Shown piece by piece: positions 1-38,597 of a stretch of DNA of 38,597 bases; the stretch's first letter is position 1, and each line of letters opens with the position of its first letter. Both the position numbers and the translations under genes were made by a program. This stretch comes from Candidatus Methanoperedens sp. (lineage in GTDB: Archaea; Halobacteriota; Methanosarcinia; Methanosarcinales; Methanoperedenaceae), in NCBI GenBank assembly GCA_027460525.1, contig JAPZAS010000020.1, forward strand, positions 1 to 38,597, given 5' to 3'. The notes under the pieces are model-generated. The model saw only the letters and a program-made list of their open reading frames with translations. It had not been told where the DNA came from and searched no databases.

Positions 1-1
1 T

Positions 2-310
2 GCCCTGATGAAGAAAAACGGTGGCACCGGAATCCAGAAGTGCATCAATGAAACGGTTTTCAATCTGCTTGGTCTTATCGTGGTTTATCCTGTGGAGGAT
101 GAGACTAAATTCACTGATAAGCTGGGTAGAATACTCCCTGATGCCTTCCTGCTGAAGAAAGGAAGCACCCCGAAAGACCTTGCTTTTATGGTGCATACCG
201 ATATAGGCAAGGGATTCCTGTATGCTGTGGATGCGCGTACCAAGATGAGGCTCGGGGAGAAGTACGAGTTAAAGAACGGGGATATCGTGAAGATTGTGGC
301 TGTGAAGTGA
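2..310 (+). CDS. Archaeal YchF/OBG-type GTP-binding protein, C-terminal part (partial)
   Basis: Only the last 102 codons are in the window; the frame is open at the left edge, so the gene starts outside. The visible part is the tail of an OBG-family P-loop GTPase. It ends in a TGS domain, recognisable by LIVVYPVEDE, the LPDAFLLKKGSTPKDLAF stretch, AFMVHTDIGKGFLYAVDA and the closing NGDIVKIV. This ending matches the archaeal YchF-like branch, thought to bind ribosomes and act in translation. The G domain (Walker A, NKxD) lies upstream and cannot be checked. The gene converges on the tRNA-His gene about 50 bases downstream. Confidence 0.85.
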   Translation, partial: ALMKKNGGTGIQKCINETVFNLLGLIVVYPVEDETKFTDKLGRILPDAFLLKKGSTPKDLAFMVHTDIGKGFLYAVDARTKMRLGEKYELKNGDIVKIVAVK

Positions 311-359
311 TCGGGAGCTTGTAAATCACTATATGCAGGGCTCCAAACAAAATTTTTGG

Positions 360-432
360 GGCCCGGGTCGGGATTCGAACCCGAGTCGTAGGATCCACAG
401 TCCCATAGGATAACCAGCTACCCCACCCAGGC
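360..432 (-). tRNA. tRNA-His (GTG anticodon)
   Basis: On the minus strand the bases fold as a full cloverleaf. The acceptor is gcctggg/cccgggc with one G-U pair. The D arm starts gggtagctggtta. The anticodon arm is tggga-ctgtgga-tccta with anticodon GTG (398-396), and the T arm is tcggg-ttcgaat-cccga. The discriminator is C73 (360), as expected for tRNA-His, and CCA is encoded at 359-357. The base just before position 1 (433) reads T on the minus strand, so the G-1 identity base of tRNA-His is not in the gene. The variable loop is 4 nt. It lies downstream of the L15e/PF01877 gene pair on the same strand and could be co-transcribed. Confidence 0.93.
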
Positions 433-491
433 ACCGTGATTTATGATGGGGGTGTCCCCGTAAATGTATCTGAAATGGATAAATGTTTTGT

Positions 492-911
492 TTAGAAAAG
501 TTCCTGCGCAACCACCACGGCTTTCTCGCGCCTGGCGGGATACGCTTTGAGCTTTATCTCTGCGGCTATTGTATCCGCAGTTGTGGCAAGATGCACTATT
601 CCCTTATAAGCTGCCTGTTTGTCAAACCTGATATGAAGGACACAGTCTTCATCTATTCTCTCGCAGCTTTCGTTTTTCAATCGTTTCAAATCATGCTCAC
701 CGAGCTTTGATTTTAAAAGTTCAATAAACAGCTTGCAGCTTCTGCCTTTTATATGCGCCTGATGTATGGTAATCGGATTCCCGTAATGCCCTTCAGTCTT
801 AATAGATTCTATTTCGTTATCAAAAAGGAAAAGCGACAGGGCAGTCTTTACCCTGTCCTCACTTTCAGTTGCCGCAGCTATAGTGCGAAATGAGATATTA
901 TGTATACTCAT
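492..911 (-). CDS. RNA-binding protein of the PF01877 (DUF54) family, predicted exosome-associated
   Basis: A 139-residue protein starting [21 protein letters not shown], typical of the small archaeal PF01877/COG1325 proteins. These are predicted RNA-binding proteins and are often encoded next to exosome or ribosomal genes. The start codon overlaps the stop of the L15e gene by 4 bases (908-911), so the two are translationally coupled on one transcript. I see no catalytic motif; the role is assigned from family and context. Family match is good; molecular function is only inferred. Confidence 0.8.
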
Positions 912-1495
912 TTCCCTTTATTCTGGTGCGAACTCAGGCTTGGTCTTGTCTTTTCAGTTCCCCTGCCTTTTCGCCTCTGACCTCTGCCCTTCTTGCCAGA
1001 GCTTGTCTTCCCTCTGAAAACGCGCCCTTTCTGATTGGTATTGGTAATCCATTTCAGGTTTTTATCCTTTCTGATTACGGGATGGCTTGTATCAACCAGG
1101 ATGGTCTCGTACCACTTGTGTCTCCCGTCCTGTCCCACCCAGTAGCTGTTCAATACCTGCATATTGGGGTATCTTCTCGCCGCCCGCTCTTCTGCAATGC
1201 TCCGTATGCTTTTTCCAGGGGTTATCTTGTTCACACCCATGTGCTTTGTCCTTCTTCCACGCTGCCATCTTGATTTGCGCCGTCCACCTCTTCGGACTCT
1301 TACGCGCGCGACTATAATCCCCTGTTTTGCTTTAAAGCCCAAGGCTCGTGCCCTGTCAAGTCTGGTCGGGTGTTCCGTTCTTGTCACCGCTGGCTCACGC
1401 CGCCACTCCTGAAGCCTTTCCCACGTTAGCTCGTCAACACCTGATTCTTCAGGTTTTTTCCATGCATCTCTGACGTATGCGTACATTGATTTCAT
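908..1495 (-). CDS. rpl15e: Large-subunit ribosomal protein L15e
   Basis: The 195-residue protein is very basic and carries the L15e hallmarks: the start [12 protein letters not shown], then [16 protein letters not shown], a [10 protein letters not shown] patch, [12 protein letters not shown] and [17 protein letters not shown]15e binds 23S rRNA in the archaeal/eukaryal large subunit. Length fits the family. The start has a strong Shine-Dalgarno (aaggaga, 1507-1501) five bases upstream of the ATG. It is the first gene of a minus-strand unit with the PF01877 protein. Its leader (1496-1570) can fold into two hairpins, described separately. Confidence 0.95.
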
Positions 1496-1517
1496 TGTGT
1501 TCTCCTTGTTTTACGGT

Positions 1518-1560
1518 TCAGCCTGTTCAGGCCACATCCCTGCGGGATCTTCTCCCGCCG
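1518..1560 (-). promoter_or_regulatory. Two stem-loops in the 5' leader of the L15e gene
   Basis: Between the L15e start and the tbp promoter lie two adjacent perfect stems: gcctg-tt-caggc (1521-1532), where the tiny loop means the inner pair would open, and gcggga-tcttc-tcccgc (1542-1558). Transcribed leftward, they sit just upstream of the Shine-Dalgarno of L15e. This layout would suit feedback control of a ribosomal protein mRNA, but no known archaeal L15e leader motif is recognised, so function is inference. Confidence 0.4.
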
Positions 1561-1610
1561 CTTCTTGGCTTAGACAATGTCATTGTAATTAAAGATTTCT
1601 TACCCCAATG

Positions 1611-1618
1611 TATATAAA
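1611..1618 (+). promoter_or_regulatory. TATA box of tbp
   Basis: The sequence tatataaa lies 32 to 25 bases upstream of the first ATG of tbp. With the usual archaeal spacing of about 25 bases, transcription would start at or within a few bases of the start codon, giving a nearly leaderless mRNA. The region just upstream is shared with the divergent L15e promoter. Confidence 0.6.
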
Positions 1619-1642
1619 GCCTTAAATACCCTTATAAACGCG

Positions 1643-2215
1643 ATGATTATGGCAAGTACTACAGAACCAAAAGGAACTATAAAAATAGAGAACGTTGTTG
1701 CATCGACTGCTATCGGAACAAAACTCGACCTCAATGAAGTTATACGTGTTCTTGAAGGTGCTGACTACAATAAGGAGAGGTTCCCGGGCGTGGTTTACAG
1801 GACTGCATCCCCCAAAACCGCTGCGCTTATTTTCGGAAGCGGCAAGATAGTATGTACAGGGGCAAAGAGCATCGAGGATGTAAGCATCGGTCTTGCCAAG
1901 GTCTTTGAAAAATTAAGGGCAATGGGCATCCATATCACAAAGAAACCAGAAATAACGATACAGAATATCGTGGCGTCCGCAGATCTGGGAAGGGTGCTGA
2001 ACCTCAATGCTATCGCAATAGGTCTCGGGCTTGAGAACATTGAATACGAACCTGAGCAGTTCCCTGGTCTTGTATACAGGCTTGCCAGCCCAAAAGTGGT
2101 TATGCTGCTGTTCGGTTCCGGAAAACTTGTGGTGACTGGTGGAAAGAAACCTGAGGATGCAGAAGCCGCTGTGGATAAGATTGTAGAGGAACTTGACGGA
2201 CTGGGCTTGCTATAG
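1643..2215 (+). CDS. tbp: TATA-box-binding protein (TBP)
   Basis: General transcription initiation factor that binds the TATA box and recruits TFB. Two direct repeats make the saddle: IKIENVVASTAIGTKLDLNE through LIFGSGKIVCTGAKS, and ITIQNIVASADLGRVLNLNA through MLLFGSGKLVVTGGKK. The glycine- and phenylalanine-containing TBP motifs (FPGVVYR / FPGLVYR) are in both halves. Length (190 aa) is standard. ATGs at 1643 and 1649 are both possible; the TATA box at 1611 places the transcript start close to both. A T-rich tract follows the stop. Confidence 0.97.
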   Translation: MIMASTTEPKGTIKIENVVASTAIGTKLDLNEVIRVLEGADYNKERFPGVVYRTASPKTAALIFGSGKIVCTGAKSIEDVSIGLAKVFEKLRAMGIHITKKPEITIQNIVASADLGRVLNLNAIAIGLGLENIEYEPEQFPGLVYRLASPKVVMLLFGSGKLVVTGGKKPEDAEAAVDKIVEELDGLGLL

Positions 2216-2236
2216 TTTTTTGGCAATTTTTTATTC
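2214..2236 (+). terminator. T-rich tract after tbp
   Basis: Two runs of six T separated by ggcaa follow the tbp stop codon immediately. Archaeal RNA polymerase commonly terminates at such T-runs without a hairpin. purD starts only 43 bases after the tbp stop, so partial read-through is possible. Confidence 0.4.
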
Positions 2237-2258
2237 CTGAAAACATTCCGGATGGAGC

Positions 2259-3923
2259 ATGAAAGTCTTATTAGTTGGAGGCGGTGGCAGAGAGCATGCA
2301 ATTGCAGAGGCAATCGCCCGAAGCAAGAAAACCCCGCAGCTTTACGCTGTGATGGGGAAAAAAAATCCTGGAATAGCCCGATTGTGCAAAGACTTTTTGC
2401 TTGTAAAGGAAACAGACCCATCAATCGTAGCTTATGCGTTAAAAAATGAAATCGAGCTTGCGGTCATAGGTCCCGAGGCTCCTCTTGCCGCAGGTATTCC
2501 GGATTTGCTCTGGGGTGCGGGAATACCGGTCGTGGGACCAAGAAAGCAGGCTGCTCAGATTGAATTTGATAAAGCCTGGACGCGGATGTTCATGAGGAAA
2601 TACCAGATTTCAGGATGCCCACAGTTCCGTGTGTTCAGGAAGGGTGAGAGCGGTGCGGATGAATTCATAGAGGAACTGGGTGACGTTGTAATAAAACCTG
2701 CAGGTCTCACGGGCGGCAAAGGCGTTCGGGTCATGGGAGACCATTTTGACATAAGCGGCGCCAAGGATTATGCAAGAGAGGTTCTGAAGAGCGGCGACCT
2801 CGTGATTGAAGAGCGCTTAATCGGCGAGGAATTCACAGTCCAGGCATTCGTGGACGGCAGCACCCTTGCGTTTGCACCCTGTGTTCAGGATCACAAGAGG
2901 GCATTAGAGGGGGATAAAGGACCAAATACGGGCGGGATGGGTTCATACAATGATGCAAAGGAGATACTCCCATTCATGAAGGAATCCGATTATCTTGATG
3001 CTCAGAAAATAATGGGAGACACTATCCTGAGCATAAAGAAAGAAACGGGCGTGCCCTACCAGGGTATTCTTTATGGTCAGTTCATGGCGACAGCTAAAGG
3101 CATCTCTGTCATCGAGTTCAATGCACGGTTTGGCGACCCCGAAGCCATGAACGTCCTGCCTCTTCTTGAAAATGATTTTCTTGACGTGTGTCTGGGCATA
3201 GTCAATGGAACACTGGATAAAATCAGTGTCACGTTTAAAAAGAGTGCGACTGTGTGCAAGTATGCCGTACCTGAGGGCTACCCTGATAATCCTGTGAAGG
3301 ATTCGGTAGTGGAAATCTCAGATGTCAAGGATGCGCTTCTTTTTTATTCAAGCGTATATGAAAAGGATAATAAAATATATACCACAGGTTCCAGGGCTGT
3401 AGCTCTTCTGGGTATTGCGGATACCATCAGAGAAGCGGAAAAAAAAGCACATGCAGGTCTTTTGGCTCTGAAAGGCGCTCTTCGCAGCAGGCGTGATATA
3501 GGAACTGATGGACTAATAAGGAGAAGAATTCTGCATATGGAGGAACTGAGGGCGATGGAAAACAATAATAAAACAACACTACCTGAAAAAGATGCAGTGC
3601 TTGCAAAGCTTGAGCGCATGCTTGCGAACATGTCTGAAAACTCAAGGCAGCCGATACTTGAGTTGATTCGCAAAAGAAAAGTGGAGCTTGGACTTTTAAA
3701 ATCCGAATTACCTCCGGCTGGTTATAAATTGAAAAAATCCAGGATGCGTGCAAAACCTAAACCACAGCCAAAAGAAAGTGGGGATTCTCTTCGTAAAATC
3801 GCTATGAACGTTGGCAGGGTACAGGAAACAAAGGAAACAATTCCCCATGATATTGACGTTAAGGATGAACCTCTTAAAAAGGATAAAAAGCCAGTAGAAG
3901 AAGTTGACTCTTACAAATATTGA
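2259..3923 (+). CDS. purD: Phosphoribosylamine-glycine ligase (GAR synthetase) with C-terminal extension
   Basis: Second step of purine synthesis: ATP-dependent joining of glycine to 5-phosphoribosylamine. The N-terminal domain starts [19 protein letters not shown]. The ATP-grasp part has [14 protein letters not shown], the [20 protein letters not shown] loop and [12 protein letters not shown], and the C domain ends around residue 434 after [15 protein letters not shown]. The normal enzyme stops there. Here about 120 more residues follow: a helical, charged part (434-485), a Lys/Pro-rich stretch ([18 protein letters not shown]) and an acidic/basic tail ending SYKY. The tail resembles no domain I know. 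The start has a ggagc ribosome site six bases upstream. purP, a later enzyme of the same pathway, is elsewhere in this window (25547). Confidence 0.95.
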
Positions 3924-4015
3924 TGGGATTTGGTTGGTAGTCCCGGGTAATGCATTTACATGAGGGAAAACAATATCAGTACAGCAGGGAATTATTAGTT
4001 CAGGGAGAGAAAATC

Positions 4016-4510
4016 ATGACAACCCAGGATAATTTGAAAGAAGCTTTTTCGGGAGAATCGCAGGCGAACAGGAAATATCTTGCCTTCGCAGAGAAAGCAG
4101 AGCAAGAGGGTTACCGACAGGTTGCGAAGCTTTTCAGGGCAGCAGCCGCAGCCGAGACAGTTCATGCCCTGAACCACCTGAGGGTGATGGGCGGCGTTGG
4201 CAGCACGACCGATAACCTCAGGAGCGCCATCGCAGGCGAGACCGCAGAATTCAGGGAGATGTACCCGAAGTTCATAGAGGCAGCTAAGAAAGAAAAAGCA
4301 TCGGATGCAGCAATTCTCAGCTTTGACGTGGCAAACAAGGTGGAGAAAATCCATGCGGGCTTGTATAAAAACGCCCTCGATAGCCTCGGCAGGAACAAGG
4401 AAGTTGAGTATTATGTCTGCTCAATCTGCGGCAATACCGTGGAAAATAGCGCGCCAGAGAAGTGCCCTATCTGCAATGCACCTCAGGAGATGTTCAGGAA
4501 GATAGATTGA
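4016..4510 (+). CDS. rbr: Rubrerythrin
   Basis: Non-haem diiron peroxidase that removes H2O2 in anaerobes. The 164-residue protein has the ferritin-like four-helix domain with its iron ligands (GESQANRKY, AETVHA, IAGETAEF, VEKIHAGLY), followed by a rubredoxin-like domain with CSIC and CPIC. The frame is open back to 3950, but the start at 4016 is preferred because a gggagag ribosome site lies just upstream and the conserved family start (MTTQDNLKEAF) fits. A flavodoxin follows after 10 bases, a likely electron-transfer partner. Together with the next two genes it looks like an oxidative-stress cluster. Confidence 0.95.
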   Translation: MTTQDNLKEAFSGESQANRKYLAFAEKAEQEGYRQVAKLFRAAAAAETVHALNHLRVMGGVGSTTDNLRSAIAGETAEFREMYPKFIEAAKKEKASDAAILSFDVANKVEKIHAGLYKNALDSLGRNKEVEYYVCSICGNTVENSAPEKCPICNAPQEMFRKID

Positions 4511-4520
4511 AGGTGTTATT

Positions 4521-4961
4521 ATGAAACTGGCAATAATATACGGCACCGGGTTTGGCAACACAGGCATAATGGCAAAAGCCATAGAGGAAGGGGCAAGGAG
4601 CCAGGGTTTAGAAGTTACCATTAAGAAAGTTGATGAGGTTACCCAGGCAGATGTTGAGAAAGCAGACGCCATAGCCATAGGCTCCCCGACATATAAGGGG
4701 GCAGGCATGCCAACAGTTATCAAATACGTGGAAAGCCTGGGAAAGCTTCCTCTCAAGGGGAAAGTGGGAGCAGCTTTTGGTTCGTACGGCTGGAGCGGGG
4801 AGGCGGCAGGCGTAATAAGCAGGATGCTAAAAGGCTACGGCATGGATGTGATTGAGCCTGACCTGAGGATAAAACGAATACCTGAGGAAGAAGGTATAGA
4901 GACCTGCAAAGAACTGGGTAAGGTAATCGCAAAACGATTAAAAAATGTGCAGGGAAACTAA
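4521..4961 (+). CDS. Stand-alone flavodoxin domain, FprA-like
   Basis: A 146-residue FMN-binding flavodoxin. The phosphate loop is YGTGFGNTGIMA near the N terminus, and the flavin-contact loops are GSPTYKGAGMP and FGSYGWSGEA. The latter two resemble the flavodoxin domain of A-type flavoproteins (FprA, which reduce O2 or NO), but the metallo-beta-lactamase diiron domain is absent. It follows rubrerythrin by 10 bases and so probably passes electrons to it or to the Fe-S protein behind it. A related copy is encoded at 16113. Confidence 0.85.
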   Translation: MKLAIIYGTGFGNTGIMAKAIEEGARSQGLEVTIKKVDEVTQADVEKADAIAIGSPTYKGAGMPTVIKYVESLGKLPLKGKVGAAFGSYGWSGEAAGVISRMLKGYGMDVIEPDLRIKRIPEEEGIETCKELGKVIAKRLKNVQGN

Positions 4962-4996
4962 GATTTCTGGCTTTTCAGGTTAGTATAAGATAATAT

Positions 4997-5824
4997 ATGG
5001 AACCTGACACGCTCAAAAAAGAGATACTAAAAAAATGCAGGAGCATTGGTGTTCATCTTATCGGTTTTGCGCCGGTAGAAAGATGGTCAGCTCCTCCTGA
5101 GGAGCTACCTCATGTCCTCTCGCCATGGATTCCGGAAGAATTCTGGCCGCAATCCATATACCCTGAGGCAAAATCAGTGATTGTAATAGGGCTGCCCGTG
5201 CCTCTGCCCATAGTGGAAACTGCGCCCTCCATATATTATCATGAGCTTTATAAAACCGTTAATTCGATGCTGGACTCAAAAGCATGTGAAATAGCGAATT
5301 TCCTGAATGAAAAAGGGTTCAGTTCCATTTATTTGCCAAGGGATGCCTATGGAGACATAAAAATATTAATTGAAAGACCATTTGCATTTTTTTCTCATAA
5401 GCATGCAGCATATCTGGCTGGTTTGGGTTCTTTCGGGCAAAATAATGTTCTCTTAACACCTGAATACGGGCCAAGGGTCAGATTTACATCGATATTCACT
5501 ACTGCAAAAATAAAACCCGACCCGATAAAAACCAAAGACCTGTGCACAAGATGTCTTCTCTGTGTGAAGAATTGTCCTGTAGGGGCTATACCCAAAAAGG
5601 GAAATTTTCCTCCGCCAGTGGATAAAAAGCTCTGTGCGATAAGAAGCATGGAACTTCGGAACGAATACAGGTCTCCTTGCGGTATCTGTATCAAAGTTTG
5701 TCCCGTAGGGAAGGACAGGGAATTGTTCGGAAGGACGGATATGTCCATATATTCAAAAGATAAAAGGTTTGAAAAATATCACAGAGCCTGGGAGCATGTG
5801 AGGAAATATGGAAGTAAAGGATGA
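4997..5824 (+). CDS. QueG-like iron-sulfur oxidoreductase
   Basis: A 275-residue cytosolic protein with the fold signature of epoxyqueuosine reductase-like proteins: FPVERW-type N-terminal region, AAYLAGLGSFGQNNVLLTPE, then a two-cluster ferredoxin domain. Cysteines 183, 186, 189 and 193 form one CxxCxxCxxxCP set; Cys213 with Cys228, 231 and 235 (CGICIKVCPVG) supply the second, so two [4Fe-4S] clusters are expected. Archaea make archaeosine rather than queuosine, so the true substrate is likely different; reductive chemistry with a corrinoid is possible but no binding motif can be confirmed. It lies 35 bases behind the flavodoxin, a plausible electron donor. Confidence 0.7.
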   Translation: MEPDTLKKEILKKCRSIGVHLIGFAPVERWSAPPEELPHVLSPWIPEEFWPQSIYPEAKSVIVIGLPVPLPIVETAPSIYYHELYKTVNSMLDSKACEIANFLNEKGFSSIYLPRDAYGDIKILIERPFAFFSHKHAAYLAGLGSFGQNNVLLTPEYGPRVRFTSIFTTAKIKPDPIKTKDLCTRCLLCVKNCPVGAIPKKGNFPPPVDKKLCAIRSMELRNEYRSPCGICIKVCPVGKDRELFGRTDMSIYSKDKRFEKYHRAWEHVRKYGSKG

Positions 5825-5848
5825 AGGCAGAGGCGTTATTTTATCCAT

Positions 5849-6070
5849 TCAAACTGCGACTTCGACCTTCTGGATGCCTACGAAATTTAAAGGAACTTCC
5901 TGAATGAGGTCTGATTCGACTTCTAAATAAAGCAATATCGCTTCCTTTATCCTTTCTCTTAATTCATCAAGGGTTTTTGCCTGAGTATGGCATCCTTCGA
6001 GTTCGGGCACGGATGCTACGTATATACCGTCTTCATCCTGCTCTATAACTATGGTGAATTCTTTCTTCAT
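5849..6070 (-). CDS. HicB-family antitoxin-like protein (orphan)
   Basis: A 73-residue HicB-like protein: FTIVIEQDEDGIYVASVPELEGCHTQAKTLDELRERIKEAI is the typical partial RNase-H-like fold of HicB antitoxins. The usual HicA toxin (about 60-80 residues, double-stranded-RNA-binding fold) is not found on either side, and there is no extra DNA-binding domain at the C terminus. It may act on a distant HicA or be a relic of a lost pair. It converges on the QueG-like gene. Confidence 0.75.
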   Translation of the reverse strand: MKKEFTIVIEQDEDGIYVASVPELEGCHTQAKTLDELRERIKEAILLYLEVESDLIQEVPLNFVGIQKVEVAV

Positions 6071-6145
6071 GATGCTGTCTCATAATAGTATGTTGAACTT
6101 GTGTATGAATTTATCGATGGGATATTATCTATTTATAAGTTTGAA

Positions 6146-6307
6146 ATGGCTTTGCTCCAGAACGTAGAGACGATAAAGCTTGTCGGCGCTGATGGGAAGT
6201 CCATAGCTGTGACCGCGCTCAAGGAAGGGGATGAGGTGCTGGTGTATTTTGAGGCGGCGGCGAGGCATTTCGGGATAAAGATCGAGGAGACGATTATTGA
6301 GAAGTGA
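6146..6307 (+). pseudogene. C-terminal scrap of archaeal 3-dehydroquinate synthase II
   Basis: The 53 residues from MALLQNVETIKLVG to HFGIKIEETIIEK match what I know of the end of the archaeal aroB' product (3-dehydroquinate synthase II, shikimate pathway). The full enzyme has well over 300 residues; the rest, including the catalytic part, is missing. The frame stays open for 15 codons upstream (from 6101) but that part does not look like the enzyme, so the breakpoint is near 6145. The fragment is well preserved and has a natural stop, so the truncation may be recent or the fragment may still be translated. Confidence 0.7.
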
Positions 6308-6348
6308 TGATTCCTTTTTTTGTAGTAATCATTTGCACTTGATTATGC

Positions 6349-8481
6349 TTATTTACGTATTTTTTCTATCTGAGCTTTTGCTTTTTTGACCTCGTTTTCC
6401 AGTCCTATTTTTTCAAATATCTCAAGAGCTTTTTGAGTATATTCAATTGCATTTTTCTTGTTGCCCGCACTGGCATAGAGTAACCCCATCTGTGCCGTGG
6501 TATATGCTATCCCGTTCTGGTCGCCGAGTTTTTCCATAATCTTCAATGACTGGTTGTACTTCTTAAGCGCCTCGTCATATTCCCTTTTGAGATAGTGAAC
6601 ATTAGCTATTTGGTGAAGCGAAGAGGCTATTCCGCTCTGGTGGCCAAGATTTTTATAAATCTCCAATGATTGGTTGTATTTCTCAACTGCCTCATCGTAC
6701 TCTCCTTTATTCTGGTGAATTATTGCGATACCAAGCAGTGAAGATGCTATTCCTCTATGGTCATCAAGTTTTCTCTTAATCTCCAATGACTGGTTGTATT
6801 TATCAAGCGCCTTATCAAACTCCCCTTTGCGTTCGTGAATATTTGCGATATGGATAAGTGTATATGCTATTCTGCGCTGGTCGCCGAGTTTTTTACTAAT
6901 CTCCAATGACTGGTTGTATTTATCAAGCGCCTCGTCATAGTCGCCTTTGGTCTCGTGAATCATTGCGATTTGATGGAGTGTAGCTGATATTCCGCTATGG
7001 TCGCCGAGCTTTTTCTTAATCTCCAATGACTGGTTGTATTTATCAAGCGCCTCGTCATACTTTCCTATACAATATAAATTAATTGCATAATTGTGTAGAG
7101 CGAATGATTTTATTTTAGCATCAGATATTTTCTCAAAATTTATTTTATTGAAATAATTCAATGATTCAATCACATAACCAAGCATATGAAGGCCCTCGAG
7201 ATGGTCATTCAATACTTCGACAAAAGCATTTACATCTTTACTTTCCTGCAAGTGATAAAGGGCAAATCTGACATCCATTATTTCTATCCCTCTAGCTTCT
7301 CTTCCCTTTTCGATTTTATTCTTATAATATTCCGCAGCCTTCAGATGCAATCCTGGAAGTGATGTTTCATTCATCAACACCAAAAAGTCCCTGAAAAGGT
7401 CATGAAGCCTGTAAAATCTTAACGTCTTTACTTTGCCCAGCTCATCAAGTACCATCAGCTTTTGAAGTTGATTCAATATATTGTGACAGGCAGTTTCATC
7501 AAAATCATCAGAACTTATTACGAATTTGCAGATGTTCTCATCGAGTATCTGAAGTACGCATACCTTTCGCAAGAATCTCTGCACATTTTCAGGCAAACGG
7601 TCAAAGAACTCCTTGTGGAGATAATCATCCACTTTCGTTTCGGGAAGTCCCTCTATCACATCCTCGATATTTGTTTCTTTTGAGATTCGCAGGAGCAATC
7701 CAAGACTATATGGATGACCCTTGAGAAGTTTCTGTGCTTTTGTAACCAACTTCTTATCGTCAATTGCAAGATTTTCTTTAAAAAATGACGCAGTTTCATA
7801 TTCCTCGAACAATTTAAGCGGTTCAGCACTAGCTTCAACCATTTTTTCCCTCGATGCAATTACAAGCAGGATATTTTTGGTTTTTGGGAGATTCTCGATA
7901 ATATCATCGAACATCGCATTGAAAATATCTTCATTTGAAATTTTATGGTATTCATCGAAAAGAAGTACGAGCCTTTTATCAGGATTGTTTTTTTTGAATT
8001 CCGCCAGATCAGCAACAAACGCCTGAAGTAAAAAACCCATGTTCTGGGGAAGCTTTGGCATTGAAGGCAATCCCATTTTCATTGAACTTATAAGAGCACC
8101 TGCTGGTGACAGTAACGAAGCGCCTGTGGCTATTGCATCGATAGCCCCTTCCAGATATGTTCTATATTTTTTCACCCCGCCAATAATTTTCATAGATTTC
8201 GGATTGACTTCTTTGAGCCACGCTTCCTGAACCCTTGATAAGAAAGAGAGAGGGTCGTCAGAGCGCGAGAACTCATCTCTGATAACGATTACTTCCCCTT
8301 TTTCAAATATCTTTTCGTCTTCATTACAGCGCCGCTCAAATTCCCGCAGTAACGTGGATTTGCCATACCCCACTGCGCCGACCACAAGCATTGCCCGTCC
8401 ACCATCTTCTAAAGAATTGACTGCTGACCTGAAATCCTCAATTTCTTTTTCTCGCCCGACGAATACCACTCCGTTAGACAT
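6349..8481 (-). CDS. STAND-type ATPase with C-terminal TPR repeats
   Basis: A 710-residue protein built like a signal-transduction ATPase with numerous domains. It opens FVGREKEIEDFRSAV. Walker A is GAVGYGKST (residues 35-43) and Walker B is LVLLFDEYHK (171-180). A winged-helix-like region with YRLHDLFRDFL follows. The C-terminal 240 or so residues are at least six TPR units with the core YDEALDKYNQSLEI. The TPR units have a strict 40-residue, 120-base period with near-identical DNA. No N-terminal effector domain is present, so the output is unknown. Such proteins act as regulators or as pathogen sensors; neither can be chosen from sequence. It converges on the dehydroquinate synthase scrap. 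Confidence 0.8.
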   Translation of the reverse strand: MSNGVVFVGREKEIEDFRSAVNSLEDGGRAMLVVGAVGYGKSTLLREFERRCNEDEKIFEKGEVIVIRDEFSRSDDPLSFLSRVQEAWLKEVNPKSMKIIGGVKKYRTYLEGAIDAIATGASLLSPAGALISSMKMGLPSMPKLPQNMGFLLQAFVADLAEFKKNNPDKRLVLLFDEYHKISNEDIFNAMFDDIIENLPKTKNILLVIASREKMVEASAEPLKLFEEYETASFFKENLAIDDKKLVTKAQKLLKGHPYSLGLLLRISKETNIEDVIEGLPETKVDDYLHKEFFDRLPENVQRFLRKVCVLQILDENICKFVISSDDFDETACHNILNQLQKLMVLDELGKVKTLRFYRLHDLFRDFLVLMNETSLPGLHLKAAEYYKNKIEKGREARGIEIMDVRFALYHLQESKDVNAFVEVLNDHLEGLHMLGYVIESLNYFNKINFEKISDAKIKSFALHNYAINLYCIGKYDEALDKYNQSLEIKKKLGDHSGISATLHQIAMIHETKGDYDEALDKYNQSLEISKKLGDQRRIAYTLIHIANIHERKGEFDKALDKYNQSLEIKRKLDDHRGIASSLLGIAIIHQNKGEYDEAVEKYNQSLEIYKNLGHQSGIASSLHQIANVHYLKREYDEALKKYNQSLKIMEKLGDQNGIAYTTAQMGLLYASAGNKKNAIEYTQKALEIFEKIGLENEVKKAKAQIEKIRK
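6541..7063 (-). repeat. Five 120-bp tandem units coding TPRs
   Basis: A block reading ctccaatgactggttgtatt, or a close variant, recurs at 6541, 6661, 6781, 6901 and 7021, exactly 120 bases apart. The copies at 6781, 6901 and 7021 are almost identical over their first 40 bases. The units code KYNQSLEI-type TPRs. Confidence 0.9.
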
Positions 8482-8519
8482 ACTTCTTCAATTACTTGTA
8501 AACATTATAATGATTTCGT

Positions 8520-8670
8520 GACCACATCTCTAACTCCCCACCCCCCTCACTCGCGCGCCGGCGGGGCGGTGGTGCGGCAGGCGGCTGCGCGGGGTTTGCG
8601 GAAGCGCCGCAGATTTATAATTTTCATAATATACTTCTACGCTTTGCGTTCTTTGCGCCTTTGCGGTGGA
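8520..8670. other. Non-coding GC-rich stretch with TTTGCG repeats
   Basis: Between the STAND gene and the Cys-rich gene lies a markedly GC-rich segment (about 8540-8612, with cgcgcgccggcggggc). It is followed by a short degenerate tandem array with TTTGCG at 8643, 8652 and 8660. An open frame of 63 codons crosses it, but its composition looks like translated repeat rather than protein. I see no tRNA, insertion sequence or clear promoter here. Confidence 0.4.
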
Positions 8671-8725
8671 TTCATCAGTTTTTTCGACCGCAAGTTATTT
8701 TTACTATAATCAATTACATATATCT

Positions 8726-8869
8726 ATGGACACACGGCAGTGTAAGAAAGGGTGTGAGGAATGCACGCCATGCGAAGACTGCGGCGCACCACAGTTTACC
8801 ATCAATGTGGTATGTGGAAGCTGTCTTTGCTGCGAGACCCCGCACGTCGAAATGTATGAGTGGAAGTAA
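8726..8869 (+). CDS. 47-residue cysteine-rich protein
   Basis: A small protein, MDTRQCKKGCEECTPCEDCG then CGSCLCCETP, ending EMYEWK. Nine of 47 residues are Cys (6, 10, 13, 16, 19, 30, 33, 35, 36), which suggests zinc or Fe-S binding. The frame extends upstream to 8666, but the start at 8726 avoids the low-complexity part and has an A/T-rich element (ttactataat, 8701-8710) at about the TATA distance, consistent with a leaderless mRNA. I do not recognise the family. The next gene follows after 60 bases. Confidence 0.55.
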   Translation: MDTRQCKKGCEECTPCEDCGAPQFTINVVCGSCLCCETPHVEMYEWK

Positions 8870-8929
8870 GTATCGCTCGATCAGGCAGGAACTTTTTTCA
8901 TAGCAGAGCGCAATTAATCTCAAAATATC

Positions 8930-9451
8930 ATGACAATCCAGATAGATGACCAGGGGTGGGGCACGCCAATCGGAGGCGTGGGTATCATAGTTGTGAGGAA
9001 GGAAACTGAAGAGATTCATTACGACATAGTCCCGATAGAGCATTTCAACTTAGATACATTTAAAAAGAAGACCTATCTTGCCGCTGCCAGAAACATAGTT
9101 GAGCAGGGATTCTTCAGATTAAAAGTCCCCAAGGATGAGGAGATAGAGATATGCTCGGGCTGCATCCACGACAGAACTGCAGAGTGGCTGAAAAACGAGG
9201 GATATAAATTCACGGTAATGAAGGTTGACGGAATCGCCCAGCACAAAGGAGAGGAGCTTTTCATCGAATACCTTCGAGGACTTGGTGTCCCGAATCCTCC
9301 GCTTATTGTAGAGGAGACCGTGGATGAATACAAGGCGCAGTTCTTCTACCTTATGGACTGGGTAAGAAAAGACCCGGAAAAAAGGAAGCCTCTCTGCAAG
9401 ACAGGATGGAAGTATTTCATCAAGTTTTTTAAGGAAAAAAAGAAAAATTAA
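8930..9451 (+). CDS. Conserved hypothetical protein, family not recognised
   Basis: A 173-residue soluble protein starting MTIQIDDQGWGTPIGGVGI, with a mixed alpha/beta character, an ICSGCIHDRTAEWL segment and a basic C terminus (FIKFFKEKKKN). The N terminus (short beta strands with conserved Asp and Gly) and the later VDEYKAQFF helix could suit an RNase H-like or ribosome-related fold, but no catalytic set can be assigned. The yjjX-type gene starts 12 bases downstream, so the two are probably co-transcribed. Confidence 0.6.
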   Translation: MTIQIDDQGWGTPIGGVGIIVVRKETEEIHYDIVPIEHFNLDTFKKKTYLAAARNIVEQGFFRLKVPKDEEIEICSGCIHDRTAEWLKNEGYKFTVMKVDGIAQHKGEELFIEYLRGLGVPNPPLIVEETVDEYKAQFFYLMDWVRKDPEKRKPLCKTGWKYFIKFFKEKKKN

Positions 9452-9463
9452 GCCACATTATCT

Positions 9464-9979
9464 ATGAAACGTATTTTCGTTGCTTCTTTGAACACGAATA
9501 AGATACAAGCCGTGCAGGAGGTCTTTCCTTCCTATCAGGTCAAAGGCGTAGCCGGGAGGTCAGGCGTGAGGGAACAGCCCCTGAGCCTTGATGAGATAAT
9601 CGAAGGCGCGATATTCAGGGCTAAATCGGTTTTCAGGGATTGCGAATACTCTGCGGGTATAGAGGACGGGATAGCGCAAGTGCCGCAAACACAGAGCGGA
9701 TACATGAACTTCTGCTGCTGTGCCGTTTATGATGGTTCGAAGATTTATCTTGGTCTTGGACCTGCTTTTGAGTACCCGCCGAAGTGCACCAAAAGAGTAG
9801 TCGAGGAAGGGATAACGATCTCAGAGGCTTTCATGCCAATCTCTGATAAACCTGATATCGGGTACGAAGAAGGCATCATAGGCTGGCTGACCAAAGGAAG
9901 AATAAACCGGAAGGATTATACCAAACTTGCAGTGGAGATGGCAAGAGTGCAGATAGAGAATGCCGAGCTTTATGGTTGA
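9464..9979 (+). CDS. Inosine/xanthosine triphosphatase, YjjX family
   Basis: House-cleaning NTPase that hydrolyses non-canonical purine NTPs such as ITP and XTP. The 171-residue protein opens FVASLNTNKIQAVQEVF (the family's substrate loop), followed by REQPLSLDEIIEGAIFRAKS, AGIEDGIAQ and the late EEGIIGWLTKGRINRKDYTK. Length and motif order fit the family. It lies 12 bases behind the unknown gene at 8930. Confidence 0.88.
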   Translation: MKRIFVASLNTNKIQAVQEVFPSYQVKGVAGRSGVREQPLSLDEIIEGAIFRAKSVFRDCEYSAGIEDGIAQVPQTQSGYMNFCCCAVYDGSKIYLGLGPAFEYPPKCTKRVVEEGITISEAFMPISDKPDIGYEEGIIGWLTKGRINRKDYTKLAVEMARVQIENAELYG

Positions 9980-9981
9980 TA

Positions 9982-10016
9982 TTGTAACAATGTGCATTTC
10001 ATAAATTGTGTTACAA
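9982..10016. promoter_or_regulatory. Inverted repeat upstream of MNT/HEPN operon
   Basis: A perfect 8-bp inverted repeat, ttgtaaca (9982-9989) and tgttacaa (10009-10016), with a 19-base spacer. It sits just upstream of an A/T-rich TATA-like element (ctataaaaatata, 10030-10042) that would start transcription about 40 bases before the MNT gene. It could be an operator of the toxin-antitoxin pair or the end of the yjjX transcript. Confidence 0.4.
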
Positions 10017-10103
10017 GTTATTCACAATTCTATAAAAATATATGTTCTGCCTTATATCTTGATTGGAATAAGTTTAATACTCAATAAATTTAACAGTATT
10101 CAT

Positions 10104-10451
10104 ATGCCAGATACTGAAGTTCGCAAGAGAATCGAAAAGCCCCTTAAAAAGGCGATAGAAATCATAATAAAATCCGTAGACCCTGATAAAATAATCCTTT
10201 TCGGCTCTCGTGCAAGGGGAGATTATAAAAAAGATAGTGATTACGACCTGTGCATAATTAAAAAGGGGATAGAGCACAGAAGAAAACTTGCACAAAGGAT
10301 TTATAGTTTTATAATCGGTGTCGGGGCGCCGATTGATGTTATTGTTGAAACGCCTGAGCGTTTTGAGGAGTTAAAAGACAATCCCTTCATGATCTACAAA
10401 GAAATCTCAAGTCATGGGAAAGTGGTCTATGAAAAGCCAATCTCTGGTTGA
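10104..10451 (+). CDS. MNT-type nucleotidyltransferase (antitoxin of MNT/HEPN pair)
   Basis: A minimal nucleotidyltransferase of 115 residues. The active-site motif is GSRARGD (34-40), followed by two metal-binding Asp in SDYDL (46, 48), and the third carboxylate probably in PIDVIVE. In studied MNT/HEPN systems the MNT protein neutralises the HEPN partner by adding AMP to it. The frame is open from 10008, but the start at 10104 matches the family start and avoids a hydrophobic low-complexity stretch. It overlaps the HEPN gene, the usual arrangement. Confidence 0.88.
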   Translation: MPDTEVRKRIEKPLKKAIEIIIKSVDPDKIILFGSRARGDYKKDSDYDLCIIKKGIEHRRKLAQRIYSFIIGVGAPIDVIVETPERFEELKDNPFMIYKEISSHGKVVYEKPISG

Positions 10452-10782
10452 GGAATGGTTAAAAAGAGCCAACAGCAATCTGTTTCGAGCAAAATTAGGG
10501 AAAGTTTCCGAGGAAGTATTATATGAAGATCTCTGCTTTGACTGTGAACAGGCTGTTGAGAAATCCATCAAAGCTTTGCTTGTCCAAAGGGGCGTACCTT
10601 TTCCAAAAACTCATTCCATTGCTTATCTCATAGAACTCATAGAGGACAGCGGTTTAGATGTATCAGATGAAATCAAAGAAGCTGTTTCACTTACCGCATA
10701 CGCAGTCGGTACGCGCTATCCTGGGGAGTTTGAGCCTGTTGATGAAAGAGAATACCTTGAGGCTCTTAAAATTGCAGAATGA
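10429..10782 (+). CDS. HEPN-domain protein (toxin partner), apparently shortened by an in-frame TGA
   Basis: A 117-residue HEPN four-helix protein: VEEWLKRANSNLFRAKLG, LCFDCEQAVEKSIKALLVQRG, KTHSIAYLIELIEDSG, then AVGTRYPGEFEPVDEREYLEALKIAE. The start at 10429 is within the MNT gene; 10414 is an alternative. The RX4-6H RNase motif is not evident; this is the TRYPGE variant of the family. After the TGA at 10780-10782 the same frame continues VFNWAKKIISE to a TAA at 10816-10818, which is just how the last helix of such proteins ends. The stop may therefore be a recent nonsense mutation that removes the final helix end. Confidence 0.8.
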   Translation: MKSQSLVEEWLKRANSNLFRAKLGKVSEEVLYEDLCFDCEQAVEKSIKALLVQRGVPFPKTHSIAYLIELIEDSGLDVSDEIKEAVSLTAYAVGTRYPGEFEPVDEREYLEALKIAE

Positions 10783-10846
10783 GTTTTCAACTGGGCGAAG
10801 AAGATAATTAGTGAGTAAAGCTCGCTGCTCTCTATATCAATGAACA

Positions 10847-12862
10847 TCACACCGGGCACACCGGCGCCGGGCACCCGCCTGCATATTCAGCATCCGCCGA
10901 TACGTATCTGTCAGTTACGTCCCCGAGATATAATACCTGCTGCGCCTTGCTGCCATAGCGGTAAACCGTAATCCCCTTACATTTTAATTCATAGGCAAGC
11001 ATATAAGCCCTTTCTACATCTTTGATATCAACATCATGCGGGAAATTGATGGTCTTTGAGACAGCGTTATCGGTGTATTTCTGGAAAACAGCCTGCATCC
11101 TCATATGCCATTGTGGTGCTATATCAAAAGCCGTGACGAAAACCCGCTTCACATCCAGAGGTACCTCTTCTATGCCTTTAAGCGTCCCGGTTTTAGCGAT
11201 TTTCATCATAAGTTCCTCGCTGTAAAAACCTCTTTCCTTAGCTACAGCCTCAAAATAAGGGTTCACCTCAAGCAGCTTCGTTCCCTCCATAACGTTCCTC
11301 ACGAAAGAAACCGCAAACAATGGCTCGATGCCGCTTGAACATCCTGCAATGATGCTTATAGTTCCTGTAGGCGCTACCGTTGTCACGGTGGAGTTTCGAA
11401 GAGGTTTTTTATCTTTATAGATGCTCCCGGGGAAATTCGGGAATGCACCGCGCCCCTTTGCCAATTGTTCAGATGCTGCATGGGATTTTTCCTGTATGAA
11501 ACTCATTATCTCTTCCCCCGTTTTCAGTGCATCCTCTGAATCGTACGGTATGCCGAGCTGCACAAGCATGTCGGCGAAGCCCATCACACCAAGCCCTATT
11601 TTCCTGTTAGCTTTTGTAATTGCCTCAATTTCACCAATGGGATATTTATTTACATCTATTATATTATCAAGGAATTTCACGCCAGTATTTATTGTTTTTG
11701 CAATCTTTTCCCAGTCAATTGAGCCAACAGTTACCATTTTTGCAAGATTGATTGAGCCGAGATTGCATGACTCGTATGGCAATAAAGGGAGTTCGCCGCA
11801 AGGGTTAGTGCTCTCTATCTCGCCAACCTGCGGCGTCGGATTATGCCTGTTGATCTCGTCGATAAAAACCACCCCAGGGTCGCCTGTCCTCCAAGCCATT
11901 GTGATGATGAGATTCCATATCTCACGCGCTCTTACTTTCTTCACAACCTCCCTGTTGCGAGGATTTATCAATTCATACTCCCCGTCCTCGAGCACGGCTT
12001 TCATGAACTTGTCATCCACAGCCACGGAGATATTGAAATTCGTAAGGAAGCCTTCTCTTGTTTTCGAGGTTATGAACTCTATAATATCAGGATGGTCAGC
12101 CCTGAGTATCCCCATGTTCGCCCCTCTGCGTTTGCCCCCCTGTTTTATCACATCCGTGGTGGTATCGAACACCCGCATGAAAGTAACAGGACCTGAAGCT
12201 ACGCCTTTCGTGGATCTTACTATATCTCCTTTTGGGCGTAGGCGTGAAAACGAGAAACCCGTGCCCCCGCCTGATTGCTGGATTATCGCCATGTGCTTTA
12301 CGGCATCGAAAATGCCCACAAGTGAATCCTCAACAGGAATCACAAAGCATGCGGATAGTTGACCAAGGTCAGTGCCTGCGTTCATAAGCGTGGGCGTATT
12401 TGGGAGGAATTCGAGGTTTACAAGCATGCTGAGAAATTCTTCCTCGGATTCAGGGTCAAGAGCGATGGCTTTTGCGATGCGCCTGAAAAGCTGCGCAGGC
12501 GTCTCTATTACGTTCCCGTGTTCATCCTTTAAGAGGTAGCGCCTCTCAAGCACCCGCACAGCATTAACGCTTAACTTCAATTCATCATCCTTTACGCCGA
12601 AAAATCCTTTGGCTTTTCTTATCTGGGCGCGCTTCTCCCTGTAGAGGATGTAAGCCTTGGCAACTCCTGCATATCCATTTTTTATCAATGCTTCCTCCAC
12701 GGCATCCTGAACATCTTCAACGCCAGGAATTCCGGGGATTCTTTGCTCGATAATTCCCACGACCTGGTTTGCTATATCCTCTGCTCTCTTCCCGTCCTTG
12801 CTTTTTGTGGCTATAAAAGCTTTAAAGACAGCAGTTGCTATCTTTGACTCATCAAATTCCAC
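10847..12862 (-). CDS. nrdJ: Adenosylcobalamin-dependent (class II) ribonucleotide reductase
   Basis: Makes deoxyribonucleotides using B12 to generate the thiyl radical; needs no oxygen. The 671 codons read here start at a GTG with an ATP-cone (EFDESKIATAVFKAF), then the ten-stranded barrel: QLSACFVIPVEDS with the first redox Cys, the STNPCGELPLLPYESCNLGS stretch (radical-site Cys in NPCGE, second redox Cys in ESCN), PTGTISIIAGCSSGIEP and the C-terminal shuttle pair CPAPVC. The ATP-cone homology (IRKRDGRIV) continues in frame eight or more codons upstream of this GTG, yet no ATG, GTG or TTG exists between there and the TAA in that frame, so the true start is unclear. It converges on the HEPN gene. 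Confidence 0.93.
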   Translation of the reverse strand: MEFDESKIATAVFKAFIATKSKDGKRAEDIANQVVGIIEQRIPGIPGVEDVQDAVEEALIKNGYAGVAKAYILYREKRAQIRKAKGFFGVKDDELKLSVNAVRVLERRYLLKDEHGNVIETPAQLFRRIAKAIALDPESEEEFLSMLVNLEFLPNTPTLMNAGTDLGQLSACFVIPVEDSLVGIFDAVKHMAIIQQSGGGTGFSFSRLRPKGDIVRSTKGVASGPVTFMRVFDTTTDVIKQGGKRRGANMGILRADHPDIIEFITSKTREGFLTNFNISVAVDDKFMKAVLEDGEYELINPRNREVVKKVRAREIWNLIITMAWRTGDPGVVFIDEINRHNPTPQVGEIESTNPCGELPLLPYESCNLGSINLAKMVTVGSIDWEKIAKTINTGVKFLDNIIDVNKYPIGEIEAITKANRKIGLGVMGFADMLVQLGIPYDSEDALKTGEEIMSFIQEKSHAASEQLAKGRGAFPNFPGSIYKDKKPLRNSTVTTVAPTGTISIIAGCSSGIEPLFAVSFVRNVMEGTKLLEVNPYFEAVAKERGFYSEELMMKIAKTGTLKGIEEVPLDVKRVFVTAFDIAPQWHMRMQAVFQKYTDNAVSKTINFPHDVDIKDVERAYMLAYELKCKGITVYRYGSKAQQVLYLGDVTDRYVSADAEYAGGCPAPVCPV

Positions 12863-13250
12863 TATTCTTCCGTCTCTTTTGCGGATTTTTTGTATCGTGG
12901 TATTAGCCCCCTGTATTGACCGTTATTTTTCGGCTGTTCCCATGCTTCAATTATATGCATGATAATTTATAACGCTGTATATTAAAAACTTTGGTTTGAG
13001 CGTTTGAGCCAGCGGCTCTGAAAGGTTCGTCTTCGCCTGGCGAGCGTTTTTTACAAGAGGATAAATTCTCAGACTTTCAACCAAAACAGGCAAAGGTATA
13101 AAAGGGCGTCCACCATTATCAGCGGTTAATAACTATTAAGCAGTAAATTAATCTAGACTTTTATAAAGTTGTGCTTATAGCTCTTAATTGTTCTAATATA
13201 AATTAAAGAGGTTAATAAGAAACAGCATCACGCTTTTTCAAAAAAATAAT
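12863..13250. other. Divergent intergenic region between nrdJ and the DEAD-box helicase gene
   Basis: For nrdJ, an A/T-rich element (gttataaatta on the minus strand, about 12965-12975) could serve as TATA box, giving a leader of some 50-80 bases. No cobalamin riboswitch pattern is visible. Two short hairpin-forming runs lie at 13006-13018 (gagcc-agc-ggctc) and 13033-13043 (tcgc-ctg-gcga, followed by gcgtttttt). The rest is A/T-rich with no open frame I would trust. Confidence 0.5.
13161..13168 (+). promoter_or_regulatory. TATA box of the DEAD-box helicase gene
   Basis: ttataaag lies about 85 bases before the start codon, which predicts a leader near 60 bases. A second candidate, ctaatataaatta (13193-13205), would give a leader near 25-30 bases. 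The longer leader would fit the long 5' UTRs reported for cold-induced archaeal helicase genes, but which TATA box is used cannot be told from sequence. Confidence 0.5.
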
Positions 13251-14462
13251 ATGGAAAGTTTTAAAAATCTGGGCATAAGTGAGCCCGTTTTGAAATCAAT
13301 AAATGATGAGAAATTCGAAAACCCGAGTGAAATACAGGAAAAATCCATCCCTTTGATACTTGCAGGGAGAGACGTTATAGCCGGGTCCGCAACAGGTTCC
13401 GGAAAGACGCTTGCATTTGCTTCCGGTATAATAAAGAGTTCAGAGCGGGGAAAAGGCATCCAGGCTCTGGTACTGACTCCCACAAGAGAACTGGCTGAGC
13501 AGGTCTCAAAGGCTCTGTCGAAATTCTCAAAGTACAAACCTCTGGGAATCATTGCGGTCTACGGGGGCGTGGGGATCAATCCGCAAATCCAGGGTTTGCG
13601 GACTGCAGATGTTGTGGTAGGAACACCGGGCAGGATACTTGATCATATCCAGAGAAATACTATTAAATTTGGCAATGTAAAAACCCTTGTGCTTGATGAA
13701 GCAGACCGGATGTTCGATATGGGCTTCAAGGATGACGTGGAGAGAATAATCAGAAAATGCCCGCAAGAGAGGCAGACTCTTCTTTTCTCGGCAACGATCA
13801 CAAAGGATGTTGTCAGGCTTTCCCAGAAGCACATGAAAAAACCGCTTCAGGTTTCGGTGGATTCTTATGTTGACCCCAAGAAACTGGTTCAGACTTATTA
13901 TGATGTTGGAGAAGATTTAAAATTTAATTTGCTGGTGCATCTTCTGAAGCATGAAAACTCACGCCTTGTCATGGTTTTTTGCAATACCAAGAGAAATACC
14001 GACAAAGTTGCAAAGAACTTGAGATTTGCAAATATAGATGCAATGGCCATTCATGGAGGATTGCCGCAGGGAAAACGTAACAATGTCATGGATAGATTCC
14101 ATTCCGGGAAATCCTGCATCCTTGTATGCACGGATGTGGCTGCAAGGGGGCTCGATATCCAGGGTGTTTCGCATGTTTATAATTACGATATTCCCCGGGA
14201 GAGCAAGCAGTATATCCACAGGATAGGAAGGACTGCAAGAGCGGGAGCGGAAGGAAAGGCGATAAATATCCTTTCAAGCAAGGATTATGATAATTTTTCA
14301 GCCGTCTTAAAGGAAAATGATGTGGATATAAAGGAAGAGACAGTGCCTGCTTTTGAGAAGGTCGTTATTAGACAGCCTGAAAGAAGGATGAACAGGCCTA
14401 ATATGAATAAGCCTATTGTTAAAAAAGGGCAGCAGCGTAACAGGCGCAGACGGTTGTATTAG
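13251..14462 (+). CDS. DEAD-box RNA helicase
   Basis: ATP-dependent RNA helicase of 403 residues with all motifs in order: Q motif (NPSEIQEKSIP), motif I (ATGSGKT), PTREL, TPGRIL, the DEAD box (LDEADRMFDMGF), SAT, then in the second RecA domain CNTKRNTD, TDVAARGLDI and HRIGRTAR. A basic tail (QPERRMNRPNMNKP... QRNRRRRLY) probably adds RNA affinity. The size is that of compact archaeal members used in ribosome assembly or RNA unwinding at low temperature. It is transcribed alone, with a long A/T-rich leader. Confidence 0.96.
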   Translation: MESFKNLGISEPVLKSINDEKFENPSEIQEKSIPLILAGRDVIAGSATGSGKTLAFASGIIKSSERGKGIQALVLTPTRELAEQVSKALSKFSKYKPLGIIAVYGGVGINPQIQGLRTADVVVGTPGRILDHIQRNTIKFGNVKTLVLDEADRMFDMGFKDDVERIIRKCPQERQTLLFSATITKDVVRLSQKHMKKPLQVSVDSYVDPKKLVQTYYDVGEDLKFNLLVHLLKHENSRLVMVFCNTKRNTDKVAKNLRFANIDAMAIHGGLPQGKRNNVMDRFHSGKSCILVCTDVAARGLDIQGVSHVYNYDIPRESKQYIHRIGRTARAGAEGKAINILSSKDYDNFSAVLKENDVDIKEETVPAFEKVVIRQPERRMNRPNMNKPIVKKGQQRNRRRRLY

Positions 14463-14751
14463 GTTAATATTACTGGCGCTGAAGGCAGAAGCGGACTGCT
14501 CTGAAAGCCTGCTTGCGGGATGTTAGCGCGACAATAAAGTTGGGACACTCTGGATGTAAATGGGAGAGCAGCAATATTCGAGTGGAGAATTCGCATCAGG
14601 CTCCCTCCGAACCCAATGCCTGCAGTTCTCCGAACAGGAGGGGCTTGAATCAAACAATTAACCGCAGATGTTACCAGATAAATGGAAAAAACGGTAACTC
14701 TGATACATTGACATTCATTGTGCTTGAAGGGAGAATGGCGGAATATGAATA
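14463..14751. other. Intergenic stretch without a supported gene
   Basis: About 290 bases between the convergent helicase and VOC genes. A 103-codon frame begins at 14513 but has no coding character (irregular composition, runs into the antisense of the VOC gene). I see no RNA gene or repeat here. Confidence 0.5.
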
Positions 14752-15123
14752 TTACTTTGCGTTCCTGTCTTCTTCCCAGAGGCCGAATGTATTATTTTCC
14801 GTATCAACACATATCGCAAGATAACCCCAGCGAGGCACTGCCGTTTTGGGCGTGATGATATTACCACCCAGCTTCTTTACCTTTACAATGTATTCTTCAA
14901 CAGAGGATACGCCGATGTAGTTCATAATATTCTGCGAAGGCAATCTTCTTTTTCCCATCCCGCCTCCTACTGCAGGGTTCCCATTCAAATCTTTTGTCTC
15001 GATAAAGTAGAAGGGTGTTGGCATCGGCACCTGATTGAATTTCCAGTCGAACAGCTTTTCGTAGAATTTCTTCGCTCTCTCCAGATCATCTACAGGCAGG
15101 TCAAAATGAACAATTGTTGGCAT
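14752..15123 (-). CDS. VOC (glyoxalase/bleomycin-resistance) superfamily protein
   Basis: A 123-residue single-module vicinal-oxygen-chelate protein: IVHFDLPVDDLERAKKFYEKLFDW is the classic first beta-alpha unit, followed by a FYFIET strand and the second unit (YIGVSSVEEYIVKVKKLGG), ending FGLWEEDR. The metal-ligand pattern (His near the start, Glu near the end) is present, so a metal-dependent lyase or binding role is possible, but the substrate cannot be named. A gaggag ribosome site precedes the start. Confidence 0.85.
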   Translation of the reverse strand: MPTIVHFDLPVDDLERAKKFYEKLFDWKFNQVPMPTPFYFIETKDLNGNPAVGGGMGKRRLPSQNIMNYIGVSSVEEYIVKVKKLGGNIITPKTAVPRWGYLAICVDTENNTFGLWEEDRNAK

Positions 15124-15228
15124 TACTAACTCCTCAATTTATTATGTATTTCAGGATTAATAATTGTTGGTATGGGTATTAAAGTGTACGAGCTGCTGAC
15201 CGGGAGGAAGAGGGTGAAAGCCGAATAA

Positions 15229-15262
15229 CTATATATTCCTATTTATCCAATAGGATTATTGG
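15229..15262 (+). promoter_or_regulatory. Promoter and operator of the VapBC-like pair
   Basis: TATA-like ctatatatt (15229-15237) is followed by a perfect inverted repeat, ccaata-ggat-tattgg (15247-15262), 9 bases before the antitoxin ATG at 15272. The expected transcription start falls inside the repeat, the usual place for autorepression by an AbrB-type antitoxin. Confidence 0.55.
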
Positions 15263-15271
15263 TGATTTTGA

Positions 15272-15517
15272 ATGAAAACAAAAGTTGCACGGAGGCATCA
15301 AATTACAATTCCAGAAGAAATCCGTAAAAAAGCCAGGATTGCAGTAGGCGATGTCCTGGATATTTCATATAAGCGCGGAAAAATCCAGGTAGAAAAAATC
15401 GATCAGAACTGGGATAAAGTCATGAAAGAGACAAAAGGCGCATGGCGCAAACATCCCGTGTTTAAAGAAATGGAGGATGCGGTTGAAATAGTGAACTGGA
15501 TGCGTGGGAAGAAATGA
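15272..15517 (+). CDS. vapB: AbrB/MazE-fold antitoxin (VapB-like)
   Basis: An 81-residue protein with an N-terminal swapped-hairpin AbrB DNA-binding domain (ARRHQITIPEEIRKKARIAVGDVLDI) and a C-terminal helix that would hold the toxin. Its stop overlaps the PIN gene start by 4 bases (ATGA at 15514). It would bind the inverted repeat at 15247 and repress its own operon. Confidence 0.88.
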   Translation: MKTKVARRHQITIPEEIRKKARIAVGDVLDISYKRGKIQVEKIDQNWDKVMKETKGAWRKHPVFKEMEDAVEIVNWMRGKK

Positions 15518-15957
15518 AATATTCGCTGGACACAAATGTGATCATAAGCCATTTCAAAGGAGACAAATTTTCAAATGATACAGACAGCTTTTTTGCATGG
15601 GTAAAACATGCAGGACATGAGATATACATTGCAGATATTGTATATGCCGAACTTTATACCGGGGTTTATCTATCAAACGATTCGGCAAATGAAGAAAAGC
15701 GTCTGCAGCGCTTCTTAGCCGTGAATAACATCGAGGTAAAATGTACAACCGCAAAAACCGCAAAAAAAGCAGGTGAGCTCTATGCAATAAACCTGTTAAA
15801 AAATAAACGGTCGTTAAAACGTATATTGCCTGACTTTATTATTGGAGCGCATGCCGAACAGTACAGCGATGCTCTTGTTACATGGAACCCATCTGATTAT
15901 GATATAAACAAAGCTGTAATGACGCCCGTGGAAATTATTACGCGGTCATATATTTAA
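15514..15957 (+). CDS. vapC: PIN-domain ribonuclease toxin (VapC-like)
   Basis: A 147-residue PIN nuclease. The metal-binding acidic residues are at the start (SLDTNVIISHF), in the ADIVYAELYTG segment and near LPDFIIGAHAE. VapC toxins typically cleave tRNA or rRNA. It is translationally coupled to the antitoxin gene (4-base overlap), the normal vapBC order. Confidence 0.88.
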   Translation: MKYSLDTNVIISHFKGDKFSNDTDSFFAWVKHAGHEIYIADIVYAELYTGVYLSNDSANEEKRLQRFLAVNNIEVKCTTAKTAKKAGELYAINLLKNKRSLKRILPDFIIGAHAEQYSDALVTWNPSDYDINKAVMTPVEIITRSYI

Positions 15958-16112
15958 TAATTGGACAGTACAGCAAACAACAAGGAAAATGGTTGAAAGA
16001 GAGTCAAAAGATTTGGATTGAAACTTGATTAGCTTGATAGACTATATCAGAATTTAATGGAAAATGTGGGAAAATATGTTGATATGCGGGCGCCTTTATC
16101 TGCGGTTTCTTT

Positions 16113-16544
16113 CTAACGCCCTTTCACCTTCATCGCAATTCGTTTCCCAAACTCCCTGCACTTCTCCAACCCTGCTTCATCAGGTTTTTCATGTATCAGA
16201 AGCCCTTCTAAAGTCTCCATGCCGTAACCTTTCAACCTGTTCGTGATCAGGTCCACCACTTCCGCAGACCAGCCATAGGAACAGAAGGCTGCCCCAACTT
16301 TTCCTTTGAGGTCCACATCCTTTGCCTGGTCAATTAACACCTCAAGGGCTGGCATTATTTCATGATGATAAGTACCCGAACCGAGAACCACACCGTCAAC
16401 ATTCTTGATATCCTCAATCTTTGCCTCATGGACATGCGAGAGTTTCACATCCACTTTTTCTGACTTTATTCCGTCTGCTATCGCTTTTGCCATCATCTCG
16501 GTATTATGCGTTGCAGAATCGTATATTATTGCCACTTTCGCCAT
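16113..16544 (-). CDS. Stand-alone flavodoxin domain, FprA-like; last gene of the sulfur/Fe-S operon
   Basis: A 143-residue flavodoxin with FMN-binding loops: YDSATHNTEMMA (phosphate), GSGTYHHEIMP and FCSYGWSAEVV. It resembles the flavodoxin domain of FprA without the diiron domain and is similar to the copy at 4521. It has a gggga ribosome site and starts 24 bases after the stop of the IscU-reductase gene, so it is probably on the same transcript. The likely role is electron transfer to or from the upstream fused flavoprotein. Confidence 0.85.
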   Translation of the reverse strand: MAKVAIIYDSATHNTEMMAKAIADGIKSEKVDVKLSHVHEAKIEDIKNVDGVVLGSGTYHHEIMPALEVLIDQAKDVDLKGKVGAAFCSYGWSAEVVDLITNRLKGYGMETLEGLLIHEKPDEAGLEKCREFGKRIAMKVKGR

Positions 16545-16568
16545 ATTTATTCCCCGTTTGTTCCAATC

Positions 16569-17903
16569 TCATCTCCAATAAGGTTTCCTCAATTCAATAT
16601 ACGCATTGTGCGCCACAGTTGCACCGTGCGCCACCGCTACCACAACGAGCTGCAAATCAGAGGCGACGTCTCCGACTGCATATACCCCATCGATATTTGT
16701 TTTCTGGGTTTTGTCGGTCTTCAGGTATCCTTTCTCATCCATCTCAAGTCCGAGCTTCTTGAATATCTCAGTATTCGGTGTCATGCCCACTGCCAGCACA
16801 ACTGCATCCACGACCTGCTGGATGGTTTCATCTTCCTTCAGGTCTTTCATGATGACTTTTTCGACCTTGTCTGTTCCTGTGATTTCCAGAACCTCGGTAT
16901 TGTACAAAACCTTGATTTTATCGATCGATTTCATGCGCTCGATCTTGTAGGGCTCTGCCCTTAACTCGTCTTTCCTGTGCGCTATAGTAATGAGGTCGGC
17001 AGTATCTGCCAAACTCAAAGCTGCATCAACGGCTGAATTGCCCCCGCCCACGATGAGAACGCGCTTTCCTGTTAATTTCTCAGGATTCGTGACATAATAA
17101 TATACTCCCCGTTCGTTCTTGCTGAATTTCTCTTCACCCTTGACGCCTCCGGCGGCAGGGGAGCTGCCCGTGGCGAGAACAATTATCTTCCCTTTGTATT
17201 CTCCGCTTTCCGCAATGATCTTCCTGTCCTGGGTGATCTCATTCACACGTTCCTTTTTTAATTCCACTTTCAATTTCTTGGCTTCATTCACCCACTGGTT
17301 GACAAGGTCCTGGCATGTTGATTTCTCACAAAGCCCTGGGAAGTTCTCGATCATCTTGTTAGGGCATAGCCATGAAAGAATGCCCCCCCAGTTTGAAGCC
17401 TCGAAGATGGCAGTTTTAAGGCCCCTGTAGGCGCACAATATGCCGGTAGTCAGCCCGCCCGGGCCCCCTCCCACAACGATCACGTCAAAATCGTATTTCT
17501 CTGCCTCAATCTTTGCGTGCTCTTCTTTTTTGCTCATGTAATTCTGTATGGCAGCGTGAAGGGCATCCGCAGCAAGGTTAGAGCAGTGCATTTTGATAGG
17601 GGGAAGACCGTCAAGCTCGGCCGCAACATCGCCGCGGGTGATCTTGAGCGCTTCTTCAAGCGTTTTTCCAATCGCCATTTCTGTGATCATGCTGCTCGTA
17701 GCAATCGCAGAGCCGCAGCCGAACGTCTTGAATTTCACATCCTTCAGGATATTATTCTCGACTTTTATCTGGATCTCCATCAAATCCCCGCATACGGGAT
17801 TCCCGACTCTTCCCACTCCGTCCGCATCTTTGATCTCACCCACATTCCGCGGGTTCCTGAAATGATCCATTACCTTTTCTGAATATTCGAATTGTTCTTC
17901 CAT
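16569..17903 (-). CDS. IscU scaffold fused to thioredoxin-reductase-like FAD protein without CxxC
   Basis: A 444-residue fusion. Residues 1-127 are an IscU/NifU-N scaffold with its three cluster cysteines: Cys38 (GNPVCGD, with the Asp at 40), Cys63 (FGCGSA) and Cys107 (MHCSNL). Residues 137-444 are a FAD/NAD(P) flavoprotein of the thioredoxin-reductase type: GGGPGG (145-150), VLATGSSP, a second nucleotide fold (GGGNSAV, 287-293) and AVGDVAS. The redox pair CATC that normally precedes the second nucleotide fold is absent; the place reads GVYYYVTNPEKLTG. So it is not a disulfide reductase and resembles ferredoxin/flavodoxin-type NAD(P)H oxidoreductases. It follows the desulfurase-like gene by 9 bases, with the ribosome site overlapping that stop. 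Confidence 0.88.
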   Translation of the reverse strand: MEEQFEYSEKVMDHFRNPRNVGEIKDADGVGRVGNPVCGDLMEIQIKVENNILKDVKFKTFGCGSAIATSSMITEMAIGKTLEEALKITRGDVAAELDGLPPIKMHCSNLAADALHAAIQNYMSKKEEHAKIEAEKYDFDVIVVGGGPGGLTTGILCAYRGLKTAIFEASNWGGILSWLCPNKMIENFPGLCEKSTCQDLVNQWVNEAKKLKVELKKERVNEITQDRKIIAESGEYKGKIIVLATGSSPAAGGVKGEEKFSKNERGVYYYVTNPEKLTGKRVLIVGGGNSAVDAALSLADTADLITIAHRKDELRAEPYKIERMKSIDKIKVLYNTEVLEITGTDKVEKVIMKDLKEDETIQQVVDAVVLAVGMTPNTEIFKKLGLEMDEKGYLKTDKTQKTNIDGVYAVGDVASDLQLVVVAVAHGATVAHNAYIELRKPYWR

Positions 17904-17912
17904 TTATTTCAC

Positions 17913-19076
17913 CTATTTCTCATGATAAAGCGGCGATAATGCCCTGAGTTTAGCTACTATTTTAGGTACTGAGTCTATGACATAGTCAACATCCTCTTCC
18001 GTGTTCGATTTGCCGAGCGTGAGCAGAAGTGAACCGTGTGCTTCCTCATGCCTCAATCCCAAAGCAATAAGCACATGCGACGGCTCAAGCGTTTTCGTGG
18101 AACATGCCGAACCCGTGCTTGCTGTTATTCCCAGGTCGTTGAGCTGCAATATGATGCTCTCGCCTTCGATGAAACTGAATCTAAAACTTGCATTGTTGGG
18201 AAGCCTCTTTGTCCTGTGACCTGTGAGGTAAGTATACTCCATTTTCAGGATATTATCTATCAGCCTGTCCCGCATCTTTATGAGCCGTGCGCCTTCATCG
18301 ACCATTTCCTTCTGGGCAAGTTCCGAAGCTTTCCCCATCCCCACTATGCCGGAGATATTCTCGGAGCCGCTTCTCATGCCGGATTCCTGCCCTCCGCCAA
18401 GCATGAAAGGCATGAGCCTTACATCCTGTTTGATATAGAGCGCCCCAGCGCCTTTTGGACCGTACATATCATTGGAAGATATAGTCAGAAGGTCGATGTT
18501 TTCATCTTCGACATTGACAGGCACCTTGCCAACTGCAGCCGTCCCATCCACATGGAACAGTATCTTCTTATCTCTTGCGATCTCGCCTATTTCTTTTATG
18601 GGGTGCACCGTTCCCACTTCTCCATTGGCGTACATCACGGACATAAGTATAGTTTTGTCCGTAATCGCATTCTTTATTTTCTCGGCACTTACCAGCCCAT
18701 CTTTATCCACAGGAATATGCGTGACCTCAAACCCGCTTCTCTGCAAATCTTTCAGGGGATTCATCACAGACATGTGTTCCACGGAAGTGGTTATTATATG
18801 ATTCCCTTTATCCTTATACCGCATAGCAGCACCACGCAGGGCAAGATTGTTAGATTCAGTGGCGCAGGAAGTGAATGTGATGCTTTTCGGATTCGGCGCG
18901 CCAATCAGGTTTGCAACTTTTAGACGTGCGCTCTCAAGCTCCCGTTTGGCTTTTCTTCCTGCAGAATGAAGGGAAGAGGGATTCCCAACATCTTTATCAA
19001 AATATGGCATCATGGCTTCAAGCACTCGCGCATCAACTGGCGAGGCTGCACCGTAATCCATGTAAGCCTGTCTCAT
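17913..19076 (-). CDS. IscS/NifS-like protein lacking the PLP lysine
   Basis: A 387-residue homologue of cysteine desulfurase. The fold motifs are there (MDYGAASPVD start, TSCATESNNLAL, SVEHMSVMN with His101, HVDGTA). The loop that normally reads S-H-K-I-Y before GPKG reads S-N-D-M-Y, so Asp203 replaces the lysine that binds pyridoxal phosphate. The PLP-contacting Gln of HVDxxQ is Ala180. The persulfide cysteine loop is intact (TGSACSTK, Cys325). Relative to E. coli IscS each position is shifted by exactly three. An Asp at this place is, to my memory, reported for Archaeoglobus fulgidus IscS. It cannot desulfurate cysteine by the usual route; it may relay sulfur to IscU. The start at 19076 has aaggtga upstream; 19097 is an alternative. 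Confidence 0.9.
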   Translation of the reverse strand: MRQAYMDYGAASPVDARVLEAMMPYFDKDVGNPSSLHSAGRKAKRELESARLKVANLIGAPNPKSITFTSCATESNNLALRGAAMRYKDKGNHIITTSVEHMSVMNPLKDLQRSGFEVTHIPVDKDGLVSAEKIKNAITDKTILMSVMYANGEVGTVHPIKEIGEIARDKKILFHVDGTAAVGKVPVNVEDENIDLLTISSNDMYGPKGAGALYIKQDVRLMPFMLGGGQESGMRSGSENISGIVGMGKASELAQKEMVDEGARLIKMRDRLIDNILKMEYTYLTGHRTKRLPNNASFRFSFIEGESIILQLNDLGITASTGSACSTKTLEPSHVLIALGLRHEEAHGSLLLTLGKSNTEEDVDYVIDSVPKIVAKLRALSPLYHEK

Positions 19077-19096
19077 TTTTTCACCTTGTTTTAACA

Positions 19097-19258
19097 TTAT
19101 ATCCGTCTATCTCTTCCCTCTGGACCTTCGCATTCAGGTATGTAGCAGGTCGCATCGATAAAAGCGCAAGCCTCTTTACATGATGGACACCTGCCTGGTG
19201 GTGTCGCCTCCCCCTCGAACTGATAGCCGCATAACGAACATTTCCACTGGATTTTCAT
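19097..19258 (-). CDS. Rubredoxin-like small cysteine protein
   Basis: A 53-residue protein: WKCSLCGYQFEGEATPPGRC then CPSC, with further Cys at 31, 38 and 43. Cys7, 10, 24 and 27 form the two CxxC knuckles of a rubredoxin-type iron (or zinc) site, while the additional cysteines resemble those of short Fe/Zn-ribbon proteins near redox enzymes. The start at 19258 has an aggggaag ribosome site overlapping the stop of the DsrE-like gene; a frame extension to 19294 is disfavoured. It is the second gene of the operon, so electron delivery in sulfur transfer is a reasonable guess. Confidence 0.75.
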   Translation of the reverse strand: MKIQWKCSLCGYQFEGEATPPGRCPSCKEACAFIDATCYIPECEGPEGRDRRI

Positions 19259-19265
19259 ACTTCCC

Positions 19266-19625
19266 CTAAAACCACATCGTTCCGTCCGCTTCAAGCACTA
19301 GATCATTGAGCGTGGCAGCCCCAACAATTTCAGCCGCTGGAACGAAATCTCCCTTTGCAAGGTTTATGAGCTGGCAGCTCTGCTCGCATACCATGAGTTT
19401 TACTCCTGCTTTTACCGCCTCGTCCATGACTTCTTTTAAGGACGGAAAACTTCCCATCTTTATCTTCGCTGCATTCCCTTTTTTCACCACTGTTATTCCC
19501 ATTCCGAGAAAATATATTGTTGCGTCTATCCCCATTGCTTTTGCGGTCTGGGCAAGGATAAAAGGTGAATACAGACGCTCCGGGGTATCGATTCCGCTGG
19601 TCTGGACATATAGCATGTTTGGCAT
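19266..19625 (-). CDS. DsrE/TusD-like sulfur-carrier family protein
   Basis: A 119-residue DsrE/F-fold protein: MPNMLYVQTSGIDTPERLYS, then ATIYFLGMGI, and the key loop KLMVCEQSCQL, with Cys80 at the position of the sulfur-carrying cysteine of DsrE/TusD and Cys84 next to it (CxxxC). DsrE-type proteins hold persulfide and pass it on. It is the first gene of the operon with a gggag ribosome site, so it is well placed to supply sulfur to the desulfurase-like protein. Its TATA-like element is tgtattattaacc on the minus strand (about 19651-19663). Confidence 0.82.
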   Translation of the reverse strand: MPNMLYVQTSGIDTPERLYSPFILAQTAKAMGIDATIYFLGMGITVVKKGNAAKIKMGSFPSLKEVMDEAVKAGVKLMVCEQSCQLINLAKGDFVPAAEIVGAATLNDLVLEADGTMWF

Positions 19626-19680
19626 GGTTATTCTCCCACTATTCTATTAGGGTTAATAATACATACACTTTTCCATGTTG

Positions 19681-19722
19681 GATGAACCCGTCTAAAAAAG
19701 AGTTATATTCTTTGGGTTCATC
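19681..19722. repeat. 9-bp inverted repeat between coiled-coil gene and DsrE operon
   Basis: gatgaaccc (19681-19689) and gggttcatc (19714-19722) are perfect inverted copies, with a 24-base A/T-rich spacer. The repeat lies just after the stop of the coiled-coil gene (19727) and about 20-40 bases upstream of the presumed promoter of the DsrE-led operon. It may be the end of the first transcript or an operator of the second. Confidence 0.5.
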
Positions 19723-19726
19723 AAAG

Positions 19727-20983
19727 TCAGGATATCTTCACTCTGGCATCGATGACAGATATGCACTGCTGTAATTCATGCCTTTTCAATTCAATATTAT
19801 GTTTAAGGGATGCAAGACGCTCTTGTGATGCTCCAAGTTCCTTTTCAAGAGCAGTAAGTTTCTCATGCAAATCTGCACTTACCCTGGTCAGGTGTGCTTC
19901 TTCATGGGCTGCGTTCAATTTGGATATCTCATCTTTTTTCCTTCCGATATCCAGGACAAGCAGCTGATATTCATTTTTGTATTTCCCAAGAGATGGTATT
20001 ACAAGACTTGTTTCTTCCAGGATTTTATTGTTTTTTTCAGGCGTCAGGTTCAGGACACCACTTCCAACGATTTTTTGAAATTCAATAAAGAAATCAGGAA
20101 CTACCTTTACCGGGTCGGATATGCAAAAATTCAAACCTTCTTTGTCCTGTGGTTTTAGGGTGTACCGCCCGCTGTCGCTCAACTGCTTGAGCCTGCCCAG
20201 GGCTTTGTTCAGAGGGGAAATAATACCCCTGATTTCGGATTCTACTTTTTTTGCATTGTTTTCAAGCAACATAAGCTCGCTCCTTAAATTTGTATACTGT
20301 CTCCAGGAGTCGTTTTCCTTAAGGAGGGAAAGAGCTTTTTGTTTCTCTTCAATCTCATTTTTCAAAAGACTAATTTTTTCCTGGTTTTCTTTTATTACTT
20401 TTTCCCTGAGCTCGATATCCGAGGTCATATTTTTTATATTATGTATCAAGCCTCTGGCATTTTCAAAAGCATCCAGCACATTTTTTTGATCGTTTATGGG
20501 TTCGATCAATTGATTAAGAAGTCTTCCAAGCGCATTCACATCTGCTATGACGTTTTTTGATTCTTCGATAAACAGCAATTTGGTATACTGATAACTCTTC
20601 ATCATGTTCTCAAGACATACGGTCAGGGTTTGCATTGCGTTTTCATGAAAAACCACTATGCTTTTGATGTCAGAAGCCTGCGGGATGGTTATATTCTCCA
20701 GAAGCATTCTTACCTGCCGTGCCATGTTATCCCGGTTGCTTGTGGCAATCTTCACCATTTTGAGATGGAATCTTCCCTCAGGCTGTGCCTCTTCAAGTAA
20801 AGCAGTGCTCTCTTTTATCTCCTCGAGGGCACCCTGGATCTCGAAGTAGCGAGAAGAGGCATTTTTGCTGATTTCAGAGGATATTTTTTTTGACTTTACA
20901 GCAAGCCATTCTGGAAGCTCCTCAAATTTTATCTGGGATGGAGATTCTTCTTTTTGTCCAAAGAGCCTGTCAATCCATTTCAA
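19727..20983 (-). CDS. Coiled-coil protein of unknown function
   Basis: A 418-residue soluble protein made mostly of long helices. Heptad-rich coiled coils run through about residues 35-100, 185-260 and 345-405 (LKNEIEEKQKALSLLKEN is typical). A non-coiled insert around 270-320 (SGRYTLKPQDKEGLN... FIEFQKIVGSG) may be a small globular domain. There is no signal peptide or membrane segment. It opens MKWIDRLFGQKEE. The architecture resembles cytoskeletal or chromosome-associated coiled-coil proteins but I cannot name a family. A TATA-like gtaaatatatc precedes it (minus strand, about 21043-21053). Confidence 0.7.
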   Translation of the reverse strand: MKWIDRLFGQKEESPSQIKFEELPEWLAVKSKKISSEISKNASSRYFEIQGALEEIKESTALLEEAQPEGRFHLKMVKIATSNRDNMARQVRMLLENITIPQASDIKSIVVFHENAMQTLTVCLENMMKSYQYTKLLFIEESKNVIADVNALGRLLNQLIEPINDQKNVLDAFENARGLIHNIKNMTSDIELREKVIKENQEKISLLKNEIEEKQKALSLLKENDSWRQYTNLRSELMLLENNAKKVESEIRGIISPLNKALGRLKQLSDSGRYTLKPQDKEGLNFCISDPVKVVPDFFIEFQKIVGSGVLNLTPEKNNKILEETSLVIPSLGKYKNEYQLLVLDIGRKKDEISKLNAAHEEAHLTRVSADLHEKLTALEKELGASQERLASLKHNIELKRHELQQCISVIDARVKIS

Positions 20984-21122
20984 GTTGAACCCTTCATGTT
21001 AAAGTTTTCGTAACGAGTGTTCTGGTTTTCTAAAATCTAAGAGATATATTTACGCATGGGTATATCAATGTTGATGGAAACTACAATAACGACAAAAATA
21101 TGCAAAAAAGTTTAAGCTGCTT

Positions 21123-21344
21123 CTATCTTTTTATCAGTCTCTCTCTTATCAGATAAATGCTGATGGCCAGAATTGCCAGGCTGAAAAGCGCATTGAATAT
21201 GGGCTGGTACCTGTATGAAAACCAGGTTGATATGAGCGTGTTGATTGCGTAATAAAGACCGAATACGGATATTAACGCAAATAACATGGCTATAAGGAAA
21301 ATTCCCAGGTAAAAATAATCCTCCAATTTCTCACGACTGACCAT
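21123..21344 (-). CDS. Small two-helix membrane protein
   Basis: A 73-residue protein with two predicted membrane helices (about residues 12-36 and 48-66) separated by a short polar loop (STWFSYRYQP), with charged ends (MVSREKLED and RERLIKR). It starts one base after the stop of the PGF-CTERM gene, so the two are translated together and may act together at the membrane. Family not recognised. Confidence 0.65.
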   Translation of the reverse strand: MVSREKLEDYFYLGIFLIAMLFALISVFGLYYAINTLISTWFSYRYQPIFNALFSLAILAISIYLIRERLIKR

Positions 21345-21345
21345 T

Positions 21346-22356
21346 TTACAACCTCCTTCTCAATACAAATACAATTAAGAGCGCTGATACAGCAGCGAAT
21401 GTCTCAAATCCAGGCGTTTTGGGCGCTCCTGCGTACGCAGCAGGTATTGCAGTTGCCATTGGATATACCATGCCCGGTTGTATGCCCTGCACTCCTGCTT
21501 CGCGCACGAACTTTGAAACCTCGATGTTCACATTTTTCTCCGTGCTTTCCTTGGGAACTGTCTTCGTAGGCGCAAGAAGCACAGGCTTCTCCCAGCTGTT
21601 TATCATGGTATCCCCTCTCCAGAGCTCCACCACCACCATGTAATTGTACCCGTCCGGCACAACCAGTTGCACGCTTTTAACCGCTGTAGCCTCGCTTGCA
21701 ATAACACCGGTATCAGTACCTGTTTTATCCGCAAGCAGGTTGGAAGCCGCCTCCCGTGCCTTGACGATCATTTTGAGGTTTTCCGAAGCATCCTGACCTT
21801 TATTTTCAAGGTAGATGTCGGATTTGATGGAAACCCTGCCTGCCGATACATTGCTGACAGTAAAATCGATATTGCTCAGAACCACTCCGCTGCGCTTTGA
21901 TTCCGGCGTAAGCGCATTCAAGCCGCGGATGCTCACCGAGCCGCTGTCGCTTATACTTCCGTTATCAAAAAGCAGGATATTCAGGTCATAGCCGCCGTTT
22001 CTTTCCACCGTTAAATTCGTTGAAACAGCAAGCGTTTTTTCCAGGTCCGAATCAGTGTCGGGTATCGGCGCAGAAACCTGAGTCTCCAGCAGTCTTGTAT
22101 CGCTGCTTATAGCTCTTATGAGCATGGTTGCGTTCTCTGTTTTACCCCCGGCATGGTTTACATACGCAGTAATATTCACTTCTATCGTGGAACTGGTCAC
22201 TTCAACAGGTTTGACATCCACTTCCCGGATTGAAAGGGACGATGGCGGCTTGTAATCAGGCTCAGGCTGAAGAACATCGCCTTTTAGAAAAACAATGCCA
22301 AAGGACAGAATCAACACAGAAGCCAATATAATAGTGAGCAGATACCCTGGTTTCAT
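21346..22356 (-). CDS. Surface protein with PGF-CTERM sorting signal
   Basis: A 336-residue secreted protein. The N terminus is a hydrophobic anchor or signal (MKPGYLLTIILASVLILS). Two similar beta-rich domains follow (from about LSIREVDVKPVEVTSSTIEVN and from LSNIDFTVSNVSAGRVSIKS), with many possible N-glycosylation sites. The C terminus has a PGF motif, a hydrophobic helix and a basic end (RRRL), which is the PGF-CTERM signal processed by archaeosortase A. The repeated domains resemble DUF7490-type domains of Methanosarcinales proteins (tentative). The start at 22356 has aggatggg upstream; the frame is open to 22401. Confidence 0.82.
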   Translation of the reverse strand: MKPGYLLTIILASVLILSFGIVFLKGDVLQPEPDYKPPSSLSIREVDVKPVEVTSSTIEVNITAYVNHAGGKTENATMLIRAISSDTRLLETQVSAPIPDTDSDLEKTLAVSTNLTVERNGGYDLNILLFDNGSISDSGSVSIRGLNALTPESKRSGVVLSNIDFTVSNVSAGRVSIKSDIYLENKGQDASENLKMIVKAREAASNLLADKTGTDTGVIASEATAVKSVQLVVPDGYNYMVVVELWRGDTMINSWEKPVLLAPTKTVPKESTEKNVNIEVSKFVREAGVQGIQPGMVYPMATAIPAAYAGAPKTPGFETFAAVSALLIVFVLRRRL

Positions 22357-22411
22357 AATCCCATCCTGTAAATGATTATAGTCACTTATAAACTTTACCA
22401 AATGTTTTCAA

Positions 22412-24139
22412 TCAACTTCTCTTGAACATCTTGTCAAGTTCCTGCCTGTTAAAAGAAACCATGGTTGGTCTGCCGTGAGGACAGGTATACGGGTTCTCCG
22501 TCAGGAAAAGCTGTGCTATGAGCCCTTCCATCTGCGATTGGGAACATTGCGCCCCTGCCTTGACCGCGCTTCTGCATGCGATACTTTTAGTAACACGCTC
22601 AAAGAGCCCTGTCTCATCCTTTATCCTCTCCTCAGAAAGGATGTCTGTTATTATGTCGTGCACCAGCTCTGGGTCTTCAAGCCTTCCGAGCACATCGGGT
22701 ACTGCCGTGACCGCAAAAGCATCTGGTCCGAATTCTGATATCCTGAAGCCAAACTCTTCAAGATAGGGGACGCATTCCTTAATCAAGACCTTCTCCCTGG
22801 AATCAAGTTCAAGGTTAATGGGAACTATTAGCTCCTGGGAATCGCTGCGCCTCGATTCACGCACCTGTTCGTAGAATATGCGCTCATGGGCCGCATGCTG
22901 GTCTATTATCATCAGTCCATCGCTGGTTTCGGCAATAATATATAAGCTGCCCACCTGCCCGAGAACCTTAACCTGCGGCAATTCCATTTTTTTATTTTTC
23001 TCATCGGCAAATCGTTCTGTTTGCCTGAGTCTTCTCTCTGTATCTTTAATAGAAACTTTGAATCCTGTGCCCGTTTCCCTCACAAGAGGTATTTCCTGGG
23101 CGTTTTCGTAAAGCTGCGATTGTTTTTTTGTATTACCAACATCAGGAATAAGATTCTTTTGCGACAGGGCAATTTTAACAGCATGGGCAACCGAATCGCA
23201 TATTTCCCTCTCATGGCTCAGGCGAACCTGGTTTTTTGTGGGATGTACATTGACGTCCACTTCCTTAGTGTCCACGTATATCTTTAAAATCGCTATGGGA
23301 AAACGCCCTCTGGGAATGAGTGAGCCATACCCGTCCCTCAAAGCAAAGCTTATAGCCCTGGAACCGATGCTCCTGTCATTGATGTAAAAATTCTGGAAGT
23401 ACAGGCTGCCCCTCGTCAGGGAAGGTTTTGATACGAATCCTGTTACCTTTGCAAGGCTTGATTCGAAATAAACAGGAAGCATCGCCCTTGCCACTTCGTT
23501 GCCGTAGATGTGGATTATTGTGTCCTGAAGTTCCGAGGCGGGTGAGCGCAATATCTCCGCCCCGTTATGAAGTAAAGTGAAAGATATATTGTTATGTCCG
23601 AGTGCATTTCTTGTCACAACATCAATTATGTGCGCAAGTTCGGTGCTGTCAGATTTGAGATATTTTTTTCTTGCCGGGGTATTGTAAAAAAGCTCTTCGA
23701 CTGTGACTGCAGTTCCGTCTGCAGCTCCTGCTTCGCCTGTGCCCATCAATTTTCCGCCATGAACCGTTACCTTTGTTCCTGATAACTCTTCTCTTGTTTT
23801 CGTGATTATTTCTACCTTGGCTACGGCAGAAATGGAGGATAACGCCTCGCCTCGAAACCCCATTGTTCTCACAGTTTCGAGATCGTCAATTTTGCCAATC
23901 TTGCTTGTGGCATGCTTCATGAATGAAAGCGCAGCATCCTCCTTACCCATCCCGCACCCGTTATCGGTTACTCTTATCAGCTTCTTTCCGCTCTTGATAA
24001 CTTCAACCCTAATGTCGGAAGCATTGGCATCAATGGAGTTCTCGATAAGTTCCTTGACGACAGAGGAGGGGCGTTCTATCACTTCGCCGGCCGCAATCTT
24101 GTTTATTGTCGCATCATCGAGTACGTGGATTTTTCCCAT
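22412..24139 (-). CDS. mutL: DNA mismatch repair protein MutL (endonuclease type)
   Basis: A 575-residue MutL. The GHKL ATPase motifs are TINKIAAGEVIERP, VKELIENSIDA (catalytic Glu), VTDNGCGM and TMGFRGEALSSI. The C-terminal dimerisation part has IDQHAAHERIFYE, which is the endonuclease motif of latent-nuclease MutL proteins, along with ACRSAVKAG and CPHGRPT. So it should nick DNA at mismatches with a MutS partner, which is not in this window. The start at 24139 matches the family start (MGKIHVLDD); a frame extension to 24172 adds 11 residues. MutL is patchy in archaea and usually regarded as acquired from bacteria. The PGF-CTERM gene starts 55 bases downstream. Confidence 0.95.
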   Translation of the reverse strand: MGKIHVLDDATINKIAAGEVIERPSSVVKELIENSIDANASDIRVEVIKSGKKLIRVTDNGCGMGKEDAALSFMKHATSKIGKIDDLETVRTMGFRGEALSSISAVAKVEIITKTREELSGTKVTVHGGKLMGTGEAGAADGTAVTVEELFYNTPARKKYLKSDSTELAHIIDVVTRNALGHNNISFTLLHNGAEILRSPASELQDTIIHIYGNEVARAMLPVYFESSLAKVTGFVSKPSLTRGSLYFQNFYINDRSIGSRAISFALRDGYGSLIPRGRFPIAILKIYVDTKEVDVNVHPTKNQVRLSHEREICDSVAHAVKIALSQKNLIPDVGNTKKQSQLYENAQEIPLVRETGTGFKVSIKDTERRLRQTERFADEKNKKMELPQVKVLGQVGSLYIIAETSDGLMIIDQHAAHERIFYEQVRESRRSDSQELIVPINLELDSREKVLIKECVPYLEEFGFRISEFGPDAFAVTAVPDVLGRLEDPELVHDIITDILSEERIKDETGLFERVTKSIACRSAVKAGAQCSQSQMEGLIAQLFLTENPYTCPHGRPTMVSFNRQELDKMFKRS

Positions 24140-24208
24140 ATTATCGTTATAATGCTCTTCCTGATTATTCATTCTTTCGCGTACTGTAATCCAGAAAGGT
24201 CTTCACTG

Positions 24209-24607
24209 TTAAAGCTTGTGTCTCGCAAGATTGAGTAAAACCATGCTCAGGATTATGCTTATCGAAAGGGCATAAAAAGCCGTATCCGTACTCAGACCCC
24301 CAAGTCCTTTTTCCCAGATGTATTTTATTCCGCCGATGGAAGCTGTAATTATAAACGCTGAAATTGCCGATGCGATTGCACCGCCCACAAGCGACCAGGG
24401 ATACATTGCACCCCGTTTTTCAAAGAACACCGAAGCCAGAACAAAGCCGACGGCGAATATAAACAGGATAAGATACGGCGGGATTGGGGAGACCCCTTCT
24501 GCTATTATATACGTTATCCCATACGCTACCGAAATCATGATAAAAGCCATTCCGGCTACTATCGCAAGTATTTTCACGAAGTCGTTGGATCCTAGTTTGA
24601 TTTCCAT
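24209..24607 (-). CDS. Four-helix membrane protein, unknown
   Basis: A 132-residue integral membrane protein with four hydrophobic helices (about residues 12-34, 44-60, 72-92 and 108-127) and small polar loops. The start MEIKLGSNDFVKI has a caggg ribosome-site element upstream and a TATA-like tttaaata (minus strand, 24633-24640) at nearly leaderless distance. No transport or enzyme motif is seen. It precedes mutL by 69 bases on the same strand. Confidence 0.65.
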   Translation of the reverse strand: MEIKLGSNDFVKILAIVAGMAFIMISVAYGITYIIAEGVSPIPPYLILFIFAVGFVLASVFFEKRGAMYPWSLVGGAIASAISAFIITASIGGIKYIWEKGLGGLSTDTAFYALSISIILSMVLLNLARHKL

Positions 24608-24654
24608 CCCTGAACCAAAATATGATTAAAAGTATTTAAACAATTGGATGGCTT

Positions 24655-24666
24655 TCACATATGTGA
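24655..24666. promoter_or_regulatory. 12-bp palindrome in divergent promoter region
   Basis: tcacatatgtga is a perfect palindrome between the divergent membrane-protein and methyltransferase genes. It lies upstream of the presumed TATA box of the minus-strand gene. A regulator site is possible; nothing else supports it. Confidence 0.3.
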
Positions 24667-24814
24667 GTCCCGAAATCTTTGACTTTATATATCATCCATT
24701 CGGCATAGGAAAACGAAATAAAGTTGTAAAATTAACAAAACTTTCATGACTCTACAAATTCCTGATTGAAGGATAACTGTTATTTATGTGAGGCATAAAT
24801 TATCAAGAACGATT

Positions 24815-25444
24815 ATGAATGACTCAATGAAAGAGCACTGGAATGAAATTTATGCGGCATTAGATGTAGATGAGCTGACATGGTACGAAGAAATCCCTGA
24901 GCCTTCTATAAAATTACTATCTAAATGTCATATTAATAAAGACGAATCTATATTAGATGTGGGGGCAGGTGCATCAACATTTGTTGATTATCTCATTAAC
25001 CAGGGATTCAGTAATATCATTGCTACCGACATAAGTGAAATAGCTTTGAACAAGCTAAAAGAAAGATTGGGTAAAGAAAAAGCCTCCCTGGTAAGATGGA
25101 TGGTAGATGATATTACCCAGCCAATTCATATCCAGGATCTAAGAGATATTGCTGTGTGGCATGACAGGGCAGTATTACATTTTTTATTAAAAGATGACCA
25201 GCAATACATGTATTTATCTACGCTAAAGAAAGTGATTAAAAAAGGTGGTTATGTTATTATCGCTGCCTTTTCGTTAGAGGGCGCAAAAAAATGCAGCGGT
25301 TTGGATGTTAAAAATTATGACCAGAACATACTGGCAAAATTCTTAGGAGCGGATTTTAGCCTGCTTGAATATTTTGATTATACACATTATATGCCTTCGG
25401 GCGAGCCAAGACCATATATATATGCCTTATTTCAAAAAAATTAA
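24815..25444 (+). CDS. Class I SAM-dependent methyltransferase
   Basis: A 209-residue Rossmann methyltransferase. Motif I is ILDVGAGAST and motif II is NIIATDISEIAL; the later DIAVWHDRAVLHFL and IKKGGYVIIAAFSLEG are typical of the thiopurine-methyltransferase/TehB-like group. The N-terminal HWNEIYAAL with WYEEIPEPS is also typical of that group. The frame opens at 24788 but 24815 (MNDSMKEHW) fits the family better. The substrate cannot be predicted. It is transcribed alone. Confidence 0.85.
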   Translation: MNDSMKEHWNEIYAALDVDELTWYEEIPEPSIKLLSKCHINKDESILDVGAGASTFVDYLINQGFSNIIATDISEIALNKLKERLGKEKASLVRWMVDDITQPIHIQDLRDIAVWHDRAVLHFLLKDDQQYMYLSTLKKVIKKGGYVIIAAFSLEGAKKCSGLDVKNYDQNILAKFLGADFSLLEYFDYTHYMPSGEPRPYIYALFQKN

Positions 25445-25514
25445 GTCAGATTTATCGTATTTGTAGAGGAAAGCTTACCACGAAACCTTTCCACAAGATT
25501 AATTAACCCAGTAA

Positions 25515-25523
25515 AATATATAA
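25515..25523 (+). promoter_or_regulatory. TATA box of purP
   Basis: aatatataa lies 24-32 bases upstream of the purP ATG, so the transcript should start within a few bases of the start codon. A possible short ribosome site (aggtg) lies in the remaining leader. Confidence 0.55.
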
Positions 25524-25546
25524 GTGTTGCACTACACAGGTGCATA

Positions 25547-26617
25547 ATGGTCGCAGAGCTGGAGATACTTGAGATTTTAGAGGGTTACGATAAGGATAAT
25601 CTAGCTATCGCCACGGTATGTTCGCACAGCAGCCTTCAGATTTTCGACGGGGCAAGAAAAGAGGGCTTCAAGACAATCGGGATATGCCTGGGTGCGCCGC
25701 CAAAATTCTATGATGCTTTCCCGAAGGCAAAACCTGATGAATTCTTCGTTGTGAAAGATTACAGGGAAATCCTCTCAAAATCAAGCGAACTTGCAAAGAA
25801 AAACGCCATACTGATACCTCACGGCTCTTTTGTGGAGTACCTCGGAGCCACAAATTTCCAGAAGCTTCGCCTTCCCACATTCGGCAACCGCCGCGTGCTT
25901 GAATGGGAATCAGACAGGGAGATGAGCCGGGAATGGCTTGAGTCCGCGGGCATAAAAATGCCGCGCCAGATAAAGAACCCCGAGGATATCGATTCGCCCA
26001 TGATGGTAAAGTATTACGGTGCAAAAGGCGGGATGGGTTTCTTTGTTGTGAAGAATTATTCAGACTTCCAGAAAAGGATTAATACCAAAGAAAAATACAC
26101 CATACAGGAATTCGTTCTTGGAACACGCTATTACATGCATTATTTTTATTCACCTATCAAGCAGGAAGGCTACAAATTGAGTAAGGGGGCTCTTGAACTC
26201 CTGGGCATTGACAGGCGCGTGGAATCGAATGCGGATGAGATTTTCAGGATTGGCTCACCGACGGAGTTAGCCGGGGCAGGTATTTATCCCACGTTTGTGG
26301 TAACTGGCAACCAGCCTCTCATAGTAAGGGAATCACTGCTCCCCAGGATATTCGAGATGGGGGAGCAGGTAGTTGAGAAATCACTTGAGTTGTTTGGAGG
26401 CATGATAGGACCATTCTGTCTTGAAGCAGTAGTAACCGACTCACTTGAGTTGAAAGTGTTTGAGATTTCAGCGCGCATCGTGGCTGGAACCAATCTGTTC
26501 ATTTCAGGTTCACCGTATTCGGATCTGGTGGATGAAAAACTCTCAACAGGAAGGCGTATCGCCAGGGAAATCAAGAATGCGCGGGATTCGAATCGGCTTT
26601 CAGAGGTAATATCATGA
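25547..26617 (+). CDS. purP: FAICAR synthetase (formate-dependent), PurP
   Basis: Archaeal enzyme that formylates AICAR with formate and ATP to FAICAR, replacing the folate-dependent bacterial step. The 356-residue ATP-grasp protein has ATVCSHSSLQIFDGARKEGF, the MVKYYGAKGGMGFFVVKN glycine-rich loop, the substrate segment YTIQEFVLGTRYYMHYF and the metal-site part KVFEISARIVAGTN. Length and motif order are standard. The next gene starts within its stop (4-base overlap, ATGA at 26614), so the two are co-translated. Confidence 0.95.
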   Translation: MVAELEILEILEGYDKDNLAIATVCSHSSLQIFDGARKEGFKTIGICLGAPPKFYDAFPKAKPDEFFVVKDYREILSKSSELAKKNAILIPHGSFVEYLGATNFQKLRLPTFGNRRVLEWESDREMSREWLESAGIKMPRQIKNPEDIDSPMMVKYYGAKGGMGFFVVKNYSDFQKRINTKEKYTIQEFVLGTRYYMHYFYSPIKQEGYKLSKGALELLGIDRRVESNADEIFRIGSPTELAGAGIYPTFVVTGNQPLIVRESLLPRIFEMGEQVVEKSLELFGGMIGPFCLEAVVTDSLELKVFEISARIVAGTNLFISGSPYSDLVDEKLSTGRRIAREIKNARDSNRLSEVIS

Positions 26618-28002
26618 CGAAAAAGAAAGAATATGATGTGATTATAGTGGGGGCAGGACCTGCGGGCATGTTCGCGGCAGATGAACTTGCAGGCAGAATG
26701 GACGTGCTTATTATTGATAAGGGAAGGGATATTGATAAGCGCGAGTGCAAGATGAACCTGCACAGCATCTGCATGCACTGCGACCCCTGCGATATCATGT
26801 GCGGAGTAGGCGGAGCCGGGACTTTTTCTGACGGCACCCTTAACCTTCGCCCTGATATCGGTGGAGACCTTGCTGAGCAGACAGGAGACCCTGAGTATGC
26901 ATGGCAGCTTGTTGACCATGTGGATAAGGTATTCGTGAGATACGGGGCGCCGGAGCAGCTTTATGTACCCAAAGGAGATGAGGTGGAGCAGTTGAAACGC
27001 CGTGCTGCTGCTGTGGGAGCGAGGTTTATTGAAATAATCCAGAGGCATATCGGTTCGGATAATGCACCTTTGGTTATCGAGAACTTTGAGAAGGATCTGA
27101 AGGAGAGAGGCATTGAATTCCTGCTTGAAACCAAGGTGGCAGACCTTATTATCGAGAACGATACCTGTGCCGGTGTAATGTTGCAGGACGGAACGGAGAT
27201 GCGCTCCCGTTTTACGATTATCGCACCTGGAAGGATTGGCGCCGCGTGGATTGACGAGGTTGTGAAGAAACACAAGATAGCGGCAAAATACGCGCCTATC
27301 GATGTTGGCGTGAGGGTTGAAGTGCCTGCAATCATTATGGACCCGATTACAAAGATAAACCGCGACCCGAAATTCCATATCCAGACGAAGACATACGATG
27401 ATTTTGTGAGAACCTTTTGCACAAACGAGCATGGTTTCGTGGTCAAGGAGGAGTACGAGGATTTCATTGCCACGAATGGTCATTCCATGAGGAACATGGA
27501 GTCTGAGAACACGAATTTTGCTTTTATTGTGAGGGTGGAGCTTACCGAGCCGCTGGAGAACACCATAAAGTATGGAAGAAGCATTGCCAAACTTGCAACA
27601 ACGATAGGCGGAGGAAGACCTGTATTGCAGAGGATGGGCGACCTTCGCAGGGGACGGCGCAGCACTGAAAAAAGGCTCAAGAAGAATGTTGTGGTTAATA
27701 CGTTAAAGGACGTGACGCCCGGGGATATTTCCATGGCGCTGCCCCATAGAATCGTCACTGACATAAAGGAAGGGCTTGAGGTATTGAATGAGATAATCCC
27801 GGGCGTGGCTGCGGACTCAACGCTTTTATATGCGCCAGAGGTGAAGTTCTATTCCATGCAGGTTCTGGTGGATAAGAACATGGAGACCTCGATTAAGAAC
27901 CTTTTCGCGGCAGGGGACGGCGCGGGTCTTTCGAGGGATATCGTGAATGCGGCGGCGACCGGGGTGATTGCGGGAAGGGGGATATTGAAGAAAAGTGGAT
28001 AA
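26614..28002 (+). CDS. FAD-dependent oxidoreductase (COG2509-like)
   Basis: A 462-residue flavoprotein with an N-terminal FAD-binding fold (YDVIIVGAGPAGMFAADEL), a Cys-containing loop MHCDPCDIMCGVGGAG, the second FAD signature TIIAPGRIGAAW and the closing NLFAAGDGAGLSRDIVNAAA. The loop cysteines could carry redox chemistry or a cofactor. The substrate is unknown. Coupling to purP suggests a shared need rather than a proven purine role. The 3' end of this gene (27916-27998) recurs near 28855, described separately. Confidence 0.85.
   Translation: MTKKKEYDVIIVGAGPAGMFAADELAGRMDVLIIDKGRDIDKRECKMNLHSICMHCDPCDIMCGVGGAGTFSDGTLNLRPDIGGDLAEQTGDPEYAWQLVDHVDKVFVRYGAPEQLYVPKGDEVEQLKRRAAAVGARFIEIIQRHIGSDNAPLVIENFEKDLKERGIEFLLETKVADLIIENDTCAGVMLQDGTEMRSRFTIIAPGRIGAAWIDEVVKKHKIAAKYAPIDVGVRVEVPAIIMDPITKINRDPKFHIQTKTYDDFVRTFCTNEHGFVVKEEYEDFIATNGHSMRNMESENTNFAFIVRVELTEPLENTIKYGRSIAKLATTIGGGRPVLQRMGDLRRGRRSTEKRLKKNVVVNTLKDVTPGDISMALPHRIVTDIKEGLEVLNEIIPGVAADSTLLYAPEVKFYSMQVLVDKNMETSIKNLFAAGDGAGLSRDIVNAAATGVIAGRGILKKSG
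27916..27998 (+). repeat. Direct repeat copy A (3' end of the FAD oxidoreductase gene)
   Basis: From gacggcgcgggtctttcgag to the end of the gene this sequence recurs in the same orientation at 28855-28935, with four substitutions and a one-base deletion up to tattgaagaa, i.e. about nine tenths identical. This copy is in the intact gene. Confidence 0.85.
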
Positions 28003-28005
28003 AAT

Positions 28006-28446
28006 CTATTCTTTAATCACTTCTTCTGGCATTAAATAAGGAATTACATCGCTGGTGGCTTTAAAATGATCATCGTATGCAACAATGTCCTCACAGTTAT
28101 AAACAAGCGCTGAAATTGCATGAGGTATGTCTGATGCGTCATTCAGTTTTGAGAATGTTTCTGAATGAAGTATCCTGTCCTCTCTTTTCAGCAGCGGCGC
28201 AAGGATTATCTTTGTCTCCAGTATCTTACTCAATGCCTCTTTTCCGAATATAGAACCGGTTTCAAGGTCAGGTGCATTCTGTAAAGCGATTATGAACAAC
28301 TCATGCAGCGCATAAAAGGAAGTTATGGCTTTTATTTTGCCGGCATTTATAAGTTTAAAAAGTGCCGAAACGTGCCTATATCGCTCTTTTTCGACATCCT
28401 CGGCAAGTGTGTAGACTAACAGCACGGAAGTGTCCAGATAGTGCAT
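28006..28446 (-). CDS. PIN-domain ribonuclease toxin
   Basis: A 146-residue PIN protein: HYLDTSVLLVYTLAED opens with the first metal-binding Asp, then ITSFYALHELF holds the Glu, and LNDASDIPHAISALV and EDIVAYDDHF the later Asp. RNA cleavage as in VapC toxins is likely. The start is certain from the family, although the preceding gene overlaps it by 71 bases. Confidence 0.85.
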   Translation of the reverse strand: MHYLDTSVLLVYTLAEDVEKERYRHVSALFKLINAGKIKAITSFYALHELFIIALQNAPDLETGSIFGKEALSKILETKIILAPLLKREDRILHSETFSKLNDASDIPHAISALVYNCEDIVAYDDHFKATSDVIPYLMPEEVIKE

Positions 28447-28624
28447 GCTTGCTTTCTTCCCGCTGTATTGCTTCGATCATGAGTTTGGAGATAAACAATG
28501 CAACAGGAGCCACTCCCTGCGCAAGCATGAGCTCATAACTCTCTTTTTTACCTTTATGGAGGATTTCATCAAAATTTTTGCCTTCCAGATATCGGCTAAA
28601 TTCTTTCAATGGCACACAAATCAC
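28376..28624 (-). CDS. Putative antitoxin partner of the PIN protein
   Basis: An 82-residue protein starting at a GTG (MICVPLKEFSRYLEGKNF), with a helical middle (LMLAQGVAPVALFISKLMIEAIQ) and a short odd end produced where it overlaps the PIN gene in another frame. It lies where antitoxin genes lie and has a TATA-like element (tttttatatattc, minus strand, about 28647-28659) at leaderless distance. The family is not recognised; it is not a clear AbrB or ribbon-helix-helix protein. Confidence 0.55.
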   Translation of the reverse strand: MICVPLKEFSRYLEGKNFDEILHKGKKESYELMLAQGVAPVALFISKLMIEAIQREESKHALSGHFRAVSLHTCRGCRKRAI

Positions 28625-28665
28625 CTGTTAATTTTAACAATGCATCGAATATATAAAAAGATGAT

Positions 28666-28685
28666 GGAGAAGTTTTACCTTCTCC
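28666..28685. repeat. 7-bp hairpin ggagaag/cttctcc
   Basis: ggagaag (28666-28672), six-base loop ttttac, and cttctcc (28679-28685). It lies upstream of the PIN/antitoxin promoter on the minus strand and may be a regulatory site. Confidence 0.35.
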
Positions 28686-28719
28686 TTAATGCTAATACCG
28701 TGATAATCCCAATGCCTAA

Positions 28720-28737
28720 TATAACAGAAATGTTATA
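28720..28737. promoter_or_regulatory. 7-bp inverted repeat, candidate operator
   Basis: tataaca-gaaa-tgttata is a perfect inverted repeat, followed by a second short one (aacaa-aa-ttgtt, 28739-28750). Both lie just before the chimeric short frame at 28762, as an operator would for the gene that once began there. Confidence 0.4.
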
Positions 28738-28761
28738 TAACAAAATTGTTAGATGATAAGT

Positions 28762-28926
28762 ATGAACTTCAAAATGCTGCTAGAAAAAGAAAAGGATGAA
28801 ACCCTCGAAAACATTAAAGAAGCAATCGAACTTCCTATATCTATGCTGGCTAGCGACGGCGCGGGGCTTTCGAGGGATATCGTGAAGGCGGCGGCGACGG
28901 GAGTGATTGCGGGAAGGGGGTATTGA
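28762..28926 (+). pseudogene. Chimeric 54-codon frame: unknown N terminus joined to FAD-gene 3' end
   Basis: Reading from 28762 gives MNFKMLLEKEKDETLENIKE, a few residues more (AIELPISMLA), then SDGAGLSRDIVKAAATGVIA ending GRGY and a stop. The second part is the end of the FAD oxidoreductase; the first looks like the beginning of another, now missing, gene. The original frame of the repeat is broken by a one-base deletion (ggggg-tatt against gggggatatt), which creates the stop. So it is a junction product, probably without function. Confidence 0.65.
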
Positions 28927-28935
28927 AGAAGGTGG
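28855..28935 (+). repeat. Direct repeat copy B of the FAD-gene 3' end
   Basis: Second copy of 27916-27998, same orientation, about 940 bases downstream. Together the two copies bracket the PIN toxin and its partner. Confidence 0.85.
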
Positions 28936-28944
28936 GGTGACTAT

Positions 28945-29700
28945 TTGATTAAATATAAAACTATAAAAAATTGTGGCAGATTGGTAGTCGTCCAATATCC
29001 TAAAGAAAATGATGATGGAACTAAAGTTTCAAGAGTTTTTTTGGACAAACTTATTTGTGGCATTATTACACACTCTGCTGATTACTTTGATAAGTACTTG
29101 AAGGATACAAAAGATCATGATCATATTTTTGGTTACAGAGAGAGACAATTGCACTCGGTTGTTTGCCAGTCTATTGCAGATTTAACTCCCAGTTTTGTTA
29201 TGGAACACCCTGTTTATAGAAAACCTCATGGAAAAGGTAAATATTCTGGTCATGTTGATTATTGGATAAATTATAAACATTATTTCTTCATAATGGAATT
29301 AAAACATTGTTATTTTGCTTATAAAAGGGCAAACAGTAGCGCAATCTCTAAAAAATTCAATGTAGCTTTGAAACAACTAAACAGTGTAAGGAAAGACGAG
29401 TGTCAGGATTTATCAATTAATAAAGGTCTAATTAAAATAGCATTACAAGCTGTTGTATTTTATTATGGCTACCGAGATGATAAAGTAGAAGATGACATAA
29501 AAGAGAGGGATTTTCAAAAAGATTTTAAACAACTGTTTACAAATAGTCCAGATTTAAATAATAAGGAAAAGGTGAATTTTAGGTCTCTTTGGTTACTTAA
29601 TGAAAGGCTTATTAAGCCCATTTCGTATGATAATAGGTTTGAAATATATCCAGCAGTAGCTTTTATCGGGAACGTTGATACCCGCCTTACTAAGCAGTGA
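28945..29700 (+). CDS. PD-(D/E)XK nuclease-like protein, unknown family
   Basis: A 251-residue AT-rich gene. The layout RERQLHSVV (Glu67), SGHVDYWINY (Asp105) and FFIMELKHC (Glu118, Lys120) fits the E...D...ExK core of the PD-(D/E)XK nuclease superfamily. No methylase, helicase or specificity gene is beside it. The neighbours (PIN module before, MNT/HEPN pair 13 bases after) suggest a defence or toxin setting. The base composition is visibly more A/T-rich than the housekeeping genes, which suggests transfer. Nuclease assignment is inference from three motifs. Confidence 0.55.
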   Translation: MIKYKTIKNCGRLVVVQYPKENDDGTKVSRVFLDKLICGIITHSADYFDKYLKDTKDHDHIFGYRERQLHSVVCQSIADLTPSFVMEHPVYRKPHGKGKYSGHVDYWINYKHYFFIMELKHCYFAYKRANSSAISKKFNVALKQLNSVRKDECQDLSINKGLIKIALQAVVFYYGYRDDKVEDDIKERDFQKDFKQLFTNSPDLNNKEKVNFRSLWLLNERLIKPISYDNRFEIYPAVAFIGNVDTRLTKQ

Positions 29701-29713
29701 TAAGAGTGATTAA

Positions 29714-30133
29714 ATGGTAACGAAAAAACTTTCAGAAAAAATAGTATCTGAATTAAAGGATATATTTCAATCTGACCTTCACAGTGTAATCCTGTTCGGC
29801 TCATATGCAAAAGGGAAAGCTCAGACATATTCCGACATTGATATCCTTATAATCCTTAACAGGAAATTCGCAAACTGGACGGAACGCCGAGACCTTGAAA
29901 TAGAGCTCAGGAAAAAGCTTTACCGAACAGTAGGTCAGGTTTCTCCAAAGGTTGGTTCTGTCGAAGAACTAAAGGCTGCATTAGAAGCTTATAATCCTCT
30001 AATACTGAATATATTAGATTCCGGCATCACATTATCCGATGATGGTACCTTTAACAAATTAAAAGAACAATTTAAACAAAAAATTTCAACTAAAGTTCAA
30101 AAGCATGCAGATTACTGGGAAGTGGTGGCTTGA
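29714..30133 (+). CDS. MNT-type nucleotidyltransferase (second pair)
   Basis: A 139-residue nucleotidyltransferase with GSYAKGK (29-35) and metal Asp in SDIDIL (41, 43). The long C-terminal helix region (from about 85) is more extended than in the copy at 10104. The stop overlaps the HEPN gene start by 4 bases. Expected role is modification of the partner HEPN protein. Confidence 0.87.
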   Translation: MVTKKLSEKIVSELKDIFQSDLHSVILFGSYAKGKAQTYSDIDILIILNRKFANWTERRDLEIELRKKLYRTVGQVSPKVGSVEELKAALEAYNPLILNILDSGITLSDDGTFNKLKEQFKQKISTKVQKHADYWEVVA

Positions 30134-30567
30134 CGCAGAACACGGACATCGCAAAAGCTTATCTTATTGAAGCAAACAATGACTATGATGTAGTATCTTT
30201 ACTTATTGAAAATAAAAAATTCAGCGCCGCAACATATCATGCTCAACAGTCTATTGAAAAATTACTGAAAGCATGTCTTGCGGCAGAAGGTAAAATCGGC
30301 ATCTATAAACATGAAATTTTTTCTTTTTTTCTTAATGAGTTCAAAGACAAAATTGACAACACGACTATGGCTAAACTTGAAGATGCAGTCATACCCCTTG
30401 AAGAAAATTGGGCTATCTCAAGATATCCCGACTGGAGCGTTAAACCGATATGGATTCCATCCCAGCAATTCACCCTTGATAATGCTATTATGAGTGAAAC
30501 AAGGATGCGAACAGTTTTCGAGATATTAATTCCATTTTTGAAGAAAAATTATAAAATTCAGGTATAA
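30130..30567 (+). CDS. HEPN-domain protein (second pair)
   Basis: A 145-residue HEPN protein starting at a TTG (30130) that overlaps the MNT stop. The motif set is AKAYLIEANNDYDVVSLLIE, AATYHAQQSIEKLLKACLA and HEIFSFFLNEF, ending in a basic tail. The SRYPDW element is the counterpart of TRYPGE in the copy at 10429. The RX4-6H pair is not evident, so RNase activity is doubtful; MNT/HEPN regulation is the likely role. Confidence 0.83.
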   Translation: MTQNTDIAKAYLIEANNDYDVVSLLIENKKFSAATYHAQQSIEKLLKACLAAEGKIGIYKHEIFSFFLNEFKDKIDNTTMAKLEDAVIPLEENWAISRYPDWSVKPIWIPSQQFTLDNAIMSETRMRTVFEILIPFLKKNYKIQV

Positions 30568-30570
30568 CCG

Positions 30571-31434
30571 ATGGACTCATCCCACATCGCCCGCTGCGCC
30601 CAGCTCGCAATGCTCCTCGAAGTCTCAGCTACGCCCAAGCCAGGCAACATCGACAGAGACCATAACTACACAGACACGCGCTTCGAGCACTTCCTTGCAA
30701 GCGCTGTGGGAGTATATCCGGTGCTGGAAAAGGCTGCACGCTCAGGCTCAGGCACCGGCTCGCTCATCCGCGAAGCAGTCCTCGAGAGCAGCAAATGGCA
30801 GAAGGGAGGCAACACTCATTTCGGCGCATTCTTGCTTCTCATTCCGCTTGTGATGGCAGCAGGCAGGTGTGAAAATACAAAATGCCTGAAAGCGCAGGTT
30901 CAGAAAGTTGTAAGAGAAACCACGCAAGAGGATGCAATTGAACTGTACAGGGCATTTTCCGAAGCAAAAGTCAAGGTTAAACCCGTTGACGACCTCGACC
31001 TCGGTGATGCTAATTCTCTTGGCAAAATAAAGCAGCAGAGACTGACTCTTTTTAACCTGATGGAGATTTCAAGCAGCTATGACATGATCGCTCTGGAATG
31101 GGTGAACGGTTTCCAGAAAACCTTTGAGTGTGCCGCATCGATCAGGGATAAAATTAAAAAATACAGTATTAATGATGCTGTGGTGCTTACTTTCATGGAA
31201 CTCTTATCCAGCAATAAAGATACATTCATCCAGACAAAATTTGACAGCAAGAAAGCTGAAGAGGTTTCTTTGAGGGCAAAAGAAATTATGCAAAAAGGGG
31301 ATATTGACAAGATAAGGGGTAAAATACATTCCTTTGATGAAGAATTATTAAGGGAAGGCATCAATCCCGGTTCAACCGCTGATATAATTATCGCAGGATT
31401 GTTCGTCTCGCTGTTCGAGGGGATGAGATTTTGA
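30571..31434 (+). CDS. CitG/MdcB-like triphosphoribosyl-dephospho-CoA synthase family protein
   Basis: A 287-residue protein with the CitG family signatures: ATPKPGNIDRDHNYTDT near the start, KGGNTHFGAFLLLIPLVMAA, and the late NPGSTADIIIAGLF. In bacteria the family makes the citrate/malonate lyase prosthetic group; archaea have no such lyases here, so the substrate is different. The gene is coupled to a DUF447 gene by overlapping stop and start, as in other methanogen genomes where a link to methanopterin-related metabolism has been suggested (from memory, not checked). Confidence 0.8.
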   Translation: MDSSHIARCAQLAMLLEVSATPKPGNIDRDHNYTDTRFEHFLASAVGVYPVLEKAARSGSGTGSLIREAVLESSKWQKGGNTHFGAFLLLIPLVMAAGRCENTKCLKAQVQKVVRETTQEDAIELYRAFSEAKVKVKPVDDLDLGDANSLGKIKQQRLTLFNLMEISSSYDMIALEWVNGFQKTFECAASIRDKIKKYSINDAVVLTFMELLSSNKDTFIQTKFDSKKAEEVSLRAKEIMQKGDIDKIRGKIHSFDEELLREGINPGSTADIIIAGLFVSLFEGMRF

Positions 31435-31997
31435 TCGATGTAGAGGATTTCGGGATATACGAAGGGATATCGGAAGTGATATTCACGACCCTCTCGCCTG
31501 AGGGAGTGCCCAATGCAGCGCCTATGGGTCTGCACAGGAAAGGCGAAAAGCTCTTTGCAAGGATTTATGACTCAAAGACGCTGGACAATATATTAAGCAA
31601 GCCAGAGCTGGCAGCAAATATCGTGGACGACCCTGTTTTATTCGTTCGGTCCTCTCTTTCGGATATCGAACCTGAAATATTCGAATCCGTGGAAGGTTTT
31701 CCGGTTTTGAAGAACGCGCAGGGATGGATTCTTTTTGATTGCAGATGCAGGAAAGGCAAAAAGATTTCAGTTGTAGAGTTATCGCCTCTCAAAGGAAAAA
31801 TAAATCAGCGAAAAATCCAGCCCGTGAATCGAGGATTCAACGCAGTGATTGAGGCTTCAATTCATGCTACACGGTATGCAGCGCTAAAAAAACAGAAATA
31901 TCTCGATTGCATCGGATATTACAATACCATAGTCCAAAAATGCGGCGGGGAGCGGGAGAAGGAAGCCATGAAGTTGCTCTATGAACTGATCGGATAA
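31431..31997 (+). CDS. DUF447 family protein (FMN-binding split-barrel type)
   Basis: A 188-residue protein starting at TTG (31431) inside the previous gene's stop. It opens FGIYEGISEVIFTTLSPEG, with PNAAPMGLHRKGEKLFARIY and a C-terminal helical part (GFNAVIEASIHATRYAALKK). The family has a flavin-reductase-like split barrel and is mostly archaeal. Coupled to the CitG-like gene, it probably works in the same pathway, which is unproven. Confidence 0.82.
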   Translation: MIDVEDFGIYEGISEVIFTTLSPEGVPNAAPMGLHRKGEKLFARIYDSKTLDNILSKPELAANIVDDPVLFVRSSLSDIEPEIFESVEGFPVLKNAQGWILFDCRCRKGKKISVVELSPLKGKINQRKIQPVNRGFNAVIEASIHATRYAALKKQKYLDCIGYYNTIVQKCGGEREKEAMKLLYELIG

Positions 31998-32000
31998 AAA

Positions 32001-32987
32001 TCAATGAACTCTTAAATGTTCCTTAGCCGCAGGCGTAGTCTCCCTTCCCTGAGGCGTTCGTTTGATAAATCCTATCTGTATAAGGTATGGCTCGTAAACC
32101 TCTTCGATAGTCCTGACCTCTTCACCCACGGATATCGCGATTGTCTTAACGCCAACAGGTCCGCCGCCAAAATCCTCTGCTATTACAGCAATAATTTTCC
32201 TGTCAAGCTCATCCAGTCCGAGCCTGTCAATGCCCAGCATGGTCAGCGCATCATCCGCTGCGTTCTGCGTGATTTCTCCCTCTGCCCTCACAAGGGCAAA
32301 ATCCCATGCCCTCCTTAGAAGCCGGTTCGCAATGCGCGGCGTGCCCCGGCTGCGCTTCGCTATTTCAAGCGAACCGTCCTGCGTTATCGGAATTTGCAGG
32401 ATGGAAGCGCTGCGCCCAACTACGGAAACAAGCTCCTGCACCGAGTAGAGGTTGAGCCGCGACGTGAAGCCGAACCTGTCCCTGAACGGCGAGCCAAGAA
32501 GCCCAACCCTTGTGGTTGCGCCTATGAGGGTAAAACGTTCAAGCGTGAGTTTTATTGAGCGCGCGCTTGGTCCCTCGCCTATCATCACATCTATCTGGTA
32601 ATCCTCCATCGCCGGGTACAGAATTTCCTCGATAACGGAATTCATGCGGTGGATTTCATCAATAAAGAGTACATCCCCCTTCTTAAGCGCAGTAAGTATG
32701 GCAGCCAGATCGCCAGGCTTCTCAAGCACTGGACCCGAGGTGCTTTTTATATCAGAGCCCATCTCATGTGCGATAATATGCGCCAGCGTGGTTTTCCCAA
32801 GACCCGGTGGTCCAGAAAAAAGGATGTGGTCAAGCGGTTCGCCCCTTTTCTTGGAAGCCTCTATGAATACCTTGAGGGATTCCTTGAGCGCATCCTGCCC
32901 TATGAATTCGGAAAGCCTGGTGGGGCGGATGGTGATATCTTCCTTTTCATCATTCAGGGAAGTTGGCGTGATGATTCTTTCTTCCAT
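32001..32987 (-). CDS. ruvB: Holliday junction branch-migration ATPase RuvB
   Basis: The motor of the RuvAB complex, 328 residues. Walker [10 protein letters not shown] (59-67), Walker [11 protein letters not shown] (106-115), sensor ATTRVGLL, the SPFRDRFGF arginine-finger loop, and the C-terminal winged helix ([15 protein letters not shown]). All motifs intact. It lies 9 bases after ruvA on the same strand. Bacterial in type; archaea usually rely on Hjc and Hel308/Hjm instead. Confidence 0.97.
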
Positions 32988-32996
32988 GGCGATTAT

Positions 32997-33584
32997 TTAC
33001 TCTTTGCGTTCTTTTATTTTCAAAAGCGCAGCTTTAATCAATGCTTCCACAGTGGGTTCTTTAATGCCTGCGGATACGGCGTTTACGGCTTCCTGAGCCC
33101 TCCGCATTTCAAATCCAAGGGAAACAAGAGCGCTCACAGCATCGTAATTGACATTGCTTGCAGGGGCTTTATAATCCCCCATTTTCTTTTTCATTTTGTC
33201 CTTGAGTTCGAGGATTAACCGCTTGGCATTTTTCTGACCGATTCCAGAAATGCGGGTCAATACTTTTTCATCCTCATGTATTATTGCGGCAGCAAGCTCC
33301 TCTATCCTAATCTGAGAAAGGATGTTCAATGCAATCTGGGGTCCGACTCTTGTCACGCTTATCAGGAGTTTAAATATCTCAAGCTCGCCTGCACTGGTAA
33401 ATCCATATAAATTGAGGGCATCCTCCCTGACATGGAGGTAGGTGTACATCTTTACCTTTTCTCTCTGATTAAGCTCCAGCAATGCCGGTTTCGTGACACT
33501 GACCTGATACCCTATACCATTGACATCGATAACAACAAAACCTTCGCCGCGATGCGCAATCTCTCCATATATGTGTGCAATCAT
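32997..33584 (-). CDS. ruvA: Holliday junction-binding protein RuvA
   Basis: The four-way-junction clamp of RuvAB, 195 residues. Domain I (MIAHIYGEIAHRGEGFVVID), the HREDALNLYGF-type segment (HVREDALNLYGF), the two helix-hairpin-helix motifs (VTRVGPQIALNILSQI, LTRISGIGQKNAKRLILELK) and the C-terminal RuvB-contact domain (DAVSALVSLGF). Starts 4 bases after the ruvC stop. Confidence 0.96.
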   Translation of the reverse strand: MIAHIYGEIAHRGEGFVVIDVNGIGYQVSVTKPALLELNQREKVKMYTYLHVREDALNLYGFTSAGELEIFKLLISVTRVGPQIALNILSQIRIEELAAAIIHEDEKVLTRISGIGQKNAKRLILELKDKMKKKMGDYKAPASNVNYDAVSALVSLGFEMRRAQEAVNAVSAGIKEPTVEALIKAALLKIKERKE

Positions 33585-33588
33585 GTTA

Positions 33589-34059
33589 TTATCTCATTAT
33601 ATTTATATGGCATAAAGCAATCGAAAGACCGTCTGCAGCATCGTCAGGTTTTGGTATTTCCTTTAAATTTAAAAGCCTCTTAATCATTTCCTGCATCTGT
33701 TTTTTATCCGCCCTTCCCGAACCTGTGATTGCCTGTTTTACCTGAAGCGGAGTATATTCAAATACAGGTATGTGCTTTTGCTGCGCCGCAAGAACGATAA
33801 CCCCCCTCGCCTCGCTGACCGACATCGCATTTGTGACATTCTTATTGAAAAAGAGTTTTTCCACTGCGACAGCTTCTGGAGAATACTTTTCAAAAAGTGC
33901 GATAACCTCGGTGTATATTTCCAGGAGCCGCTGCGGGGTTTGTTTTTCAGCAGAGGTTCTTATACAACCATAGCTTACGGGAGTAATGGCGCTTTTCTCA
34001 GTTCTTATGACGCCAAAGCCCACGGTTGCAAGTCCCGGGTCAATTCCGACGACAATCAT
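33589..34059 (-). CDS. ruvC: Holliday junction endonuclease RuvC
   Basis: The resolvase that cuts the junction held by RuvAB, 156 residues from the start at 34059 (MIVVGIDPG). The four catalytic acids are Asp7 (GIDPG), Glu67 (AVEKLFF), Asp140 and Asp143 (PDDAADGLS). A frame extension to a GTG at 34080 adds seven residues not found in the family. ruvC-ruvA-ruvB is the order of many bacterial operons. Confidence 0.96.
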   Translation of the reverse strand: MIVVGIDPGLATVGFGVIRTEKSAITPVSYGCIRTSAEKQTPQRLLEIYTEVIALFEKYSPEAVAVEKLFFNKNVTNAMSVSEARGVIVLAAQQKHIPVFEYTPLQVKQAITGSGRADKKQMQEMIKRLLNLKEIPKPDDAADGLSIALCHINIMR

Positions 34060-34148
34060 GGTGTTTAAAAAGTGCTTCACGTTTATGTCCTTTTGGTCAG
34101 GAATACTTTCTTTTGCATTACATATTTCACCGGAACCTGTTAAGTAAG

Positions 34149-34159
34149 TATTTTATACC
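34149..34159 (+). promoter_or_regulatory. A/T element in the divergent ruvC/FKBP promoter
   Basis: tattttatacc lies about 40 bases before the FKBP start and reads TATA-like in both directions (ggtataaaata on the minus strand), so it may serve FKBP and, with a longer leader of about 65 bases, the ruv operon. Confidence 0.4.
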
Positions 34160-34197
34160 ATCGATACATGAAAAGCGCAAAAGGACAGGAATAATTT

Positions 34198-34896
34198 ATG
34201 AGTATCCAGAAAGGAGATTTTATAAGAGTTTCATACACCGGAAAAACAGCAGACGATAGCCGCGTTTTTGATACAACGGATGAAGAAGTGGCAAAAGCCA
34301 ATAAAATCTATAACGAAAAAGGAAAATACGGGGGAGATGTTATCATCGTGGGCGCGGGTCACACCATCGCCGGGCTGGATGAGGATTTCACAGGCAAGGA
34401 TGTGGGTTATAAAGGTGAAGTTACAGTCCCGCCTGAAAAAGCTTTCGGGCACAGGAACCCTGAACTTATCGAGAGCGTACCCATAACCAAATTCAAGGAA
34501 AGACCTCGGGTTGAGACGATGGTGGAGGTTGATGGTCGCCAGGGCATGGTGATCAGGGTGATTGGCAGGATGGCGCAGGTTGACTTTAACAGGTTCCTGG
34601 CTGGACAGACTGTCACATACGACTACGAGATAAAAGAAAAAATAGAGGATATAGAGGGTAAGGTAAAGGGTCTTTTAGGTCTGTATATCGGGAAGGATTT
34701 TTCAATTCAGGTAAATGACGGCACTGCGACGGTTGAAATTGAACCGGCACTGACCTATAACCAGCGATGGCTCATGTCAAAAAGACAGATTGCACGCGAG
34801 ATTATAGATAACACCGATATTAAGGAAATAGTGTATCTTGAGAGATACAACAAAGATGTGCTGGAGCCGAAAACAGCCAGTGAAATTAAATCATAA
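34198..34896 (+). CDS. FKBP-type peptidyl-prolyl isomerase, long archaeal SlyD-like form
   Basis: A 232-residue cis-trans prolyl isomerase and chaperone. FKBP part: FIRVSYTGKTADDSRVFDTT, GAGHTIAGLDEDFTG and EVTVPPEKAFGHRNPELI, then the IF chaperone insert (about residues 90-140: VDGRQGMVIRVIGRMAQVDF), return to the FKBP sheet (FLAGQTVTYDYEI) and a C-terminal archaeal domain (KGLLGLYIGKDFS to the end). Its stop overlaps the convergent gene's stop by 11 bases. Confidence 0.92.
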   Translation: MSIQKGDFIRVSYTGKTADDSRVFDTTDEEVAKANKIYNEKGKYGGDVIIVGAGHTIAGLDEDFTGKDVGYKGEVTVPPEKAFGHRNPELIESVPITKFKERPRVETMVEVDGRQGMVIRVIGRMAQVDFNRFLAGQTVTYDYEIKEKIEDIEGKVKGLLGLYIGKDFSIQVNDGTATVEIEPALTYNQRWLMSKRQIAREIIDNTDIKEIVYLERYNKDVLEPKTASEIKS

Positions 34897-36001
34897 TAAC
34901 AGGTCTGAGCACTTCCCACAGAATCAGGACAACTATCGCCACCTCAAGGATGAGGGTCAATTGCTGTGTGGAAAGTTCCCTTGCTGTGGTGTATAGCTCT
35001 TGCAACGAATTAATCTTGTGCTCCACCACTTTCTCGAATTCCCCCACCCTGAGCGTGTTCAGCATCTTCTGATAGGCGGACTGGTAGTACCAGTCTGAGG
35101 TTATTTTATGGGGATTCATCAGGTCCTCGATATCATCAAGGATTACAAGCCCGATTTCGCTTACTTTTAGCAACGATTTTTCAAGTTTCCTGGGCGCCTG
35201 AGTGAGGAAATAATACCTTGAACTGCGCAGTTTGGTTATGGAGTCAAAGGCATTTGTGATTTCAACATCAATCTTCATGTCGTATATCTGGAATAAAAGC
35301 AAAAGCGATATCGCCAGTTCAAGCAATTCACGCAGTTCCTTGAAGTAATCCTCGCATCCGAGAATGAGTACTCCCTCTGTTGAGGCAAGAAACAGGTCCT
35401 CATCATAATAAGAGAGGTCGTTGGCGAGCTTTTCCGTAATCTCTTTACTGTGCAGCGCGCGTATGGAGGTCTCGCCTGACAGGAAACGCGTGATAACCTC
35501 GCCGTACTGCTCCTTCAGGCTTTTCTGGTCAAGTTTTGGAGTGAAATCTTTAATTTTCAGGAGCGTGTATCTCTTTGTGACCGGAGAATAAAAAATCGTC
35601 ATGCCAGGATTGAGTTTTTCGCGAGTCTCGTTGATCCTCTTGTTGACGAACGACTGAAAATCAAGTCCTTCAACAATAATTGTGTTTGAATGAAGCGCCA
35701 CCAGTATATCATTGAACAATATCCTGTCCCTGATTTCGATCTCTGTCCGCAGGAGCGATACGCCTGCGACAAAAACATCGGTATATATATTTGTGTTGCA
35801 CGTTATTTTTTCATTACCCGCAACGATAACAGCCACACCTTCAGAATGTGCCACTTCTATGGGTTTATTCCATCTTTCCGCAACCGCCTCTGAACCTATG
35901 AATTTTTTTAACTGGCTATTGTCCACTTTCCCGCCATGCCCAAAAGCCACGAGTATGGTGAGTTTGCCGTTGAAAATAGTTAAATCGCCGGTGGAGTCCA
36001 T
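34886..36001 (-). CDS. Protein with C-terminal membrane anchor, RMD1/DUF155-like in layout
   Basis: A 371-residue protein whose only membrane helix is at the extreme C terminus (LILEVAIVVLILWEVLRPV), preceded by helices (DWYYQSAYQKMLNTLRVGEF, VVEHKINSLQELYTTARELS) that resemble the end of RMD1/YagE (DUF155) proteins. The N-terminal half (IFNGKLTILVAFGHGGKVDN) does not look like that family. So it is probably a tail-anchored protein of unknown job. gpmI lies 36 bases upstream. Confidence 0.6.
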   Translation of the reverse strand: MDSTGDLTIFNGKLTILVAFGHGGKVDNSQLKKFIGSEAVAERWNKPIEVAHSEGVAVIVAGNEKITCNTNIYTDVFVAGVSLLRTEIEIRDRILFNDILVALHSNTIIVEGLDFQSFVNKRINETREKLNPGMTIFYSPVTKRYTLLKIKDFTPKLDQKSLKEQYGEVITRFLSGETSIRALHSKEITEKLANDLSYYDEDLFLASTEGVLILGCEDYFKELRELLELAISLLLLFQIYDMKIDVEITNAFDSITKLRSSRYYFLTQAPRKLEKSLLKVSEIGLVILDDIEDLMNPHKITSDWYYQSAYQKMLNTLRVGEFEKVVEHKINSLQELYTTARELSTQQLTLILEVAIVVLILWEVLRPVIMI

Positions 36002-36037
36002 ATAAATGGATATAGGGTTGAAAAGTATATAAAGATT

Positions 36038-37561
36038 TTATAGCGGTTTTATTAAAGACTTTCCTGTCATCTCTTGCGGTTTTTCAAGCCCCAGAACATC
36101 GAGCAGGGTAGGGGCTATATCAGCAAGTATCCCATCCTTGAGCTTGATGCCCTTCTCACAGAAAATGAAAGGAACCGGGTAAGAGGTATGGGCAGTATGT
36201 GGAACGCTATCGTCCAGCATCTGCTCAGCATTGCCGTGGTCAGCGGTTATTATCAACAACCCCTCCCGGGCTTTTACAGCATCAAATACCCTGCCGATGC
36301 AGTCATCGATTGCCTCCACGGCAGCCACGGCAGCATCAAATATTCCTGTATGCCCAACCATATCAAGATTGGCATAATTCAGGATTATCGCATCGTATTT
36401 GCCTGAAGACAGCGCTTTCACCACCTCATCCGTCACGAGAGGAGCGCTCATTTCAGGCTGCAGGTCGTAAGTAGGTACTTTCGGGGAGGGGATCAGGAGC
36501 CTTTCCTCGCCTTCTACTGGCGTTTCCCGCCCCCCGTTAAAAAAGAATGTAACATGAGCATATTTTTCCGTCTCTGCGATTCGAAGCTGTTTCAAATGAT
36601 GTTTGGACAGGACATCTGCGAGAATATTCTTCAGGGATTCCGGTTGGAAGGCGACAGGCATATTGAATGTCTCATCATACTGTGTAAGGCACACGAAATG
36701 TGTATGCGGATTAAAATCTCGCTTAAAATCCCTGAATTGCGGGTCTATGAAGGCGCGGGTTATCTCGCGGGCGCGGTCTGAGCGAAAATTAAAGAATATT
36801 ATGGAGTCATTATCCGAGATTTGAGCGACTGGCCTGCCTTTTTTGGTAATCACCACAGGTGCGACAAACTCATCCGTCTCGCCGCGCACATATGCATTTT
36901 CCACGGCATAAGTCGCAGTCTCTGCTGTAATACCCTGCCCTGCTGTCATGGCATTGTAAACCTTTTCCACCCTCTCCCATCTTCTGTCCCTGTCCATGGC
37001 ATAATATCTTCCTGAAATTGTGGCAAATTCCCCGCCCAGTTCTTTCATTTTTTTTTCCGCATCTTTAATATAATTCAAAGCGCTCTTCGGAGGCACATCC
37101 CTGCCGTCAAGAAATGCATGGATGTATACCTTTTTAATACCCTGCTTTTTTGCCAGTTCAAGCAGCGCATATAAATGCGAAATGTGACTGTGAACTCCCC
37201 CGTCTGAAAGCAAACCCATGAGATGCAGCGATGAACCATTGTTTCTGGCGTTTTTTACAGCATCCAGAAGCGTTTTGTTGCTGAAAAAATCCCCTTCGCG
37301 GATCGATTTTGTTATCCGCGTCAGATCCTGGTAAACAATCCTTCCGGCGCCTATATTAAGGTGCCCGACCTCTGAGTTGCCCATCTGCCCCTGGGGTAGT
37401 CCCACTGACATGCCAGAGGCAATAAGCCTGGAATTAGGATAGCCTGAAAAAAGTTTATCGAGGTTAGGTGTTTTTGCGGATGTTATGGCGTTTCCCTCTG
37501 CGTTCTCACGCAGACCATAGCCGTCCAGTATCATTAATAATAAAGGTCTTTTTTTAATCAT
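36038..37561 (-). CDS. gpmI: 2,3-Bisphosphoglycerate-independent phosphoglycerate mutase
   Basis: Interconverts 3- and 2-phosphoglycerate in glycolysis/gluconeogenesis using two metal ions. The 507-residue protein opens [20 protein letters not shown], has the active-site Ser in [16 protein letters not shown], then [39 protein letters not shown] and the second metal set ADHGNAEQM. This is the long bacterial-type iPGM; many archaea use the shorter apgM type. The UbiB gene precedes it by 49 bases. Confidence 0.96.
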
Positions 37562-37610
37562 TCATCTTGAATACTTTTCTCGGAGGTATGTAATTATCGG
37601 TTTACGGATA

Positions 37611-38597
37611 TTACCACTTGCCAGAGCGCAGTATCGAAATAAGAAGCCCAAACCCCAGAAAACCAGCAAGAAGGAACCCGATAATCCCGAGCAGAGGAAC
37701 GCCAAAGATGCTGGGCGACATCCTTGTCTGGATAATAAGGGAAGAACCCACAATCAGGGCAGCGATTATCATGGAAAAAGAGAGTCGATTGCTCATTATG
37801 TCCAGTGTCTCGATAAAGTTTTCAAGACCCTGGTGTTCCAGTTCAAATCTCAGTGTCCCTCTTTCTGCTTTTGTGATGATATGGTTAACTCTTTTTGGGA
37901 AAGCTTTAATCAGACGGGCAAAATCCCATACGGTTTTTGCTGCCTCTCCCATTATGTACGAAGCTTTGGTGCGCTCCTCCATCATCTTTTTAACATAGGG
38001 CTCGGTAAGCTCTGCGAAATTATGCTCGGCGTCAAGTTTGCGGCTTATTTCATCCCTCATGATAAGCGTTTTCGAAAGCAGCATTATATTTGTTGGGATT
38101 TTCCCCCTGCTTTTTACAAAAACATCGATCAGGTCGCGCAAAAACGCCGTCGGATCGATAAATTTAGTAGATAAACTGTAATATTTGTTTAAAAGTTCTT
38201 CAAGTTTTATCTTGAGCGCGGGGCTCTCACTTCCAGCATCGCTGATCAATCCAATTTCTGCGAGGGCTTCTATAAGAAAATCTATATCATTATTTCGTAT
38301 AGCTATCATGATATTGGCAAGGTTTTCGTGAAGCACAGGGTCGATGTGTCCTGCCATCCCAAAATCAAGGAATACAATAACACCTTCACGTGATACCAGA
38401 ATATTTCCCGGGTGAGGGTCTGCATGATAAAAACTGTCATCGAATACCATTTTCAAATATGCATTTGCAAGATCAATTGCGATTTTTTTCTTATCCAGCC
38501 CTGCCGCCTCGATTTGTGATATATCAGATACCTTGATACCATCTGAATATTCCTGCGTAAGAACATGTTTTGTTGCGTATTTCCAGTAAACCTTTGG
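37611..38597 (-). CDS. UbiB/ABC1-family atypical kinase (5' end missing)
   Basis: The visible 328 residues are the C-terminal part of a UbiB-like protein kinase; the frame is open at the right edge. The segment VLTQEYSDGIKVSDI, the catalytic HADPHPGNILV and the metal-binding FLDFGMAGHIDP are clear. The end has two membrane helices (SFSMIIAALIVGSSLIIQ and GIIGFLLAGFLGFGLLIS), also typical. The N-terminal KxGQ motif is outside. The role in archaea is likely membrane-lipid or quinone-linked, not tested. It precedes gpmI on the same strand. Confidence 0.9.
   Translation of the reverse strand, partial: PKVYWKYATKHVLTQEYSDGIKVSDISQIEAAGLDKKKIAIDLANAYLKMVFDDSFYHADPHPGNILVSREGVIVFLDFGMAGHIDPVLHENLANIMIAIRNNDIDFLIEALAEIGLISDAGSESPALKIKLEELLNKYYSLSTKFIDPTAFLRDLIDVFVKSRGKIPTNIMLLSKTLIMRDEISRKLDAEHNFAELTEPYVKKMMEERTKASYIMGEAAKTVWDFARLIKAFPKRVNHIITKAERGTLRFELEHQGLENFIETLDIMSNRLSFSMIIAALIVGSSLIIQTRMSPSIFGVPLLGIIGFLLAGFLGFGLLISILRSGKW

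Follow-up and report, generated by a model that had tools for sequence, protein, structure and literature searches.

The window, by which we mean the whole analysed stretch of 38,597 nucleotides, carries an operon centred on an iscS gene. The genes of this operon and of its immediate surroundings are the following:

15272-15957, plus strand: genes for a MazE-type antitoxin and then a PIN-domain protein, adjacent to the operon and likely to form a toxin-antitoxin pair
16113-16544, minus strand: short-chain flavodoxin, 143 aa (Pfam Flavodoxin_1, E 1.7e-18; flavodoxin 5wid, 8e-26)
16569-17903, minus strand: IscU fused to a FAD/NAD(P)H flavoprotein of the thioredoxin-reductase/FNR fold (Pfam, alignment and fold matches)
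17913-19076, minus strand: class-I IscS devoid of the PLP lysine (Lys-less), 387 aa (ORF and alignment, AlphaFold model, fold matches)
19097-19258, minus strand: rubredoxin-like mini-protein, 53 aa (MKIQWKCSLCGYQFEG...RCPSCKEAC...; sequence, Pfam RUBY_RBDX)
19266-19625, minus strand: DsrE-like sulfur carrier of 119 aa, encoded by the first operon gene (Pfam DsrE PF02635, E 1.9e-17; Cys within MVCEQS)
19727-20983, minus strand: a 418-aa coiled-coil-like protein beside DsrE, kept in about 12 Methanoperedens loci, for which no Pfam family or known domain was found at E 1e-3

The operon therefore reads DsrE, rubredoxin-like mini-protein, IscS, IscU-flavoprotein fusion, flavodoxin, and it is tightly packed: the stop codon of the mini-gene overlaps an upstream in-frame ATG of iscS (TAATG), 9 bp separate iscS from the fusion gene, and 24 bp separate the latter from the flavodoxin gene. 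The mini-protein contains seven cysteines and scores 30.8 bits with RUBY_RBDX (cut-off 26.5). An ORF for it occurs at the corresponding position in another 14 Methanoperedens-type rows (two of these, L016 and L135, represent one genome, in which the ORF looks frameshifted), and it is conserved in many though not all Methanoperedens loci.

In the fusion protein, IscU spans residues ~6-127 (NifU_N, 8.9e-50) and the flavoprotein residues ~139-435 (Pyr_redox_2, 3.2e-44). The IscU ligands C38, D40, C63 and C107 are invariant in the alignment. The reductase domain has fold matches to TrxR and FNR2, but CxxC is absent from this domain of the IscU-reductase fusions, which rules out a true thioredoxin reductase. 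Such fusions are present in Methanoperedens, ANME-2-like (family f3) and Asgard genomes. The minimal MisS-MisU (MIS) system consists of a class-I cysteine desulfurase and an IscU-type scaffold with little else. The window does hold an IscS-IscU pair, surrounded by DsrE, the rubredoxin-like protein, the fused reductase and flavodoxin. MIS systems have been described previously (PMC12442378, PMC12192291).

The iscS reading frame (387 codons' worth of protein) contains no internal stops, and its product matches Pfam Aminotran_5 (E 7.5e-75). An earlier note on this DNA had proposed that the protein is a cysteine desulfurase homologue with Asp in place of the PLP lysine. Alignment to E. coli IscS and to homologous rows, a check suggested in that note, left its residue calls standing: within the motif ISSNDMYGPKG, Asp203 lies at the PLP-lysine position (K206 of E. 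coli IscS), Ala180 lies at Q183, and His101 and Cys325, the equivalents of H104 and C328, are intact. To these the alignment adds Asn202 in place of H205, and Leu351 where the substrate-carboxylate Arg is expected (HGSLRLT in the paralogue), a residue which in IscS binds the carboxylate of cysteine. The minus-strand orientation, the 53-aa mini-gene preceding iscS and the IscU-flavoprotein fusion were likewise absent from that note. The catalytic Lys, the substrate Arg and Gln183 of PLP-dependent class-I cysteine desulfurases are all missing, while the mobile-loop persulfide Cys of the class is present. The protein scores 500.7 bits with NCBIfam TIGR03402 (NifS; cut-off 530.75), compared with 570.9 bits for the Lys-containing paralogue from the same genome, and it falls below the curated cut-offs of both TIGR03402 and TIGR02006.

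The AlphaFold model of the protein (pLDDT 89.3) has its top PDB fold matches in 4eb5 and 4eb7, the IscS-IscU complex of A. fulgidus. The A. fulgidus IscS entries 4eb5, 4eb7 and 4hvk align to the window IscS at E ~1e-140 and carry ISSNDIYGPKG, and entry 4r5f is entitled "D199K mutant of the cysteine desulfurase IscS from A. fulgidus"; the same Asp, which the earlier note had attributed to this species, is therefore confirmed there. A sequencing error that hides an original HK pair can be excluded because Lys cannot become Asp by fewer than two base changes, N-D is found in 70/70 rows of its clade, and dN/dS between the window iscS and four Methanoperedens copies is 0.04-0.06. The last value, together with the intact ORF, also rules out a pseudogene. 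Judged from its sequence, the window IscS is unlikely to be a working desulfurase. The view that this protein cannot carry out normal desulfuration finds support both in the joint loss of K206, H205, Q183 and the substrate Arg and in what PMC7585200 (citing Pagnier 2014) states for A. fulgidus IscS, namely that it has no desulfurase activity owing to the same Asp.

The same genome encodes a second, Lys-containing IscS (G000:C36:130982-132121; SAHKIYGPKG motif), after which comes a separate IscU of its own, so that the normal copy which the earlier note had advised looking for does exist. Both kinds also co-occur in G361, G340, the ANME-2-like f3 genomes and Methanosarcinaceae. By contrast, all class-I IscS copies of A. 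fulgidus (G117; one contig of 2,178,400 bp) are Lys-less (N-D), and the Lys-less form is therefore independent of a normal partner. Several Bathyarchaeota-type genomes, most of them incomplete, gave no Lys-containing class-I match.

The residue survey comprised a set of 108 rows, among them 70 with the N-D pair and 31 Lys-containing class-I controls. All 70 N-D rows have lost both K206 and H205 and have kept the Cys and the His104 equivalent; Ala stands at Q183 in 65 of them, and the Arg is lost in 68. Conversely, the equivalents of K206, H205, Q183, Arg, Cys and H104 are retained in 31/31 controls. The four residues K206, H205, Q183 and Arg have thus decayed jointly in the K-to-D clade, whereas the PLP-pocket equivalents of T76, H104, D180 and S203 are kept in nearly all of its rows. 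The relay Cys (equivalent of Cys325) is present in 75/75 Lys-less rows. Two copies from Methanoperedens nitroreducens (L023 and L024) are N-D yet retain the substrate Arg (HGSLRLT). In the N-D IscS of Thermoplasmatota (L059, L081, L082) the Cys motif is SSSPC, not GSAC, and IscU is not adjacent; TusA and/or DsrE lie upstream where that sequence exists.

In a tree calculated with the catalytic columns left out, the N-D rows group in a single clade (bootstrap/SH-aLRT 100/99), to which the window IscS, with its intact Cys and the iscU 9 bp downstream, belongs together with the A. fulgidus type. Its nearest loci, at 80-89% identity, are from Candidatus Methanoperedens. A second Lys-less group, with the motif SAHTIHGPRG (K to T) and found in Methanosarcinaceae-like genomes, forms a clade of its own (100/100), although a single Lys-less clade was not rejected by the tree test (p-AU 0.313). 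Methanosarcina IscS1, being K to T and placed in this other clade, is ruled out as a member of the N-D class. N-D iscS genes occur in Methanoperedens, the ANME-2-like family f3 and Archaeoglobaceae, and also in Bathyarchaeota, Asgard-type archaea, Thermoplasmatota, Hadesarchaea and a few bacterial MAGs. A DNA-pattern census of genomes, which undercounts because of codon and residue variants, gave matches in 11 of the 393 genomes in the phylum, of which one or more (that in G248) look like chance, and in 31 of the 101 genomes in the class of a Bathyarchaeum genome.

A rule emerged from the genes directly upstream of iscS. TusA and/or DsrE were encoded there in 71/76 Lys-less loci versus 0/37 Lys-containing loci (counting loci whose upstream sequence reaches 500 bp or more; carrier on the same strand within 900 bp), a comparison made with TusA and DsrE HMMs built from Lys-less loci, which could make it less sensitive to diverged carriers beside normal iscS genes. 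In 18 of the 37 Lys-containing loci an Rrf2 regulator is found instead, and among the gene orders listed Rrf2 holds the carrier position in most Bacillota loci. Two of the five exceptions (L014, L078) have only ~630-645 bp of upstream sequence; the other three (L038, L043, L142) have long flanks with no recognised TusA or DsrE and are real exceptions at the 900-bp threshold. The linkage holds in the K-to-D clade as well as in the K-to-T clade. The Fisher p of 1e-24 overstates independence, since many rows are relatives of one another and the linkage traces back to about two phylogenetic origins. It should be regarded as a strong pattern, and the number of loci should not be read as a number of separate events. 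Conservation of the carrier cysteines is complete (CPxP of TusA in 50/50 and the Cys of DsrE in 52/52 at Lys-less loci), and in most of these loci iscU follows iscS.

In the window the carrier gene adjoining iscS, with its conserved Cys, is that of DsrE. TusA is missing from the Methanoperedens locus, and the own genome encodes six TusA matches elsewhere. One of them, L178 (G000:C19), is an orphan TusA of the operon type (LDCVGLYCPIPIF) located downstream of a nitroreductase-like gene; it shares 56-59% identity with the operon TusAs from ANME-2-like f3 genomes and is a candidate donor for the DsrE and IscS of the window.

Several known systems resemble the locus in part. The closest is IscS2-IscU of A. 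fulgidus, in which Asp likewise replaces the Lys, Ala replaces Gln183 and Leu the substrate Arg, the Cys is intact, the IscU gene is adjacent, and TusA and/or DsrE lie upstream. Unlike in the window, the A. fulgidus IscU is unfused, no rubredoxin-like ORF separates DsrE from IscS, and the genome lacks a Lys-containing paralogue. IscS1 of M. acetivorans (MA0808), noted by Deere et al. 2020 to lack the lysine (PMC7585200), also retains the Cys, and loci of related Methanosarcinaceae have TusA-DsrE upstream and IscU downstream. However, Methanosarcina IscS1 differs from the window IscS in having Thr and not Asp, Asp at H104, His at Q183 and a retained substrate Arg, and in belonging to a separate clade. 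The IscU encoded next to the K-to-T IscS of Methanosarcinaceae also differs, in that it carries a C-terminal FeS_assembly_P (DUF59/MIP18-type) domain (L139, 7321-7962); this accounts for the size of the M. acetivorans IscU1, reported as 24.2 kDa. The Pfam scan covered L139 alone, which has relatives L140-L147. Canonical IscS, NifS and MisS share the fold, the mobile-loop Cys and the IscU partnership with the window protein, but have the PLP Lys, Gln183, His205 and the substrate Arg. Finally, the TusA-TusBCD/DsrEFH relay of E. coli and Allochromatium vinosum employs carriers of the same TusA and DsrE families, with a conserved Cys, alongside IscS; there IscS is the active donor, whereas here it would be the acceptor.

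The near-constant presence of carrier genes, taken together with the lost residues, suggests that Lys-less IscS receives ready-made sulfur. The explanation that we favour, and hold to be probable on the sequence evidence, is a PLP-independent, sulfur-relay version of the ISC/MIS machine, in which sulfur would pass from DsrE/TusA to Cys325 of IscS and then to IscU, with flavoproteins as reductants. IscS would have lost the chemistry of cysteine desulfuration and kept its fold, the mobile-loop Cys325 and the partnership with IscU. A small carrier (here DsrE, probably assisted by a TusA whose gene lies outside the operon) would place a persulfide on Cys325, and the loop would swing it to IscU as in normal IscS. 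In canonical ISC systems the persulfide is reduced by ferredoxin. In the relay this task may fall to the IscU-fused reductase, the flavodoxin and the rubredoxin-like protein, which would use NAD(P)H electrons to convert persulfide to sulfide for the [2Fe-2S] cluster. Arguments for the relay are the linkage and its recurrence in two clades, the conserved cysteines of both carriers and IscS set against the joint decay of the PLP and substrate site in the K-to-D clade, the low dN/dS, the genomes that hold both kinds of IscS, and the fused or adjacent redox partners. The earlier note had suggested that IscS serves in a sulfur relay or as a scaffold partner, with the DsrE-like protein as one possible feeder; the linkage gives this strong comparative support, although the relay itself is still something that we infer. 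That sulfur moves from carrier to IscS is our assumption, and reverses the E. coli order. The ultimate source of the sulfur may be sulfide, polysulfide or thiosulfate, or else cysteine by way of another desulfurase. Contact between a carrier and IscS is possible, since the E. coli IscS-TusA complex has been solved (PDB 3lvj, among the structure matches), and A. vinosum DsrE can be persulfurated by sulfide alone (PMC3397948).

The main rival to the relay, possible but in our opinion clearly the less probable of the two, is that Cys325 merely provides an extra ligand for the cluster on IscU, that free sulfide is the sulfur source, and that TusA and DsrE are neighbours for some other reason. This is how A. 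fulgidus IscS, close to the window IscS in both fold and sequence, is described in PMC7585200 (citing Marinoni 2012, Yamanaka 2013 and Pagnier 2014): in the IscS-IscU structure it contributes a Cys ligand, but not sulfur, to the [2Fe-2S] cluster. Such a role leaves unexplained both the restriction of the TusA/DsrE linkage to Lys-less copies and the fusion of an electron-donating flavoprotein to IscU. The same linkage, the E. coli IscS-TusA complex and the direction of the E. coli Tus relay, from IscS to TusA (PMC3397948), would also fit an export hub, in which an unnamed donor loads IscS and the sulfur proceeds to DsrE/TusA, there to serve tRNA thiolation or the synthesis of other cofactors, in the manner of normal IscS-TusA. 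We find this unlikely: a donor is still needed, because an IscS with such residues cannot make persulfide from cysteine, and iscU is what follows iscS in most Lys-less loci. PLP might still bind, given the retained T76, H104, D180 and S203 equivalents, and the protein could then be an enzyme that holds PLP non-covalently and acts in an altered reaction or on another substrate; the simultaneous loss of Lys, Gln183, His205 and the substrate Arg, and the inactivity published for A. fulgidus IscS (PMC7585200), make this quite improbable. Least plausible of all is a regulatory or heterodimer partner that pairs with a catalytic IscS chain and modulates it, for although this genome and many others hold both copies, A. 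fulgidus, with its exclusively Lys-less class-I copies, speaks against it (and makes an obligate heterodimer with normal IscS unlikely), as do the Bathyarchaeota-type genomes without a Lys-containing match, most of them incomplete.

To our knowledge, as far as the literature was searched (largely open-access papers), loss of the Lys has not been tied to TusA/DsrE operons before, nor has the IscU-flavoprotein fusion been described; the linkage rule would therefore be new, whereas Lys-less IscS itself was already known. The rule bears on a question raised by the A. fulgidus, Methanosarcina and SMS papers, that is, how Fe-S clusters are assembled without a working cysteine desulfurase in archaea living on sulfide, thiosulfate or elemental sulfur. 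For the puzzling A. fulgidus IscS-IscU complex it names TusA and DsrE as likely sulfur donors, and the fused flavoprotein, flavodoxin and rubredoxin-like protein as likely electron donors, so that the question becomes testable with proteins that have already been crystallised. It also follows that Lys-less iscS genes should not be labelled by annotators as active cysteine desulfurases.

The host, Candidatus Methanoperedens, is a methane-oxidising archaeon with an IscS whose active site has no residues for taking sulfur from cysteine. On a broader scale, we give an even chance to the proposal that loss of the Lys marks a cysteine-independent form of the ISC/MIS machinery. This form would extend across many archaeal phyla and some bacterial MAGs and would have been reached in two ways, as K to D and as K to T; in it, TusA/DsrE persulfide carriers would stand in for the desulfuration of cysteine, and the reduction of persulfide would be driven by a flavoprotein that several lineages have fused to IscU.
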